Below are positions 1-64,000 of a stretch of DNA of 64,000 nucleotides, one piece after another. Each line of letters begins with the position of its first letter. Position 1 is the first letter of the stretch. A program made the position numbers and the translations under genes. The notes under the pieces were generated by a model. That model saw only the letters and a list, made by a program, of their open reading frames with translations. It was not told the DNA's origin and did not search any database. The stretch is from positions 124,001-188,000 of the forward strand of contig CALWLS010000001.1 in assembly GCA_944381575.1 (NCBI GenBank). Reading direction: 5' to 3'. This DNA is from an uncultured Lachnospiraceae bacterium (GTDB lineage Bacteria > Bacillota > Clostridia > Lachnospirales > Lachnospiraceae).

Positions 1-68
1 AGGCCAAGGCCTTAAGAAAGCTGCGTAATCCTGTGAGATCCAAGAGGATCAGGGATTTCCTTCAATGA
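1..68 (+). CDS. rpoD: RNA polymerase sigma factor RpoD, C-terminal end (partial)
   Basis: The window opens inside a gene. The frame whose codons begin at base 3 encodes AKALRKLRNPVRSKRIRDFL followed by Q and a TGA stop at 66-68. This matches the extreme C-terminus of housekeeping sigma-70 factors, the end of the region 4.2 helix-turn-helix that reads the -35 box (the usual form is EAKALRKLRHPSRS). Only about 21 residues are present, so the call rests on this one conserved motif. The stop overlaps the ATG of the next gene (ATGA), implying translational coupling. Confidence 0.72.
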   Translation, partial: AKALRKLRNPVRSKRIRDFLQ

Positions 69-736
69 ATAACAGAAATTATCAAAAAGAGCTGGACAGG
101 CTCATTGAGGACATCGCTGGACAGGGCGTAAGGCCGAGGCTTCTGATACACAGCTGCTGCGCGCCCTGCTCTTCCTATGTGATGGAATATCTGTCAAAGT
201 TTTTTGATCTTACCATGTTCTTTTATAACCCGAACATGGACAGCTCTGAGGAATATATCAAAAGGGCAAATGAATTAAGACGCCTGATAGATGAGACAGG
301 CATGTCTGAAAGGATAAGGCTCGTTATAAGCGATTATACTCCGGAGGATTTTGAAAGCATTGCAGCGGGGCACGAACAGGATCCCGAGAGGGGAGAAAGA
401 TGCTTAAGATGCTACAGACTGAGGCTTGAAAAAACCGCCTCATATATGCAGAGCTACAATCTTACGCATCCTGAGGAAAAATACGATTATTTTGCCACTA
501 CCCTAACCCTGAGCCCCCTTAAAAGCGCCGAGGCGCTTAACGACATAGCGCTTCAGCTGTCGGAACAGTACAGCGTAAAATGCCTTGAAACGGATTTTAA
601 AAAGCGCGGGGGCTATAAGCGCAGCATAGAGCTTTCAAAGGAGTACGGGCTGTACAGGCAGGATTACTGCGGCTGCAGGTATTCTAAAAGAGCGGCGGAG
701 CTGAGACGGGCTTCAAAGCTCGCCATGGCTGAATGA
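65..736 (+). CDS. queH: epoxyqueuosine reductase QueH
   Basis: QueH (formerly DUF208) catalyses the last step of queuosine synthesis, reduction of epoxyqueuosine in tRNA, and is the non-orthologous replacement of QueG. The 223-residue protein has the family's cysteine signatures: HSCCAPCSS at residues 29-37, a CLRC pair near 112-115, and CGC close to the C-terminus. These are the expected ligands for its Fe-S cluster and second metal. The length is normal for the family. The ATG overlaps the rpoD stop, so the gene is the distal member of a sigma-factor operon. The other queuosine genes are not in this window. Confidence 0.9.
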   Translation: MNNRNYQKELDRLIEDIAGQGVRPRLLIHSCCAPCSSYVMEYLSKFFDLTMFFYNPNMDSSEEYIKRANELRRLIDETGMSERIRLVISDYTPEDFESIAAGHEQDPERGERCLRCYRLRLEKTASYMQSYNLTHPEEKYDYFATTLTLSPLKSAEALNDIALQLSEQYSVKCLETDFKKRGGYKRSIELSKEYGLYRQDYCGCRYSKRAAELRRASKLAMAE

Positions 737-828
737 TCCGTCCATCATGGGAAAAGCATTATTAAACATATAATAAAAAGATGCGCATTGACACGCATCG
801 ATCAATAAACACCACGGAGGTATTTGAA

Positions 829-1689
829 ATGAGTGAACAGTGTACTCCGGTAGACTGCGAAAGCTGCGGCATCGACTGCAGTTCAAGGATGGCGGGAGAG
901 AATCCTGATTTCTCCGCGCATCTTTCCAAGGGTTCATCAGTAAAACATGTATATGCCGTAATGAGCGGCAAGGGCGGCGTAGGAAAGTCCCTCGTCACCA
1001 CAATGCTCGCATGTGCATTTGCAAAGGCAGGACACAGGACGGCAATACTTGATGCCGACATAACTGGACCTTCCATCCCTAAGGCGTTCAATGTGGACAG
1101 GGACGGGCTTAAGGTGACGGATGACCAGCTCATGGTGCCGGTAGAAAGCAAGAACGGCATCAGAATAATATCGGCAAACCTGCTCCTTGACAATGAGAGC
1201 GATCCGATCATATGGAGGGGCGCGCTCATAGCTTCAGCGGTAAAGCAGTTCTATGAGGAGACTCTCTGGGAGGATATAGATTACATGTTTGTGGATATGC
1301 CGCCGGGAACAGGCGACGTTCCTCTTACCGTATTCCAGTCTCTTCCCGTCGAGGGCATCATAATGGTAACAAGTCCTCAGGACCTTGTTTCGATGATAGT
1401 CGGAAAGGCAGTAAATATGGCCAAGATGATGGCCAAGCCGGTTATCGGAGTCGTGGAAAACATGTCCTATTACGAGTGTCCTGACTGCGGCAAAAAGCAC
1501 AGCATATTCGGGGACAGCCATATTGACGATGTAGCGCAGAAGTTCGGGCTTTCAGTGCTTGCAAAGCTGCCGATAGATACCAAGACGGCTGAGCTTATCG
1601 ACCAGGGAAGGGCCGATGAGATCGATACTACGCCTATGGATAAGGCTGTGGACGTTATAACCACCATAGCTAAGTTTGGCTCCAAATAA
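829..1689 (+). CDS. Mrp/NBP35 family P-loop ATPase (Fe-S carrier)
   Basis: This is a 286-residue MinD-like ATPase of the Mrp/ApbC/NBP35 group, which carries or inserts Fe-S clusters. The deviant Walker A motif GKGGVGKS lies at residues 47-54, the switch region DMPPGTGD follows, and the CPDC pair at the C-terminal third is the usual dimer-bridging Fe-S site. The N-terminus also has four cysteines (C5, C10, C13, C17), as in Nbp35-type proteins. I chose the ATG at 829 because GGAGG lies just upstream; an in-frame ATG at 781 would add 16 unconserved residues. A short hairpin (GATGCG/CGCATC, 780-799) sits in the leader. Confidence 0.88.
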   Translation: MSEQCTPVDCESCGIDCSSRMAGENPDFSAHLSKGSSVKHVYAVMSGKGGVGKSLVTTMLACAFAKAGHRTAILDADITGPSIPKAFNVDRDGLKVTDDQLMVPVESKNGIRIISANLLLDNESDPIIWRGALIASAVKQFYEETLWEDIDYMFVDMPPGTGDVPLTVFQSLPVEGIIMVTSPQDLVSMIVGKAVNMAKMMAKPVIGVVENMSYYECPDCGKKHSIFGDSHIDDVAQKFGLSVLAKLPIDTKTAELIDQGRADEIDTTPMDKAVDVITTIAKFGSK

Positions 1690-1718
1690 TTGACCGGTTC
1701 AGATCGGAGATCTGCATA

Positions 1719-2768
1719 ATGATGAAAAAGATACTTGTTGCGGGCGGCGCTGGATATATAGGCTCGCATATCTGTGTAGAGCTTTTGAACGAGGGCTATG
1801 AGACTGTTTCCGTCGATAACCTTTATAATTCCTCGGACGTTTCAATGAAGAGGGTCGAGGAGATAACAGGAAAAAAGCTTAAGTTTTACAGGGCTGATTT
1901 TCTTATGGAGGATGTCATTACGGACATCTTTGAAAAAGAAAGACCTGACGCCGTTATCATGTGCGCTGGCTATAAGGCGGTGGGAGAATCAGTGGTAAAG
2001 CCGCTGGAGTATTATTATAATAACCTCACAAGCCTCATGCTTCTGTGCGACGTGATGCGGAAGACAGGATGTAAAAACATTATTTTTTCATCTTCCGCCA
2101 CGGTTTACGGGGATCCGGCTGAGATACCGATAACTGAGGACTGTCCTAAGGGGGAAATAACCAATCCATATGGACGCACAAAGAGCATGATCGAGCAGAT
2201 ACTTACTGATATCCATGCGGCGGACAGGGATTTTGGAGTGATACTCTTAAGGTATTTCAATCCGATAGGAGCTCATCCATCGGGACTTATCGGCGAGGAT
2301 CCGGAGGGAATCCCTAACAACTTAGTGCCTTACATAGCTCAGGTTGCCATCGGGAAGCGCGAGGCCATACATGTATTCGGAAACGATTACGATACGCCGG
2401 ACGGTACCGGAGTAAGGGATTACATACATGTTGTGGATCTTGCAAAAGGACATGTCAGCGCCTTAAGGAAGATGGAAAAGGACGGGGGCCTTAACATATA
2501 CAATCTTGGTACCGGCAAGGGCTATTCGGTGCTTGAGGTGATAGACGCTTACGAAAAGGCCTGCGGAAAGAAGCTTAAGCGCATTATTGATCCGAGGCGT
2601 CCGGGAGACATCGCCTGCTGCTACTGCGATCCGGCCAAAGCAAAAAGGGAGCTTAACTGGGAAGCACGTTACGGTATAGAGGAGATGTGCAGGGATTCCT
2701 ATAACTGGCAGATGAAAAATCCTGACGGATACGGAGCCTTTGAACACGCAAAGATCTGTTTTAGCTGA
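1719..2768 (+). CDS. galE: UDP-glucose 4-epimerase GalE
   Basis: GalE interconverts UDP-glucose and UDP-galactose for galactose use and surface polysaccharide synthesis. The 349-residue protein begins with the Rossmann NAD motif GGAGYIGSH. It has the catalytic Ser region SSSATVYG and the YxxxK pair as Y151-G-R-T-K155. The substrate-binding RYFNPIGAHPSG segment and the ending with YGIEEMCRD are typical. The start could be either of two adjacent ATGs (1719 or 1722); GGAG lies about 10 bases upstream. It stands alone rather than in a gal operon. Confidence 0.95.
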   Translation: MMKKILVAGGAGYIGSHICVELLNEGYETVSVDNLYNSSDVSMKRVEEITGKKLKFYRADFLMEDVITDIFEKERPDAVIMCAGYKAVGESVVKPLEYYYNNLTSLMLLCDVMRKTGCKNIIFSSSATVYGDPAEIPITEDCPKGEITNPYGRTKSMIEQILTDIHAADRDFGVILLRYFNPIGAHPSGLIGEDPEGIPNNLVPYIAQVAIGKREAIHVFGNDYDTPDGTGVRDYIHVVDLAKGHVSALRKMEKDGGLNIYNLGTGKGYSVLEVIDAYEKACGKKLKRIIDPRRPGDIACCYCDPAKAKRELNWEARYGIEEMCRDSYNWQMKNPDGYGAFEHAKICFS

Positions 2769-2822
2769 TCAGTCCGGCAGTCTGTATTTTCGTTCCATGA
2801 GGGGATAGTTTTAGGAACGGAG

Positions 2823-4166
2823 ATGCGGATCGCCGGATTTTTTCGTATGATCACGGATACAGGCAGCAGACCATCGAATAAACGGAATATAATTACTGAC
2901 ATGAATAAAGTTATGATCATAGGAGGAGGAGCCGCAGGAATGACGGCGGCCGCAGCTGCGGCTGAAAACGGCTGCAGGGTGATCCTCCTTGAAAAAAATG
3001 AAAAGCTTGGGAAAAAGATATATATAACGGGAAAGGGCAGATGTAATTTTACCAATGCCTGTGATCTCAATACCTTCCTTGAAAACATAATCGCTAATCC
3101 GAAGTTCATGTATTCATCCTTAAGAGCCTTTGGACCCTATGAGATGATAGATTTTCTTGAGGAAAACGGATGTCCGACAAAGATCGAAAGAGGGCAGAGG
3201 GCTTTTCCGCTTTCTGACCATGCTTCGGACGTTACAAAGGCCCTGGAAAAATGCATGAGGGAAAACGGCGTTGATATAGAGCTTAATACTGAAGTCAGGG
3301 AGATCGGAGCCATGGAGGACGGCGGCGGTTACGCTGTCACTGCGGTAAATGTTAAAAACGGTAAGCGAAGAGTATATCATGCCGACAGTCTGATCATTGC
3401 TACAGGAGGCTTAAGCTACCCGTCTACAGGATCTACGGGAGACGGGTACAGGTTTGCGGAGAGCTTCGGGCTTACGGTAAGGCCTCTTGCCCCGGCTCTT
3501 GTGCCTGTCACGGTGGAGGAAGCCGATACGGCGCTGTTATCAGGGGTAAGCCTTAAAAATGTAACGATAACGGCGTTGGATATTGAAACCGGAAAACAGG
3601 TCTACGAGAGCGATACGGGAGAGATGCTGTTTACTCATTTCGGACTCAGCGGACCGTTGATACTTTCATTTTCAGCAAAATTAAGCCACGAGCTTGAGGA
3701 AGGGAAAAAATACAGATTAAGCATAGACCTTAAGCCGGGGCTTACAAGGGAAAAGCTTGACGAGAGGATATTAAGGGATTTTGACGGGGCAAAAAACACC
3801 GATATCCAGAACGCCATATCAAAGCTTATAATATCCTCCCTGAGGCTTCCGGTGCTTAAACAGGCGGGGATAGATCCTCATAAAAAGGTCAGGGATATAA
3901 AAAGGGCTGAAAGAGAGGCGCTTTCAGACAGCATAAAGGGCCTGTCGTTTACCATAAACGGCACGAGAGGCTATAATGAGGCCGTAGTCACCAGCGGCGG
4001 AGTCAGCATAAAGGAGATCGACCCTAAGACCATGGAGGTAAAGGGACACCCGGGCCTTTACTTTGCCGGCGAGGTAGTGGATGTGCACGGATATACCGGA
4101 GGATTTAATATAGGGGTGGCGGCTGCCATGGGACACGCCGCAGGAACTGCCTGCGCACGCCGTTAA
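2823..4166 (+). CDS. NAD(P)/FAD-dependent oxidoreductase, HI0933/BaiN family
   Basis: The N-terminal FAD-binding motif IIGGGAAGMTAA, the segment GRCNFTNA, the motif LIIATGGLSYPSTGSTGDGY and the C-terminal GGFNIGVAAAMGHAAG are the hallmarks of the HI0933-like flavoprotein family. One member, BaiN, reduces bile-acid intermediates, but most members have no known substrate, so no function is assigned. The start is uncertain. ATG 2823 has an SD (AGGA, 6 bases upstream) but adds 26 residues before the usual family N-terminus, which corresponds to ATG 2901 (no clear SD). The core length of about 420 residues fits the family. Confidence 0.85.
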   Translation: MRIAGFFRMITDTGSRPSNKRNIITDMNKVMIIGGGAAGMTAAAAAAENGCRVILLEKNEKLGKKIYITGKGRCNFTNACDLNTFLENIIANPKFMYSSLRAFGPYEMIDFLEENGCPTKIERGQRAFPLSDHASDVTKALEKCMRENGVDIELNTEVREIGAMEDGGGYAVTAVNVKNGKRRVYHADSLIIATGGLSYPSTGSTGDGYRFAESFGLTVRPLAPALVPVTVEEADTALLSGVSLKNVTITALDIETGKQVYESDTGEMLFTHFGLSGPLILSFSAKLSHELEEGKKYRLSIDLKPGLTREKLDERILRDFDGAKNTDIQNAISKLIISSLRLPVLKQAGIDPHKKVRDIKRAEREALSDSIKGLSFTINGTRGYNEAVVTSGGVSIKEIDPKTMEVKGHPGLYFAGEVVDVHGYTGGFNIGVAAAMGHAAGTACARR

Positions 4167-4180
4167 AAAGAAACAGTGAC

Positions 4181-4963
4181 ATGCTTACAAAATACAAAAA
4201 CGGCTTAAGCTCAGCGGATCTTAAGCTTATAGCTGTTATAACAATGCTGATAGATCATATTGGAGCCATACTGATAGAGGGATATCTTATGCAGTCAGGC
4301 TTCATGCCGTACGGCGCCTTCACTGCCTCTCATGATATGCCTGGATATGGTCTTGCCATAAGACTTTATTATATCGACATCCTGCTAAGGCTTACAGGCA
4401 GGACAGCCTTTCCGCTTTTTGCTTTTATGATAGTGCAGGGCTTCATGCATACCCACAGCAGGAAGGCTTATCTGATCAGGCTGCTTTTATTTGCCCTGAT
4501 ATCCCAGATACCCTTTCATTTGGCCGCATCCCTCACAGTCATGGATTCGGCAAACGTTTTATTTACCCTTACACTGGGGTTGATATGCATATGGGGATTC
4601 GAGCTTATAAGGGAAAAGCTGTCAGGATCGTCCTTTGTGATACCCTTAGCCGTAATTGTGGTATTTTGCTGTTGCGCGGCTTCATGGTATATTGATAGTG
4701 ATTACAGCCAATACGGAGTGCTTTCTATAATGACATTTTACCTTTTCAGAAAACAGCCGGTACAGGGAGCGGTGGCTGCCTGCACCATGCTCATGGTCTC
4801 AAACCCTTATTACGAGTTTGCGGCCTTCCTGTCCGTATTTCTGATAAGCAGATATAACGGAGAAAAGGGCGAGCAGCACTTTGGAAAATATTTCTTTTAC
4901 ATCTTTTATCCTGTCCATTTACTGATATTATATGGGGCAGTTAAACTGATACTGAAGATTTGA
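4181..4963 (+). CDS. TraX family integral membrane protein
   Basis: This 260-residue polytopic membrane protein begins with the TraX signature, LKLIAVITMLIDHIGAIL, and has about seven to eight hydrophobic segments. In F plasmids TraX N-acetylates pilin. Chromosomal Firmicute homologues belong to the acyltransferase-3-like superfamily and have no proven substrate. Family markers include the conserved His of MLIDHIGA, RTAFPLFAFMIVQGF, and a C-terminal FYIFYPVHLLILY with a conserved His. No conjugation genes are near, so pilin modification is unlikely here; a role in acetylating a surface polymer is only inference. It follows the flavoprotein by 14 bases. Confidence 0.82.
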   Translation: MLTKYKNGLSSADLKLIAVITMLIDHIGAILIEGYLMQSGFMPYGAFTASHDMPGYGLAIRLYYIDILLRLTGRTAFPLFAFMIVQGFMHTHSRKAYLIRLLLFALISQIPFHLAASLTVMDSANVLFTLTLGLICIWGFELIREKLSGSSFVIPLAVIVVFCCCAASWYIDSDYSQYGVLSIMTFYLFRKQPVQGAVAACTMLMVSNPYYEFAAFLSVFLISRYNGEKGEQHFGKYFFYIFYPVHLLILYGAVKLILKI

Positions 4964-5014
4964 TATCAATAACATTACTTAAAATATGATATTTAATAAC
5001 AGGATCTTAGGAAA

Positions 5015-8000
5015 ATGGTGATCAAAATGAGTAAGAAGATTAAAGTCAGAACAGCGATGCTTTTAGCCGGCGCGATCATATTACAAAATGTCATGCCTGC
5101 ACTGGGAGACATGTCCTCTGATACTCAGGGAATGGCTGTAAGCACGGGCGAGGAGGCCGGGGAAGGAGGATCTTCTGCCCTTAAAAGCGAAAACACAAGC
5201 TTTGTCAGCTTTCCAAGCCGTTTTTCAGATACGCTGTCTGAGGGATTTGAGGAACAGTATTATGTATTTTCGCTTGACAGTGTAACGGATATTTCCATAT
5301 CCGTAGAGTCTGACGACAGAGACTGCCAGTACGGCGCTGAGCTTTTAGACAGCGGCATGTCGAGGCTCAGCATCTCAGAAAGGAAGTCAGGCCAGCGTAT
5401 AACTGAAAAGTCCCTGCCGGCAGGAACATATTTCCTGAGGGTATTTCCTCTCTCTGAAAATACTTATGAGCCGTATTACGTTTCCATTCAGAAGCTGAAG
5501 CTTTCCGCCGCCGAGGTAAGGAAGACGGATTTTTCAGAGATGCATATGGTGGCAACGCTTCAGGGAAAGGATTCTCCATACCGTATGAACGGTCTGGATC
5601 CATATTATTACTATACATCTGATAGTTCTGTTTCCCCGGTAAATTATCAGTGGTATAAATCTGACGAACCGGATTACGACGGCACAGGAGTTAACGCCGG
5701 CGGCTTTTATCCCATGCCCCAGAGTTACTATGCCTCATGGCTCGGGCCGGTGGCTGAGGAAGACCAGCCAATGAGCGAGATAGATGATTACAATGGTTCA
5801 TATGACTATGCTGATTACCAGAAATATCTTCAGGAGGAGGCGATAACATACAGAGAGGAGGCCGATGCCAAGATCCATGTGCAGAACGCCATAGCTCTCC
5901 CGGCAAGGTATACAGACGTTGATGAAGAAAATGGCGAATTTATTGAATATCCCGGCTGGGAGGAGCATATAAAAGCCGGCATAATGAATTACGGCGCCCT
6001 TACCACAGGCATATACTGGGGAAATATAAGCTGTGAAGATCAGGAAAACTATTATTACAGCGGCTGGGATTATGGAGATGATAATAATTATCTGGAATAC
6101 ATACCGGGTAATGGGCGGTCTCAAAATCACGAGGTGGTCGTAGTGGGCTGGGATGACGATTATCTAAAGGAGAATTTCCGTTACCATATCAGTCAGGATA
6201 TAGCAGGCCTGAAAATGCCGTCAGGTTTTGCTACGCCCTCTAATGCGAAAAGACCGTCGGCAGACGTAGAATTTATGAAAAAGGCAGGGATCATCACGAG
6301 AAAAGCTACTCCTTCCGATGCATACAGGGATTCGGCTCGCAATGAGAAGGTGTATGAGCAGAAAAACGATGCAGCCTCAGAGATTGATATAGAAGAGCTT
6401 GAAGACGTTCTGCTTCCGGAGCGGGATGGCGCCTGGATCATACGTAATTCCTGGGGAGAAGGAAGCGGAGATAAGGGGTATTATTATGTGTCCTACTGCG
6501 ATAAGCAGCTTTTTGGAGGCGATAATACCTGGGCCTACACCGCCACGGAAACCACGGATAACTATAATAAGCTCTATGAGGTCACGAGCCTTCCGTGGAT
6601 AAGAGAGAACGCTTGTATCAGCGGAGCCGACAGTCTGATGGCTTCCACAACATTTATCGCTGATGAAGACGGCGCGGACGTGCTTAAGGCAGTCAGCTTC
6701 ACACTTTTAAATAACAACACCCAATATGAAATATCCGTAAACTTAGGTGAGGATATAGGAAAGGGCTGGATAGAGGAAAATGTATACGCCGCAGGCTCAA
6801 AGCTTTACGCGGGCTATTACACGGTCAGACTTGATAAGGCTCTCATACTGGAGCCTGGAGAGCCCTTTGAGATCATACTTAAGATCAGCGGAGATGGACA
6901 GGAAAGGCTCATTATCCCATTTATTACAAATGGCAGCAAGATAGCTGATATACCTAAGGAGGAGGACGTCTGCCGTCTCTATGATCCTGAGCCTGGCGAG
7001 TGGATTGATATAGGCCAGGGCTTTGCCGAGGATAATGGTTCCAGCAATTATTACGGTTACTTTACCACAAAGGCAATATGTAACGATGCCGCTCTTGATG
7101 AAGGCGAGACCGATCGCATCACTGTCCTTGAGATAGAACCTGAAGACTACTATCCGCTTATAGATGATCCTTATATTGATGAAGATGAAGAAGATGAGGT
7201 CAGCCAGGAGGAGCCAGCTGATGAGGAAAAGGAAAACCTTTTGACCCATGCAGCCACTCCATCCAATGCCATGAGGATATCACAAGGGGAAGAAGAAAAA
7301 GATAATACCGATGCGCCGATACTTAAAAACGGCCGTGTGCTCCAAAACAGGACTGCGGGAGAGCCTTTAGGCAGCTCCGAGCTTCCAGAGCCTGAAACCG
7401 TCCTGCCCGAATCCTTTGACCTAAGGGATGAGGGCGTGCTCACCCCGGTAAAAAATCAGGCCGCCACCAATACCTGCTGGTCCTTTGGTTCAACTGCGGC
7501 GGTGGAATCAAGCTACCTTATTAACGGCAGCAATCTGTATGATTTTAATTATTCATCAGGCATAAGCCTTGAAACCAGCCTTCCTATTACAGAGGACGGA
7601 ATGGTGATATACAGCTTCGATAAGGATCAGCCGGAAGGCCTTGAACAGGCTTTGTTTATCCCAAGGCTCCTTGCCTGGGACGACGGCCCTATTGAGGATG
7701 CGGATGGAAGCCTGAGATGGGAGCTTTCCGGAGATCTTTCATCGGTGGATATATCGGATTTCAAGGAGGAGACCGGTGGTACCGGACTTACGGGAAATGG
7801 TGAAGAGGTGCTTTTGTTTACTCCTGAGGAAAGCGGCATATTGACCGTCAGTGTGAGCTCCGCCGAGGACCCTACCAAGACGGCGTCCTGCAGAGTGCTG
7901 CTTTTGGAGGAGGATCCTGTGGATGAAATCTCGGTTTCACCGGAAAGCCTGAGACTTAAGGCGGGTGAGACACACAGGCTTGAGGTAACCATCAAGGCTC

Positions 8001-8623
8001 CGGAGGGCAGCGATCCTGTTCCGGTATTCTCCTCTGATAATCCTAATATCGCATCGGTGGATGAAAATGGTCTTGTACTCGGCGTAGACAGCGGCACGAC
8101 TCTGATCCGGGTAAGGGCCGGCGGCGAGACGGCTGTCTGCCGCGTGACGGTATGGAAGCCGGAAAGAAAAAGGGAATCAGGAAGAGATGTCGGATACCCG
8201 GGAAGCAGCAGTCCTGTGGCAGGAAGCTGGAAGCTGAATGCGGACGGAAGCTGGAGCTTTACTGCGGGAGGCAGGTCCTACAGCAATGAATGGGGATTTA
8301 TACATAATCCTTACGGCAGCGGCGGTCTGGGCGAGGCCGGATGGTTCCGCTTCGATAATGACGGCAGGATGCTCACCGGATGGTTTATGGATACCGACGG
8401 CAAATGGTATTATCTTAATCCGGTATCTGACGGAAGCCTTGGAAAGATGGTTACGGGCTGGAGATGGATACCTGACGCCTCAGGCAGGGAATACTGCTAT
8501 TATTTCCATACGGAAACCGGAGGTCCTATGGGCGCAATGGCGGCGGGAAGCATTACTCCCGACGGCTATGAGGTGGATTCCATGGGACGCTGGTGCATAA
8601 ACGGGATCCCGGCTGTAAGATAG
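5015..8623 (+). CDS. secreted C1 (papain-like) cysteine protease with permuted catalytic halves, Ig-like and cell-wall-binding repeats
   Basis: This 1202-residue exported protein contains, in order, a signal peptide (about 1-32), a PPC/Ig-like beta domain (about 60-155), the C-terminal half of a C1 peptidase (about 172-495), a lectin-like domain (about 520-690), an acidic linker (about 690-780), the N-terminal half of a C1 peptidase (about 795-850), two Ig-like domains (about 855-960 and a BIG2-like one at 963-1050), and tryptophan-rich cell-wall-binding repeats (about 1065-1202). Catalytic residues are visible as His372 (NHEVVVVGWDD), Asn478 (IIRNSWGEG), oxyanion Gln815 and nucleophile Cys821 (TNTCWSF). 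In all ordinary papain-like enzymes Gln and Cys come first, so this order is reversed. Three ATPSNA/ATPSDA motifs occur in linkers. The protein is probably anchored to the wall and active outside the cell. The start may instead be ATG 5027. Confidence 0.8.
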   Translation: MVIKMSKKIKVRTAMLLAGAIILQNVMPALGDMSSDTQGMAVSTGEEAGEGGSSALKSENTSFVSFPSRFSDTLSEGFEEQYYVFSLDSVTDISISVESDDRDCQYGAELLDSGMSRLSISERKSGQRITEKSLPAGTYFLRVFPLSENTYEPYYVSIQKLKLSAAEVRKTDFSEMHMVATLQGKDSPYRMNGLDPYYYYTSDSSVSPVNYQWYKSDEPDYDGTGVNAGGFYPMPQSYYASWLGPVAEEDQPMSEIDDYNGSYDYADYQKYLQEEAITYREEADAKIHVQNAIALPARYTDVDEENGEFIEYPGWEEHIKAGIMNYGALTTGIYWGNISCEDQENYYYSGWDYGDDNNYLEYIPGNGRSQNHEVVVVGWDDDYLKENFRYHISQDIAGLKMPSGFATPSNAKRPSADVEFMKKAGIITRKATPSDAYRDSARNEKVYEQKNDAASEIDIEELEDVLLPERDGAWIIRNSWGEGSGDKGYYYVSYCDKQLFGGDNTWAYTATETTDNYNKLYEVTSLPWIRENACISGADSLMASTTFIADEDGADVLKAVSFTLLNNNTQYEISVNLGEDIGKGWIEENVYAAGSKLYAGYYTVRLDKALILEPGEPFEIILKISGDGQERLIIPFITNGSKIADIPKEEDVCRLYDPEPGEWIDIGQGFAEDNGSSNYYGYFTTKAICNDAALDEGETDRITVLEIEPEDYYPLIDDPYIDEDEEDEVSQEEPADEEKENLLTHAATPSNAMRISQGEEEKDNTDAPILKNGRVLQNRTAGEPLGSSELPEPETVLPESFDLRDEGVLTPVKNQAATNTCWSFGSTAAVESSYLINGSNLYDFNYSSGISLETSLPITEDGMVIYSFDKDQPEGLEQALFIPRLLAWDDGPIEDADGSLRWELSGDLSSVDISDFKEETGGTGLTGNGEEVLLFTPEESGILTVSVSSAEDPTKTASCRVLLLEEDPVDEISVSPESLRLKAGETHRLEVTIKAPEGSDPVPVFSSDNPNIASVDENGLVLGVDSGTTLIRVRAGGETAVCRVTVWKPERKRESGRDVGYPGSSSPVAGSWKLNADGSWSFTAGGRSYSNEWGFIHNPYGSGGLGEAGWFRFDNDGRMLTGWFMDTDGKWYYLNPVSDGSLGKMVTGWRWIPDASGREYCYYFHTETGGPMGAMAAGSITPDGYEVDSMGRWCINGIPAVR

Positions 8624-8664
8624 AAAAAAAATATTAACAGTATGTTTTCAGGAGAAAAAGGACT

Positions 8665-9969
8665 ATGGCGGAGATAGTTTGCCCTCACTGCGGCAAAACG
8701 TTTACGGTAGATGAGAGCGATTACAACAAAATAGCTGAGCAGGTAAGGGACAGGGAGTTTCACAGACAGATAGAGCTGTATCAGCAAAAATGGAAGGCTG
8801 AGTCTGATGTAAGGCTTACGGAGGAGTTGAGTAAGCTTAAGGACAGGCAGCAGTCAGAGCTTAAGGACAGGGAGCTTGAGCTTGAAAGGATAAGGGAACA
8901 GCTCAAATCCCAGGAATCTGACAGGGACAGCGCGGTAAAGACCGTGACAACTGAAAAGGATGCTGAGATCGAACGCCTTAAGCTTAAGATAGAAATGGCG
9001 GAAAACGAAAAGGAGTTAGCTGTCAAAAATGCTCTTGCCGATAAGGATAAGGAGATAAATGAAGGCGCGGTCAGGCTTAAGGAGCTTGAAGGCAGGCTTG
9101 ATTCTGAAAAGGAACGGGCAAAAAACGAAGAGCAGTCCCTTAAAGTGAGGTACGAGGAGCTCCTGCGCATGAAGGATCAGGAGATAGAGCAGTATAAGGA
9201 TTTTAAGGCTCGTATGTCCACAAAGATGATAGGAGAGAGTCTTGAGCAGCACTGCTATAACGAATTTGAAAAGATGCGTCCCCTTGCCTTCAGGAACGCC
9301 TATTTTGAAAAGGACAATGATACGAGCATAGGAGGAACTAAGGGAGACTTCATTTTCAGGGATCATGACGATCAGGGCATGGAATATATCTCCATCATGT
9401 TTGAGATGAAAAACGAGATGGATGAGGGTGTTTCCACCAAGCATAAAAATGAGGATTTCCTTAAAAAGCTGGATAAGGACAGAAGGGATAAGGGCTGTGA
9501 ATACGCAGTACTGGTCACCATGCTGGAGCCGGACAGCGAGCTCTATAATTCAGGCATAGTGGATCTGTCCCACAAGTTTCCGAAGATGTACGCCATCCGT
9601 CCTCAGTTTTTTATCCCCCTTATTACCATTTTAAGGAATGCGGCGATGAAGACCATTGAGGCAAGGCATGAGCTTGAGATAGTAAAGAGCCAGAACCTTG
9701 ACGTTATAAAATTTGAGGAGGATGTGAGGAATTTCAAGGACGCCTTCGGACGTAATTACAAGCTTGCCTGCGACCGTTTTTCGGATGCGGTGAATTTCAT
9801 CGATAAGACCATAGCCGATCTTCAGAAGGCAAAGGAAAATCTCCTTAAATCAGAAAATAACTTAAGGCTTGCAGATAATAAGCTGGAGGATTTTACTATC
9901 CGGAAGCTTACTAAAAATAACCCGACAATGAGAGACGCCTTTGAAGATGCCGGGATAGACGTAAAATAA
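8665..9969 (+). CDS. DUF2130 family protein (coiled coil plus nuclease-like core)
   Basis: The 434-residue protein starts with a CPHCGKTF zinc-ribbon half (C6, C9), followed by a long charged coiled coil (about 25-180) and a compact C-terminal domain characteristic of DUF2130. That domain has KGDFIF with D228 and FEMKNE with E247 and K249. This D...ExK spacing resembles a PD-(D/E)XK nuclease core; the nuclease reading is my inference and the family function is unknown. The protein ends in another helical segment. A ribosome-binding AGGAG lies about 10 bases upstream of the ATG. No toxin, restriction or defence genes adjoin it. Confidence 0.78.
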   Translation: MAEIVCPHCGKTFTVDESDYNKIAEQVRDREFHRQIELYQQKWKAESDVRLTEELSKLKDRQQSELKDRELELERIREQLKSQESDRDSAVKTVTTEKDAEIERLKLKIEMAENEKELAVKNALADKDKEINEGAVRLKELEGRLDSEKERAKNEEQSLKVRYEELLRMKDQEIEQYKDFKARMSTKMIGESLEQHCYNEFEKMRPLAFRNAYFEKDNDTSIGGTKGDFIFRDHDDQGMEYISIMFEMKNEMDEGVSTKHKNEDFLKKLDKDRRDKGCEYAVLVTMLEPDSELYNSGIVDLSHKFPKMYAIRPQFFIPLITILRNAAMKTIEARHELEIVKSQNLDVIKFEEDVRNFKDAFGRNYKLACDRFSDAVNFIDKTIADLQKAKENLLKSENNLRLADNKLEDFTIRKLTKNNPTMRDAFEDAGIDVK

Positions 9970-9979
9970 AACAGACAGG

Positions 9980-9998
9980 CCCTGAGGTGATCTCAGGG
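9980..9998. other. hairpin between DUF2130 gene and sodium symporter
   Basis: CCCTGAG and CTCAGGG form a perfect 7-bp stem with a GTGAT loop. No T-run follows, and the symporter SD (AGGATAA) starts only a few bases downstream. This is therefore not a classical terminator; it may limit read-through or protect mRNA ends. Confidence 0.4.
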
Positions 9999-10012
9999 AT
10001 AACAGGATAAGT

Positions 10013-11368
10013 GTGATGAGTAATAATAAGATAGCTGACAGAGATCAGTGGACCTCAAAGATAGGCTTTATACTGGCCTGCATAGGCTCGGCAGTGGGAA
10101 TGGGCAACATATGGCTTTTCCCGAGCCGCGTGGCCAATTTCGGAGGAGCCTTCCTTGCGGTTTATCTCTTTTTTGACATAGTGATAGGTTTTTCCGGAGT
10201 CATCGGAGAGATGGCTTTCGGAAGAAAGACCCACACCGGGCCAGTGGGAGCCTTTGGAACGGCGGCGGCTTCAAGAGGAGAGGATAAGAGAAGGCTTGGG
10301 GAAAGGACAGGCCTGATCCCCATGTTCGGAGCCCTGGCCATGGCCATAGGCTATTCCTGCGTAATGGGATGGATATTTAAGTATCTTGCAGGATCATTTA
10401 CCGGAAGGACCATATCCTATGGCTCTGACATACACGATGTTTCAGGCTATGAAGCAGCCTTTGGCAGCACGGCTTCAGCCTTCGGCAATAATTTCTGGCT
10501 GATAGTCGCTCTTGTAATAACCTTTATCATAATGGCTTATGGCATAGCCTCAGGCATAGAGATCGCAAACAAGGTCATGATACCTTTGTTTTATGCGCTG
10601 TTCATAGGACTCGTGATATATGTGGCCATGCAGCCGGGATCTGAGGCGGGCTACAGGTATATGTTCACCATCGATCCTGAAATGCTTAAGGATCCCATGC
10701 TGTGGGTCTATGCCCTTGGACAGTCATTTTTCTCACTGTCCCTTGCGGGTAACGGTACCATCATTTACGGCTCCTATCTGTCAGATAAGGTGGATATAGT
10801 AAGTTCGGCCTGGAAGGTGGCGCTGTTTGATACCCTGGCGGCGTTCCTGGCGGCCCTTGTGATAGTGCCTGCCATGGCAGCCTCCGGCATAACCGGATTT
10901 TCGGGAGGCCCGGGCCTTATGTTCATTTATCTTCCGAATCTTTTTGCTTCCATGCCGGGAAGCCAGATCATATCGATAGTATTTTTCTTAGCGGTATTGT
11001 TTGCCGGGCTTACATCCCTGGTCAATCTTTTTGAGGCGCCAACGGCGACGCTTCAGGACCATTTCGGCCTCAGCAGAAGAAAGGCAGTTTTGGCCATAGC
11101 CATATTCGGCACCATAGTGGCGCTGTGCATACAGGGCATAGTCAGCCAGTGGATGGATTTTTTCTCCATTTACATCTGTCCCCTCGGAGCGGGCATAGCA
11201 GGCATAATGTTTGCCTGGGTATGGGGCAGGAAGGCTGTGGAGGACGCAGTATCCCTTGGAAGGAAAAAACGGATAGGAGGATGGTATTATCCCCTCTATA
11301 AGTACGGGTTCTGCATACTTACGATGGTGGTGCTCATAGCCGGAGCCCTGTTTGGCGGCATAGGATGA
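10013..11368 (+). CDS. sodium-dependent transporter, neurotransmitter:sodium symporter (SNF) family
   Basis: This 451-residue, roughly 11-helix membrane protein uses sodium to drive uptake of amino acids or related solutes. The first helix carries the family signature GFILACIGSAVGMGNIWLFP, which forms the Na+ and substrate site. FFSLSLAGNGTIIYGSYL (helix 6) and the helix 8 region FLAVLFAGLTSLVNLFEAP also match. Bacterial members with 11 helices commonly carry aromatic or other amino acids, but the substrate cannot be read from sequence. The start is GTG 10013, or the adjacent ATG 10016, behind an AGGATAA SD. It converges with the MATE gene on the opposite strand. Confidence 0.9.
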   Translation: MMSNNKIADRDQWTSKIGFILACIGSAVGMGNIWLFPSRVANFGGAFLAVYLFFDIVIGFSGVIGEMAFGRKTHTGPVGAFGTAAASRGEDKRRLGERTGLIPMFGALAMAIGYSCVMGWIFKYLAGSFTGRTISYGSDIHDVSGYEAAFGSTASAFGNNFWLIVALVITFIIMAYGIASGIEIANKVMIPLFYALFIGLVIYVAMQPGSEAGYRYMFTIDPEMLKDPMLWVYALGQSFFSLSLAGNGTIIYGSYLSDKVDIVSSAWKVALFDTLAAFLAALVIVPAMAASGITGFSGGPGLMFIYLPNLFASMPGSQIISIVFFLAVLFAGLTSLVNLFEAPTATLQDHFGLSRRKAVLAIAIFGTIVALCIQGIVSQWMDFFSIYICPLGAGIAGIMFAWVWGRKAVEDAVSLGRKKRIGGWYYPLYKYGFCILTMVVLIAGALFGGIG

Positions 11369-11370
11369 TA

Positions 11371-11396
11371 CCGGATATCCGGAAATCAATATCCGG
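11371..11396. terminator. bidirectional terminator-like hairpin between convergent genes
   Basis: CCGGATAT pairs perfectly with ATATCCGG across a 10-base loop, exactly in the 30-bp gap between the convergent symporter and MATE genes. The left arm is also part of a 12-base palindrome. There is no good T-run on either side, so termination strength is uncertain. Confidence 0.5.
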
Positions 11397-11398
11397 CG

Positions 11399-12739
11399 TT
11401 ATGCGTCAGGCGATAACAGCTCCTGTTTAAGTCTGATGAGTATTACCGCCGCCATGATACCGGCAAGAAGGGACGTGAGGGAAAAATTGAGCCATATGCC
11501 GGTAAGCCCCACCGGCCACAGTATTATGACTAAGAGGACAGGGAATATCAGGGCGGTGGATACAGAAATGAGAGCTGCCTGCCTTGATTTTTCTATGGCC
11601 AGCATAAAGCTCTGGGTGGCGAAGGAAAACCAGCGTGTCACATAGGTGAATGCAAAAAGCTCAAGGGCAAAGACTGCAAGCTCAAGGGCGGCTCCTTCGG
11701 CATCCGGCATGAACAGAATGCTTATATCCGACGGAATGAGATATATTATGACAGCCGACAGAAGGGATACGACGGCGCTGGCAGTAAAGCAGCATTTCTC
11801 AATGGCCCGTACCCTGGACATTTTTCCGGCTCCGTAATTATATCCCACCGCAGGCTGCAGGGAATCGCACATGCCGTATAACAGCGGTTGTATAAATCCG
11901 TCTACGTACATAAGCACGCCGTAAATCGATACCGCAAGCTCACCGCCCACGCGTACAAGTATGGCGTTAAGCATTATGGAGGTTATGCGGCCTGCGATAT
12001 TATTAAGGAAATTCGGGCTTCCGCATATGACTATCTGCCTGATCATCCTTAAGTGGAACTCAGGCCTGACAAACTTAAGCAGGGCTTTTTTGCGGATAAA
12101 GGGTGCAAGGGCTATGAGAGCGCAGACCATCATTCCCGTACAGGTGGCGAGAGCCGCGCCCCATACTCCGAAGCCGAAAACCCCGAGAAACAGAAATTCA
12201 AGCAGACCGCTTAAGACAGACATAAATATATTAAGAGCCATGCTGCCGCGTATAAATCCGCAGATGCGAAGGAAATTATCCATGGCGAATATTATGGTGG
12301 TCAGGGGTGAGCAGAGGGCGTAGACCCTTATGTACTGAACCGCGAGTCTCGCAAAATCCCCGTCCGCACCCATGAGCCTTATCAACAGGGGAGCGGATGC
12401 AAATAACAGCCCGCCCATAAGGATACCGGCTGTGAATATCATTATGCAGGCGCAGGTAAAATAATTATTTGCCTCGCGCTCATTTTTTCTTCCGAGATTG
12501 ATGGAGATAGGTACCGATGAACCTACTCCGATAAGGTCGGCGAGAGAAAAATTGATGATGACAAAGGGCATGGCCAGGTTGACCGCTGCAAACGCAGTGG
12601 CCCCGAGATATTGTCCGACGAATATTCCGTCGATGGTCTCGTACAGGGCTGAAGCAAGCATACTGACGGCGCCGGGTATGGACGCAAGAAAGAAAAGCTT
12701 CAGCGGTGACGTGACGGAAAAAAGTTTATGTGAATCCAA
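11399..12739 (-). CDS. MATE family efflux transporter
   Basis: This is a 12-helix cation-coupled multidrug/toxin exporter of about 446 residues. It has the MATE N-terminal region SIPGAVSMLASALYETIDGIFVGQYLG and repeats the same pattern in the second half, with a YNYGAGK motif. I place the start at TTG 12739 because a perfect AAGGAGG SD (complement of 12748-12754) lies 8 bases upstream. An in-frame ATG at 12790 would add 17 residues over that SD. The gene is divergent from a second MATE gene. The substrate is unknown. Confidence 0.88.
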   Translation of the reverse strand: MDSHKLFSVTSPLKLFFLASIPGAVSMLASALYETIDGIFVGQYLGATAFAAVNLAMPFVIINFSLADLIGVGSSVPISINLGRKNEREANNYFTCACIMIFTAGILMGGLLFASAPLLIRLMGADGDFARLAVQYIRVYALCSPLTTIIFAMDNFLRICGFIRGSMALNIFMSVLSGLLEFLFLGVFGFGVWGAALATCTGMMVCALIALAPFIRKKALLKFVRPEFHLRMIRQIVICGSPNFLNNIAGRITSIMLNAILVRVGGELAVSIYGVLMYVDGFIQPLLYGMCDSLQPAVGYNYGAGKMSRVRAIEKCCFTASAVVSLLSAVIIYLIPSDISILFMPDAEGAALELAVFALELFAFTYVTRWFSFATQSFMLAIEKSRQAALISVSTALIFPVLLVIILWPVGLTGIWLNFSLTSLLAGIMAAVILIRLKQELLSPDA

Positions 12740-12909
12740 AGTTATGACCTCCTTAAATATGGATCCTTTTGGAGATCCACAGTAAGACATGTATCATCAT
12801 TCCTCACATAAAGTCAATATGCCTTAGAATATATTAATGTCATAATTACATACTTAGTCGGATAAGGATTTGGAAATTGCTTTATACATTTAAATATGTT
12901 AAAAATAAT

Positions 12910-12936
12910 AAGGCGCTTTTGAGGCGCTTTATTTTT
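12910..12936 (+). terminator. terminator-like hairpin in the leader of the second MATE gene
   Basis: AAGGCGC pairs with GCGCTTT (one G-U pair) across a 7-base loop, followed by five T residues. It sits just before the SD AAGGAG (12945-12950) of the downstream gene, in the 221-bp gap between divergent genes, so no upstream + strand gene needs terminating here. It may be an attenuator or a block to antisense-directed read-through. The rest of this AT-rich gap (12740-12909) shows only weak promoter-like sequence, such as TTGCTT at 12877. Confidence 0.5.
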
Positions 12937-12960
12937 GAATGAAAAAGGAGATCACATCCG

Positions 12961-14319
12961 ATGGCCGGTGCGGTATCCAGAGGCGAGATATACGCTGAAA
13001 AGTCAATATTCAGGATCCTAATGAAGACGGCTCCGCCGATCATGCTGGCACAGCTCATACAGGCAATGTATAATATAGTGGACAGCTTTTATGTAGGGAT
13101 GTACTCGACGGACGGGCTTACGGCTCTTTCCGCCATTTTTCCCATACAGCTGCTTATCACCGGGGCCTCCATAGGCACGGGAACCGGCATAAACATACTG
13201 ATGGCCCATCATTACGGCCTCGGGGACAATGATAAGGCGGATGAAACGGCGGGAGCCGGCATAGCCATAGCGTTTTTTCTGTGGATATTCATTGCCCTTC
13301 TGACTGTGGCTTTCCTTGTTCCATTTGTAGATGCTTCGGCAAAATCGGACGGCGCAAGGCGGATGGCCCTTACCTACGGGTATATAGTAGGGGTGGGAAG
13401 CCTCGGCATAATACTGGAAAGCATTTTTTCAAAGATACTTCAGGCCGGAGGTGACATGAAGAGGCCCATGGCGGCGGAGATCACCGGAGCTGTTGTAAAT
13501 ATAGTGCTCGATCCGGTGCTTATATTCGGAATGGGTCCATTTCCGGAGCTGGGGATCGCCGGTGCGGCCATAGCCACGGTGGCGGGACAGTTTGCCGCCT
13601 GTTTTATCACCGGTGTAAAAGCGTGGATAAAGATCCCTGCCGCGGAAAGGGTGCTGCAGCTTTCCAAAAGGATATTCAAGCTTGGATACCCTGCCATAGT
13701 GATGCAGTGCCTGTATACCGTATATATAGCCATGCTTAATTTTATATTAGCGGACTTTTCCGATGAGGCCGTCACTGTACTTGGGCTCTATTATAAGCTG
13801 CAGTCGTTTTTCTTTATTCCGTTTTTAGCCCTTGAGACCTGCGTGGTGCCGATAATCAGCTATAATTTTGCCTTAAGGCTGTATAAAAGATGCACAAAGA
13901 CCTTCTGGGAGGCGGCGGCCATTTCGGCTGTGCTCATGATGGTCGGAGTTATCTGCTTTGAGTTTATTCCGGGACAGCTCATAAGTATATTTACGGACAG
14001 CGAAAAGGCCCTTGATATAGGCATACCGGCCTTCAGGTTCATTGGCTTAAGCTTTATCCCGGCAATCACTTCCTGGCTTTTCCCGATATTTTTCCAGGCC
14101 ATAGGAAGGGATGTGGTGAGCGCCTTTCTTTCGGTGTTCAGACAGCTCATATGCCTGGTGCCTATATTCTGGGTGCTGTCAAGGATAAGCCTTGACTTAA
14201 GCTGGCTTGCCTTCGTCATAACTGAATGTATAGTGACCGCAGTGGGAGCGGCACTTTATATCCCGCAGGTAAGGAAGTGGAAGCAGGAAGAAGATAAGGG
14301 AGCAGTGACAGGGCCTTAA
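12961..14319 (+). CDS. MATE family efflux transporter
   Basis: A second 12-helix MATE exporter of 452 residues, only distantly similar to the divergent one. Matching features are TAPPIMLAQLIQAMYNIVDS in helix 1, a mid-protein LEASIFSK-like repeat, and an FRFIGLSFIPAITSWLFPIF segment in the C-terminal half. It probably uses a Na+ or H+ gradient to expel organic cations or metabolites. The start ATG 12961 has AAGGAG 10 bases upstream and a terminator-like hairpin before that. Two unlike divergent MATE genes may share control, but no regulator gene is adjacent. Confidence 0.9.
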   Translation: MAGAVSRGEIYAEKSIFRILMKTAPPIMLAQLIQAMYNIVDSFYVGMYSTDGLTALSAIFPIQLLITGASIGTGTGINILMAHHYGLGDNDKADETAGAGIAIAFFLWIFIALLTVAFLVPFVDASAKSDGARRMALTYGYIVGVGSLGIILESIFSKILQAGGDMKRPMAAEITGAVVNIVLDPVLIFGMGPFPELGIAGAAIATVAGQFAACFITGVKAWIKIPAAERVLQLSKRIFKLGYPAIVMQCLYTVYIAMLNFILADFSDEAVTVLGLYYKLQSFFFIPFLALETCVVPIISYNFALRLYKRCTKTFWEAAAISAVLMMVGVICFEFIPGQLISIFTDSEKALDIGIPAFRFIGLSFIPAITSWLFPIFFQAIGRDVVSAFLSVFRQLICLVPIFWVLSRISLDLSWLAFVITECIVTAVGAALYIPQVRKWKQEEDKGAVTGP

Positions 14320-14422
14320 TCCGGTGGATGACAGACGGAGTCAGGTTTTTAATACGGATTAATACGCAGTAAAAAAATGATCGTATCATTTGATCCGATC
14401 AGTGCTTCAAGGAGTTTGATAT

Positions 14423-15106
14423 ATGAAAAAACATATGAGTATAGCTATTGACGGTCCTTCCGGAGTAGGCAAATCGACCCTTGCCAAAAATCTTTCCGAT
14501 AGGCTTGGATATGCTTATGTTGATACCGGGGCCATGTTCAGGACCTTCGCCGTGCTTTTTCTTGATAAAGGCATAGCGCCGGAGGATGAGGAGGGCATAA
14601 GCAGGGCTCTTGAGGATGCAGAGATATCGATAAGATATGAAGACGGCGTGCAGAGGATGATATTAAACGGCAGCGACGTGACTGACAGGCTCAGGACCGA
14701 AGAGGTATCCCATATGGCCTCCGTTTCATCACAGTACTCCTGCGTCAGGGAGAGGCTTCTGTCAGTCCAGAGGGAGCTTGCTGAGTCAAATGACGTGATA
14801 ATGGACGGCAGGGATATCGGCACGGTAGTGCTTCCTGACGCCGGCTTAAAGGTTTTCCTTACGGCTGACTCCGGTGTCAGGGCGCTTCGCAGATATAACG
14901 AATATAAGGAAAAGGGAATACTTGACGGCAGGAGCGTGGAGGATGTGGAAAAGGAGATCCTTGACAGGGATTACAGGGACTCCCACAGGGATATAGCTCC
15001 GTTAAAGGCGGCGGAGGACGCCTTCGTACTGGACACATCAAGGCTTAACGCCGACGAGGTGACGGAAAGGATCATAGAGAGATTAAATGAAAGTAAGACT
15101 TGCTGA
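14423..15106 (+). CDS. cmk: (d)CMP kinase
   Basis: Cytidylate kinase phosphorylates CMP and dCMP for nucleic-acid and phospholipid precursors. The 227-residue protein shows the P-loop GPSGVGKST near residues 11-19, the following YVDTGAMFR motif, and the CMP-binding MDGRDIGTVV segment, all typical of the NMP kinase family. The start ATG has AAGGAG about 10 bases upstream. Its last 20 bases overlap ispH in another frame, so cmk-ispH-rpsA form a tightly coupled unit, an arrangement common in clostridia. Confidence 0.95.
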   Translation: MKKHMSIAIDGPSGVGKSTLAKNLSDRLGYAYVDTGAMFRTFAVLFLDKGIAPEDEEGISRALEDAEISIRYEDGVQRMILNGSDVTDRLRTEEVSHMASVSSQYSCVRERLLSVQRELAESNDVIMDGRDIGTVVLPDAGLKVFLTADSGVRALRRYNEYKEKGILDGRSVEDVEKEILDRDYRDSHRDIAPLKAAEDAFVLDTSRLNADEVTERIIERLNESKTC

Positions 15107-15965
15107 AACAGCCGGATTCTGCTATGGCGTGGAGAGGGCCGTGGACGCAGTATATGACGCCATAGATAAGGAATCCGGGAAGATATATACATATGGACCG
15201 ATAGTCCACAATGAGACGGTGGTAAATGAGCTTAAGGACAGGGGAGTGGACGTCATCGAAAGCTTTGAAGAGCTTAAGTCAATGGCGGCTTCAGGAGAAC
15301 TTAAGGGCTCCTGTGTGATCATAAGGGCTCATGGAGTCGGTCTTGACGTGATGGAGATACTTAATGATCCGTCAAACGGAATCAAGGTCATTGATGAGAC
15401 TTGTCCTTTCGTAAAAAAGATCCATAAGATCGTATCTGAGCATTACAATGCCGGGGAAAGCATCATAGTCACCGGTACAAAGACACACCCTGAGGTGGTG
15501 GGTATACTCGGACAGATAGGAAACGACGCGCTGGTCATAGAAAACATCGAAGAGGCAGAGGCTCTTAAGCTTGATACGGAAAAAACCTACTGCCTCGTTT
15601 CACAGACGACATTTAATCTTCAAAAATTTCAAGATATTATTGAATTTTTTGACAATTCGTTATATCATGTTAATGTTGTAAATACTATATGCAACGCTAC
15701 ACAACTTAGGCAAAAGGAAGCGTATGAGTTGAGCAGAGAGTGCGATATGATGATCGTCATCGGAGGCCGAAACTCATCTAACACTGCCAAGCTTTATGAC
15801 ATTTGCCAGAAAGCCTGCAGGATGACTCAATATATAGGATCTTTAAAGGATTTTGACAATTCTACTATTGACAGTTCTGTACGCTGCGTTGGTATTACAG
15901 CGGGGGCATCGACCCCAAAAACTATTATTCAGGAGGTCCTAACATATGTCAGAGATGAGTTTTGA
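15087..15965 (+). CDS. ispH: 4-hydroxy-3-methylbut-2-enyl diphosphate reductase IspH (LytB)
   Basis: IspH makes IPP and DMAPP in the last step of the MEP isoprenoid pathway. The 292-residue protein has the three cluster cysteines at the expected places: GFCYGV (C12), DETCPF (about 107-112) and NTICNAT (about 203). It also has the E-binding TGTKTHPEV motif and SSNT/TAGASTP near the end. Many clostridia carry IspH fused to ribosomal protein S1; here the genes are separate and overlap by 20 bases in a different frame. The C-terminal third (about 15600-15950) is clearly more AT-rich, with different codons from the first two thirds. Confidence 0.94.
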   Translation: MKVRLAETAGFCYGVERAVDAVYDAIDKESGKIYTYGPIVHNETVVNELKDRGVDVIESFEELKSMAASGELKGSCVIIRAHGVGLDVMEILNDPSNGIKVIDETCPFVKKIHKIVSEHYNAGESIIVTGTKTHPEVVGILGQIGNDALVIENIEEAEALKLDTEKTYCLVSQTTFNLQKFQDIIEFFDNSLYHVNVVNTICNATQLRQKEAYELSRECDMMIVIGGRNSSNTAKLYDICQKACRMTQYIGSLKDFDNSTIDSSVRCVGITAGASTPKTIIQEVLTYVRDEF

Positions 15966-17133
15966 GGATATGTTGAATGAGTCTTTCAAAACGATACGTA
16001 CAGGCGAGATCGTAAAGGGAGTTGTCATCGACGTAAAGCCTGAGAGCATCATTCTTAATATCGGCTACAAGTCAGACGGAATCATAAGCAGAAACGATTA
16101 CTCAGCAGATTCCTCACTTGACCTTACTACCGTAGTTAACGTAGGCGATGAGCTTGAGGCTAAGGTAAGAAAGGTAAACGATGGCGAGGGTCTTGTGGTA
16201 TTAAGCCACAGGGATATCCTCACGGAGAAAAACAATCAGAGAGTACAGGAAGCATTCGACAATAAGGAGATACTTACCGGTAAGGTCGATAAGGCCGTTA
16301 ACGGAGGCCTTTCCGTAATATACGAGGGAGTTCGCCTTTTTGTTCCTGCAAGCCTTGTATCAGATACATTTGAGAGGGATCTGAACAAGTATGTCGGACA
16401 GGATATAGAGTTCGTCATCACAGAGTTCAATCCTCAGAAACACAGGATCATCGGTGACCGCAAGCAGCTCATCATGGAGCGTAAGGCTGCAGCCAAGAAG
16501 GCACTCTTAGAGAGCATCAGCGAAGGCGATGTGATCGACGGAACAGTTAAGAATGTAACTGATTTCGGAGCATTCATCGATCTTGGCGGAGCTGACGGAC
16601 TCCTTCATATCTCAGAGATGGGATGGGGAAGGACTGAGAGCCCTAAGAAGGCATTCAAGCCTGGCGATACCGTAAGAGTAATGATCAAGAGCATCAGCGA
16701 GGACGGAAAGATCGCTCTTACCCGCAAGTTCCCTGATGAGAACCCTTGGGTACTTGCCCTTACAAAGTATAAGGCAGGAAATGTCGTTGAGGGTAAGGTA
16801 GCAAGGCTTGCTGATTTCGGAGCATTCATCAATCTTGAGCCTGGCATCGACGCTCTCCTCCATGTTTCACAGATCGCTAATGAGAGGATCGAGAAGCCTT
16901 CAGATGTTCTTAAGGTAGGAGATGTGATCAAGGCTAAGGTAACGGATCTTGATGCTGAAGCAAAGAAGATCTCCCTTTCCATCAAGGCTCTCATCAACGA
17001 TGAAAAGAAAAAGGAAGCCGTAAAGGAAGAGAACGCTGAGGTTGCTGATTTCTATACAGACAGCGTTGAGGATGAGGCTGAAGAGGCTGAGGCTGTTGAA
17101 ACTGCTGAGACAGCTGAGCAGACAGAAGAGTGA
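15946..17133 (+). CDS. rpsA: 30S ribosomal protein S1 / S1 RNA-binding domain protein
   Basis: The 395-residue protein contains four S1 (OB-fold) repeats, at about 16-85, 100-165, 188-258 and 273-342. The third and fourth have the textbook VTDFGAFIDLGG...GLLHISE pattern. An acidic, Glu/Ala/Thr-rich tail follows. Four domains instead of the six of proteobacteria is usual in Firmicutes. It helps mRNA bind to the ribosome. AGGAGG at 15931-15936 is a perfect SD inside ispH, 9 bases before the ATG. The codons are of the highly expressed type (ATC, GTA, CGT). A strong terminator follows. Confidence 0.93.
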   Translation: MSEMSFEDMLNESFKTIRTGEIVKGVVIDVKPESIILNIGYKSDGIISRNDYSADSSLDLTTVVNVGDELEAKVRKVNDGEGLVVLSHRDILTEKNNQRVQEAFDNKEILTGKVDKAVNGGLSVIYEGVRLFVPASLVSDTFERDLNKYVGQDIEFVITEFNPQKHRIIGDRKQLIMERKAAAKKALLESISEGDVIDGTVKNVTDFGAFIDLGGADGLLHISEMGWGRTESPKKAFKPGDTVRVMIKSISEDGKIALTRKFPDENPWVLALTKYKAGNVVEGKVARLADFGAFINLEPGIDALLHVSQIANERIEKPSDVLKVGDVIKAKVTDLDAEAKKISLSIKALINDEKKKEAVKEENAEVADFYTDSVEDEAEEAEAVETAETAEQTEE

Positions 17134-17183
17134 TATTGATCTTTTGTTTAACCTGATCAACCATATATTTTAGATCGATCCGC

Positions 17184-17214
17184 CGGGGCGTGCCAAGCAT
17201 GCCCCGACTTTTTT
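17184..17214 (+). terminator. Rho-independent terminator after rpsA
   Basis: A 10-bp stem (17184-17193 with 17197-17206, one G-U pair) with a CAA loop is followed by A, C and six T residues. This is the expected end of the cmk-ispH-rpsA transcript. Confidence 0.88.
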
Positions 17215-17252
17215 ATACCGGAGAAAATGTCCGGCCGGCACAGGAGCTGCAT

Positions 17253-17735
17253 ATGGAGATAGAGAGGAAATGGATAGCCGGAGATATTTCCGGCATACTT
17301 AAAGGCATGCCATGTAATGAAATAATCCAGGGATATATATGTACTGATCCGGTAGTAAGGGTAAGAAGATACGGAGAGGAGTATTTTCTTACTGTAAAAG
17401 GAAAGGGTATGCTGGTCCGTGAAGAGTATGAGATGCCCGTAACAAAAGAGGCTTTTGACAGACTTATAAAAAAATGCGAAGGCATCATTATAAAAAAGAC
17501 CAGATACCGGATCCCGGTCGGAAAAACCGATACGGGGAATGAGCTTACAGCCGAGGTGGATATTTTCCACGGGTGCCATGAGGGCTTAAAGCTGATCGAG
17601 GTAGAGTTTAAATCCATCGATGAGGCCAAAGCCTTTGTGCCTCCGGAATGGTTTTTAAAGGAGGTCACGGAAGACGGCAGATTTTCCAATTCCCATCTTT
17701 CGGAACACAGGCTTTCGGATATAGGTATTGCCTAA
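17253..17735 (+). CDS. CYTH domain protein
   Basis: The 160-residue protein has the CYTH (triphosphate tunnel metalloenzyme) fold signature ExExK at its N-terminus (MEIERKW). Alternating charged beta-strands follow, such as RVRRYGEEYFLTVKGKG and RYRIPVG, and an ELTAEVDIF...KLIEVEF segment. Family members hydrolyse tripolyphosphate, thiamine triphosphate or cyclise ATP; which applies here is unknown. The ATG at 17253 is chosen because it gives the conserved N-terminus and has an AGGAG SD. A longer reading from GTG 17190 would start inside the upstream terminator. Confidence 0.85.
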   Translation: MEIERKWIAGDISGILKGMPCNEIIQGYICTDPVVRVRRYGEEYFLTVKGKGMLVREEYEMPVTKEAFDRLIKKCEGIIIKKTRYRIPVGKTDTGNELTAEVDIFHGCHEGLKLIEVEFKSIDEAKAFVPPEWFLKEVTEDGRFSNSHLSEHRLSDIGIA

Positions 17736-17870
17736 GGACTTATGATAAAGGTTTTGTGCAATGAGGAAACTCTGAGGGCCTAAAAGCTTGAAATACAGCG
17801 ACTTATATGATAAAGTATTGTTTTGTTTAAAATAGCATTATTATGCGGAAATAGTCAGGAGACAGCTCAA

Positions 17871-19247
17871 ATGAATGTAAAAGTAGAGAAACTTGAAAAG
17901 AACACGGCAAAGCTCTTAGTTGAGGTTTCTGCAGCTGAGTTCGAAGAGGCTACAGTCATCGCCTACAACAGGAACAAAAACAGGTTCAACATCCCTGGAT
18001 TCAGAAAGGGACACGCAAAGAAGGAAGTCATCGAGAAGATGTACGGACCTCAGGTTTTCTATGAGGACGCCATAAATCACGTCCTTGATTCGACTTACCC
18101 TCAGGCGGCAAAGGAGTCAGGCCTTGAGATCGTAAGCAGACCGGAGATCAGCGTGGACAAGATCGAGCCGGGCAAACCTGTTACATATACAGCTGTTGTT
18201 GCTACAAAGCCGGAGGTTGAGCTTGGCGAGTATAAGGGCGTTACGGTTGAAAAGGCTGACGCTTCAGTTACGGCAAAGGATGTGGACGCTGAGCTTAAGA
18301 GAGTCCAGAATCAGTCTGCAAGGATCGTTACGATAGACGAGGAAGGCAGGACTGTAAAGAAGGACGATATCACCATAATCAAGTTCGAGGGATATGTTGA
18401 CGGCAAGACATTTGCAGGCGGAAGCGGAGACGACTATCCTCTTACCATAGGTTCCCACAGCTTTATTGAAGGCTTTGAGGAGCAGCTTATAGGACATAAG
18501 AAGGGTGAAGAGGTCGATGTGAACGTTACCTTCCCTACGCCTTATCAGGCAAAGGAATTAGAGGGCAAGCCAGCTTTATTCAAGGTTACGATAAAGGAGA
18601 TCAGGGAGAAGCAGCTTCCTGAGATAGACGACGAGTTTGCAAGCGAGGTATCAGAGTTCGAGACCCTTAAGGAGTATAAGGCTTCCATCAAGGCTGACCT
18701 TAAGCTCAAGAAGGAGAAGGCTGCTGCCCAGGAAAATGAGAACAGGGTAGTAAGAGCCGTCGTTGCAAACGCAAAGGTAGAGCTTCCTGAGGCCATGGTG
18801 ACCACTGCGGTCGAGAACATGATGGACGACTATGCCCGCAGGCTTTCACAGCAGGGACTTTCACTTGAGCAGTATCTTGGATACATGGGACAGACTCCTG
18901 AGCAGTTCATGGAGATGCAGAAGCCGCAGGCTGAGGAGAGTTTAAAGACACGCCTCGTACTTGAGGCTATCGTAAAGGCCGAGGGCATCAAGGCTTCCGA
19001 TGAGGCTGTAGATGAGAAGCTTGAGGAGATGGCAAAGGCATACAAGATGGATCTGGAGAAGATCAAGGCCGTAGTAGCTCCTGCTGACATTAACAACATC
19101 AGAACTGATATCGAGGTTAGAGAGGCGGTTGACCGCATTGTTGCCGAAGCTGATCTTAAGGAGCCGGAAAAGGCTTCAAGAAAGAAGGCTTCAGATAAGG
19201 ACGCTGCTTCAAAGGATGCAGAAAAGGAAGGATCAGAGGATAAATAA
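17871..19247 (+). CDS. tig: trigger factor (ribosome-associated chaperone, PPIase)
   Basis: Trigger factor binds at the ribosome exit tunnel and shields nascent chains. The 458-residue protein has the N-terminal ribosome-binding loop FRKGHAKK (the GFRxGxxP-type motif), an FKBP-type isomerase domain at about 155-245 ([13 protein letters not shown]...[16 protein letters not shown]) and a long helical C-terminal chaperone region. The charged tail after about residue 430 is Lys/Ala/Ser-rich. ATG 17871 has AGGAG upstream; a TTG reading from 17823 would be too long. Its TAA overlaps the clpP ATG by one base. Confidence 0.95.
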
Positions 19248-19831
19248 TGCCGTATTCCATACCTTATGTCATAGAGCAGACCTCCAGGGGAGAGCGCTCA
19301 TATGATATTTTTTCAAGACTTTTAAAGGACAGGATCATTTTCCTCGGAGAGGAAGTGAATGAGACCAGCGCATCCCTTGTGGTGGCTCAGCTTTTGTTCC
19401 TTGAGTCGGAGAACCCGGATAAGGACGTACATCTCTATATCAACAGCCCCGGCGGGGTCATCACGGCAGGAATGGCCATATACGATACCATGAGATACAT
19501 CAAGTGCGATGTGTCCACCATATGCATAGGCATGGCTGCAAGCATGGGCGCATTTCTGCTGGCAGGAGGCACCAGGGGAAAAAGATTTGCACTGCCTAAT
19601 GCGGAGGTGATGATACACCAGCCTTCAGGAGGAGCTCAGGGACAGGCCACGGAGATCCAGATCACTGCAGAGTGGATCTTAAGGACCAAGAAAAAGATGA
19701 ATGAGATCCTTGCGGCCAATACCGGAAATACTGTTGAAAGGATAGCTGCGGATACCGAGAGAGATAAGTGGATGACGGCTGAGGAGGCTCTTTCATATGG
19801 CATTATCGATAAGATAATAGATAACCATTAA
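19247..19831 (+). CDS. clpP: ATP-dependent Clp protease proteolytic subunit ClpP
   Basis: ClpP is a self-compartmentalised serine protease that forms a tetradecamer fed by ClpX or ClpC. The 194-residue protein has the nucleophile Ser99 in [11 protein letters not shown], His124 in VMIHQPSGG, and the acidic partner about 50 residues later. YINSPGG forms the oxyanion region. The start overlaps the tig stop (TAATG), and clpX begins 9 bases after it. tig-clpP-clpX is a standard bacterial operon for protein quality control. Confidence 0.97.
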
Positions 19832-19840
19832 GGAGATCAC

Positions 19841-21085
19841 ATGGCCGACAAAACACAGGACAAGATCAGATGCAGCTTCTGCGGCAAGGGAAGAGGCCAG
19901 GTCCAGAAGATGATCTCCGGTGCGAACAATACCTATATCTGCAATGAGTGCATTGCGCTCTGCAGCGAGATATTGAGCGAGGAGATGCAGAATGACGGAG
20001 CTGACGGGCCTTCCTTTAAGGACAGTATAAAGCTGCAGAAGCCTAAGGAGATCAAGAGATTTTTAGATGAGTTCGTGATCGGGCAGGAGGAGGCGAAAAA
20101 GGTCCTTTCCGTAGCCGTTTACAATCATTATAAGAGGATAACCGGCAACATTAAGGATATTGACGTGCAGAAATCAAATATCCTTATGATAGGACCTACG
20201 GGTTCAGGCAAGACATATCTTGCCCAGAGCCTGGCGAAGATGCTTGGAGTCCCTTTTGCCATAGCTGACGCGACTACCCTTACGGAGGCGGGCTATGTAG
20301 GAGAGGACGTCGAAAACATCCTCCTTAAGCTTATCCAGAATGCGGATTACGATATCGAAAAGGCTGAGTACGGAATCGTTTACATCGATGAGATCGATAA
20401 GATAACGAAGAAAACCGAAAATGTCTCCATTACAAGGGATGTTTCCGGTGAAGGAGTGCAGCAGGCCCTGTTAAAGATCATCGAGGGAACCGTGGCTTCC
20501 GTACCTCCTCAGGGAGGAAGGAAGCATCCTCACCAGGAGATGATGAATATCGATACCACAAATATACTCTTCATCTGCGGAGGCGCCTTTGACGGACTTG
20601 AAAAGATAGTCAGCCAGAGGGTATCGGCCGGAGGCATAGGCTTTGGAGCAGAGCTTGTAAACCGTGATGATGAGAATATAGATGAGCTTATAGCTCAGAC
20701 TGAGCCTGAGGATCTTACAAAGTTCGGACTCATACCGGAGTTTATAGGAAGAGTTCCGATAACCGTGTCGCTTAAATCACTGGATGAGGATACTCTTGTA
20801 CGCATCCTTACAGAGCCGAGGAACGCCCTTGTGAAACAGTACCAGAAGCTGTTTGAGATAGACGGGGTCGGACTTGATTTCACTGAGGACGCAGTCAGGG
20901 CCATAGCCCATAAGGCTGTGGTCAAAAAGACGGGTGCAAGAGGCTTGCGCAGCATTATGGAATCAGTCATGATGAACATAATGTATGAGATACCTTCAGA
21001 TCCTACGGTGAGCGGAGTAATGATAACGAGGGAGTGCGTGGAAGACGGCGTGCTGCCTAAGATAATCAGATATGCCAGTGTCTGA
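19841..21085 (+). CDS. clpX: ATP-dependent Clp protease ATP-binding subunit ClpX
   Basis: ClpX is the AAA+ unfoldase that delivers tagged proteins to ClpP. The 414-residue protein has the N-terminal zinc-binding domain (CSFCGKG...[10 protein letters not shown], about 11-41), Walker [12 protein letters not shown], pore-loop region around GYVGEDVE, Walker [10 protein letters not shown], and sensor-2 [10 protein letters not shown]. The IGF-loop region that docks ClpP is expected near 265, within the GIGFGAE segment. SD AAGGAG lies 7 bases upstream of the start. Confidence 0.97.
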
Positions 21086-21099
21086 GAACGGATGGATAC

Positions 21100-21705
21100 A
21101 TGCCTAACGATGCTACATTTATAATAAAGAGTGCGGAGCTTGAGACTGTCTGCGGCGTAACGAGCAGGTTTCCTGACAATGAACTGCCAGAGTTTGCCTT
21201 TGCCGGCAAGTCTAATGTCGGTAAGTCAAGCCTTATAAATGCGCTGCTTAACAGAAAATCCCTTGCCCGTACTTCAGCACAGCCCGGAAAGACCCAGACC
21301 ATTAATTTCTACAGGGTCAACGACAGCTTTTATTTCGTGGATCTTCCGGGATACGGATACACTAAGGCATCGGAGCAGGTAAAGGCCCAGTGGGGCAGGA
21401 TGGTCGAGAGATATCTACATAAGAGCGGAATGTTGATAAAGGTGTTCCTGCTCGTGGATATGCGCCATAAGCCGACGGAGGACGACAGGCTGATGTATGA
21501 CTGGATAGAGTCTCAGGGCTTCGAACCGGTGATAATTGCCACAAAGTCGGATAAGCTTAAGAAAAACGAGAAGCCAAAGGCTCTGAAGCTGATCAGGGAG
21601 ACCTTCGGGCTTAAGGAGGATTCTCTTATCATACCCGTTTCATCAGAGAATAAGAGCGGTATATCAGATATACACGAACTTATAAAAAATTTCTTGACAA
21701 AATAG
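21100..21705 (+). CDS. engB: ribosome biogenesis GTP-binding protein YihA/YsxC (EngB)
   Basis: EngB is an essential small GTPase that assists late 50S subunit assembly. The 201-residue protein has the G-motifs GKSNVGKSSLINALL (G1), the switch TSAQPGKTQTINFY, DLPGYGY (G3) and TKSDKL (G4). It sits directly behind clpX, as in many Firmicutes. Its last bases overlap a consensus promoter that drives rpmF. Confidence 0.95.
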   Translation: MPNDATFIIKSAELETVCGVTSRFPDNELPEFAFAGKSNVGKSSLINALLNRKSLARTSAQPGKTQTINFYRVNDSFYFVDLPGYGYTKASEQVKAQWGRMVERYLHKSGMLIKVFLLVDMRHKPTEDDRLMYDWIESQGFEPVIIATKSDKLKKNEKPKALKLIRETFGLKEDSLIIPVSSENKSGISDIHELIKNFLTK

Positions 21706-21722
21706 GATTTGGAATTTATTAT
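21694..21722 (+). promoter_or_regulatory. sigma-A promoter for rpmF
   Basis: TTGACA (21694-21699), 17-bp spacer and TATTAT (21717-21722) form a near-consensus housekeeping promoter. The -35 box lies in the end of engB. A transcript from here would give a roughly 25-base leader before the rpmF ATG. Confidence 0.75.
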
Positions 21723-21755
21723 AACAATGTTGTTTTTATAAAAGGAGGTGTAGAC

Positions 21756-21938
21756 ATGTCAATCTGTCCTAAGAATAGGTCATCCAGAGCCAGAAGAGAT
21801 TCAAGAAGGGCTAACTGGAAGATGAGCACACCAAATCTTGTTAAGTGCAGTAAGTGCGGTGCATTGGTTATGCCTCACAGAGTTTGCAAGAATTGTGGTT
21901 CATACAACAAGCGCGAGATCGTTAAGGTTGAGGATTGA
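21756..21938 (+). CDS. rpmF: 50S ribosomal protein L32
   Basis: L32 is a 60-residue zinc-ribbon protein of the large subunit. The sequence starts with CPKNRSSRARRDSRRANW, and its metal site is the CSKCG...CKNCG pair, so this is the zinc-containing form. The perfect SD AAAGGAGG is 6-8 bases upstream. It has its own promoter and terminator and lies upstream of plsX, a conserved bacterial arrangement linking ribosome and lipid genes. Confidence 0.96.
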   Translation: MSICPKNRSSRARRDSRRANWKMSTPNLVKCSKCGALVMPHRVCKNCGSYNKREIVKVED

Positions 21939-21963
21939 TACAACCTTTAGTTCAAGCATTTAG

Positions 21964-21998
21964 AAGGCTTTCGGCTGTAACATGTCGAAAGCTTTTTT
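21964..21998 (+). terminator. Rho-independent terminator after rpmF
   Basis: A 10-bp stem (21964-21973 with 21986-21995, including one G-U pair) is followed by T-rich sequence. It may be only partial, because plsX begins 25 bases later without an obvious promoter of its own. Confidence 0.8.
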
Positions 21999-22023
21999 AA
22001 ATATATCGGAGGCCTGAATTTTC

Positions 22024-23016
22024 ATGACGAATATTGCTTTGGATGTGATGGGCGGCGACAACTGTCCTGACATAAACATCGATGGGGCGTATGACGCCCT
22101 TAATATGCTTAAGGATATACATATCAAGTTGGTTGGACCTGAGGAAAGGATAGAGAAGGCCATAGCCTCCTGGGACAAGAGCCTTAAGGACAGGGTAACG
22201 ATAGTCGACGCCAATGAGGTCATTTCCACGGAGGAGTCTCCGGTAAAGGCCTTAAGAGCAAAGCCTGATTCAAGTATAGTAAGGGGACTGAAGCTTGTTA
22301 AGGAGGGAGAAGCGGACGCTTTTATCTCCGCCGGTTCCACAGGAGCGATCCTTGCCGGAGGACAGCTTATAGTTGGACGCCTGAAAGGCGTTTTAAGGAC
22401 TCCTCTGGCCACCATGATCCCTACAAGAAAAGGCTTCACTCTGTTCCTTGACTGCGGCGCGAATGTGGATGCAAAGCCTGAGTGGTTACAGCAGTTTGCA
22501 GTCATGGGAAGCATATATATGGATAAGGTCCAGGATAAGCCGGGAGCTGTTATAAAGCTTGTCAACCTTGGTACGGAGGAGGAAAAGGGCAACGCCCTTA
22601 CAAAGGCAGCAAATCAGCTGCTTAATGATACCGAGGGGATAAATTATCAGGGATTTATAGAGAGCAGGGATGTAGTGACGGGAGCTGCCGATATCGTCGT
22701 TGCGGATGCATTTACCGGAAATGCCATCATAAAAACATATGAGGGCACAGCTGACATGCTTTTCTCCCTTATAAAGGAAGTGCTTAAGTCCGGCCCTGCT
22801 ACTAAGATAGCGGCTCTCCTCATTATGAAGCCTTTAAAGGAAAAGCTAAAGGAATTTGATGTTGCAAAATGCGGAGGAGCAATACTGCTCGGACTTAAGG
22901 GAGTCGTTGTCAAATGCCATGGCAATGCAAAACGCGGTGAGATAGCAATGGCGATAGAAAAGGCCGCAAAGTATGTCAGCGAAGATGTGAACGGCATTAT
23001 AGAAAAAGCCATGTGA
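22024..23016 (+). CDS. plsX: phosphate acyltransferase PlsX
   Basis: PlsX converts acyl-ACP to acyl-phosphate for the PlsY step of phospholipid synthesis. The 330-residue peripheral membrane protein begins ALDVMGGDNCP and has the conserved ISAGSTGAILAGG segment, FLDCGANVD and DAFTGNAIIKTYEG. SD GGAGG is about 10 bases upstream, just after the rpmF terminator. It is followed by acpP, which provides its substrate carrier. Confidence 0.96.
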   Translation: MTNIALDVMGGDNCPDINIDGAYDALNMLKDIHIKLVGPEERIEKAIASWDKSLKDRVTIVDANEVISTEESPVKALRAKPDSSIVRGLKLVKEGEADAFISAGSTGAILAGGQLIVGRLKGVLRTPLATMIPTRKGFTLFLDCGANVDAKPEWLQQFAVMGSIYMDKVQDKPGAVIKLVNLGTEEEKGNALTKAANQLLNDTEGINYQGFIESRDVVTGAADIVVADAFTGNAIIKTYEGTADMLFSLIKEVLKSGPATKIAALLIMKPLKEKLKEFDVAKCGGAILLGLKGVVVKCHGNAKRGEIAMAIEKAAKYVSEDVNGIIEKAM

Positions 23017-23031
23017 TTTTCCGCTGCGATA

Positions 23032-23060
23032 TTGAATATTGGACGGCTTTATAGTATATA
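23032..23060 (+). promoter_or_regulatory. candidate promoter for acpP
   Basis: TTGAAT (23032-23037), 17-bp spacer and TATATA (23055-23060) lie in the 117-bp gap between plsX and acpP. Such a promoter would fit the high demand for acyl carrier protein. I see no clear FapR-type operator. Confidence 0.45.
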
Positions 23061-23133
23061 GAAAATGTAGAACATATACCGGACTTTGCTTCGGGATTCA
23101 TTTATATATTTTGCCATGGGACGAGGGGTTATT

Positions 23134-23364
23134 ATGAATTTGGACCAGCTTAAGGATATTGTTGCGGAAGTCTGTACCGGAGTTGATGTGGACGGCATAA
23201 CCGAGGATTCAAGGTTTGAGGATATCGGAATAGATTCTCTTGACCTTGCCCAGGTAATATTTGCAGTGGAGAATGCTCTTGAGATAAGCATAGATCCTGA
23301 CATCCTTGAGGAAGTAGTAACAGTGGGAGACGCTCTGGAAGCGATCCAGGAAGCTCAGAGATAA
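23134..23364 (+). CDS. acpP: acyl carrier protein
   Basis: A 76-residue acidic four-helix carrier. Ser35 in GIDSLDLAQ is the phosphopantetheine attachment site. ATG 23134, behind a GAGGGG SD, gives the normal ACP length; an in-frame TTG at 23086 would add 16 unlikely residues. It supplies acyl chains to fatty acid and phospholipid synthesis and stands between plsX and rnc, a common bacterial order. Confidence 0.95.
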   Translation: MNLDQLKDIVAEVCTGVDVDGITEDSRFEDIGIDSLDLAQVIFAVENALEISIDPDILEEVVTVGDALEAIQEAQR

Positions 23365-23370
23365 CAGTTT

Positions 23371-24057
23371 ATGAATGCAGACACAGGTCTTCTTGAAAAG
23401 ACCATATGTTACAGCTTTAAGGATAAGGGGCTTTTGGAGCAGGCCCTTTCCCATCCGTCATACAGCGCGGAAGCCGGGCTTCCAAGATATAAGAGTAATC
23501 AGCGTCTGGAGTTTTTAGGCGACGCTGTGCTTGAGCTCGTTATATCAGACTATCTGTACCGTGAGCATCGTGAGGCTGAAGAGGGAAGGCTTACCAGACA
23601 GAGGCAGTCCCTTGTGTTTGAGGCAGCCCTTGCCGTATGCGCGGAGAGGATAGGCCTTGGAAGGTTTATCCGTCTCGGAGTCGGGGAGGCCGCTTCGAGA
23701 GGATATGAAAAGCCTTCCATACTTTCGGATACATTTGAAGCCGTGATAGGCGCCGTATATCTTGACGGCGGATATGATGCTGCAAAGTCATTCGTACACA
23801 GCTTCGTTACGGACAGCATCGATGAGCTTACGCTGTTGAACGACGGCAAGAGCCTGATCCAGCAGTACGTACAGAATAAACCGGGAAATACTCTTTCCTA
23901 CAATACGGATTATGTTGATAAAAACGACAGGGAACGGGGGTTTAAGGCAGATCTGCTTATAAATGACGAAGTGGTTTCGACCGGTTTTGGAAGATCCAAG
24001 AAGACGGCAGAACAGGATGCTGCCGGAAAGGCATGCAGGAAGCTGAATATTAGGTAG
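23371..24057 (+). CDS. rnc: ribonuclease III
   Basis: RNase III cuts double-stranded RNA, including rRNA precursors. The 228-residue protein has the catalytic signature RLEFLGDAVLELVISDYL (about 42-60), the second acidic site DTFEAVIGAVYLDGG (about 118-132) and a C-terminal dsRNA-binding domain ending KKTAEQDAAGKACRKL. It begins 6 bases after acpP. Its TAG stop touches the smc ATG directly, so smc is translated by coupling. Confidence 0.96.
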   Translation: MNADTGLLEKTICYSFKDKGLLEQALSHPSYSAEAGLPRYKSNQRLEFLGDAVLELVISDYLYREHREAEEGRLTRQRQSLVFEAALAVCAERIGLGRFIRLGVGEAASRGYEKPSILSDTFEAVIGAVYLDGGYDAAKSFVHSFVTDSIDELTLLNDGKSLIQQYVQNKPGNTLSYNTDYVDKNDRERGFKADLLINDEVVSTGFGRSKKTAEQDAAGKACRKLNIR

Positions 24058-27000
24058 ATGTATTTAAAAAGTATAGAAATACAGGGTTTTAAGTCGTTTG
24101 CACACAAGACACTGTTAAATTTTAATAATGGCGTCACTGCCATAGTAGGGCCTAACGGGTCGGGTAAATCCAATATTTCCGACGCCGTAAGGTGGGTTCT
24201 CGGCGAACAGAAGGTCAAACAGCTGAGAGGCTCCGCTATGCAGGACGTCATTTTTGCAGGCACTGAGGCCAGAAAGCCCCAGGGCTTTGCTTATGTTGCC
24301 ATCACGCTTGATAATTCAGACAGGGCACTTGGCACTGATTATGAAGAGGTTACGGTATCAAGAAGGCTTTTCAGATCCGGTGAATCGGAATATCTGATAA
24401 ACGGACAGAATGTAAGGCTCAAGGACGTTCAGGAAATGTTCTATGACACCGGTATAGGCAAGGAAGGCTATTCCATAATAGGACAGGGCCAGATAGACGC
24501 CATCTTAAACGGAAGGCCTGAGGACAGACGAGGGCTTTTTGATGAGGCCGCGGGAATCGTTAAATTCAAGAAAAGGAAGCTTACGGCTCTTAAAAAGTTA
24601 GAGAATGAACAGAGCAACCTCCAGAGGATCTCGGATATAACGGATGAGCTGGAAAAACGCCTTAAGCCTCTTGAAAAGCAGCAGGAGTCAGCCAGAAAAT
24701 ACCTTAAGCTCATAGATGAGCAGAAGAAGCTTGAACTCAATCTTTTTGTCCGTGATACTGACGAGATCCTGAAGGATCTGGAAAGACTTGAGACTGATAT
24801 GGAGACCGTAAGGTATTCCATAGAGGACTGTGAGAAGGAAAAGGCAGGACTTGCGGCCCGCCATAATGATATTTCGGAAAAGATAACCGGGCTTGACAGT
24901 CTGATCTCCCGGAAAAAGGAGCTTATCTCAAAGGCTGAGCTCCTTAAGGAGAACCTTAAGGGACAGATAGAGCTCAGGGAATCAGGGATAAGATCCGGAA
25001 ATGAAACCATGGAAAGGCTTAAGGCTGAGATATCAAGGCTTAAGGAAGAGATCTCAGCTCAGAAAAAAAGCATAGGTGATTATCTGTCGGGGATAACGGA
25101 GCTTTCAGACAGCCTTAAGCTTATTAAACAGCAGGATGCTCAGGGAGCGGAGCTTTCCGGGGATATACCGGAGCTTGAAGAAAAGCTTGATAAGCTGAAA
25201 ATCAGCATACTCGAAAATGTTCCTGACGCAGGCTCAAATATTACCTGCAGTGAGCATAAGGATGTCTCGGAGCAGACTGATGATGAGGATGAGCCCGGAT
25301 ATAATATGCCGGACTGGCTCATGGCAATAAAAAATAAAAGAGACGACCTTTCAGATATAAGAGAAAGGGAGGAAAAAACATTAAACTGGATATCCCTGGC
25401 ATCATCCGAGTATAATGAGCTTACAATGAAGCTTAAAGAGCTGCAGAATGAGCTGATAACAAAGCAGAGGGAATATTCCGACCTGAACGCAAGGTATGAT
25501 TCCTTAAAAAACATAGCTGAAAGATATGAGGGCTTTGGCGAGAGCGTAAGGGCCGTAATGAGATCAAGGACATCCTTAAGGGGCGTCCATGGCGTTGTGG
25601 CGGATATCGTCAAGACGGATAAACGTTTCGAGCAGGCCATAGAAACGGCTCTCGGCGGAAGGATACAGAATATAGTTACTGAAACGGAGGAGGACGCCAA
25701 AAAATGCGTTGAATTCTTAAAGAAATCAAGGCAGGGAAGGGCTACATTTCTTCCTCTTGACGCCGTAAGGGGCAGAAGATCTGAGGAATATGACAGGGCT
25801 TTAAGGGAAAAGGGCGTTATAGGCATTGGCAGCGGGCTTATAAAATGCAGCGACGAATATAAGGACGTGGTGGAGTTCCTTTTAGGCTCCGTACTTGTAG
25901 TCGACAATATGGATAATGCTCTTAAGATCGCCGGTAAATACAGACATTCCATAAGGATGGTGACCCTTGAGGGCGAGCTGCTTTCACTGGGCGGAGCCAT
26001 TACGGGAGGAGCCTTTAAAAACTCGGCAAATCTCATCGGCAGATCAAGGCAGATCGATGAGATGAGGGTCAAAAGGACAGCCGCTGCAGAAGCCCTCGGA
26101 TCAGTAAGAGACGACATAGCCCTGCAGGAAAGCCGGATAAATGAAAAGAGCGGGGAACTGGACAGGCTCAATGCAAGTCTTAAGGATATAGAATCTGAAA
26201 AAAAGGAGCTGAGTCTCGGCATTCTTTCGGATATGAGGCTGAAGCTCGGCGAGGTAAAGCAGAAAATAGGCTTTATTGAGGAAAATGTCGGACGGGCTGT
26301 TTCCGGGCTTCGCTCAGCTGTTGGCAGCGCAGCGGATATAGAAGATGACATCAGCAGTCTTAAGCTTAAGCTTAAGGAATCTGAGGATGAGATAGCTCTA
26401 AGAAAATCAGATCTGCTTAAGGCGGATGAGAATATAGAAAGGTCAAAAGAGGAGCTTAAGGCCCATATCGAAGAAAAAGAGGAACTCTCGGGTTCTGAGG
26501 CGGATTTTTATAAGCGGAAGGAAGAGATAGATTCGGACCTGCTGGAGCTTCAGAAGGAGATGCTCAGGCTTGAAAGCAGACAGGAAAAGGATAAGCAGAA
26601 GCTTGATTCCTGCACGGAGCATATCTGGGAAGAGTACGAGATAAGCTTAAATAAGGCGAGAGAGGCTTATGATGAGGGGCTTGGAAGCATTTCATCCATA
26701 AGATCCGGACTTCAGGCCGTGAGAGCCGGGATAAAGGAACTTGGGCCTGTCAATGTACAGGCCATAGAGGAGTATAAGGAGGTCTCGGAGAGATATTCAT
26801 TCCTCGAGCAGCAGAGGCAGGATCTGTTAAGATCAGCAGAGGCGGTAATGGGCATTATAGAAGAGCTTGACCGTGAGATGAAAAAGCAGTTTGGAGAGCA
26901 GTTCAAGCTTATCAGGGAAAAATTCAGAGAGGTATTCAGAGAACTGTTCGGCGGCGGAAACGCCGACCTTGAGCTGGTATATGATATGGAGGAGGAAGGC

Positions 27001-27360
27001 GATGAGCTTGAGGCCGGAATAGCCATAAACGCTCAGCCGCCGGGAAAAAAGCTCCAGAATATACTGCAGCTTTCCGGAGGAGAGAAGGCCCTTACGGCGA
27101 TATCACTGCTGTTTGCCATACAGAGCCTTAAGCCTTCGCCGTTCTGTCTGCTGGATGAGATAGAGGCGGCTCTTGATGATTCAAATGTGGTAAGGTTTGC
27201 AAGATACCTGCACAGGCTTACGGATGTGACGCAGTTTATCGTCATCACCCACAGGAGAGGCACCATGGAGGAGGCGGACAGACTCTACGGTGTTACCATG
27301 CAGGAGAAGGGCATAAGCAAGCTTGTTTCCGTCGATCTTGTCAGCGATCAGCTCAGCTGA
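24058..27360 (+). CDS. smc: chromosome segregation protein SMC
   Basis: SMC compacts and separates chromosomes together with ScpA and ScpB. Visible parts are Walker A GPNGSGKS (31-38), N-terminal coiled coil (about 165-490), hinge (about 492-665, with GVHGVVADIV and GGAITGG), C-terminal coiled coil (about 666-890), the signature LSGGE at 1005-1009 and Walker B FCLLDEIEAALDD. At 1100 residues it is shorter than the usual 1180 or so. The C-terminal arm is short, and the N-terminal arm is interrupted near residues 385-425 by an acidic, proline- and glycine-containing stretch that cannot be coiled coil. It has no SD of its own and relies on rnc coupling. Confidence 0.95.
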   Translation: MYLKSIEIQGFKSFAHKTLLNFNNGVTAIVGPNGSGKSNISDAVRWVLGEQKVKQLRGSAMQDVIFAGTEARKPQGFAYVAITLDNSDRALGTDYEEVTVSRRLFRSGESEYLINGQNVRLKDVQEMFYDTGIGKEGYSIIGQGQIDAILNGRPEDRRGLFDEAAGIVKFKKRKLTALKKLENEQSNLQRISDITDELEKRLKPLEKQQESARKYLKLIDEQKKLELNLFVRDTDEILKDLERLETDMETVRYSIEDCEKEKAGLAARHNDISEKITGLDSLISRKKELISKAELLKENLKGQIELRESGIRSGNETMERLKAEISRLKEEISAQKKSIGDYLSGITELSDSLKLIKQQDAQGAELSGDIPELEEKLDKLKISILENVPDAGSNITCSEHKDVSEQTDDEDEPGYNMPDWLMAIKNKRDDLSDIREREEKTLNWISLASSEYNELTMKLKELQNELITKQREYSDLNARYDSLKNIAERYEGFGESVRAVMRSRTSLRGVHGVVADIVKTDKRFEQAIETALGGRIQNIVTETEEDAKKCVEFLKKSRQGRATFLPLDAVRGRRSEEYDRALREKGVIGIGSGLIKCSDEYKDVVEFLLGSVLVVDNMDNALKIAGKYRHSIRMVTLEGELLSLGGAITGGAFKNSANLIGRSRQIDEMRVKRTAAAEALGSVRDDIALQESRINEKSGELDRLNASLKDIESEKKELSLGILSDMRLKLGEVKQKIGFIEENVGRAVSGLRSAVGSAADIEDDISSLKLKLKESEDEIALRKSDLLKADENIERSKEELKAHIEEKEELSGSEADFYKRKEEIDSDLLELQKEMLRLESRQEKDKQKLDSCTEHIWEEYEISLNKAREAYDEGLGSISSIRSGLQAVRAGIKELGPVNVQAIEEYKEVSERYSFLEQQRQDLLRSAEAVMGIIEELDREMKKQFGEQFKLIREKFREVFRELFGGGNADLELVYDMEEEGDELEAGIAINAQPPGKKLQNILQLSGGEKALTAISLLFAIQSLKPSPFCLLDEIEAALDDSNVVRFARYLHRLTDVTQFIVITHRRGTMEEADRLYGVTMQEKGISKLVSVDLVSDQLS

Positions 27361-27401
27361 CGCATCCGTTTATTGTAATATGACCGCGAAGGAGGTTTCC
27401 A

Positions 27402-28322
27402 ATGGGATTTTTCGACAAGCTTAAGGAAGGTCTGACAAAGACAAGGACAAATATCACCAACGGCCTTGATACTCTGTTCGGGGATTATTCACAGGTCGAT
27501 GACGATTTTTTTGAAAATCTTGAAGAGATCCTTATCATGGCCGATGTGGGAATGAAGGCTACTGACGCCATCATTTCTAAAATGAAGGAAAGGGTGCGTG
27601 AGGAACACATAAAGGAGCCGGACAAGGTCAAGGAGGCTCTGATAGAAACGATATCCGAACAGATAAAGCCCTGCGACGACGCCTATGATTTTGCCGATCA
27701 GAAGGCAGTGGTGCTGGTGGTAGGCGTAAACGGCGTTGGAAAGACTACATCCATCGGAAAGCTTGCCATGGGACTTAAGGAGCATGGAAAGCGCGTAGTG
27801 CTTGCGGCGGCGGATACCTTCAGGGCCGGGGCCATAGAGCAGCTGAAGGTATGGGCTGACAGGAGCGGTTCTGATTTTGTGGCTCAGGAGGAGGGCTCGG
27901 ATCCGGCGGCCGTGGTTTACGAGGCCATAGACATATACAACAGCAGGAATGCGGATATACTCATATGCGATACGGCGGGCAGGCTGCATAATAAGAAAAA
28001 CCTGATGGAGGAGCTCTCCAAGATAAACAGGATACTGGAAAGGAAGCTTCCGGATGTGAGAAAGGAGGTTTTCCTTGTTTTGGACGCCACCACGGGACAG
28101 AACGCCATATCACAGGTAAGGGAATTTGTTTCAGTGTGCAGGCCTACGGGAATCATCCTTACAAAGATGGATGGTTCAGCCAAGGGCGGCATTGTCATCG
28201 CCATTTCTTCGGAATTTGACATACCGGTAAAATATATAGGCGTAGGCGAGCATCCGGAGGATCTTCAGAAATTCGATCCGAAGGAATTCATGCGGGCGAT
28301 CTTTTACGCTGACAAAGACTGA
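27402..28322 (+). CDS. ftsY: signal recognition particle receptor FtsY
   Basis: FtsY is the membrane-associated GTPase that receives SRP-ribosome complexes. The 306-residue protein has the N-domain helices, G1 GVNGVGKTT, the DTFRAGAIEQL motif, DTAGRLHNK (G3) and TKMDGSAKGG (G4). The acidic A-domain seen in proteobacteria is absent, as usual in Firmicutes. SD AAGGAGG is 8 bases upstream. It lies between smc and ylxM-ffh, the conserved SRP cluster. Confidence 0.96.
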   Translation: MGFFDKLKEGLTKTRTNITNGLDTLFGDYSQVDDDFFENLEEILIMADVGMKATDAIISKMKERVREEHIKEPDKVKEALIETISEQIKPCDDAYDFADQKAVVLVVGVNGVGKTTSIGKLAMGLKEHGKRVVLAAADTFRAGAIEQLKVWADRSGSDFVAQEEGSDPAAVVYEAIDIYNSRNADILICDTAGRLHNKKNLMEELSKINRILERKLPDVRKEVFLVLDATTGQNAISQVREFVSVCRPTGIILTKMDGSAKGGIVIAISSEFDIPVKYIGVGEHPEDLQKFDPKEFMRAIFYADKD

Positions 28323-28350
28323 GGCTGAAAATATATAACGCGGGGATAAA

Positions 28351-28384
28351 GCAGGGTGTAAAGATAAACTACTTGACACCCTGC
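28351..28384 (+). terminator. terminator-like hairpin after ftsY
   Basis: GCAGGGTGT (28351-28359) pairs perfectly with ACACCCTGC (28376-28384) across 16 bases, followed by TTCGTTTTA. The right arm overlaps the -35 box of the ylxM promoter, so the end of one transcript and the start of the next share sequence. Confidence 0.65.
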
Positions 28385-28402
28385 TTCGTTTTATCATATA
28401 AT
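28373..28402 (+). promoter_or_regulatory. consensus promoter for ylxM-ffh
   Basis: TTGACA (28373-28378), 18-bp spacer and TATAAT (28397-28402) match both sigma-A boxes exactly. The expected start is near 28409, only a few bases before the likely ylxM ATG at 28413. The mRNA would therefore be nearly leaderless. Confidence 0.75.
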
Positions 28403-28412
28403 GGCACTCGTT

Positions 28413-28655
28413 ATGGAAAAAATAGTGAGACAGGGAATGTTATACGATCTGTATGGAGGGCTTCTGACCGATCACCAGAAAAAGGTGTATGGTGAACTCG
28501 TCAACGATGACCTCTCATTATCGGAGATCGCAGAGCTTAACGGGATAACCAGACAGGGAGCCCACGACATAATAAAGCGCTGTGACAAGATACTCGAGGG
28601 CTACGAGGAAAAGCTCCATTTACTTGAGAAAAAACTGTCCGATGCCGGGGAGTGA
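28413..28655 (+). CDS. ylxM: YlxM family DNA-binding/SRP-associated helix-turn-helix protein
   Basis: A small (80-residue) helix-turn-helix protein resembling sigma region 4 (LSLSEIAELNGITRQGAHDIIKR). YlxM is almost always encoded before ffh in Gram-positives and helps the SRP pathway. The family N-terminus (MEKIVRQGMLYDLYG) corresponds to ATG 28413. The in-frame ATG at 28401 overlaps the -10 box and so could not be in a transcript from that promoter. Neither ATG has a visible SD. Confidence 0.88.
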   Translation: MEKIVRQGMLYDLYGGLLTDHQKKVYGELVNDDLSLSEIAELNGITRQGAHDIIKRCDKILEGYEEKLHLLEKKLSDAGE

Positions 28656-28677
28656 CACCGGAGGTACCTGATAATAT

Positions 28678-30033
28678 ATGGCATTTGAAAGCTTAACGGA
28701 AAGATTTCAGAATATATTCAATAACCTTAGGGGAAAGGCGAAACTTGACGCTGAAGACGTGCATACCGCCATGAAGGAGGTCAAGCTTGCCCTTTTGGAG
28801 GCTGACGTCAATTTCAAGGTCGTAAAGGACTTTGTCAAGGAGACCAAGGCCAAGGCTATCGGTGCGGAGGTCTTTGAGAGCCTTTCACCGGGGCAGACCG
28901 TAATAAGGATAGTCAGGGACGAGCTCATACATCTGATGGGCGATACGGCTGCAGAGCTTGAGCTTAAGCCTCAGAACCAGGTCACGGTGATAATGATGGC
29001 CGGACTTCAGGGTGCAGGTAAAACCACTACTGCAGCCAAGCTTGGAGGCATATATAAGTCAAAGGGAAGGAGAGTTCTCCTCGCCGCCTGCGACGTATAC
29101 AGACCGGCAGCCATCGATCAGCTTAAGACCAACGGTGAAAAGTTAGGGGTCGAAGTATTCAGCATGGGTACCGGCATAAGTCCTGTGGAGATTGCCAAGA
29201 GCGCCTATGATAAGGCTGTCAGCGACAAATACAGCATCCTGATCATAGATACGGCCGGAAGACTGCACATAGATGAAAACATGATGCAGGAGCTTAAGGA
29301 CATCAAGGCGGCCGTAAATGTGGACTATACGCTGCTTACCGTGGACGCCATGACAGGACAGGACGCCGTCACTGTAGCTGAGGAATTCTCTGAGAAGGTC
29401 GGCGTCGACGGTCTGATAGTCACAAAGCTCGACGGCGATACAAAGGGTGGAGCCGCTCTATCCATCAGAGCTGTTACGGGAAAGCCGATATATTTTGCCG
29501 GCATGGGAGAAAAGCTTACGGATCTGCAGGTATTTTATCCGGACAGGATGGCCTCAAGGATCATAGGCATGGGAGATATCCTTTCCCTTATCGAAAAGGC
29601 AGAGGAGACTGTTGACCTTGAGAAACAAAAGAAGGTCACAGAGCATCTCAGGAAATCCCAGTTTACCTACGACGACTTCCTTACGCAGATGGAGCAGATG
29701 AAGAAGATGGGCGGCATTTCCGGTATCCTCTCAATGCTTCCGGGGATGAAGGGATTCGATGCGGATCAGATAGACCAGTCCCAGTTTACAAGGATAGAAT
29801 CCATGATACTCAGCATGACCAGGGAGGAAAGAGCAAATCCAAAGCTCATGAGCCCTTCAAGGAAGAGGCGTATAGCGGCGGGCTCCGGCACGGACATTGC
29901 CGATGTAAACCGCATGGTCAAGCAGTTCGAGCAGATGCAGAAGTTCATGAAGCAGATGAACGGCATGAAGAAACACGGTAATTTAAACAGTCTTTTTGGC
30001 AGAAACCTTTTCCGCGGCAAAGGCTTGTTTTAA
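28678..30033 (+). CDS. ffh: signal recognition particle protein Ffh
   Basis: Ffh is the SRP GTPase that recognises signal sequences as they leave the ribosome. The 451-residue protein contains the N domain, G1 GLQGAGKTTTAAKL, DVYRPAAIDQL, DTAGRLHIDE and TKLDGDTKGG. The C-terminal M domain is rich in methionine (MEQMKKMGGISGILSMLPGMKG and MQKFMKQMNGMKK) and has the RNA-binding SRKRRIAAGSG motif. GGAGG lies upstream. It acts together with FtsY encoded just before; the SRP RNA gene is not in the window. Confidence 0.97.
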   Translation: MAFESLTERFQNIFNNLRGKAKLDAEDVHTAMKEVKLALLEADVNFKVVKDFVKETKAKAIGAEVFESLSPGQTVIRIVRDELIHLMGDTAAELELKPQNQVTVIMMAGLQGAGKTTTAAKLGGIYKSKGRRVLLAACDVYRPAAIDQLKTNGEKLGVEVFSMGTGISPVEIAKSAYDKAVSDKYSILIIDTAGRLHIDENMMQELKDIKAAVNVDYTLLTVDAMTGQDAVTVAEEFSEKVGVDGLIVTKLDGDTKGGAALSIRAVTGKPIYFAGMGEKLTDLQVFYPDRMASRIIGMGDILSLIEKAEETVDLEKQKKVTEHLRKSQFTYDDFLTQMEQMKKMGGISGILSMLPGMKGFDADQIDQSQFTRIESMILSMTREERANPKLMSPSRKRRIAAGSGTDIADVNRMVKQFEQMQKFMKQMNGMKKHGNLNSLFGRNLFRGKGLF

Positions 30034-30069
30034 TTAATAAATAATTTCATTTATAAAGGAGAAACTAAA

Positions 30070-30315
30070 ATGGCAGTTAAGATCAGATTAAGAAGACTTG
30101 GAGCTAAGAAAAAGCCTTTCTACAGGATCATCGTTGCAGATTCAAGATCACCAAGAAACGGAAGATTCATTGAGGAGATCGGTTACTACGATCCTAACAC
30201 GGAGCCTTCAACAATTAAGATCGATGCAGATGCTGCAAAGAAGTGGCTTGGAAACGGCGCTGTTCCTTCAGCAACCTGCGTTAAGCTCTTAAAGACTGCC
30301 GGCATCACTAAGTGA
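30070..30315 (+). CDS. rpsP: 30S ribosomal protein S16
   Basis: An 81-residue small-subunit protein starting with [24 protein letters not shown], the invariant S16 N-terminus. SD AAAGGAG is 8 bases upstream. It heads the classic rpsP-khpA-rimM-trmD-rplS series. Codon use is of the highly expressed type. Confidence 0.97.
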
Positions 30316-30338
30316 TATCGGGATCGGCAGAAGATAAG

Positions 30339-30572
30339 ATGGCTATGAAAGAAGTATTGGAAGTAATCGCAAAGTCACTTGTCGATAATCCCGATGAAGT
30401 CGTTGTCACGGAAGAAAAAAGAGATGGTGTGATCGTACTGAGCCTCAAGGTGGCGCAGTCGGATATGGGCAAGGTCATTGGCAGATCCGGAAGGATAGCC
30501 AAATCGATCAGAAGAGTCATAAACGCTGCTGCGTCCCATGGCAAGGAAAAGATCATCGTGGATATCGGCTGA
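30339..30572 (+). CDS. khpA: KH domain RNA-binding protein KhpA (YlqC)
   Basis: A 77-residue single-KH-domain protein with the RNA-binding GxxG loop inside VIGRSGRIAKSIRRVINAA. KhpA pairs with KhpB (Jag) in Firmicutes and influences cell division and envelope genes. Position between rpsP and rimM is conserved. I use ATG 30339; a GTG at 30312 overlapping the rpsP stop would add nine residues not expected for the family. Confidence 0.92.
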   Translation: MAMKEVLEVIAKSLVDNPDEVVVTEEKRDGVIVLSLKVAQSDMGKVIGRSGRIAKSIRRVINAAASHGKEKIIVDIG

Positions 30573-30582
30573 GTAAACAAAT

Positions 30583-31101
30583 ATGAATGCGGAACTTAGA
30601 GTGGGCGTGATCGTAAAGACCCACGGGATAAAAGGAGAGGTCAAGGTCTATCCGACTACGGACTCTCCTTTCCGTTTTGATGAGATAGATCACGTCAAAA
30701 TAAAATTAAACGGCAAGACCGTTAGAGAGCTTGATATTGAAAATGTCAAGTACTTCAAGAACCTTGTCATACTTAAATTTAAGCATATCGATAATATCAA
30801 TGACGCTGAGGCCTATAAGGGAGCCGAGCTCTATATCCCGAGGGAGATGGGGGCCGAGCTTTCAGAGGGTGAATACTATATCGCCGATATCATCGATATG
30901 GAGGTGGTATCGGACAAGGGTGAAAAGATAGGCGTCATAAGGGATGTGCTCGAGACCGGGGCGAATGACGTATATATAGTCAGACGCCATGATAACGGTA
31001 AGGATCTCCTTATCCCGGTAATAGAAGAGTGCATACTTGATACTGATATCGAAAATAATATCATGACCGTTCATATAATGGATGGTCTCATGGATCTGTA
31101 A
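30583..31101 (+). CDS. rimM: ribosome maturation factor RimM
   Basis: RimM helps assemble the 30S head by acting on the S19 region. The 172-residue protein has the N-terminal RimM barrel (RVGVIVKTHGIKGEVKVYPTTD) and the C-terminal PRC-barrel (GEYYIADIIDMEVV...LLIPVIEECI). It ends two bases before trmD, showing coupling. Confidence 0.95.
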   Translation: MNAELRVGVIVKTHGIKGEVKVYPTTDSPFRFDEIDHVKIKLNGKTVRELDIENVKYFKNLVILKFKHIDNINDAEAYKGAELYIPREMGAELSEGEYYIADIIDMEVVSDKGEKIGVIRDVLETGANDVYIVRRHDNGKDLLIPVIEECILDTDIENNIMTVHIMDGLMDL

Positions 31102-31103
31102 GC

Positions 31104-31880
31104 ATGGATTTTTACGTAATGACACTGTTTCCCGACATGGTCATGAACGGCCTTAACGAAAGTATAACCGGAAGGGCCATAAAAAAAGGCGTGATAAACG
31201 TGAAGGCCGTGAACATAAGGGACTATACAACTGAAAAACACGGCAAGACCGACGATTACCCCTTTGGCGGAGGAGCCGGGATGGTCATGCAGGTACAGCC
31301 GATCCATGACTGCTATAAGGCAGTATGCGGCATGATAGAAGAAGGTCATGACGGCGTTTTAAGCGAGACATATAAGCCGAGGGTCTTATATATGTCACCC
31401 CAGGGAAGGCGGTTTGATCAGAGCTTTGCCGAGGAGCTGGCAAAGGAAAGGGAGCTTGTTTTCCTGTGCGGGCATTACGAGGGCGTGGACGAAAGGGCGC
31501 TGGAGCTTCTTGGAGCCGAGGAAGTATCCCTCGGGGATTTTGTCCTTACAGGCGGGGAGTATCCGGCCATGGTGATGATCGACTGCATATCGAGGCTTAT
31601 TCCGGGAGTCCTTGGAAAGGATGCCTCGGCGGAGATCGAAAGCTTTCACGATAATCTCCTCGAATATCCGCAGTATTCGAGGCCTGAAGTATACGAGGGA
31701 CTTAAGGTACCGGAGATACTTTTATCCGGACACCATGCCAATGTTGAAAAATGGCGGCGTGAGCAGTCCATAATAAGGACCCTTGAAAAAAGGCCTGATC
31801 TTATCAAGGACGCGGTACTTACCAAAAAGGAAAAGCAGTTTTTGGATAAGCTCATCAGTGAAAGATCAGGTCATGAATAA
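31104..31880 (+). CDS. trmD: tRNA (guanine-N1)-methyltransferase TrmD
   Basis: TrmD methylates G37 of tRNAs, which prevents frameshifting. The 258-residue protein has the SPOUT trefoil-knot markers YMSPQGRRFDQ, LCGHYEGVDERA and EVSLGDFVLTGGEYPAM, plus the PQYSRP motif and a C-terminal helical domain. The usual neighbour rplS follows after a new promoter. Confidence 0.96.
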   Translation: MDFYVMTLFPDMVMNGLNESITGRAIKKGVINVKAVNIRDYTTEKHGKTDDYPFGGGAGMVMQVQPIHDCYKAVCGMIEEGHDGVLSETYKPRVLYMSPQGRRFDQSFAEELAKERELVFLCGHYEGVDERALELLGAEEVSLGDFVLTGGEYPAMVMIDCISRLIPGVLGKDASAEIESFHDNLLEYPQYSRPEVYEGLKVPEILLSGHHANVEKWRREQSIIRTLEKRPDLIKDAVLTKKEKQFLDKLISERSGHE

Positions 31881-31881
31881 G

Positions 31882-31910
31882 TTGACGTATCCTTTTGTTT
31901 GTGATATTAT
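31882..31910 (+). promoter_or_regulatory. promoter for rplS
   Basis: TTGACG (31882-31887), 17-bp spacer and TATTAT (31905-31910) lie directly after the trmD stop. The resulting leader of about 85 bases can form a long imperfect hairpin (TGATG 31929-31933 with CATCA 31974-31978, inner CATA/TATG). Confidence 0.65.
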
Positions 31911-31928
31911 AATACGGCTTGTTAAAAA

Positions 31929-31978
31929 TGATGGTCCGCTGGCATATAGCTTATAAGTCATGTATGTTAAGAACATCA
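31929..31978 (+). promoter_or_regulatory. possible L19 leader RNA
   Basis: An imperfect hairpin fills most of the rplS 5' leader, just before its SD. Firmicutes often carry a structured L19 leader that binds the protein for feedback control. I infer that role from position only, since I cannot align it to the known family here. Confidence 0.35.
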
Positions 31979-32002
31979 GAAGATTTTAAGGAGGATATAC
32001 AT

Positions 32003-32350
32003 ATGCACGAGATCATCGAAAAGATCGAGCAGGCTCAGCTTAAGCCTGAGGTAACAGAGTTCAAGGTAGGAGATACCATCAGAGTACACAACCTTATCCG
32101 CGAGGGTAACAGAGAGCGTATCCAGGTATATGAGGGTACAGTTATCCAGAGACAGGGACATGGAGCAAGGGAGACCTTCACTGTCAGAAAGATCTCTAAC
32201 GGTGTAGGTGTAGAGAAGACATGGCCTACACACAGCCCGTTCGTTTCCAAGATCGAGGTAGTAAGAAAGGGTAAGGTAAGAAGGGCTAAGCTTAACTACT
32301 TAAGAGACAGAGTAGGTAAGGCTGCAAAGGTTAAGGAGCTCATGAAGTAA
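32003..32350 (+). CDS. rplS: 50S ribosomal protein L19
   Basis: L19 sits at the 30S-50S interface. The 115-residue protein contains [38 protein letters not shown] and the ending [13 protein letters not shown], all typical. ATG 32003 is preceded by a strong SD (TAAGGAGG). A TTG reading from 31919 is rejected because it would cross the leader hairpin. Codons are of the highly expressed type. Confidence 0.97.
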
Positions 32351-32403
32351 TTTCATCAGAGTACTTAAACCTGACTGAGCAAATATATTTATAATGATAA
32401 TTA

Positions 32404-32438
32404 AAACGCCGCAGCGGTTTGAAGCCGCAGCGGCGTTT
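32404..32438. terminator. bidirectional terminator between rplS and the LysR gene
   Basis: AAACGCCGC pairs with GCGGCGTTT, with an additional inner GCGG/CCGC pairing. T-rich sequence flanks both sides (TTTCTG on +, TTTTAATT on -). It separates two convergent genes. Confidence 0.85.
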
Positions 32439-32443
32439 CTGTA

Positions 32444-33391
32444 TTAAGCGTTCCTGAGGGATTCGGTATAAGCTATGGATTCCCTGATGGAATCGGTAAG
32501 TATATTTACGAACTCCTCTGCAAGAGAGGAAAGTGCCGTATCCTTAGGAACAACATAGCCTATCTTGATGTCAGGCTGTCCGTCGATAACGACGCTCTTT
32601 ATCCCGTCAGGGGAGATACCCTTTACCAGCAGGCCTGAGCCCGTTGTAACGGCGTCTGAAACAGAAACAAGATCTACAGCGGCCTCTCTGGTGTTGATGA
32701 TTATGCGGCGAGCCGGAGTTTCCGTAGTGAAAAGCTGGCACTCCTCGGAGAAATCTATAGCGACTCCCTCAGTCTGCTCAAAGGTAATATACGGATAGTC
32801 CTTAAGATCATTTTCTGTTACGGAATCCTTTGATGCGAGAGGGTGATCCTTTTTGACGTACACACAAGGCTTTACAGTAAACAGCTCGTGGAATTCTATC
32901 TCCCTTGAATCGAGGAGCTTTCCAATTATCTTTTCCGTGAGCTCTGATTCGGAAACTACGCCCACATCTGCGCTGCGGTTGGAAACATCCTCAATGACGC
33001 TCTCTATGCCGGTCTCGATGAACTGCAGGCGGTATGTTTCGTCCCTGTGCAGATTCGTAAATTTCATGAAGGCGTCCTGTGTGAAAGGATAACGCTGGGT
33101 CGCTACGCTGAAATAGGTGGAGGTCGTATGTCCGCTCCGGTTGGAATACATGAGCTCTATGCGCTTCTTACTGTCCAAAAGTGAAACGGCGTGGCTCAAA
33201 AACTCCCTTCCTTCAGGAGTGAAAGTTACGCCCTTATTGGTCCTTATGAAAAAGGTTATGTTCAGTTCCTCCTCAAGCTCCTTGATCGCAATGGAAATGC
33301 CTGACTGCGAAAGGAAAAGCTTCTGAGCGGCCTTATTGATGGAGCCGCATTTGGATATCTCAACAAGATAGTTTAGCTGTTGGAAAGTCAT
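32444..33391 (-). CDS. LysR family transcriptional regulator
   Basis: The 315-residue protein has an N-terminal winged helix-turn-helix (FQQLNYLVEISKCGSINKAAQKLFLSQSGIS...) followed by a linker helix and a periplasmic-binding-like sensor domain. I chose the ATG at 33391, which gives the standard LysR N-terminus and has GGGGAG upstream; an upstream in-frame ATG (33439) adds 16 residues across the promoter region. It is divergent from the por operon, so pyruvate oxidation genes are the likely target. The inducer is unknown. A 9-bp dyad overlaps its own promoter, consistent with autoregulation. Confidence 0.9.
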   Translation of the reverse strand: MTFQQLNYLVEISKCGSINKAAQKLFLSQSGISIAIKELEEELNITFFIRTNKGVTFTPEGREFLSHAVSLLDSKKRIELMYSNRSGHTTSTYFSVATQRYPFTQDAFMKFTNLHRDETYRLQFIETGIESVIEDVSNRSADVGVVSESELTEKIIGKLLDSREIEFHELFTVKPCVYVKKDHPLASKDSVTENDLKDYPYITFEQTEGVAIDFSEECQLFTTETPARRIIINTREAAVDLVSVSDAVTTGSGLLVKGISPDGIKSVVIDGQPDIKIGYVVPKDTALSSLAEEFVNILTDSIRESIAYTESLRNA

Positions 33392-33428
33392 TACTATCCA
33401 CTCCCCGTTGCTGAATAAATATGTGTCT

Positions 33429-33458
33429 ATTATATGCACTGTTTTTCATAAAAAACAA
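33429..33458 (-). promoter_or_regulatory. promoter of the LysR regulator gene
   Basis: Read on the minus strand, TTGTTT (33458-33453), 18-bp spacer and TATAAT (33434-33429) form a good promoter ending about 38 bases before the start codon. The -35 box lies in the spacer and left arm of the dyad at 33445-33470. Confidence 0.6.
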
Positions 33459-33470
33459 GTCTTTTATGAA
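33445..33470. promoter_or_regulatory. 9-bp dyad operator candidate
   Basis: TTCATAAAA and TTTTATGAA are perfect inverted copies separated by 8 bases. LysR proteins bind AT-rich dyads near their own promoters, so this is the best candidate for the neighbouring regulator. The surrounding 324-bp intergenic region (33392-33715) holds this dyad, a stem-loop at 33512-33549 and the por promoter. Confidence 0.5.
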
Positions 33471-33511
33471 TTTTATTTATAATGACTTTTAAATAATTCT
33501 GAACATGGAAA

Positions 33512-33549
33512 TATGTATATCCCGGCTGATAAGGCAGACCGGATACATA
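33512..33549. other. unexplained stem-loop in the lysR-por intergenic region
   Basis: TATGTAT (33512-33518) pairs with ATACATA (33543-33549), and inner CCGG pairs with CCGG across a 3-base bulge. It lies between the two divergent promoters and is not followed by a T-run. It could be a protein-binding site or part of a small RNA. Confidence 0.35.
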
Positions 33550-33641
33550 GGCGTGCACGGGCTTTTATACAATATCACGAACTTTACCGATATAAGTACA
33601 ATCCGTATGGTCATATTATTAAAAAATGTACAAGGCGCATA

Positions 33642-33670
33642 TTGTATTCAAAAAATACAAAATGTAAAAT
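33642..33670 (+). promoter_or_regulatory. candidate por promoter with overlapping inverted repeat
   Basis: TTGTAT (33642-33647), 17-bp spacer and TAAAAT (33665-33670) fit a sigma-A promoter. The inverted repeat TTGTATT-caaaa-AATACAA (33642-33660) covers the -35 box and spacer, a place where a repressor would block polymerase. Its TTG...CAA ends are reminiscent of Rex operators, but the inner bases differ. Confidence 0.5.
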
Positions 33671-33715
33671 ATATGTAACACTTCTGAATACAATCAATTG
33701 AAAGGAGAGCAAACA

Positions 33716-34291
33716 ATGAAGGATATTGTTGAGATCCGTTGGCACGGACGTGGCGGACAGGGTGCTAAGACAGCATCACTTCTTCTTGCCGATGCCGCAT
33801 TCAACACAGGAAAGTACGTTCAGGGATTCCCTGAGTATGGTCCGGAGCGTATGGGAGCACCTATCACAGCTTATGACCGTATAAGTACAGAGCGTTGCAC
33901 CGTTCATTCTAATATTTATGAGCCAGATTATGTTGTAGTAGTCGATGAGTCCCTTATCGATTCCGTTCCTGTAACTGCAGGACTTAAGGAAGAGGGAGCT
34001 ATCGTGATCAACTCTTCCAAGGATCCTGAGGAGATCAGACCTCTCCTTAAGGGATACAAGGGCAGAGTATGCACTATCGACGCCAACAAGATCTCCGAAG
34101 AGGAGCTCGGAAAGGTATTCCCTAACACACCTATGCTTGCTGCTATCGTTAAGATAAGCGGAGTAGTTGAGGAAAATGAGTTCATCAAGGATATGGAGGG
34201 CTCATACAAGCACAAGTTCGCTTCTAAGCCACAGGTTATCGAAGGCAACATGAGAGCATTAAAGCGTTCAATGGAGGAGGTAAAGGGATAA
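33716..34291 (+). CDS. porC: pyruvate:ferredoxin oxidoreductase, gamma subunit
   Basis: A 191-residue 2-oxoacid oxidoreductase gamma subunit with the signature EIRWHGRGGQGAKTAS at the N-terminus and PEYGPERMGAP (the family's GPERRGGP-like motif). With the delta, alpha and beta subunits it oxidises pyruvate to acetyl-CoA and reduces ferredoxin. SD AAAGGAG precedes ATG 33716. Its stop overlaps the porD ATG. Codon use is strongly biased to highly expressed codons. Confidence 0.93.
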   Translation: MKDIVEIRWHGRGGQGAKTASLLLADAAFNTGKYVQGFPEYGPERMGAPITAYDRISTERCTVHSNIYEPDYVVVVDESLIDSVPVTAGLKEEGAIVINSSKDPEEIRPLLKGYKGRVCTIDANKISEEELGKVFPNTPMLAAIVKISGVVEENEFIKDMEGSYKHKFASKPQVIEGNMRALKRSMEEVKG

Positions 34292-34599
34292 TGAGCAAAT
34301 ATGCAGCTAACACAGCTCCTGACGTTTCTTGGAAGGATTTAACACGCGCATGCGATATCTATGAGCCTGCTACATCCGAAGTTGTTGAGACAGGTGACTG
34401 GAGAGTCATGAAGCCGGTGATAGACTGGTCAAAGTGTAAGCAGTGCCTTCTTTGCGCACCTTGCTGCCCTGATATGTCTATCCCTGTAAACGCTGAAGGA
34501 AAGAGAGAGGATTTCAACTACTTCTTCTGCAAAGGATGCGGTATCTGCGCTAATGCATGTCCTTTCGGCGCCATAACAATGGTAAAGAATAAAGACTAA
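34291..34599 (+). CDS. porD: pyruvate:ferredoxin oxidoreductase, delta subunit (2[4Fe-4S] ferredoxin type)
   Basis: The 102-residue protein has two [4Fe-4S] motifs: CKQCLLCAPCCPD (about 48-60) and CKGCGICANACPFGAI (about 80-95). They carry electrons from the TPP site to external ferredoxin. It starts on the last base of porC and is followed by porA after an AAAGGAGG SD. Confidence 0.93.
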   Translation: MSKYAANTAPDVSWKDLTRACDIYEPATSEVVETGDWRVMKPVIDWSKCKQCLLCAPCCPDMSIPVNAEGKREDFNYFFCKGCGICANACPFGAITMVKNKD

Positions 34600-34617
34600 A
34601 GGAGGAGGTACGGAATA

Positions 34618-35793
34618 ATGGCAATTAGAGAAAGACTTTCAGGTAATGAAGCTATAGCTTATGCTATGAAGCAGATTAACCCGGATGTAATGGGCGCATT
34701 CCCTATTACTCCTTCTACTGAGATACCTCAGTATTTCGCTACATATGTTGATAACGGAGAGGTTGATACAGAGTTCATCGCAGTTGAGTCAGAGCATTCA
34801 GCTATGTCTACATGTATCGGTGCAGAGGCAGCCGGCGCACGTGCTATCTCAGCTACATCATCATGCGGACTCTGCTACATGACAGAGATGCTCTATATCG
34901 CCGCTTCTGACAGGCTTCCTATCACACTTGCTGTTTCATGCCGTGCATTAAGCGGACCTATCAACATCAACAACGACCATTCAGATGCAATGGGAGTAAG
35001 GGATGCAGGATGGATCATGCTCTTTGCAGAGACAAACCAGGAAGCATATGATAACTATCTCATGGCTATGCGTATCGCAGAGTCTGTAAACCTTCCTATC
35101 ATGATCTGCCAGGATGGTTTCATCACTTCACACGCTATTGAGAACATCGACCTCGTTGAGACTGAGAAGGTTCAGGAGTTCGTAGGTGAGAGACCTCTCG
35201 ACCACTATCTCCTTAAGCCGCAGGAGACCATGGCAGTAGGCGCTTACGCAACTCCTGTATACTATATGGAGGCTAAGAGGGCACAGGCACAGGCTATGAT
35301 TGATGCCAAGGACGCCATCAGAAAGGTTTCCAAGGAGTTCGGCGACATGACCGGACGTTACTATGACCTTATTGAGAAGTACGAGATGGATGACGCTGAG
35401 ACAGCAGTTATCATGATCGGTTCTTCTGCAGGTACGGCTAAGGAAGCTATCCAGGATCTCAGAGCCAAGGGACACAAGGTCGGCCTTATCAAGGTTCGTT
35501 CCTTCCACCCATTCCCTGACAAGGAGATAGTTGACGCAGTTAAGGGTCTTAAGGCATTTGCCGTTATGGACAAGGACGACAGCTTTAACGGACACTGCGG
35601 ACCTATGTATGCAGAGACATGTGCAGCACTTGTAGCAGCAGGAGTTTCTGCTAAGGCTATCAACTACATCTATGGTCTTGGCGGACGTGACGTTAAGGTT
35701 TCAAGCATTGAGAAGGTATTTGCTGAGCTCGAGGAGATCGCAAAGACCGGCAATGTCGGAGAGACCTATCGTTACCTTGAAGTACGTGAGTAA
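34618..35793 (+). CDS. porA: pyruvate:ferredoxin oxidoreductase, alpha subunit
   Basis: The 391-residue alpha subunit has the pyrimidine-binding part LSGNEAIAYAMKQINPD, AFPITPSTEIPQYF, VESEHSAMSTCIGAEAAGAR and TSSCGLCYMTEM, all characteristic of this enzyme class. The C-terminal domain II includes KVRSFHPFPDKEI. The four-subunit form is the one typical of archaea and Thermotoga; many clostridia use one long chain (NifJ) instead. The strong codon bias indicates it is a major catabolic enzyme here. Confidence 0.93.
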   Translation: MAIRERLSGNEAIAYAMKQINPDVMGAFPITPSTEIPQYFATYVDNGEVDTEFIAVESEHSAMSTCIGAEAAGARAISATSSCGLCYMTEMLYIAASDRLPITLAVSCRALSGPININNDHSDAMGVRDAGWIMLFAETNQEAYDNYLMAMRIAESVNLPIMICQDGFITSHAIENIDLVETEKVQEFVGERPLDHYLLKPQETMAVGAYATPVYYMEAKRAQAQAMIDAKDAIRKVSKEFGDMTGRYYDLIEKYEMDDAETAVIMIGSSAGTAKEAIQDLRAKGHKVGLIKVRSFHPFPDKEIVDAVKGLKAFAVMDKDDSFNGHCGPMYAETCAALVAAGVSAKAINYIYGLGGRDVKVSSIEKVFAELEEIAKTGNVGETYRYLEVRE

Positions 35794-35807
35794 TAGGAGG
35801 ATCGGAC

Positions 35808-36743
35808 ATGGCTTACAATCTTAAAGAGAATTTAATGAAGGAGGATCGTCTTGCTGGCGGTCACAGAATGTGTGCGGGCTGCGGAGCACCTATTGCCGTA
35901 AGAACAGTACTTCGTGCCCTTGAGCCGGAGGATCGTGCAGTTGTATGTTCAGCTACAAGCTGCCTTGAGGTCTCCACATTCATGTATCCTTATACATCAT
36001 GGAAGGAAAGCTTCATCCATAATGCATTCGAGAATGCCGGCGCTACTATCTCAGGCGTTGAGACAGCTTACCGTGCATTAAAGAAGAGAGGCAAGATCTC
36101 TGAGAACTTCAAGTTTATCGCATTCGGCGGTGACGGCGGTACCTATGATATAGGTTTCCAGTCACTTTCAGGCGCTATGGAGCGTGGTCACGACATGGTT
36201 TATGTATGCTATGATAACGAGGCATATATGAACACAGGTATCCAGAGATCATCTTCAACACCTAAGTTCGCTGATACAACAACTACTCCTCAGGGTAAGG
36301 CTATCCCTGGTAAGCAGCAGAACAAGAAGGATCTTGTTAAGATCATGGTAGCGCACGGTATCCCTTATGTTGCTCAGACAACATACATCGGAAACTTCAG
36401 CGATATCAGCACAAAGGCTCACAAGGCTATCTACACTCCTGGTGCAGCATTCATGGCAGTTATGGCTCCTTGCCCTCGTGGATGGAGATACCCTGCTGAG
36501 AAGCTCATGGATGTAGTTAAGACAGCAGTTGAGACCTGCGTATGGCCGCTTTACGAGGTAGAGGAAGGCAAGTACACCATCAACTACAGACCAAAGGAGA
36601 AGAAGCCTGTAGAGGAGTACTTAAGAATGCAGGGACGTTTCGCTCATATGTTCAAGCCTGGCAATGAGTGGATGATCGAGGATGTTCAGAAGCACGTAGA
36701 CCAGAAGTGGGAAGAGCTTCAGAACCTTGCTGAGATCAGATAA
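35808..36743 (+). CDS. porB: pyruvate:ferredoxin oxidoreductase, beta subunit (TPP-binding)
   Basis: The 311-residue beta subunit holds thiamine pyrophosphate (GGDGGTYDIGFQSL...YDNEAYMNTGIQRS) and has the N-terminal MCAGCGAP and the SCLE cysteines for the proximal [4Fe-4S] cluster. VMAPCPRGW and a further Cys near residue 245 complete the set. SD AGGAGG is upstream. A strong terminator follows, so porCDAB is one operon. Confidence 0.94.
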   Translation: MAYNLKENLMKEDRLAGGHRMCAGCGAPIAVRTVLRALEPEDRAVVCSATSCLEVSTFMYPYTSWKESFIHNAFENAGATISGVETAYRALKKRGKISENFKFIAFGGDGGTYDIGFQSLSGAMERGHDMVYVCYDNEAYMNTGIQRSSSTPKFADTTTTPQGKAIPGKQQNKKDLVKIMVAHGIPYVAQTTYIGNFSDISTKAHKAIYTPGAAFMAVMAPCPRGWRYPAEKLMDVVKTAVETCVWPLYEVEEGKYTINYRPKEKKPVEEYLRMQGRFAHMFKPGNEWMIEDVQKHVDQKWEELQNLAEIR

Positions 36744-36777
36744 TAAAGACATAATCTTTAGTACTAATATCTTCTTA

Positions 36778-36809
36778 AAAAGCCGTCCGGTTTTATCCGG
36801 GCGGCTTTT
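36778..36809 (+). terminator. Rho-independent terminator after porB
   Basis: A 13-bp stem (36778-36790 with 36797-36809, one G-U pair) has a TTTTAT loop and its right arm ends in TTTT. Confidence 0.9.
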
Positions 36810-36814
36810 GTGTG

Positions 36815-36843
36815 TTGAATTAATCTGCTCTTTTATATATAAT
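36815..36843 (+). promoter_or_regulatory. promoter of rnpB
   Basis: TTGAAT (36815-36820), 17-bp spacer and TATAAT (36838-36843) end about 5 bases before the predicted 5' end of RNase P RNA. Confidence 0.75.
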
Positions 36844-36847
36844 AGCG

Positions 36848-37193
36848 AAGAAGCAGTGCGAGCGGTCGCTGCGGCATTTATATGCCGGAGAGGAAAGTCC
36901 GGGCTTCACAGGGCAGGATGCCTGATAACGTCAGGTGGGAGCGATCCTAAGGAAAGTGCAACAGAAAGTATACCGCTGCTTTATGCAGTAAGGGTGAAAT
37001 GGCAGTGTAAGAGACTACCGGTCAGGCGGTAACGCAGGACGCATTGTAAACCCCATCCGAAGCAAGTCCATGAAGGAACCATATGGCGGCCCGTCATGTT
37101 CCGGGTAGGACGCTTGAGGCTTAAGGCGACTTAAGTCCTAGATAGATGACCGTTTTAAATGACATAACCCGGCTTACAGCACAGCTTCTTTTT
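36848..37193 (+). ncRNA. rnpB: RNase P RNA (M1-type)
   Basis: The catalytic RNA that trims tRNA 5' leaders. The conserved core GAGGAAAGTCCGGGCTTC (near 36888) and the 3' half AGATAGATGACCGTT...ATAACCCGGCTTAC (near 37140-37177) are both present. GAAGAAGC-A-GTGC at the 5' end (36848-36859) pairs with GCAC-A-GCTTCTT at the 3' end (37179-37190) to form helix P1, which sets the gene ends. The length of about 346 bases is normal. The GC-rich variable regions look like the common type A form, but I cannot fold it here. Confidence 0.93.
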
Positions 37194-37195
37194 AT

Positions 37196-37236
37196 TACCG
37201 TATCAGGGACTTTAAGTTCCATGCGGTATTTTTTTT
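37196..37236 (+). terminator. Rho-independent terminator after rnpB
   Basis: TACCG/CGGTA enclose an inner GGGACT/AGTTCC stem, followed by eight T residues (37229-37236). Confidence 0.82.
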
Positions 37237-37330
37237 GTAAAAAATTGTTAAAAATCACCATATCGGTATATGTAAAATTAAAGTTAGGTGTTATAATATA
37301 CCAAAATATGATCATTCAGGGAGGCACACT

Positions 37331-37966
37331 ATGATAAAAAAGAAGTTTGTTTTGTGCATCAACAGACAGTATGGCTCCGGCGGAAGAAGCGTCGGCAAGA
37401 TACTTGCAAAGGAGCTTGGCATAGATTTTTATGATCAGAGGATACTCCAGATCACCTCTGAGACTTCAGCCATAGGAGAGAAATATTTCCGTCTCGCTGA
37501 TGAAAAGGCAGGAAGCAACCTGCTCTACAAGGTATTCGACGGACTTAAGCCAGCGCTTAAGGATCCTTCCACCGGATTTAACATCACCAACAGGGACAAT
37601 CTTTTCAAGTTCCAGGCCAAGATGCTTAAGGAGCTTGCGGAAAAGGAGACCTGCATTATCGCCGGACGTGCTGCGGACTATGTCCTTAAGGAGAGCGGTA
37701 TAGAGGACGTCATCTCCATGTATATCTACTGCGATATGGATAAAAAGGTAGAGCGTATCAAGGACATGGAGGTCATTGATACGGCTTCCGCAGAAAAGAA
37801 GATCAGGGAAAAGGATAAGGACAGAGCTGAGTTCTACAGCTACTATACCGGCAGGAAGTGGGATGACTGTCTCCACTATGATCTCTGCATCAATACCACG
37901 GACCTCAATTTTGAGGGAATAGCAAATGTGATAAAGGATTATCTCAAGACAAGGGGATATATCTGA
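37331..37966 (+). CDS. cytidylate kinase-like family protein
   Basis: The 211-residue protein has a P-loop-like start CINRQYGSGGRSVGKILAKELG and the FYDQRIL motif, as in the cytidylate-kinase-like family. Its glycine loop is GSGGRSVG rather than GxxGxGKS, so it is not a duplicate of cmk (which lies at 14423). IIAGRAADYVL and REKDKDRAEFYSYYTGRKW are typical of the family, whose true substrate is unknown. SD GGGAGG lies upstream. Confidence 0.85.
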   Translation: MIKKKFVLCINRQYGSGGRSVGKILAKELGIDFYDQRILQITSETSAIGEKYFRLADEKAGSNLLYKVFDGLKPALKDPSTGFNITNRDNLFKFQAKMLKELAEKETCIIAGRAADYVLKESGIEDVISMYIYCDMDKKVERIKDMEVIDTASAEKKIREKDKDRAEFYSYYTGRKWDDCLHYDLCINTTDLNFEGIANVIKDYLKTRGYI

Positions 37967-38001
37967 TCTGATACTAAATTAATTGAAGGGAGCTTTATTT
38001 T

Positions 38002-40095
38002 ATGAAGGCGTATAAGACTAATGATATCCGCAATGTGGTGCTTTTGGGACACGGAGGCTCAGGTAAGACCACACTGTTTGAGGCACTGGCATTTAACAGC
38101 GGCCTGATCACCCGTCCGGGAAAGGTCACTGACGGCAATACCTTAAGTGACTTTGATAAGGAAGAGCAGAAGCGTAAGTTCTCACTTTCAGCGTCAGTGG
38201 CACCTATCGAATTCCACGGGGAAAAGAGCGATATCAAGATCAATTTCATAGATACGCCGGGTTCATTTGACTTTATAGGAGAGGTGGAGGAGGCCATAAG
38301 CGCAGCCGACGCCGCAGTCATAGTTGTAAACTGTAAGTCAGGCATAGAGCCTGGTACGAGGAAGGCATGGGAGCTCTGCGAACGCTATAAGCTTCCGAGG
38401 ATAATATTCGTAACCAACATGGACGATGACGATGCGTCATTCAGAGAGGTGACGGTAAAACTCAACACCGAATTCGGAAGATCCATCTCACCGCTTCAGA
38501 TACCTATCAGAGAGGATGAAAAGTTCGTAGGTTACGTAAACGTCATCAAGATGAAGGGCCGCAGATATACCACGGGTACCAATAAGGAAGAGATACCTAT
38601 CCCTCAGTATGTCACAAAGCAGCTCGATACTGCGAGAGCTTCCCTTATGGAGGCCGTCGCAGAGACCTCAGATGAGCTCATGGAGAGATATTTTGAGGGC
38701 GAGGAGTTTACTGCGGACGAGATCTATGACGCATTAAAGGAAAATGTCCAGAAGTGTGCCATAACTCCGGTGGTAATGGGCTCGGGCCTCAACTGCCAGG
38801 GTACCAACTACCTCTTACAGTGCATAGAAAAGTATTTCCCTTCACCGGATGAAAGATCATTCTCAGGAAAGGACCTTGCAACGGGAGAGCTGTTTACTGC
38901 CATACCTAATCCTGAGGCTTCTGCATCAGTGCTCGTATGGAAGACCATCGTGGATCCTTTCATTGGAAAATACAGCCTGTTCAAGGTGATCACCGGAGAG
39001 GTGACTCCTGACACCACCCTTTACAATACTGCAAAGGAGCAGGATGAAAAATTAGGCAAGATATATATCATGTCCGGTAAGGACACCATTGAGACTGATA
39101 AGCTTACAGCCGGAGATATCGGAGCTGCGGCAAAGCTCAGCTTTACGCAGACCGGCGATACACTTATAGCGCAGCGTAACGCCCCTATAGCATATTATAT
39201 GGCTGAGATAGATAAGCCGTATGAGTATATGGCCTACAGCCCGCTTACAAAGGGCGATGACGACAAGGTCGCTGCAGGACTTCAGAAGCTCCTTGAGGAG
39301 GATAAGACCTTAAGAGTAGTCAATGATACCGAAAACAGGCAGTCTCTTATCTATGGTATAGGAGAGCAGCAGCTTGATGTGGTCAAATCAAAGCTTGCAG
39401 ACAGATATAAGGTAAATATTGAGCTTTCAAAGCCTAAGTTCGCATACAGGGAGACCATTAATAAAAAGGTAGAGGTAAGAGGAAAGTACAAGAAGCAGTC
39501 GGGCGGACACGGCCAGTACGGCGACGTGCTTATGGAGTTTGAGCCTTCAGGCGATATGACCGTGCCTTACATATTTGAGGAAAAGATCTTCGGAGGCTCA
39601 GTTCCTAAGAACTACTTCCCGGCCGTGGAAAAGGGTATACAGGAATCTGTGCTTAAGGGACCTCTTGCGGGATATCCTGTAGTAGGCATCAAGGCTACTC
39701 TTACTGACGGATCCTATCATCCGGTCGACTCTTCTGAGATGGCCTTCAAGACGGCAGCATCCCTTGCCTTTAAGGAGGGCTTCATGAAGGCTTCGCCAGT
39801 CATCCTTGAGCCTATCGCAAGCCTTAAGGTCACCGTTGCAGACGCCTATACGGGAGATGTCATGGGAGATCTCAACCGCCGCAGAGGACGTGTGCTTGGC
39901 ATGAATTCAAATCATCACGGAAAGCAGACCATCGAAGCTGAGATACCAATGTCAGAGCTTTACGGATACGGAACTGATTTAAGAAGCATGACCGGAGGCC
40001 TTGGACAGTATGAGTATGAGCTTGTAAGATATGAGCAGGCTCCTTCGGATATACAGGCTGCAGTTATAGCTGCTGCGGCAAATGATGAGGAATGA
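38002..40095 (+). CDS. elongation factor G-like translational GTPase (FusA paralogue)
   Basis: The 697-residue protein has all EF-G domains (G, II, III, IV, V), but its GTPase motifs are unusual. G1 is GHGGSGKTT rather than AHIDAGKTT. G3 is DTPGSFDF, with Ser88 where the catalytic His of DTPGH should be. G4 is TNMD instead of NKMD. Domain IV retains the GGSVPKNYFPAVEKG segment. It belongs to the group of EF-G-like proteins found beside normal FusA in anaerobic Firmicutes, whose role is not established. It is not near rpsL/rpsG/tuf, which supports it being a paralogue. SD AAGGGAG is upstream. Confidence 0.88.
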   Translation: MKAYKTNDIRNVVLLGHGGSGKTTLFEALAFNSGLITRPGKVTDGNTLSDFDKEEQKRKFSLSASVAPIEFHGEKSDIKINFIDTPGSFDFIGEVEEAISAADAAVIVVNCKSGIEPGTRKAWELCERYKLPRIIFVTNMDDDDASFREVTVKLNTEFGRSISPLQIPIREDEKFVGYVNVIKMKGRRYTTGTNKEEIPIPQYVTKQLDTARASLMEAVAETSDELMERYFEGEEFTADEIYDALKENVQKCAITPVVMGSGLNCQGTNYLLQCIEKYFPSPDERSFSGKDLATGELFTAIPNPEASASVLVWKTIVDPFIGKYSLFKVITGEVTPDTTLYNTAKEQDEKLGKIYIMSGKDTIETDKLTAGDIGAAAKLSFTQTGDTLIAQRNAPIAYYMAEIDKPYEYMAYSPLTKGDDDKVAAGLQKLLEEDKTLRVVNDTENRQSLIYGIGEQQLDVVKSKLADRYKVNIELSKPKFAYRETINKKVEVRGKYKKQSGGHGQYGDVLMEFEPSGDMTVPYIFEEKIFGGSVPKNYFPAVEKGIQESVLKGPLAGYPVVGIKATLTDGSYHPVDSSEMAFKTAASLAFKEGFMKASPVILEPIASLKVTVADAYTGDVMGDLNRRRGRVLGMNSNHHGKQTIEAEIPMSELYGYGTDLRSMTGGLGQYEYELVRYEQAPSDIQAAVIAAAANDEE

Positions 40096-40129
40096 TCGGT
40101 CACAGATAAGCTTATATATAAAAATGTTT

Positions 40130-40160
40130 ACCCGGATGTCTTATACGGCATCCGGGTTTT
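40130..40160 (+). terminator. Rho-independent terminator after the EF-G-like gene
   Basis: ACCCGGATG (40130-40138) pairs with CATCCGGGT (40149-40157), followed by TTT. Confidence 0.8.
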
Positions 40161-40162
40161 CA

Positions 40163-40191
40163 TTGACTTAAACCGTATGCTAACATATAAT
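40163..40191 (+). promoter_or_regulatory. promoter of the pyrimidine operon
   Basis: TTGACT (40163-40168), 17-bp spacer and TATAAT (40186-40191) follow directly on the terminator. Transcription would start near 40198, leaving under 30 bases before the pyrC ATG. That is too little for a PyrR attenuator. Confidence 0.75.
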
Positions 40192-40226
40192 AAATCAAGG
40201 ATTTAACAATGATTAAGGAGAATCAG

Positions 40227-41390
40227 ATGTCGGCATATGATTTCAATCCAGACGCATACAAAATTATAAAGACGGACGACAAATATATTAGATTTCCCGG
40301 TTTCTGCGATGTGCACGTACACTTTCGAGAGCCGGGTTTTTCATATAAGGAGACCATTGGAACCGGATCAAGGGCAGCGGCAGCAGGCGGATATACCGCA
40401 GTCTGCACCATGCCCAACCTTTCTCCGGTGCCTGATTCCGTGGAAAATCTGAGGCTCGAGCAGGATATCATAGATCGTGACGCTGTTATAGCCGTATATC
40501 CGTATGCATCTATCACCAAGTCTGAGCTCGGGGAGGAGCTTTCCGACATGGAGGAGCTCAGATCAAGGGCCGTGGCGTTTTCCGATGACGGAAAGGGCGT
40601 ACAGTCTGAAGATATGATGCGAAGGGCCATGGAAAAGGCAGCCTCCCTCGGAAAGATAATAGCTGCCCACTGTGAGGTGAACGAGCTGTTAAGAGGAGGC
40701 TATATACATGATGGAAGGTATGCCGCCGAACACGGCCATGCGGGCATATGCTCCGAGAGCGAATGGAGAGAGATCGAGAGGGACGTAAGGCTTGCCGGTG
40801 AAACTAACTGCGCCTTCCATGTATGCCATATATCCTGCAGGGAGAGCGTGGAGATCATTAGAAAGGCCAAGAGGGACGGAGTAAATGTTACCTGTGAGAC
40901 AGCTCCACATTACCTTGTGCTCTGTGAGGATGATCTTATGGAGGACGGACGTTTCAAGATGAATCCTCCTCTCAGGAGCGCCGACGACAGGGCGGCCCTT
41001 ATAGAGGGTATCAGGGACGGCACCATAGATATGATAGCCACTGACCATGCGCCTCATTCAAAAGAGGAAAAGTCAAAGGGCCTTAAAGGCTCGGCCATGG
41101 GCATAACGGGGCTTGAGACAGCATTTCCGGTGCTTTATTCAAGGCTTGTGAAAACAGGCGTGATCAGCCTCGAAAGGCTTATAGAGCTTATGGCGGTCAA
41201 CCCGAGGAAACGCTTTGGCATTCCGATCGGAGATGATTATACCGTCTGGGATCTGGATGCTGAATATGAGATCGACCCCGCTGAGTTTATATCCATGGGC
41301 AGGGCAACGCCTTTTGAAGGAATGAAGGTGAGCGGAAGATGCATAAGGACCGTGTACGGCGGAAAAACTGTTTATGAATATAAAGGCTGA
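40227..41390 (+). CDS. pyrC: dihydroorotase
   Basis: Dihydroorotase closes carbamoyl-aspartate into dihydroorotate, the third step of UMP synthesis. The 387-residue amidohydrolase has the first metal motif DVHVHFREPG, then AAHCEV, HVCHIS and the catalytic ATDHAPHS. I use ATG 40227, which has AAGGAG 6 bases upstream. The in-frame ATG at 40209 is possible but lies only about 11 bases after the predicted transcription start. It is the first gene of pyrCKDFEBI. Confidence 0.95.
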   Translation: MSAYDFNPDAYKIIKTDDKYIRFPGFCDVHVHFREPGFSYKETIGTGSRAAAAGGYTAVCTMPNLSPVPDSVENLRLEQDIIDRDAVIAVYPYASITKSELGEELSDMEELRSRAVAFSDDGKGVQSEDMMRRAMEKAASLGKIIAAHCEVNELLRGGYIHDGRYAAEHGHAGICSESEWREIERDVRLAGETNCAFHVCHISCRESVEIIRKAKRDGVNVTCETAPHYLVLCEDDLMEDGRFKMNPPLRSADDRAALIEGIRDGTIDMIATDHAPHSKEEKSKGLKGSAMGITGLETAFPVLYSRLVKTGVISLERLIELMAVNPRKRFGIPIGDDYTVWDLDAEYEIDPAEFISMGRATPFEGMKVSGRCIRTVYGGKTVYEYKG

Positions 41391-41437
41391 CAGGTCATAG
41401 TGCCTGACAGAGATAAAAAATTCATGGGGTTATCGAC

Positions 41438-42208
41438 ATGAAGGAATCCATATTTGAAATATTAAATAACACTGAGATAGCGGATAATGTCTACAGGCTT
41501 GATCTTAAAGGGGACGTCTCCGAGATCGTAAGGCCCGGGCAGTTTATAAATATTGCCCTTGAGGGCTTTTTTCTGAGACGTCCTATCTCGGTGTCAAATG
41601 TATACAGAGGCGGTTTTGATAATGCAGGTCCTGAAAGCGGCCAGGGCGTCGTCACCGTGCTTTATAAGGTGGCGGGAAAAGGTACGGAGTATCTTTCGGG
41701 CCTGAAGGATGGAATGCTCAATGTGCTTACGGGCCTTGGAAACGGATTTGACATATCAAAGGCAGGCAGCAGGCCCCTGCTTATAGGAGGGGGCATAGGT
41801 TCAGCTCCGATGCACATGCTTGCGGCTGAGCTCATAAAGAAGGGGGCGGCTCCTACCGCAGTGCTTGGATTTAGGGGAAGCCGGGAGGTCATACTTGAAG
41901 CTGAGCTTAATAAGCTCGGAGTCAGGACGGTGATAGCCACCATGGACGGCTCCAAGGGCATCAAAGGCACTGCTGCGGACGCGTTAAAGGGTATAGATCA
42001 TACATATTTCTATGCATGCGGACCGATGCCTATGCTGAATTCCATAAGGAAGGTACTTGAGGGTGACGGCGAATACAGCTTTGAGGAAAGGATGGGCTGC
42101 GGCTTCGGGGCCTGTGTCGGCTGCTCCATGGAAACGAAAAACGGAGTAAAGAGGGTATGTAAGGACGGGCCGGTATTTTCCGGAAAGGAGATCATATGGA
42201 AAGATTAA
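41438..42208 (+). CDS. pyrK: dihydroorotate dehydrogenase electron transfer subunit
   Basis: PyrK (256 residues) passes electrons from the PyrD FMN through FAD and a [2Fe-2S] cluster to NAD+. The FAD-binding FFLRRPISVSNVY, nucleotide-binding GGGIGSAPMH and the C-terminal cysteine set GCGFGACVGC...RVCKDGPVF are all visible. It overlaps pyrD by 13 bases, coupling production of the two subunits. Confidence 0.95.
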   Translation: MKESIFEILNNTEIADNVYRLDLKGDVSEIVRPGQFINIALEGFFLRRPISVSNVYRGGFDNAGPESGQGVVTVLYKVAGKGTEYLSGLKDGMLNVLTGLGNGFDISKAGSRPLLIGGGIGSAPMHMLAAELIKKGAAPTAVLGFRGSREVILEAELNKLGVRTVIATMDGSKGIKGTAADALKGIDHTYFYACGPMPMLNSIRKVLEGDGEYSFEERMGCGFGACVGCSMETKNGVKRVCKDGPVFSGKEIIWKD

Positions 42209-43107
42209 AGACTACGCTTTGCGGCATAGAGCTGGATAATCCTGTGATCGCTGCCAGCGGCACCTTTGGATATGGTTATGAATTTGCTGAGCTGTATGAT
42301 ATCAACATCCTTGGGAGCTTTTCATTTAAAGGAACTACTAAGGATCCGAGATACGGGAATCCGACCCCGCGGATAGCCGAGTGCGCATCGGGAATGATCA
42401 ATTCCGTAGGTCTTCAGAACCCGGGAGTCGACAAGGTTATCGAGGAGGAACTTCCAAAGCTTAAGAAATGCTTTCATAAACCGGTGATGGCAAACATAAG
42501 CGGTTTTTCAGCGGAGGAGTACGAATATGTGGCCGAAAGGCTGAATGCCGAAGATCAGATCGGTTGGTTTGAGGTGAATATAAGCTGTCCAAACGTACAT
42601 GGCGGCGGCATGGGATTCGGTACCGATCCCCATATGGCAGCAGAGGTAACAAAAAGGGTAAGGAAGGTCACCAATAAACCGGTGATAATGAAGCTTACTC
42701 CAAATGTCACGGATATTACGGAGATAGCAAAGGCCTGTGAGGCAGAGGGTGCTGACGGAATCAGCCTTATCAATACCATAATGGCCATGAGGATAGATTT
42801 AAGGACCGGAAGGCCGGTCTTAAGGAATGGAACCGGAGGCTTGAGCGGTCCCGCAGTATTTCCGGTGGCCTTAAGGATGGTCTGGCAGACCGCAAAGGCA
42901 GTAAGCATACCGATAGTGGGACTTGGAGGCATTTCATCCGCGGAGGACGTTATAGAAATGATGATGGCAGGAGCGTCGGCCGTGGAGGTAGGAGCCTGCA
43001 ATCTTACGGAGCCTTTTATATGCAAGCGTATAATAGAGGAGCTTCCGGAAAAGCTTGATAAATACGGTATAAAAAATATCAGGGACATTATAGGATCGGC
43101 CCTGTGA
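42196..43107 (+). CDS. pyrD: dihydroorotate dehydrogenase, class 1B catalytic subunit
   Basis: The 303-residue FMN TIM-barrel enzyme oxidises dihydroorotate to orotate. The active-site base is Cys in NISCPNVHGGGMGFG (class 1 enzymes use Cys), and the FMN phosphate site is GLGGISSAEDVIEMMMAGA. Presence of pyrK just upstream places it in class 1B, an NAD-dependent cytosolic form usual in Firmicutes. Confidence 0.96.
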   Translation: MERLKTTLCGIELDNPVIAASGTFGYGYEFAELYDINILGSFSFKGTTKDPRYGNPTPRIAECASGMINSVGLQNPGVDKVIEEELPKLKKCFHKPVMANISGFSAEEYEYVAERLNAEDQIGWFEVNISCPNVHGGGMGFGTDPHMAAEVTKRVRKVTNKPVIMKLTPNVTDITEIAKACEAEGADGISLINTIMAMRIDLRTGRPVLRNGTGGLSGPAVFPVALRMVWQTAKAVSIPIVGLGGISSAEDVIEMMMAGASAVEVGACNLTEPFICKRIIEELPEKLDKYGIKNIRDIIGSAL

Positions 43108-43146
43108 TACGTGAGAACAGTATGATCTGCATTCAGGAGGGGAGCA

Positions 43147-43848
43147 ATGAATAAGGATGTTATAATAGCCTGTGACTTTAAGTCAAAGGAGGAGGCCCTT
43201 AAGTTTCTTGATAAGTTTACGGACGTTAAGCCCTTTGTCAAGATCGGCATGGAGCTTTTCTACGCCGAGGGACCGGATATCGTAAGGGAGATCAAAAAGA
43301 GGGGTCATAAGGTGTTCCTTGATCTTAAGCTGCACGATATACCCAATACGGTGGAAAAGGCCATGGCCGTGCTTTCCGGGCTTGATGTGGATATAGTGAA
43401 CGTGCACGCCGCCGGTACCATAGATATGATGAAGGCGGCGTTAAAGGGGCTTATGAGGCCTGACGGCACGAGGCCCCTGATCATTGCTGTCACACAGCTT
43501 ACAAGCACTGATCAGGAACGTATGGAAAGGGATCTCCTTATAACAGGAAGGCCGATCAAAGAAGTGGTGATGCACTACGCGGTGAATGCCAAAAAGGCCG
43601 GACTTGACGGAGTCGTCTGCTCGCCTCTTGAGGCTGCTGCGGTGCACGAGGCATGCGGCAGGGATTTTATCACGGTCACTCCGGGCATAAGATTTGCCGA
43701 TAGTGAAAAGGGAGATCAGAAGAGAGTCATGACGCCTGCGGACGCCGCGGCGGCAGGATCGGACTATATAGTCGTAGGAAGGCCTGTAACGGGGGCTGAG
43801 GATCCCGTTAAAGCATATAAAAGATGCGTAAAGGATTTTATGGGTTAA
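43147..43848 (+). CDS. pyrF: orotidine 5'-phosphate decarboxylase
   Basis: PyrF removes CO2 from OMP to give UMP. The 233-residue protein has the catalytic [11 protein letters not shown] (the D-K-x-x-D triad), an N-terminal [11 protein letters not shown] and the phosphate-binding [20 protein letters not shown] lies just upstream. Its length and motifs match the group I enzymes. Confidence 0.95.
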
Positions 43849-43868
43849 GTATACGGAGGGCAGTTAAA

Positions 43869-44507
43869 ATGGACATGAAGGAAAAAATAGCAAAGGATCT
43901 GCTTAGCATCGGTGCCGTATTTTTAAGGCCTGACGAGCCTTTTACATGGGCTTCGGGAATAAAGAGCCCCATATATACGGATAACAGGCTCACTCTTACG
44001 GCTCCTAAAGTGAGGGATGATATCGAAAACGGCCTTGCAGAGCTTGTGAAAACTCATTTTCCTGAGGCTGAGGTCCTTATGGGCACTTCTACTGCGGGAA
44101 TAGCGCATGCGGCCATTACCGGGCATATTCTGGGCATGCCGATGGGCTACGTCAGAGGAGGCGCAAAGGACCATGGCAGGAAAAACCAGATAGAGGGCAA
44201 GCTTGAAAAGGGAGAAAAGGTCGTTGTGGTCGAGGATCTCATATCCACCGGCGGAAGCGTTATAGAGGTGGTGGATGTCTTAAGGGCAGCAGGAGCTGAG
44301 GTCCTGGGCATCATAAGCATATTTACCTACGGAATGAAAAAAAGCAGGGATAAGCTTGCGGACGCCGACGTGGTAAATTACTCCCTTACGGATCTTGACA
44401 CCGTTGCTGAGGTGGCTGCAAGGGAAGGATACATACCGGATAACGATATCGCAAGACTTTTAAAGTTCAGGGATGATCCTTCCGACGAGAGCTGGATAAA
44501 GGCCTGA
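43869..44507 (+). CDS. pyrE: orotate phosphoribosyltransferase
   Basis: PyrE joins orotate and PRPP to make OMP. The 212-residue protein has the PRPP-binding motif VVVVEDLISTGGSVIEVV, the FTWASGIKSPIYTDNR start region and the mobile loop RGGAKDHGRKNQIEG. ATG 43869 has GGAGGG upstream and gives the normal N-terminus; a GTG-like reading from 43824 inside pyrF is unnecessary. Confidence 0.95.
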   Translation: MDMKEKIAKDLLSIGAVFLRPDEPFTWASGIKSPIYTDNRLTLTAPKVRDDIENGLAELVKTHFPEAEVLMGTSTAGIAHAAITGHILGMPMGYVRGGAKDHGRKNQIEGKLEKGEKVVVVEDLISTGGSVIEVVDVLRAAGAEVLGIISIFTYGMKKSRDKLADADVVNYSLTDLDTVAEVAAREGYIPDNDIARLLKFRDDPSDESWIKA

Positions 44508-44549
44508 GCACTATCCTAAAAACATACAATGAAGGGAGATACTGTAGTA

Positions 44550-45464
44550 ATGAGAAGCCTGATCAATATACTGGACCTTTCCGTTGAGGAGATAGATGAG
44601 CTTATCAAAATTGCCTGCGACATAATAGACCACCCGGATAAATACAGTGAAAAATGCCGGGGTAAGAAGCTGGCAACACTGTTCTTCGAGCCCTCCACAA
44701 GGACGAGGCTCAGCTTTGAGGCTGCCATGATGGAGCTTGGCGGTAATGTCCTCGGATTTTCGGAGGCTCAGAGCTCCTCCGCTGCCAAGGGCGAAAGCGT
44801 GGGGGACACAGCAAGGACGGTGAGCTGCTACGCAGACATCATAGCCATGAGACACCCTAAGGAAGGCGCACCATATGTGGCCGCAAGCCGCGCTACGGTG
44901 CCTGTCATAAATGCGGGTGACGGCGGACATAATCATCCTACCCAGACTCTTGCAGACCTGCTTACCATATACAGGGAGAAGGGTTCGTTTAACGACCTTA
45001 CCGTGGGCTTCTGCGGAGACCTTAAGTTCGGAAGGACCGTTCATTCACTTATAGAAGCCCTCTCAAGATATAAGGGCATCAAGGTGGTGCTCATATCTCC
45101 GGAGGAATTAAAGCTCCCGAGCTATGTGAAAAAGGACGTTTTAAAGGCCAACGGGATCCCGTACGAGCAAACAACGGACTTTGACAGCGCCATACCTTCC
45201 CTGGACATACTTTACATGACAAGAGTACAGAAGGAACGCTTCTTTAACGAGGAGGATTATTTAAGACTTAAGGACAGCTATATACTTGAGCCTTCAAGAC
45301 TTGAACATGCCAAGAAGGATCTTGTGATCATGCATCCGCTTCCAAGAGTTAATGAGATAAGCACGGAGATAGACAAGGATCCGAGAGCCCATTATTTCGA
45401 TCAGGTGGCGAATGGAAAATACATGAGAGAGGCGCTTATACTTAAATTTCTCGGGATTATGTAA
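44550..45464 (+). CDS. pyrB: aspartate carbamoyltransferase catalytic subunit
   Basis: The 304-residue transcarbamylase joins carbamoyl phosphate and aspartate. The carbamoyl-phosphate site STRTRLSFE, the loop SSSAAKGES and the [11 protein letters not shown] motif are those of aspartate, not ornithine, transcarbamylase. ATG 44550 lies behind AAGGGAG; an ATG 21 bases earlier is less likely. The following pyrI supplies the regulatory chain. Confidence 0.95.
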
Positions 45465-45479
45465 TGGAGGCTTTGGTTT

Positions 45480-45908
45480 ATGAGAGTTGACGGCATTCAG
45501 AACGGAATAGTTATTGACCATATAAAGGCTGGCAGGGGTATGGAGATATACGACCTCCTGGAGCTTAAGGATAAGGACTGCTCGGTTGCCCTTATGATAA
45601 ATGTTGTGAGCAGCAAAATGGGCAGAAAGGATATCATCAAGATAGACTCTGATATCCCTGTGGACTATGATGTTATAGGGTATGTAGATCCGGGAGCGAC
45701 AATCAATACCATCAAGGATGGAAAACTTATAGGAAAGACTAATCTCAAGCTTCCTAAAAAGCTTGTAAATGTTATCAAATGCAAAAATCCAAGATGCATA
45801 ACATCCACGGAGCAGGAACTGGACCAGATATTCAGGCTCACTGATGAGGAGAACAAGATATACAGATGCATCTACTGTGAAACAGCGGCAAAAAGTAAGC
45901 AGAAGTGA
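45480..45908 (+). CDS. pyrI: aspartate carbamoyltransferase regulatory subunit
   Basis: PyrI (142 residues) binds CTP/ATP and regulates PyrB. Its four zinc cysteines are in CKNPRC near residues 101-106 and CIYC near 132-135. The allosteric N-terminal domain starts RVDGIQNGIVIDHIKAG. It implies feedback-controlled pyrimidine synthesis. It ends 19 bases before purE. Confidence 0.95.
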   Translation: MRVDGIQNGIVIDHIKAGRGMEIYDLLELKDKDCSVALMINVVSSKMGRKDIIKIDSDIPVDYDVIGYVDPGATINTIKDGKLIGKTNLKLPKKLVNVIKCKNPRCITSTEQELDQIFRLTDEENKIYRCIYCETAAKSKQK

Positions 45909-45927
45909 TCCCGGAAGGAGGATATAT

Positions 45928-46419
45928 ATGAAAAAGATAGGAATAGTAATGGGGAGCGACAGCGATCTTCCGATAATAGAAAAGTCAGTCAATGTACTTA
46001 AGGAGCTAAAGATACCGTATGAGGTGCATATCTACTCAGCTCACAGGACACCTGAGGAGGCAAGGGATTTTGCGGTAAACGCAAGGGCAAACGGCATAGG
46101 CGTCATAATCGCGGCAGCGGGCATGGCGGCCCATCTGGCAGGAGCCATGGCGGCTAATACCACGCTGCCGGTAATAGGAATACCGTGCAAGGGACCGGTA
46201 TTTGACGGCATGGACGCTCTTTTATCCACCGTACAGATGCCTACAGGGATCCCGGTGGCGACGGTAGCCGTGGGAGCAGGTGGAAACGCAGCGCTGCTTG
46301 CGGCACAGATACTTGCCGTAACAGATACGGAGATCGAAGCAAAGCTCAGGGCTAAAAGGGAGGCCGATGCGGCAAAGGTCCTTGAAAAAGACAAAAACGT
46401 AATGGATAAACTTTCGTGA
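45928..46419 (+). CDS. purE: N5-carboxyaminoimidazole ribonucleotide mutase PurE
   Basis: PurE makes CAIR in purine synthesis. The 163-residue protein has the typical GSDSDLPII start and the active-site SAHRTPE, and it ends with the usual helix. SD AAGGAGG precedes ATG 45928; a longer reading within pyrI would not match the family. The length suits class I PurE (which needs PurK); class II enzymes are closely related. It directly follows the pyr genes, so purine and pyrimidine operons may be co-transcribed. Confidence 0.93.
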   Translation: MKKIGIVMGSDSDLPIIEKSVNVLKELKIPYEVHIYSAHRTPEEARDFAVNARANGIGVIIAAAGMAAHLAGAMAANTTLPVIGIPCKGPVFDGMDALLSTVQMPTGIPVATVAVGAGGNAALLAAQILAVTDTEIEAKLRAKREADAAKVLEKDKNVMDKLS

Positions 46420-46496
46420 TTACCCTTTTTAACGGAATGACTTTGGGATATAATCTTAGATATATACTTTAAAATATCAGGAGAGGCGGTTATTAT

Positions 46497-47534
46497 ATGG
46501 GCGTTTCACATTCAGCTTCATACGCGGCTGCAGGTGTCAATATAGAGGCGGGCTACGAAGGCGTAAAGCTTATGAAAAAGCACGTTGAAAGGACTTTCAC
46601 CAGGGGAGTGGTTTCAGATATAGGAGGATTTGGAGGACTGTTCATGCCTGATCTTTCAGGTATGACTGAGCCGGTCCTTGTTTCCGGAACTGACGGAGTA
46701 GGTACAAAGCAGCGCATAGCGCAGATAATGGATAAGCATGATACCGTGGGCATAGACTGCGTCGCCATGTGCGTCAACGATGTTGTCTGCTGCGGCGCGA
46801 AGCCGCTTTTTTTCCTTGATTATATCGCCATAGGAAAGAATGACCCTCATAAGATCGAAAAGTTAGTGGCCGGCGTTGCCGAAGGCTGCGTACAGGCCGG
46901 CTGCGCCCTCATAGGCGGAGAAACTGCGGAGCATCCCGGCGTAATGGCGGCGGACGACTACGATCTTGCCGGTTTTACGGTGGGCATAGTCGACAAGTCG
47001 AAAATAATCGATAACAAACTCATGAAAAAAGGAGACGTTGTCATTGCCCTTGGCTCAAGCGGCATTCATTCCAACGGATATTCACTTGTAAGAAAGGTCT
47101 TCGATATTGAGTCGGCAGATCTTGATAAATACTATGAGGAGCTTGGGGGTACTCTGGGAGAGGCTCTCCTTAAGCCTACAAGGATATATGTAAAGCAGGT
47201 ATTAAAGGCTGTGGACGGCTGTGCGGTACATGGCATAAGTCACATAACCGGCGGAGGCTTCTACGAGAATATACCTCGTTCCGTGCCTGACGGGCTCACT
47301 GCAAGGATCGAAAAGTCAAAGATAAAGATACTGCCGATATTCGAGCTGCTTCAAAAGACCGGAGGCATTCCTGAGAGGGATATGTTCAATACCTATAACA
47401 TGGGCGTAGGCATGAGCGTTATAGTGGACAGCGCCGATGCGGATAAGTGCATTGACATACTTAAGGCCGAGGGCGAGGACGCCTATGTGATAGGAGAGAT
47501 AACAGAAGGCAGCGAGAAGATAGAGATAGTTTAA
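46497..47534 (+). CDS. purM: phosphoribosylformylglycinamidine cyclo-ligase (AIR synthetase)
   Basis: PurM closes the imidazole ring using ATP. The 345-residue protein starts with [16 protein letters not shown] and includes [39 protein letters not shown] and [13 protein letters not shown], all signatures. SD AGGAG is upstream. A TATAAT-like box (46449-46454) lies in the 77-bp gap after purE, but the -35 is poor. Confidence 0.96.
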
Positions 47535-47549
47535 CCGGACGGGATAGAA

Positions 47550-48191
47550 ATGACAAAAGGCGGAAAAAATAAAAAAATCATCAATATAGCCGTACTTGTT
47601 TCAGGGGGCGGCACAAATCTGCAGGCGCTTATTGATGCGGAAAGGTCCGGCATAATAAAGAGCGGAAGCATAAAATTAGTGCTGTCCAACAATAGAAACG
47701 CCTATGCCCTTACAAGGGCGGAAAATGCCGGGATACCGCACGACTGCATAACAAAGAGCGACTGCGGCGGAGATGTAAAGCTTTTTGAAAAACGTCTGAT
47801 GGACAGGCTTGATGAGGCGGGAACAGATCTCATAATCCTGGCCGGGTTCATGAGCATACTGTCGGCGGATTTCATAGAGCATTACCGTGACAGGATCATA
47901 AACGTGCATCCTTCACTCATACCTTCCTTCTGCGGACAGGGCTTTTACGGCCTTAAGGTGCATGAGGCGGCTCTTGAGTACGGTGTAAAGGTCACGGGCG
48001 CAACGGTGCATTTTGTAAATGAAATACCGGACGGAGGCCGTATAATCCTGCAGAAGGCGGTTAAGATCCATGATGGAGATACGCCGGAAAAACTTCAGAA
48101 AAGAGTAATGAAGCAGGCTGAGTGGAAAATACTGCCGGAGGCTGCGGAGATAGTTTCAGCTGAGCTGTTAAAAGGGAAAGAGGATCACTGA
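47550..48191 (+). CDS. purN: phosphoribosylglycinamide formyltransferase
   Basis: The 213-residue folate-dependent enzyme adds the first formyl group to GAR. The N-terminal LVSGGGTNLQALIDA, the catalytic INVHPSLIPSFCG (Asn and His) and GATVHFVNEIPDGGRII (with the assisting Asp in the family) are visible. Its stop overlaps the next start by one base. Confidence 0.94.
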   Translation: MTKGGKNKKIINIAVLVSGGGTNLQALIDAERSGIIKSGSIKLVLSNNRNAYALTRAENAGIPHDCITKSDCGGDVKLFEKRLMDRLDEAGTDLIILAGFMSILSADFIEHYRDRIINVHPSLIPSFCGQGFYGLKVHEAALEYGVKVTGATVHFVNEIPDGGRIILQKAVKIHDGDTPEKLQKRVMKQAEWKILPEAAEIVSAELLKGKEDH

Positions 48192-48901
48192 TGAATGTAT
48201 ATGAGATATCACACATAACTGATAAACTTAAAAACAATACTTATCCCGGACGCGGCATCATTCTTGGAGTGACGCCTGACGGGAGAAAAAAGGTCTGCGC
48301 TTATTTCATTATGGGAAGGAGCCAGAACAGCCGAAACAGGGTGTTTACCGAGACGGTTGACGGTATCTGCACAGAGGCCTTCGATCCTTCGCTTTTACAG
48401 GATCCGAGCCTCATAATCTATCATCCGGTAAGGATGGTCGGAGATGTTCTCATCTGCACGAACGGGGATCAGACGGATACCATTGCCAAGGCAATAATGG
48501 ATGGAGGCACCTTTGAGGAGGCTTTAAGGACGAGGGAGTTTGAACCGGACGGTCCCAACTGGACTCCGAGGATCTCCGGAATAGTTGCTGAGGACGGAAG
48601 CTATAAGCTTTCGATACTTAAGTCGGCAGATGCAGAAGGCACAGCCTGCGTAAGACAGTTCTTTGAGTATCCGCCGATGCCGGGCGTGGGGCATTTCATA
48701 CATACCTACGTGACGGACGGAAATCCGATCCCTACGTTCCAGGGCGAGCCTGAAAGGGTGGATATATCCGATGATCTTGATACATATGCCGGAATGCTGT
48801 GGACAAATCTCAACAGTGACAATAAGGTATCGCTTTTCGTAAGATATACCGATATTGAAACGGGCGAGTACGAGCAGCTTATCGTAAATGACAACACCTG
48901 A
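48191..48901 (+). CDS. IMP cyclohydrolase, PurO-like (archaeal type)
   Basis: This 236-residue protein resembles the archaeal-type IMP cyclohydrolase family (PurO), which closes FAICAR to IMP. The region YPGRGIILGVTPDGRKKVCA and AYFIMGRSQNSRNRVF match its N-terminal nucleophile-hydrolase-like fold, although the catalysis does not involve autocleavage. Position between purN and a stand-alone AICAR transformylase is consistent. The two together replace bifunctional PurH. I am fairly sure of the family and less so of the exact activity. Confidence 0.82.
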   Translation: MNVYEISHITDKLKNNTYPGRGIILGVTPDGRKKVCAYFIMGRSQNSRNRVFTETVDGICTEAFDPSLLQDPSLIIYHPVRMVGDVLICTNGDQTDTIAKAIMDGGTFEEALRTREFEPDGPNWTPRISGIVAEDGSYKLSILKSADAEGTACVRQFFEYPPMPGVGHFIHTYVTDGNPIPTFQGEPERVDISDDLDTYAGMLWTNLNSDNKVSLFVRYTDIETGEYEQLIVNDNT

Positions 48902-48927
48902 TCAGTCAGACAGGCTGGTTTTTAAAT

Positions 48928-48951
48928 TGCCGGAGCGACAAAGCCCCGGCA
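48928..48951 (+). other. hairpin before the AICAR transformylase gene
   Basis: TGCCGG (48928-48933) pairs with CCGGCA (48946-48951). T residues follow after a short gap (GTTTTTAAG). This could be a weak attenuator or processing site inside the pur operon. Confidence 0.35.
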
Positions 48952-48980
48952 TATAGCGTTTTTAAGTTCGGAGGCGAAAT

Positions 48981-50159
48981 ATGAAAGAAATACAGTTAAA
49001 GTACGGATGTAATCCAAATCAGAAACCGTCGCGCATATTCATGAGGGACGGATCGGATCTGCCGGTAGAGGTACTGAACGGACGTCCCGGGTTTATCAAT
49101 TTCCTTGACGCGTTCAATTCCTGGCAGCTGGTAAAGGAACTTAAGGAAGCCACAGGACTTCCGTCCGCCGCATCCTTCAAGCACGTTTCGCCTGCCGGAG
49201 CAGCTGTTGCAAAGGAGCTTACGGAGATTGAGAAGCATATCTACTTTGTGGATGAGGATGCTGAGATAACTCCTATTGCTTCAGCCTACATAAGGGCGAG
49301 AGGAGCTGACAGGCTCTGCTCCTACGGCGACTGGGCAGCCCTCAGCGATACCTGCGATAAGGCCACGGCCCTCTATCTTAAGGATGAGGTGTCAGACGGT
49401 ATCATTGCCCCGGACTATACCGAAGAAGCCCTTGAGATACTTAAGACAAAGAAAAAGGGAAATTACAATGTGGTAAAGATAGATCCTTCATATGTTCCTG
49501 CAAAGGAGGAGTTCAAGGATGTATTCGGCATCACCTTTGAGCAGGGGCACAATGATTTCAGGATAGATAAGGAGCTCCTGTCCAATATAGTGACTAAGAA
49601 TAAGGAGCTTCCGGAGAGCGCTGCCATTGATATGATCGTATCCCTCATAACCCTGAAATACACCCAGTCTAACTCTGTCTGCTATGTAAAGGACGGACAG
49701 GCCATAGGAGTTGGAGCCGGGCAGCAGAGCAGGATCCACTGTACGAGGCTTGCCGGAAACAAGGCCGATAACTGGTATATGAGACAGAATCCAAAGGTTC
49801 TTGGACTTAAGTTCGTGGACGGCATCAGGAGGCCGGACAGGGATAACGCCATAGATATATATACCTCGGACGAGTATGAGGATGTACTTAGGGACGGCGA
49901 GTGGCAGAGGATATTCAAGGAAAAGCCTGAGGTCCTTACCGCTGAGGAAAAGAAGGCGTGGATCGCCACCCAGTCAGGAGTGACCGTCGGATCAGACGCG
50001 TTCTTCCCGTTCGGCGATAATGTTGAAAGGGCAAGGAAGTCAGGCGTGAAATACATTGCTGAGCCGGGAGGATCCATACGTGATGACAATGTCATAGAGA
50101 CGGCGGATAAGTACGGCATGGTAATGGCATTTACGGGTATGAGGCTCTTCCATCATTAA
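48981..50159 (+). CDS. purH: AICAR formyltransferase (monofunctional, PurH C-terminal type)
   Basis: The 392-residue protein aligns in motif with the AICAR-formyltransferase half of PurH: KYGCNPNQKPSR, GRPGFINFLDAFNSWQLVKEL, ASFKHVSPAGAAV (with the catalytic Lys-His pair) and GVGAGQQSRIHCTRLAG. The IMP cyclohydrolase (MGS-like) half is absent, and the preceding gene fills that role. It uses 10-formyl-tetrahydrofolate. SD GGAGG is upstream. In other naming systems this form is PurV. Confidence 0.9.
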   Translation: MKEIQLKYGCNPNQKPSRIFMRDGSDLPVEVLNGRPGFINFLDAFNSWQLVKELKEATGLPSAASFKHVSPAGAAVAKELTEIEKHIYFVDEDAEITPIASAYIRARGADRLCSYGDWAALSDTCDKATALYLKDEVSDGIIAPDYTEEALEILKTKKKGNYNVVKIDPSYVPAKEEFKDVFGITFEQGHNDFRIDKELLSNIVTKNKELPESAAIDMIVSLITLKYTQSNSVCYVKDGQAIGVGAGQQSRIHCTRLAGNKADNWYMRQNPKVLGLKFVDGIRRPDRDNAIDIYTSDEYEDVLRDGEWQRIFKEKPEVLTAEEKKAWIATQSGVTVGSDAFFPFGDNVERARKSGVKYIAEPGGSIRDDNVIETADKYGMVMAFTGMRLFHH

Positions 50160-50179
50160 TAATTTCCGAGGTTTGATAT

Positions 50180-51439
50180 ATGAAGATTCTTGTTGTAGGC
50201 GGAGGCGGACGCGAGCACGCCATAATCAAAAAAATAAAGCTCAATAAAAATGTTGAAAAAATATACGCTCTTCCGGGTAACGGCGGCATTGCCGGGGACG
50301 CGGAATGCGTGGACATAGGCGCCAAGGATATCGATAAGATAGTCGCCTTTGCCAGGGATAACGGCATAGACTATGCTGTTGTAGCACCTGATGATCCCCT
50401 TGTTTTAGGCTGTGTGGACGCTTTGAGGGAGGCCGGGATACCTGCCTTCGGTCCGGACAAAAAGGCAGCCGTGATAGAAGGCTCAAAGGTATTTTCCAAA
50501 AACCTTATGAAAAAATACGGTATACCTACAGCCGGCTACGAGGTCTTTGACGATATGGATAAGGCCCTTGAGTACCTTGAAACGGCTCCGATCCCAACGG
50601 TCATCAAGGCTGACGGCCTCGCTCTTGGAAAGGGAGTCATAATCGCTTCCACAAGGGAGGAGGCAAAGGATGCGGTAAAGAGCATGATGGAGGATAAGAT
50701 CTTCGGAAAGAGCGGAGAACATATCGTTATAGAGGAGTTTCTTGAGGGTCCTGAGGTCTCCGTGCTTTCATTTACGGATGGAAAAACCGTGGTGCCTATG
50801 ATATCCTCCATGGATCACAAAAGAGCAGGGGACAACGATACCGGACTCAATACCGGAGGCATGGGTACGGTGGCGCCAAATCCTTACTATACGGCTGAGG
50901 TCGCAAAGGAGTGCATGGATAAGATATTCCTGCCTACGATAAATGCAATGAACAGCGAGGGAAGGACATTTAAGGGGTGCCTTTATTTCGGGCTCATGAT
51001 CACAAAGGACGGACCTAAGGTAATAGAATATAACTGCCGTTTCGGAGATCCTGAGACCCAGGTGGTGCTCCCGCTGCTTGAATCCGATCTTCTGGATATA
51101 ATGATGGCCGTGACCGAGGGAAGGCTCAGCGGGCAGGAGGTCAGATTCAGCGATAAAAATGCCTGCTGCGTAATAATGGCCTCAGACGGATATCCGGTAA
51201 AATATGAGAAGGGCTATGAGATAAGCATTCCTGAGGATATCAGGGATAATATATATGTGGCCGGAGCAAAGCTTAAGGATGGAAAGCTCCTTACCGACGG
51301 CGGCAGGGTGCTTGGATGCACGGCGGTTGCAGAAACTTTAAAGGATGCCGTGGATAAAGCCTATGCGATGGTTGACAGGGTACATTTTGATAACGAATAT
51401 TTCCGTCACGATATAGGCAGGAGAGCCTTAGAGGCGTGA
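50180..51439 (+). CDS. purD: phosphoribosylamine-glycine ligase (GAR synthetase)
   Basis: PurD ligates glycine to phosphoribosylamine. The 419-residue ATP-grasp enzyme starts KILVVGGGGREHAI, and has LPGNGG, ADGLALGKGV, EEFLEGPEVSVLSFTDG, and NTGGMGT, then NCRFGDPETQ. All typical. It lies between the AICAR transformylase and purL in the same orientation. Confidence 0.96.
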   Translation: MKILVVGGGGREHAIIKKIKLNKNVEKIYALPGNGGIAGDAECVDIGAKDIDKIVAFARDNGIDYAVVAPDDPLVLGCVDALREAGIPAFGPDKKAAVIEGSKVFSKNLMKKYGIPTAGYEVFDDMDKALEYLETAPIPTVIKADGLALGKGVIIASTREEAKDAVKSMMEDKIFGKSGEHIVIEEFLEGPEVSVLSFTDGKTVVPMISSMDHKRAGDNDTGLNTGGMGTVAPNPYYTAEVAKECMDKIFLPTINAMNSEGRTFKGCLYFGLMITKDGPKVIEYNCRFGDPETQVVLPLLESDLLDIMMAVTEGRLSGQEVRFSDKNACCVIMASDGYPVKYEKGYEISIPEDIRDNIYVAGAKLKDGKLLTDGGRVLGCTAVAETLKDAVDKAYAMVDRVHFDNEYFRHDIGRRALEA

Positions 51440-51463
51440 CGTAAATACAAAGGGGTTTATTAA

Positions 51464-54400
51464 ATGGTATACAGAGTCTTTGTTGAAAAGAAAAAGGAAT
51501 TGGCACATGAAGCCCATTCGCTCCTGAATGACGCCAAAAACCTGCTGGGGGTGCAGGGCCTTACCGATATCAGGGTGTTTAACAGATATGACGCCGAAAA
51601 TATAGATAAGGACCTTTTCGACTATTCCGTAAGGACGGTATTTTCCGAACCACAGGTAGATATAGTGTATGACAGCCTTGATTGTAAGGGCGCTTACTGC
51701 TTTGCGGTAGAATATCTTCCTGGACAGTTCGACCAGAGGGCTGATTCGGCGGCACAGTGCATACAGCTCATTTCACAGAAGGAAAGACCGGCAGTGCGGA
51801 GCGCCAAGGTATATGCCCTTTACGGAGATATATCGGAATCTGATATTGAGACGATAAAGAAATACGTAATCAACCCGGTGGAGGCAAGAGAGGCTTCTTT
51901 TGAGCTTCCGGAGACCTTAAGCCTTAATTACAGCATTCCTACGGCAGTAAAGACGGTGGAGGGCTTTGATAAGATGTCCGATGAGGAGCTTAATGACTTC
52001 CTCAACAAGAACGGGCTTGCCATGGACCTGGACGATCTCAGATTCTGCCAGAAGTATTTCAATGAGGAGCACAGGGATCCTACCATAACGGAGATCAAGA
52101 TGATAGATACCTACTGGTCGGATCACTGCAGACACACCACATTTAACACCATCATTGACAATGTGGAATTTGAAGATGATCTTATAAAGGCTGAGTATGA
52201 TAAATATCTTGAGGTAAGGAAGGAGCTGGGCCGTACCAAGCCGGTATGCCTTATGGATATAGGCACCATAGCGGCAAAAGCCCTTAAAAAGGCCGGAAAG
52301 CTCGATAAGCTTGACGAGTCAGAGGAGATAAACGCCTGCACCGTTAAGATCGAGATAGAGGCTGACGGCAAAAAGGAGCCTTGGCTTTTACTGTTCAAGA
52401 ATGAGACCCATAACCATCCGACGGAGATAGAGCCTTTTGGAGGAGCCGCAACCTGTATAGGCGGTGCCATAAGGGATCCGCTTTCAGGTAGGGCCTATGT
52501 ATACGGAGCCATGAGGCTTACGGGCGCATCTGATCCCCTTAAGCCGGTGAGCGAGACCATACCGGGCAAGCTTCCTCAGAGAAAGATAGTCACCACCGCG
52601 GCCAACGGATATTCCTCCTATGGCAACCAGATAGGACTTGCCACGGGACTTGTGGACGAGCTTTACCATCCTGGCTATGAGGCCAAGAGGATGGAGATAG
52701 GAGCCGTCATAGCCGCGGCTCCGAGTGAAAATGTAAGGCGCGAGCGTCCGGAACCGGGAGATGTGGTCATATTCCTTGGGGGAAGCACCGGAAGGGACGG
52801 TATAGGCGGAGCCACCGGATCCTCTAAGGCGCATAACGTTCATTCCGTTGAGGACTGCGGAGCAGAGGTGCAGAAGGGAAATGCTCCTGAGGAGAGAAAG
52901 CTTCAGAGGCTTTTCAGAAACGCCGAGGCGTCAAAGCTCATTAAAAGATGCAATGATTTCGGTGCCGGCGGAGTGTCAGTCGCCATAGGCGAGCTGGCGG
53001 ACGGACTGGATATAGATCTTAATGCGGTCCCTAAAAAATACGAGGGGCTCGATGGCACGGAGCTTGCCATAAGCGAATCCCAGGAAAGGATGGCTGTAGT
53101 TGTCTCAGCAGAGGATGCGGACAGGTTCCTTGAGCTTGCCGCAATGGAAAACCTGCAGGCAGTTCCTGTCGCTAAGGTCAAGGCTGAGCCAAGACTTACC
53201 ATGACCTGGAACGGCGTAAAGATCGTGGATATAAGCAGGGCGTTCCTCGATACCAACGGTGCTGAAAAACATATCAGTGTTAAGACCGCAAAGCCTGAGG
53301 AATTTACCTCTGAAAGAAACGGAAGCTTTACCGATAATTACAGGGAGATGGCAGGGGATCTTAACTGCTGCTCAAAGAGGGGGCTTTCAGAGAGATTCGA
53401 TTCCACCGTCGGTGCCGGCACGGTACTTATGCCTTTTGGAGGAAAGTACCAGCTTACTCCTATCCAGGCAATGGTGCAGAAGATCTCCGTTGAAAAAAAG
53501 CATACGGACGACTGTTCCCTCATGTCCTGGGGATATGATCCTTATATAACTGAAAAGAGCCCGTATCACGGCGCATACATGGCCGTGGCGGATTCAGTCG
53601 CAAAGCTTATTGCTACCGGAGCGGAATTTAAGGATGTATATCTTACCTTCCAGGAATATTTTGAAAAGCTTGGACATGACCCGTCGAGATGGGGAAAACC
53701 GCTTTCAGCACTGCTCGGAGCCTTCAGGGCACAGATGGAGCTCGGTATAGCGGCGATAGGAGGCAAGGACTCCATGTCAGGCTCCTTTGAGGATATACAT
53801 GTTCCGCCTACTCTTGTATCCTTTGCGGTAACGACACAAAAGACGGAGGATATAGTATCTCCTGAATTCAAGAGTGCGGGACATGAGGTCGCAGTCCTTA
53901 AGCCTGAATTTGGAGAGGACGGGCTTCCTGTGGCTGATTCTCTGATAAAGCTGTTCAGATGCGTGACCGGTCTCTTAAGGGATAAAAAGGCTGTTTCAGC
54001 ATATACAACGGGCTTTGGAGGAATTGCTGAGGCGGTCATGAAGATGTGCTTCGGAAATATGATCGGCTTTAAGTATGATGATAAAGCTGACCTTAAGGAT
54101 ATATTTAAAAAGCAGTATCTTACCATGGTACTGGAGCTGAACGATAATGTAAGCCTTAAGGATATACCTGAGGGAGCATACTCCGTGGAGCGTCTCGGAG
54201 AAACCGTTCTGGATGAGGCCGTAAGCTTTGGCTCAGACGATATTAAGCTTGAGGAGCTGTTAGGCGTTTATGAAGGAAAGCTTGAGAGCGTATTCAGCTG
54301 CAATATAAGCCAGGGCGACAGTCCTCGCTATGAAAGCATCACATATAAGGCTGCTTCAGTAACGGCACCTAATATCAGGACGGCAAGGCCAGAGATGGTC

Positions 54401-55183
54401 ATACCTGCCTTCCCGGGTACAAACTGTGAATATGACAGCGCCAAGGCTGCTGCTGATGCCGGGGCGGATCCACATATATTTGTGGTCAAGAACCTGACTC
54501 CTGAGGCCGTGGCGGAAAGCGTCGAAGAGTTTGCCGCTTTGGTAAGATCATCACAGATGATATTTATACCTGGAGGCTTTTCAGGCGGAGACGAGCCTGA
54601 CGGAAGCGGCAAGTTCATTACGGCATTTTTCAGGAACCAGGCAGTAAAGGAAGCTGTCACTGACCTTATGGATAACCGCGGCGGCTTGATGTGCGGAATC
54701 TGCAACGGATTCCAGGCGCTTATCAAGTTAGGGCTCGTGCCTTTTGGACGCATCATAGATACGGATGAGACCTGTCCTACCCTTACCTTCAACACCATAG
54801 GAAGACACCAGTCCAGGATAGCAAGGGTACGCATAGCCAGTGACCTTTCTCCGTGGCTTTCATATACCAGGCCGGGCGAGGTATACTCAGTACCGATCTC
54901 CCACGGAGAGGGAAGATTCATATGTGATGAGAGGCTGCTTAAAAAGCTTGCTGAAAACGGCCAGATCGCCACTCAGTATGTCGATCTTAACGGAGAACCG
55001 GTAAGCGACGTGCATTTTAATCCCAATAATTCCGTATGCGCCGTTGAGGGTATCACCTCACCTGACGGAAGGATATTCGGAAAAATGGGACATGCGGAAA
55101 GGATAGGCAGCGGACTTTACAAAAATGTGCCTGGCAATTATGACATACGCATGTTTGAGGCAGCGGTAAGATTCTTTGGCTAA
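51464..55183 (+). CDS. purL: phosphoribosylformylglycinamidine synthase (PurL-PurQ single chain)
   Basis: A 1239-residue enzyme that converts FGAR to FGAM with glutamine. The N-terminal part has a PurS-like domain and two PurM-like domains (TYWSDHCRHTTF, KNETHNHPTEIEPFGGAATC, GGKDSMSGS). The C-terminal glutaminase domain includes FPGTNCEYD, PGGFSGGDE, the catalytic Cys in MCGICNGFQ and the His in SHGEGRF. It is the fused long form, so separate purS and purQ are not needed. It completes a run of purine genes; purF, purC and purB are elsewhere. Confidence 0.95.
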   Translation: MVYRVFVEKKKELAHEAHSLLNDAKNLLGVQGLTDIRVFNRYDAENIDKDLFDYSVRTVFSEPQVDIVYDSLDCKGAYCFAVEYLPGQFDQRADSAAQCIQLISQKERPAVRSAKVYALYGDISESDIETIKKYVINPVEAREASFELPETLSLNYSIPTAVKTVEGFDKMSDEELNDFLNKNGLAMDLDDLRFCQKYFNEEHRDPTITEIKMIDTYWSDHCRHTTFNTIIDNVEFEDDLIKAEYDKYLEVRKELGRTKPVCLMDIGTIAAKALKKAGKLDKLDESEEINACTVKIEIEADGKKEPWLLLFKNETHNHPTEIEPFGGAATCIGGAIRDPLSGRAYVYGAMRLTGASDPLKPVSETIPGKLPQRKIVTTAANGYSSYGNQIGLATGLVDELYHPGYEAKRMEIGAVIAAAPSENVRRERPEPGDVVIFLGGSTGRDGIGGATGSSKAHNVHSVEDCGAEVQKGNAPEERKLQRLFRNAEASKLIKRCNDFGAGGVSVAIGELADGLDIDLNAVPKKYEGLDGTELAISESQERMAVVVSAEDADRFLELAAMENLQAVPVAKVKAEPRLTMTWNGVKIVDISRAFLDTNGAEKHISVKTAKPEEFTSERNGSFTDNYREMAGDLNCCSKRGLSERFDSTVGAGTVLMPFGGKYQLTPIQAMVQKISVEKKHTDDCSLMSWGYDPYITEKSPYHGAYMAVADSVAKLIATGAEFKDVYLTFQEYFEKLGHDPSRWGKPLSALLGAFRAQMELGIAAIGGKDSMSGSFEDIHVPPTLVSFAVTTQKTEDIVSPEFKSAGHEVAVLKPEFGEDGLPVADSLIKLFRCVTGLLRDKKAVSAYTTGFGGIAEAVMKMCFGNMIGFKYDDKADLKDIFKKQYLTMVLELNDNVSLKDIPEGAYSVERLGETVLDEAVSFGSDDIKLEELLGVYEGKLESVFSCNISQGDSPRYESITYKAASVTAPNIRTARPEMVIPAFPGTNCEYDSAKAAADAGADPHIFVVKNLTPEAVAESVEEFAALVRSSQMIFIPGGFSGGDEPDGSGKFITAFFRNQAVKEAVTDLMDNRGGLMCGICNGFQALIKLGLVPFGRIIDTDETCPTLTFNTIGRHQSRIARVRIASDLSPWLSYTRPGEVYSVPISHGEGRFICDERLLKKLAENGQIATQYVDLNGEPVSDVHFNPNNSVCAVEGITSPDGRIFGKMGHAERIGSGLYKNVPGNYDIRMFEAAVRFFG

Positions 55184-55194
55184 GGGAGGCAGCA

Positions 55195-55458
55195 ATGCAT
55201 TATGTTTTTAAGCCTAAGGGCGTCTGCGCCATGCAGATAGATTTTGATATAAATGACGGGATCGTCAGCAATACCGTATTTACGGGCGGATGCAACGGCA
55301 ATCTTAAAGCCGTGTCCAAGCTTACAGACGGTATGCCGGCAGAAAAGATAGAGAGCATACTGCTCGGAAATACCTGCGGCATGAGGGATACTTCCTGTGC
55401 GGATCAGTTTGCAAAAGCCGTCAGGGAAGCGTATAATGCTGAAAAAGAATTGAATTGA
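55195..55458 (+). CDS. TSCPD domain protein (TIGR03905-like)
   Basis: An 87-residue protein with the TSCPD-type motif in the form DTSCADQFAKAV and the segment TGGCNGNLKAVSKL. The domain also occurs at the end of some ribonucleotide reductases and may bind metal through its cysteines. Its stand-alone function is unknown. It is tucked between purL and guaB with a GGGAGG SD, so it may help nucleotide metabolism. Confidence 0.82.
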   Translation: MHYVFKPKGVCAMQIDFDINDGIVSNTVFTGGCNGNLKAVSKLTDGMPAEKIESILLGNTCGMRDTSCADQFAKAVREAYNAEKELN

Positions 55459-55491
55459 TAAAACGATAGTACTAAGAAGGAGGAGATACCG

Positions 55492-57003
55492 ATGGCTTTC
55501 TATTATGAGGAACCGTCAAGAACATTCAGCGAGTACCTGCTGATACCGGGATACACATCTGAGGAATGCATGCCGCAAAAGGTGTCTTTAAGGACGCCTT
55601 TAGTAAAATACAGGAAGGGAGAGGAGGAGTGTCCTATAATGCTCAATATCCCTCTTGTATCAGCGATCATGCAGTCAGTATCAAACGATACGCTGGCGGT
55701 TGCCCTTGCCAGGGAGGGCGGTATTTCATTTATATACGGATCCCAGTCCATTGAGGATGAGGCTGCAATGGTCGCAAGGGTCAAGAACCGCAAATCAGGA
55801 TTTGTTGTCAGCAGCTCTAACCTTACGCCTGAAAATACTCTTGGAGATGTATTAAGGCTCAAGGAGGAAAACGGATTTTCAACTGTTGCCATAACAGAGG
55901 ACGCACAGCCTAACGGCAGGCTTTTAGGTATCGTATCAAGCCGTGATTACCGTATAAGCCGTATGTCCGAGGACATCAAGATCAAGGAGTTCATGACACC
56001 AAGGGAAAAGCTTATCACGGCTCCTGCAAACACGACCCTTAAGGAAGCCAACGATATCATCTGGGACAATAAGCTCAACAGCCTTCCGATAGTTGATGAG
56101 AACGACCACCTCATGTATTTCGTCTTCAGGAAGGATTACGCTGAGCATAAGGAATACCCTCTCAGCATGATGGACGAGGAAAAGAGATACATCGTCGGGG
56201 CCGGAATCAACTCAAGGGATTACAGGGAGAGGATCCCAGCCCTTGTGGAGGCCGGAGCAGACGTACTCTGCATTGACTCATCAGAGGGATACAGCATATG
56301 GCAGAAGCAGACCATAGAATTTGCCAGGGCTGAGTACGGCGATAAGGTAAAGATCGGAGCAGGAAACGTAGTTGATGCGGAAGGATTCAGGTTCCTTGCG
56401 GAGTGCGGAGCTGATTTTGTAAAGGTCGGCATCGGCGGAGGCTCCATCTGTATCACGAGGGAGACCAAGGGCATCGGCCGCGGACAGGCTACGGCAGTCA
56501 TAGACGTGGCAAGAGCAAGGGATGAGTATTATAAGGAGACGGGAGTCTACGTTCCTATCTGCTCTGACGGAGGCATAGTCCATGACTATCACATGACCCT
56601 GGCGCTTGCCATGGGAGCTGACTTCCTGATGCTTGGAAGATATTTCGCAAGATTTGACGAGAGCCCGACCAACAAGCTCATGATCAACGGCCAGTACGTT
56701 AAGGAGTACTGGGGCGAGGGATCCAACAGGGCCCGCAACTGGCAGAGATACGATGTGGGAGGAAAGAACAGCCTTGCTTTTGAGGAGGGCGTGGATTCCT
56801 ATGTTACCTATGCCGGATCACTGCACGACAATGTGGAAAAGAGCCTTTACAAGGTAAAGTCCACAATGTGCAACTGCGGAGTTACCAATATACCGGATCT
56901 TCAGAAGAACGCAAAGCTTACCGTCGTTTCCGCTACAAGTATCGTTGAGGGCGGATACCATGACGTAATGCTCAGGGCAACGGCAGGAAGCTCAAATAAC
57001 TGA
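55492..57003 (+). CDS. guaB: IMP dehydrogenase
   Basis: GuaB oxidises IMP to XMP, the committing step to GMP. The 503-residue protein has the N-terminal barrel ([17 protein letters not shown]), two CBS domains inserted at about 105-225, DSSEGYS, GAGNVVD and the active-site Cys loop [12 protein letters not shown]. The mobile flap follows (GSNRARNWQ and so on). A perfect AAGGAGG SD lies upstream. It ends the purine cluster, and a strong terminator follows. Confidence 0.94.
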
Positions 57004-57034
57004 TAGTTAAATTTATATTTAACAGGCAAATCGT

Positions 57035-57075
57035 AAGCAAGAAGCAAGGTTTACAGCCTTGTTTCTTGCTTTTTT
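57035..57075 (+). terminator. Rho-independent terminator after guaB
   Basis: A 15-bp nearly perfect stem (57035-57049 with 57057-57071) is followed by Ts. It probably marks the end of the purine transcript. Confidence 0.9.
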
Positions 57076-57151
57076 GCATGTTATTATATTTATGTATGCA
57101 CATAAAAAGCATGCGCTGTTTTATTTAAAAATGCCACAGAGGACGGCGTAG

Positions 57152-57559
57152 ATGATAAGCAAGGATAAGATCAGACTCATGACGGATCTCGCCATTTACG
57201 AGAAGAGGCATGAGGAGGATGTTTTTAAGATAAATAAGTATTATAAGGCGGATTATATTTTCTGGAACCTGCTGCTTGCATTCCTAAGATTTACCGTTTT
57301 TGCGGTAATAGTGCTGGCTATAAACATGGTGATACGGCCTGACGTGTATTTTTACAATATCAATCTGAACGGCATTGCGGCAATGCTGAGGCAGGTCCTG
57401 GCCTATTACCTCATCGGCCTCATAATTTATCTGGTCATTTCTTATAATGTCTATCTGTCCAGATATAAAAAAGCAAGAAAGGGCATGCTGTTTTACGCCA
57501 CGAAGCTGAAGAGGCTGGCAAGAAGATACAATTATTCCGGCAGGGAAATCAAAAGATGA
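57152..57559 (+). CDS. small membrane protein of unknown function, upstream of cdaA
   Basis: The 135-residue protein has an N-terminal charged region, two hydrophobic helices (about 30-60 and 78-102) and a basic C-terminal tail (KARKGMLFYATKLKRLARRYN). I do not recognise a family. Its stop overlaps the next ATG (ATGA), and the next two genes are likewise tightly spaced, so it belongs to the cdaA unit. No signal peptide is evident beyond the membrane segments. Confidence 0.7.
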   Translation: MISKDKIRLMTDLAIYEKRHEEDVFKINKYYKADYIFWNLLLAFLRFTVFAVIVLAINMVIRPDVYFYNINLNGIAAMLRQVLAYYLIGLIIYLVISYNVYLSRYKKARKGMLFYATKLKRLARRYNYSGREIKR

Positions 57560-58473
57560 ATACATTACTTATAATCCGTGATTCGCTTATAGAAAAATAT
57601 AACAGGTTCGACTTTGTGCTGAGGCCCCTTATAAGGTTTGTGATCGCCTTTATCATACTGACGGTGCTCCAGTCAAAGGTCGGCTACTTCGGGCAGTTTT
57701 CAAGGCTTGTGGTAATAGCGGCCTTCTCGGTTTTCTGTGCCTTTTTCCCTCTTGGATGTATATCCGTGGTGGCGGGAGTATTCCTTCTTGCGGATATGGT
57801 AAGCATATCCTACGCCATGGCCATATTCGGCGCAGGCAGCCTCATGCTGATATTTATACTGTATTACGGCTTCAAACCCGGGACAGGCATAATCATGGCG
57901 CTGGTTCCCTTTGCCTTCGCCCTTGACCTGCCTTTTCTGATACCGGTCATGCTTGGTCTTAATGTCGGCATATATTCAGTGATACCCGCGGCGATAGGCG
58001 TATTTATATGGAACATGATAAAGTACTTCATGGAGAACGCCGCAGTCCTTTCAGAAGCCCCTGCTGCTGATATAGCGGACAGCTTTGTGGAGATAAGCCG
58101 TGGGATTTTGAACGACAGATATATGTTAGCTGTTATACTGGCGTTTGTGATAGCCATAATCGCTGTTTCCATCATCAGCAACAGCAGCATGAACTATTCC
58201 TGGCCGGCAGCGGTAATAACCGGCATAGCCGTGCAGGCCGTCGTATTTATCGCCGCTGATATTATATACGGCGGAAGGCCTCTTGTTATGGATGTAATAG
58301 GTCTTATCGCATCATTCCTCATATCCATGCTGTATGCGCTTGTTTTTTACAGTGTCGATTACAGAAATACTGAACGTCTCAGATTTGAGGATGATGATTA
58401 CGTATATTACGTCAAGGCCGTACCAAAGATAGACCCCTACAGGGATGATGAAGGCTACGATATAAAGAGGTAA
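57556..58473 (+). CDS. polytopic membrane protein of unknown function, upstream of cdaA
   Basis: The 305-residue protein has about eight hydrophobic segments and an acidic C-terminal tail ending RFEDDDYVYYVKAVPKIDPY. I cannot assign a family. It overlaps the preceding gene by four bases and ends four bases before cdaA, indicating coupled translation. It is a good candidate partner of the c-di-AMP synthase, but this is inference from context. Confidence 0.72.
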   Translation: MNTLLIIRDSLIEKYNRFDFVLRPLIRFVIAFIILTVLQSKVGYFGQFSRLVVIAAFSVFCAFFPLGCISVVAGVFLLADMVSISYAMAIFGAGSLMLIFILYYGFKPGTGIIMALVPFAFALDLPFLIPVMLGLNVGIYSVIPAAIGVFIWNMIKYFMENAAVLSEAPAADIADSFVEISRGILNDRYMLAVILAFVIAIIAVSIISNSSMNYSWPAAVITGIAVQAVVFIAADIIYGGRPLVMDVIGLIASFLISMLYALVFYSVDYRNTERLRFEDDDYVYYVKAVPKIDPYRDDEGYDIKR

Positions 58474-58477
58474 TAAA

Positions 58478-59338
58478 TTGGCAGATATTTTGGCATATGT
58501 TAAAAGCTACACATCGCTGCTTCCGAGATTTTCATTTACGAATTTCCTGGAGGTCCTTATCATTGCGGTCATCGTCTACGAGATACTTCAGTGGATAATG
58601 GATTCAAAGGCCTGGACGCTGCTTAAGGGCATAGGCGTCATACTGGCCTTTACCTTTATTTCATATATATTCCACTTAAATACCATACTATGGCTGCTGG
58701 AGAGAGGCTCGACCATGGTGGTCATAGTGCTGGTAGTTATATTCCAGCCGGAGTTAAGGCGCGCTCTTGAACAGCTGGGCAGCCAGAAACTGCTTACCAA
58801 GATAGGCTTTACCAATCAGAAGCAGACTGATAACAACGGCATGTTTAAGGAGACCGCTTCCCAGATCGCCAAGGCCGTATTTTCCATGGCTAAGGTCAAG
58901 ACCGGTGCTCTGATCGTTATTGAGCAGGATGAACCTCTTAAGGATTTCGTCAAGACCGGGATCCTCATAAACGGCATAGTAAGCTCCGGACTTCTGATAA
59001 ACATATTTGAAAAGAACACTCCGCTGCATGACGGAGCAGTCATTATACGCGGCAACACGGTGCTTGCAGCTACCTGCTACCTGCCTCTTTCGGAAAATTT
59101 AAATATAAGCAAGGATCTCGGTACGAGACACAGGGCAGCCCTTGGAATGAGTGAGGTCAGCGACAGCATAACGATCATAGTTTCGGAGGAGACCGGAAGG
59201 GTCAGCGTGGCTTACAGAGGAAAGCTCCAGACGGTACCTGATGAAAACGGTATAGAAAAGATACTTATTAACCGGATCAATAAGCATGAGGTCAGCTGGT
59301 TCGGAAAGCTGAGAAAGGAGTCGGCTGCAGATAAATGA
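58478..59338 (+). CDS. cdaA: diadenylate cyclase CdaA
   Basis: CdaA makes the second messenger c-di-AMP, which controls potassium and osmolyte balance and wall strength. The 286-residue protein has three N-terminal membrane helices and a DAC domain with the catalytic HDGAVIIRGN and GTRHRAALG motifs. The start is TTG 58478 behind an AGAGG SD. The stop overlaps the cdaR ATG. glmM, the usual third gene, is not adjacent. Confidence 0.94.
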   Translation: MADILAYVKSYTSLLPRFSFTNFLEVLIIAVIVYEILQWIMDSKAWTLLKGIGVILAFTFISYIFHLNTILWLLERGSTMVVIVLVVIFQPELRRALEQLGSQKLLTKIGFTNQKQTDNNGMFKETASQIAKAVFSMAKVKTGALIVIEQDEPLKDFVKTGILINGIVSSGLLINIFEKNTPLHDGAVIIRGNTVLAATCYLPLSENLNISKDLGTRHRAALGMSEVSDSITIIVSEETGRVSVAYRGKLQTVPDENGIEKILINRINKHEVSWFGKLRKESAADK

Positions 59339-60570
59339 TTGATAAGATCAGGGATTTCTTTAAACATAATCTGATATTTAAGCTCATATCCTTGGCCGTC
59401 GCCTTTTTTATCTGGTTACTGGTCGTCAATATCTCCAACCCTGAGGTGACGGAGACCGTTACGGCAAAGCTGAAGGTTCTCTATGCCGATGAGTTTGAGG
59501 AAGCGGGTAAGACATATTCGATAGACACTGAAAATGTCAGGATCAGCTATAAGGTAAGGAGCGATTACCGCAGGCAGATCAGTCCTGAGAGCTTTGATGT
59601 GTATGTGGATCTGAGGGATTACTCCATAACAGGAGCAGTACCTATATATGTGGAGCCTTCATCAAGGATCTCCGACATGATAAGCGATATAACCATAAGC
59701 CCGATGGTGGCGCATGTGGATACCGAGGATATGGTTGAAACAAGCTTTGCGGCTGAGGCAAAGCTGGTCGGGACTCCGGCAGCCGGCAAGGTGGCGGGGC
59801 CGGTCACACTTTCGTCTAATGAGATAACCCTTTATGGTCCATCATCGGATATATCCAATATCAGCAGGGTAGAGTTTGATGTAAATATAGAGGCGGCGGA
59901 AGCTGAAGTAAGCGGTACTGCAGTTCCGGTGTTTTATGATGCGGAGGGCAATATCATTGAGCTTTCCACGGACGTCCTTATAAGAAATGAGATTACTTAT
60001 ACGGCTCAGATATACAGCACCAAGGAGGTGTATGTAAGCGCCCTTGTTACAGGGACTCCGGCGGTAGGATATATCCTCAACAGTATAAATATCACTCCTA
60101 ACTCCATGGAGGTTTACGGTACGGATGAGGCTCTTTCAGGTATCACATCCATAACCATACCGGAGCATATGATAGATATAAGTGAGGCCACCCGCAACGT
60201 CACAGTCTCACTTAATGTTTCCGAGCTTCTTCCTGAGGGAGTAACGGTCGCAGGCGGCGGAGATGTGACAGTGGTGGCTGTCATAACTCAGGACAGAAGA
60301 ACTGAGAGCAGTACCACAGCGCCGGATGTTGAAGCGGAGCCATCGGCTGAAGTCTCAGACGCCGAAATACATTCATCAGCTGAAACAGACAGTGAGGGGA
60401 CTGCATCAGGCCACCCTCAGGAGGGACATGCCCAGGAAGCCTCCGATGCTGCGGATGCTGCCTCTGATACCGATGCCGCAGACATAGAGGAAATAAACGA
60501 CGCAGCAGGTAACGAAAACGTCAGCGAAACGCACAATATAATCAGGTCTCATGAGACCGATCCTGCATAA
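59335..60570 (+). CDS. cdaR: CdaR-like YbbR domain protein
   Basis: CdaR binds and controls CdaA at the membrane. The 411-residue protein has one N-terminal membrane helix (about 17-33) and then extracytoplasmic YbbR repeats (pattern: V-x-L-x-G, then VTVxL). The last 80 residues form a low-complexity acidic Glu/Ala/Ser/His tail. It overlaps cdaA by four bases. Confidence 0.9.
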   Translation: MIDKIRDFFKHNLIFKLISLAVAFFIWLLVVNISNPEVTETVTAKLKVLYADEFEEAGKTYSIDTENVRISYKVRSDYRRQISPESFDVYVDLRDYSITGAVPIYVEPSSRISDMISDITISPMVAHVDTEDMVETSFAAEAKLVGTPAAGKVAGPVTLSSNEITLYGPSSDISNISRVEFDVNIEAAEAEVSGTAVPVFYDAEGNIIELSTDVLIRNEITYTAQIYSTKEVYVSALVTGTPAVGYILNSINITPNSMEVYGTDEALSGITSITIPEHMIDISEATRNVTVSLNVSELLPEGVTVAGGGDVTVVAVITQDRRTESSTTAPDVEAEPSAEVSDAEIHSSAETDSEGTASGHPQEGHAQEASDAADAASDTDAADIEEINDAAGNENVSETHNIIRSHETDPA

Positions 60571-60579
60571 CTGCCATAA

Positions 60580-61971
60580 GTGTATATCAACAGATTAAAA
60601 ACAGAATTATTTGTATCAGCCGCAGCCTTTATTTTTGCATATCTTTTAAGTCTTTCGGGTTACTATATGCTTTCAGGCGCGGTTTTGATAGCTGCAGCGA
60701 TATATCTTATGGTCCTGCACATAAAAAAAAGCGGCAAGCTTTCAGATCCTGCCGCTTATTTTTCTTTATCATGGATAGGGGGCGTTGGAGTTTCAGCCCT
60801 TAAGCTTTCGCGCCTGCAGTCTGACTGGACCATAAGGAGCTGGCTTTCATTTTACCTCGCATATATATGCTTTACTGTAGCTTATGAGCTTTTTAAGGAA
60901 TTTAAGCAGGGGAAAGCCGCAGATAAAAGTGCAGCGGCAGGGAACCGTGCAGATGACGCCGGTATGGCCGTGTCTGAAGTTTCAGGTTTCGGACTGCTTT
61001 CCGCCATCAATATCGTGATGCTTCTCTCAATAGCCGCATTTATTTTAGAAGCCTTACTATTAAAATATATCCCGCTTTTTACTGTGGATACGCCTCATGC
61101 GTATTCTTATTTTCATGTGAGCGGAGTGCATTACTTTACCGTAAGCTGTGTTCTTGTTCCATCCCTTTCAGTAATATACGCGCATTATTTCAAGGACTGT
61201 ATTAAAAATGACATAAGGGTCAGGTGCAGCCTTATCATCTGCTTAAGTCTTTCTCTTATCATCCCGCTGCTCCTTGTATCGCGGTTTCAGCTTATTTTTT
61301 CGGTGATGCTTGCCGCAGCCACTTATCTTAATGTCAATGGCGGAAACCCGGGATTTTCACTGAATAAAAAAAGCATATCGTGTATAGCAGTTTTAGGGAT
61401 GGCTCTTATAGCAGGATACGTGTTTATAACCTACGAGAGGGCCCACAGCATAGAATATCTTAAAGGCATCTTTGAGATAAAATACGAAAAGCTTCCGATA
61501 TTTGTTACACAGCCGTACATTTATATCGCGAACAATTTTGATAATTTCAATATGCTTACTATGGAGCTTAAGGAGCATACTCACGGGCTTAAAATGCTGT
61601 TTCCGGTCTTTGCTCTCACAGGAATGAAATTCACCCATCCTGAGCTTGTATCCTTTCCGCTTTACGTTACAAAGGAGGAGCTTACCACACTTACGCTTAT
61701 TTACGATGCGTATTATGATTTCGGCATACCAGGAGTAATGGCGTTTACCCTGCTTTTAGGACTTGTGACATCCTGGCTCGAGGAAAAGCTTGCCAAAGGA
61801 GGCTTTATGCCGGTCACGGTATTTGTATATTCACAGATAATGTTTTATCTGTTATTTTCTTTTTTTACAACCTGGTTTTCAAACCCGGCAACATGGTTTT
61901 ACTTCACGGCCTCACTTGCGATAGGGATTTATATCAAAATCACGGGACGATTATTTAATAAAAGATTGTAA
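60580..61971 (+). CDS. oligosaccharide repeat unit polymerase-like membrane protein (Wzy-like)
   Basis: The 463-residue protein has roughly ten to twelve hydrophobic helices and a large loop near 300-400, as in O-antigen polymerase or ligase-like proteins. The C-terminal part (DAYYDFGIPGVMAFTLLLG) resembles the oligosaccharide repeat unit polymerase family. The start is GTG 60580, 10 bases after cdaR, and has no clear SD. No glycosyltransferases are near, so it stands apart from a capsule cluster. Confidence in the exact family is moderate. Confidence 0.65.
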   Translation: MYINRLKTELFVSAAAFIFAYLLSLSGYYMLSGAVLIAAAIYLMVLHIKKSGKLSDPAAYFSLSWIGGVGVSALKLSRLQSDWTIRSWLSFYLAYICFTVAYELFKEFKQGKAADKSAAAGNRADDAGMAVSEVSGFGLLSAINIVMLLSIAAFILEALLLKYIPLFTVDTPHAYSYFHVSGVHYFTVSCVLVPSLSVIYAHYFKDCIKNDIRVRCSLIICLSLSLIIPLLLVSRFQLIFSVMLAAATYLNVNGGNPGFSLNKKSISCIAVLGMALIAGYVFITYERAHSIEYLKGIFEIKYEKLPIFVTQPYIYIANNFDNFNMLTMELKEHTHGLKMLFPVFALTGMKFTHPELVSFPLYVTKEELTTLTLIYDAYYDFGIPGVMAFTLLLGLVTSWLEEKLAKGGFMPVTVFVYSQIMFYLLFSFFTTWFSNPATWFYFTASLAIGIYIKITGRLFNKRL

Positions 61972-61984
61972 GAGAGGATAAAAT

Positions 61985-63586
61985 ATGTCAGAAAACAGCA
62001 TCATTTTTGCAAAGGCTGGAAAGGACCTTGAAAAGGAGATCTCCATAGAGCTTAAAATGGCAAACAGACACGGTTTTATATGCGGAGCTACAGGCACTGG
62101 AAAAACCGTGACGCTTAAAGTTATTTCCGAAGCATTCTCAAGGGCCGGAGTACCGGTATTCCTTTCAGATATAAAGGGGGATCTCTCGGGCATGATGATG
62201 GCGGGAGAGTCCAATGATGACATGAAGGAAAGGATAGAGAGATTCGGCATTGGTGACAGCTTCAGCTATAAGGCATACCCGACGGAATTTTTTGACGTAT
62301 ACGGAGAAAGCGGCATTCCTTTAAGGACCACTGTTACTGAGATGGGACCGCTGCTTTTATCTCAGTGTCTGGGCCTTAACGACACCCAGACGGATCTTTT
62401 GACCGTGGCGTTCAAGATTGCGGACGACCTTGACCTTCTGCTCATCGACCTTAAGGATATCAAGGCCATGCTTAATTATATATACGATAACCAGAAGGAG
62501 CTTGAAACGGAATACGGCCATATGGCAAAGCAGAGTATAACCGCTATTATCCGTTCAATAGTAGCTCTTGAAGCAGAGGGAGGAGAGAAATTTTTCGGGG
62601 AGCCTGCCATTGATATAAGCGATTTTATAAGGCTTTCGGAGGACGGACAGGGCTATATAAATATCCTTGACGCAAAAGCCCTTATGAATAAGCCAAAGCT
62701 TTATTCCGCTTTTCTGCTTTTCTTGCTTTCAGAGCTTTTTGAGGAGCTTCCTGAGGTAGGCGACCCGGAAAAGCCGAAAATGGTCGTATTTTTTGATGAG
62801 GCCCACCTGATATTTAACAATACATCCTCTGCTCTTAAGGAAAAAATGGCTCAGGTGATAAAGCTCATCAGGTCTAAGGGAGTCGGAGTATACTTTGTGA
62901 CTCAGTCGCCAAAGGACATACCGGAGGACATACTTTCACAGCTTTCCAACAAGGTCGAGCATGCATTAAGGGCCTATACGCCTGCCGAGCGCAAGGCTTT
63001 AAAGGCTGCGGCTGAATCCTTCAGGGAAAATCCTGATTTTGACACCTTAGAGCTTTTGGAGCAGCTTGGAACTGGAGAGGCCATTGTTTCGGTCCTTGGA
63101 GACGACGGAGTGCCGGGCGTGGCGGAGCACGCATATATACTTCCGCCGGAGAGCTATATCGGCGTCGTTACGGATGCCGCAAGGAAGGATAATGTCTTAA
63201 AGAGTAGCCTTATCGACAAGTATTATGAAATGAAGGACAGGGATTCCTGCTATGAGTTTATGGCAAGGAAGATGAAAATTAAAGAAGAGGCTGAGCAAAG
63301 AGAGGAAGAGGCTGAAAAAGCCCGTATAGTGCAGGAAAAAGCCGAAAGGGAACAGGCAAAGGAAAGGGAGAAGGCTGAAAGGGAAGCAGAAAAGGCCGCT
63401 GAAAAGGCTGCGAAACAAAACGCAAGAGCCGTTAAAAGCGTGCTTTCCACAACTGCCGGAACTATAGGCAGACAGTTAGGAAATACAATAGGCAAATCTC
63501 TTGGCGGAAAATACGGCAAGACCCTTGGCGGCAATATAGGAGCAAGCCTTGGGCGCAACATACTCGGAACTCTTTTCAGGCTCTGA
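61985..63586 (+). CDS. HerA-like (DUF853) ATPase
   Basis: The 533-residue protein has Walker A GATGTGKTVTLK, Walker B VVFFDEAHLIF and the TQSPKDIPEDILSQLSNKVEH segment of the HerA/DUF853 family, related to DNA translocases and helicases. The C-terminal part is a charged coiled-coil stretch (about 425-480, Glu/Lys/Arg/Ala) followed by a glycine-rich end with repeated IGxxLGxxIG. The partner nuclease NurA is not adjacent. The function in bacteria is unclear; stand-alone forms are common. Confidence 0.88.
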   Translation: MSENSIIFAKAGKDLEKEISIELKMANRHGFICGATGTGKTVTLKVISEAFSRAGVPVFLSDIKGDLSGMMMAGESNDDMKERIERFGIGDSFSYKAYPTEFFDVYGESGIPLRTTVTEMGPLLLSQCLGLNDTQTDLLTVAFKIADDLDLLLIDLKDIKAMLNYIYDNQKELETEYGHMAKQSITAIIRSIVALEAEGGEKFFGEPAIDISDFIRLSEDGQGYINILDAKALMNKPKLYSAFLLFLLSELFEELPEVGDPEKPKMVVFFDEAHLIFNNTSSALKEKMAQVIKLIRSKGVGVYFVTQSPKDIPEDILSQLSNKVEHALRAYTPAERKALKAAAESFRENPDFDTLELLEQLGTGEAIVSVLGDDGVPGVAEHAYILPPESYIGVVTDAARKDNVLKSSLIDKYYEMKDRDSCYEFMARKMKIKEEAEQREEEAEKARIVQEKAEREQAKEREKAEREAEKAAEKAAKQNARAVKSVLSTTAGTIGRQLGNTIGKSLGGKYGKTLGGNIGASLGRNILGTLFRL

Positions 63587-63603
63587 TGGGGACGGCCATA
63601 AAT

Positions 63604-64000
63604 ATGAACAGATTAGAAATGCTTCCAACGGAGTATCTTGAAAGGATGAAATCGCTTTTTGTAAGCGAATATGATGACTTTATAAATTCATATGAGGATG
63701 AGCCGCTTAAGGCCCTAAGGTTCAATCCGCTTAAGGTCAGGGAGGAGACCGTAATAAAGCTTATTAATGAGTGGGGCCTTAAAAGAGTCCCGTGGTGCCA
63801 GGATGGATATTACTACGGCGGTGACATAAGGCCGGGGCTTTCACCTTATCATGCTGCCGGAGTATTTTATATTCAGGAACCGAGCGCCATGATCACGGCT
63901 GAAGAGGCGGATATAGGCCCGGATGATCTTGTTTTGGACCTGTGCGCGGCTCCCGGAGGCAAAAGCACCCAGGCTGCCGTCAAAGCGGGGATACTTATTT
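63604..64000 (+). CDS. RsmB/NOP2/Sun-family rRNA cytosine-C5 methyltransferase, N-terminal part
   Basis: The gene runs off the right edge, with 132 residues visible. FNPLK and YYGGDIRPGLSPYHAAG are followed by FYIQEPSAM and the SAM-binding VLDLCAAPGGKSTQ, signatures of NOL1/NOP2/Sun-type methyltransferases such as RsmF. ATG 63604 is used; an in-frame ATG at 63586 overlapping the previous stop would add six residues. The catalytic cysteines lie beyond the window. Confidence 0.88.
   Translation, partial: MNRLEMLPTEYLERMKSLFVSEYDDFINSYEDEPLKALRFNPLKVREETVIKLINEWGLKRVPWCQDGYYYGGDIRPGLSPYHAAGVFYIQEPSAMITAEEADIGPDDLVLDLCAAPGGKSTQAAVKAGILI

Follow-up and report, generated by a model that had tools for sequence, protein, structure and literature searches.

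A recurring and apparently inherited circular permutation of a Cwp84-like C1 peptidase

Introduction

Cwp84 (PDB 4CI7, 4D59), a surface protein (PMC4089489), carries a pro-segment, a C1 peptidase domain and a lectin-like domain, in that order along the chain. The peptidases closest by sequence to the protein analyzed here come from the same bacterial family as the window genome and combine a C1 domain with a lectin-like domain in the same ordinary order, namely C1 N-terminal half, C1 C-terminal half and lectin-like domain.

Circular permutation has been described in papain-like folds outside family C1. In the permuted NlpC/P60 enzymes (LRAT-like and YaeF/YiiX-like), the fold is papain-like and the catalytic Cys lies near the C-terminus (PMC3142127). 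These enzymes belong to another family and cluster, and in them the helix is permuted alone or together with the first strand, while the PPPDE and LupA deubiquitinases represent further permutations within the papain-like superfamily (PMC10318531). In that 2023 classification, cluster I, which comprises the cathepsins and their kin, is canonical and the permutations are placed in other clusters. The main text of another 2023 survey of the papain family (PMC10380794) contains no word starting with "permut", and in PMC12667903 the relevant terms occur in the reference list only. A first, sequence-only reading of the DNA studied here had proposed that a C1 peptidase is circularly permuted in this stretch and that no C1A enzyme with such an order is known to have been described. 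No family C1 case was found in the titles and abstract starts of the open-licence literature matches listed.

Results

The window analyzed is a stretch of 64,000 nucleotides from an uncultured Lachnospiraceae bacterium. It contains on its forward strand, on which all features of the window given below lie, an open reading frame of 1202 amino acids without interruption (positions 5015–8623). The order of catalytic residues noted earlier is borne out, as His372 (codon CAC, 6128–6130) and Asn478 (6446–6448) lie upstream of Gln815 and Cys821 (codon TGC, 7475–7477) in this single frame. The protein belongs to family C1 by the curated cut-off of Pfam PF00112 (50.7 bits, cut-off 20.7), and this is the only PF00112 match in the genome. 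The match consists of two stretches in inverted order, the best of which covers profile positions 1–47 at residues 797–841; it is because of the permuted order that Pfam displays these proteins as PF00112 fragments. All four catalytic residues, Gln, Cys, His and Asn, are present in the window protein. The Gln-Cys-His-Asn order typical of the family is replaced by His, Asn or Asp, Gln and Cys in all 20 proteins of this type that were found, which makes them a permuted variant of family C1 and not ordinary members. A search with NCBIfam returned one weak match (12.3 bits, cut-off 850), and Pfam revealed no NlpC/P60-type family at E ≤ 1 and no PPPDE or LupA match in the window protein.

The chain begins with a signal-peptide-like N-terminus (residues 1–32; 5015–5110), read from the sequence as a basic start followed by a hydrophobic stretch and alike in six aligned relatives. 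A PPC-like beta domain (residues 60–165; 5192–5509) directly precedes the C1 C-terminal half (residues 172–500; 5528–6514), which contains the SE motif, His372 and Asn478, follows the profile of ordinary-order relatives from position 47 on and is colinear with Cwp84. Between the His and Asn strands lies a variable insert (residues 391–461; 6185–6397) with a mean identity of 34% among seven orthologues. The lectin-like domain (residues 535–690; 6617–7084) follows the C-terminal half as in Cwp84; Pfam places it between the two C1 stretches (PF18560, 45.6 bits, cut-off 27, at residues 539–631), and it is colinear with the lectin-like domain of Cwp84. An acidic, fast-evolving linker (residues 691–792; 7085–7390), 58 to 124 amino acids long in the 14 proteins measured, then stands where ordinary members have their pro-segment and leads to the C1 N-terminal half with Gln815 and Cys821 (residues 793–844; 7391–7546). 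This half is directly followed by an Ig-like domain (residues 845–968; 7547–7918). At the end of the chain, Pfam identifies a Big_2 domain (residues 968–1036; 7916–8122; PF02368, 35.2 bits, cut-off 22.8) and choline-binding-type wall-binding repeats (PF19127, 28.8 bits, cut-off 27, at residues 1113–1139), the region of which extends, as read from the sequence, over residues 1068–1202 (8216–8620).

The PPC-like and Ig-like profiles matched all 20 permuted proteins, 12 of which were themselves part of the profiles, and neither matched an ordinary-order ORF among those listed. Pfam itself shows no PPC match in the window protein; the best score for PF04151, 25.2 bits in G1352, lies just under the cut-off of 25.9, and G262, G1353 and G1354 also remain below it. 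The permuted proteins thus share a constant frame of PPC-like domain, C-terminal half, lectin-like domain, linker, N-terminal half and Ig-like domain.

To compare the permuted and ordinary orders, a profile of 387 positions was built from 45 ordinary-order relatives. The window protein matches profile positions 47–197 and 194–353, and then 3–54 further downstream. When Cwp84 (4CI7) was aligned by profile, query positions 717–761 corresponded to chain residues 68–112, 271–352 to 193–253 and 387–612 to 255–468; a further piece, 183–219 to 134–170, is too weak to count alone. As aligned, this pattern is that of a rotation and not of scrambling. The segments of 14 of the 20 permuted proteins were rotated by script, the start of the C-terminal half being estimated in some from partial matches, which may have brought in a few residues from upstream. 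Every one of the 14 rotated sequences reached a higher best-domain score against the 45-protein profile than its native order, with gains from 3.7 (G278) to 67 bits, and also beat each of five wrong-break controls, by a smallest margin of 2 bits (G278). The best rotated match spans only the peptidase part in 7 of the 14, since a large insert splits the match. The lectin-like domain has moved together with the C-terminal half. While the rotation of the two C1 halves proposed earlier is upheld, its limitation to the C1 domain is not, and what was permuted is best described as a whole Cwp84-type unit composed of C1 and lectin-like domains.

The first reading had also pointed to a DF dipeptide at both breaks. 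This is correct for the window protein and does not hold as a general rule: in the 20 permuted proteins the C-terminal half starts at a joint of the form [DN][FLY]SE, and the N-terminal half ends in LYDF, LYNY, MVNF, MVNY or a sequence unlike these. In the window DNA the six bases GATTTT are common to both joints and no longer repeat was found there, so that the DNA gives no indication of how a recombination might have taken place. No tandem C1-C1 intermediate of the kind suggested earlier, and no ORF with two N-terminal halves, occurs among the listed ORFs (those with an N-terminal half plus another segment) from 427 ORFs of at least 200 amino acids at 138 loci. The permutation may have arisen by duplication, with the outer halves lost afterwards.

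The search for homologues with the same order, also proposed earlier, yielded 20 proteins from 19 genomes, all cut at the same loop. The window genome is a draft of 18 contigs, and the order could in principle have arisen from faulty assembly or binning of this one genome. Since the same order and the same cut are found in 18 further genomes, four of which consist of a single contig (G108, G785, G858 and G1354), such an artefact is refuted and its probability negligible. Judged from these sequences, the permutation looks like a real, inherited variant.

The labelled genomes with permuted proteins represent six genera in two families. Most genomes of the window's genus lack a permuted ORF; complete copies are present in 6 of 25 (G000, G005, G006, G007, G018 and G021), and another is found in E0_RM_bin32 of the GTDB collection. 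Apart from the window protein, these orthologues number six; they are 65–69% identical to it, and LYDFNYSSGI is invariant at the joint of the N-terminal half. The genus also holds one broken copy and one deletion remnant. The former, at L042 8332–9395 (G017), may be truly broken or may reflect faulty assembly; in it, residues 9–102 and 156–415 match separately and the rest was not found at this place. In the latter, at L043 7080–7564 (G019), pieces corresponding to residues 57–79, 125–236 and 1175–1202 lie within 485 bases.

Across 397 genomes of the family, a full-length profile had G278, G289 (two proteins), G108 and G262 among the matches listed, whose order was then read. A joint profile of N-terminal half and Ig-like domain, applied to the same genomes with at most eight candidates scored per genome, matched seven places in six genomes with E ≤ 1e-59 over profile positions 2–199. 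The remaining 129 places had E ≥ 3.5e-15 and matched within positions 4–80, that is, in the N-terminal half; those that were read had the ordinary order. In wider, overlapping samples, only the window genome appeared at E ≤ 1e-16 among 344 genomes of the order, and only the window genome matched among 299 of the phylum. The class sample of 361 additionally gave G785 (6e-27) and G858 (5e-29) from another family. Their E-values fall inside the gap seen in the family search, yet both proteins match over positions 7–186. Congeners with a match, whose order was likewise read, account for 5 of 6 genomes in the genus of G858 and 4 of 4 in that of G262. The viral contigs gave ten pattern matches, none of which was a relative, and the plasmid collection gave no match.

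The catalytic Gln, Cys and His, the Ser-Glu pair, the helix Glu and a Lys or Arg before the catalytic Asn were found in all 20 permuted proteins, although the search patterns partly required these residues; all 20 matched at the expected place. The catalytic Asn is conserved in 18 and replaced by Asp in two (G108 and the second G289 protein), and the following residue is Trp in 13 and Tyr in seven. Cwp84 shares the catalytic Gln, Cys and His and, by sequence, the same two domains, and differs in having Ser where 18 of the 20 permuted members have Asn. The two permuted members with Asp, at L106 3274–6708 and L107 5414–8515, also have Tyr instead of the next Trp.

In papain, we take Lys17, Glu35, Glu50 and Lys174 to form a cluster at the domain interface. 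By sequence, the equivalent places hold Lys or Arg in 19, Glu in 20, Glu in 20 and Lys or Arg in 20 of the permuted proteins. No confirmation of the role of this cluster was found in the literature searched. In the corresponding check of the ordinary proteins, 10 of 45 were skipped for want of a motif match, and for 15 of the 35 that remained no place equivalent to Glu50 could be located.

Selection was assessed in seven orthologues. The dN/dS ratios, which are rough because dS is saturated (segment means 1.4–2.2, with 10 to 21 of 21 pairs giving a dS value), were 0.054 for the N-terminal half, the lowest of ten segments, 0.11 and 0.064 for the C-terminal half, 0.089 for the lectin-like domain, 0.27 for the linker and 0.33 for the insert. 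Both C1 halves are under purifying selection. The replacement of Asn by Asp in 2 of 20 proteins and of Trp by Tyr in 7 of 20 would fit a non-proteolytic relic, in which the peptidase remnants are retained as a scaffold or binding module. Such a relic is nevertheless highly improbable, as none of the 20 proteins has lost Gln, Cys or His and the N-terminal half is the most constrained segment of all, and the permuted enzyme is, by its sequence, probably a working variant.

In trees of the reordered sequences, the permuted proteins stand near ordinary relatives of the same bacterial family. A tree of 57 rows, 12 of them permuted, places 11 of these 12 in one clade and G262 outside. In a tree with 14 of the 20, for which 25 ordinary rows were picked at random after five had been set aside and L052 and L169 were added, they form two groups of seven at an unresolved fork. 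Both trees require two changes, as expected if several independent permutations had occurred; in the 57-row tree, built without overlapping locus copies and without ORFs that lack any of the three segments, two changes are forced by well-supported branches and a single group appears in 3% of the bootstrap trees. Wider sampling raises this share to 27%, and holding all permuted proteins together costs 1.70 log units and is not rejected (p-AU 0.382; 55 rows, two long rows dropped). In all 20 proteins, moreover, the cut, the PPC-like domain before it and the Ig-like domain after it are the same. This common arrangement of cut and flanking domains speaks for a single origin, and several independent permutations appear unlikely.

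The modules upstream of the permuted unit vary. CHB_HEX repeats were found in G858, G1352 and G1354, and a module with 5'-nucleotidase and metallophosphatase domains in G262 and G1353; at L108 5041–9834 and L166 1637–6358, the permuted peptidase is fused behind such a module. The C-termini carry either wall-binding repeats or, as read from the sequence, a KTGD-like motif followed by a hydrophobic tail. At L167 2144–6721 and L168 1776–6359, the N-terminal stretch of the chain that carries the permuted C1 unit contains a HELQH motif, which we presume to be zinc-metallopeptidase-like; Pfam gave no match in this stretch of L167. Fusions and long extensions also occur in ordinary-order relatives. 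At L052 2854–6192, a Peptidase_S41 domain is fused to an ordinary-order C1 and lectin-like peptidase, and at L045 1–3615 (G015, from the window's genus) an ordinary-order C1 peptidase has a long N-terminal region with a DMDGT motif, presumably haloacid-dehalogenase-like.

Discussion

Three observations support the circular permutation of a C1 peptidase proposed in the first reading: the chain becomes colinear with Cwp84 and with ordinary relatives only once it is rotated, the order recurs in 20 proteins, and selection is purifying. Taken as a whole, the data suggest that the window protein is very probably a secreted, wall-bound, Cwp84-like C1 endopeptidase that is circularly permuted and whose two halves close in cis.

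We infer from the sequences how such an enzyme may pack, act and mature and what it may cleave. The new ends are located in the loop that follows the active-site helix, and the linker connects the end of the lectin-like domain with the former N-terminus. Both halves would fold into one papain domain, to which the C-terminal side of the chain would supply Gln815 and Cys821 and the N-terminal side His372 and Asn478. The PPC-like domain stands before the new start and the Ig-like domain behind the new end, which places the enzyme in the middle of the chain, between variable upstream modules and a surface anchor. Its substrates may be proteins at the cell surface.

Alternatively, the N-terminal half of one molecule might complete the C-terminal half of a neighbor on the cell surface. 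The length of the linker and the separate domains that flank the halves would allow domain-swapped partners of this kind; however, the same linker length also permits closure in cis, and no sequence feature favors pairing in trans, so that we regard the swap as improbable and prefer closure within one chain.

In the permuted proteins, the stretch before the N-terminal half is an internal linker, standing in place of the N-terminal pro-segment of family C1, and the former pro-segment would now serve as this linker. Maturation, if it takes place, would consequently split the chain in two, with the fold keeping the parts together. We infer from this arrangement that the pro-segment may remain tethered and that the mature enzyme may be nicked. 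A more far-reaching proposal, which we put forward tentatively and consider possible rather than likely, is that a single ancient permutation founded a C1 lineage with an inhibitory pro-segment tethered at both ends as an internal linker. Activation would then yield a nicked two-chain enzyme, with the Cys on the anchor-bound chain and the His and Asn on the other, non-covalently held chain.

A natural and recurring permutation inside family C1 offers a comparable case for how a protease survives moved ends. In one of the genomes with a permuted protein, G1354, an ordinary-order relative was read as well. The permutation also makes it possible to ask directly if a pro-segment is able to serve as an internal linker.
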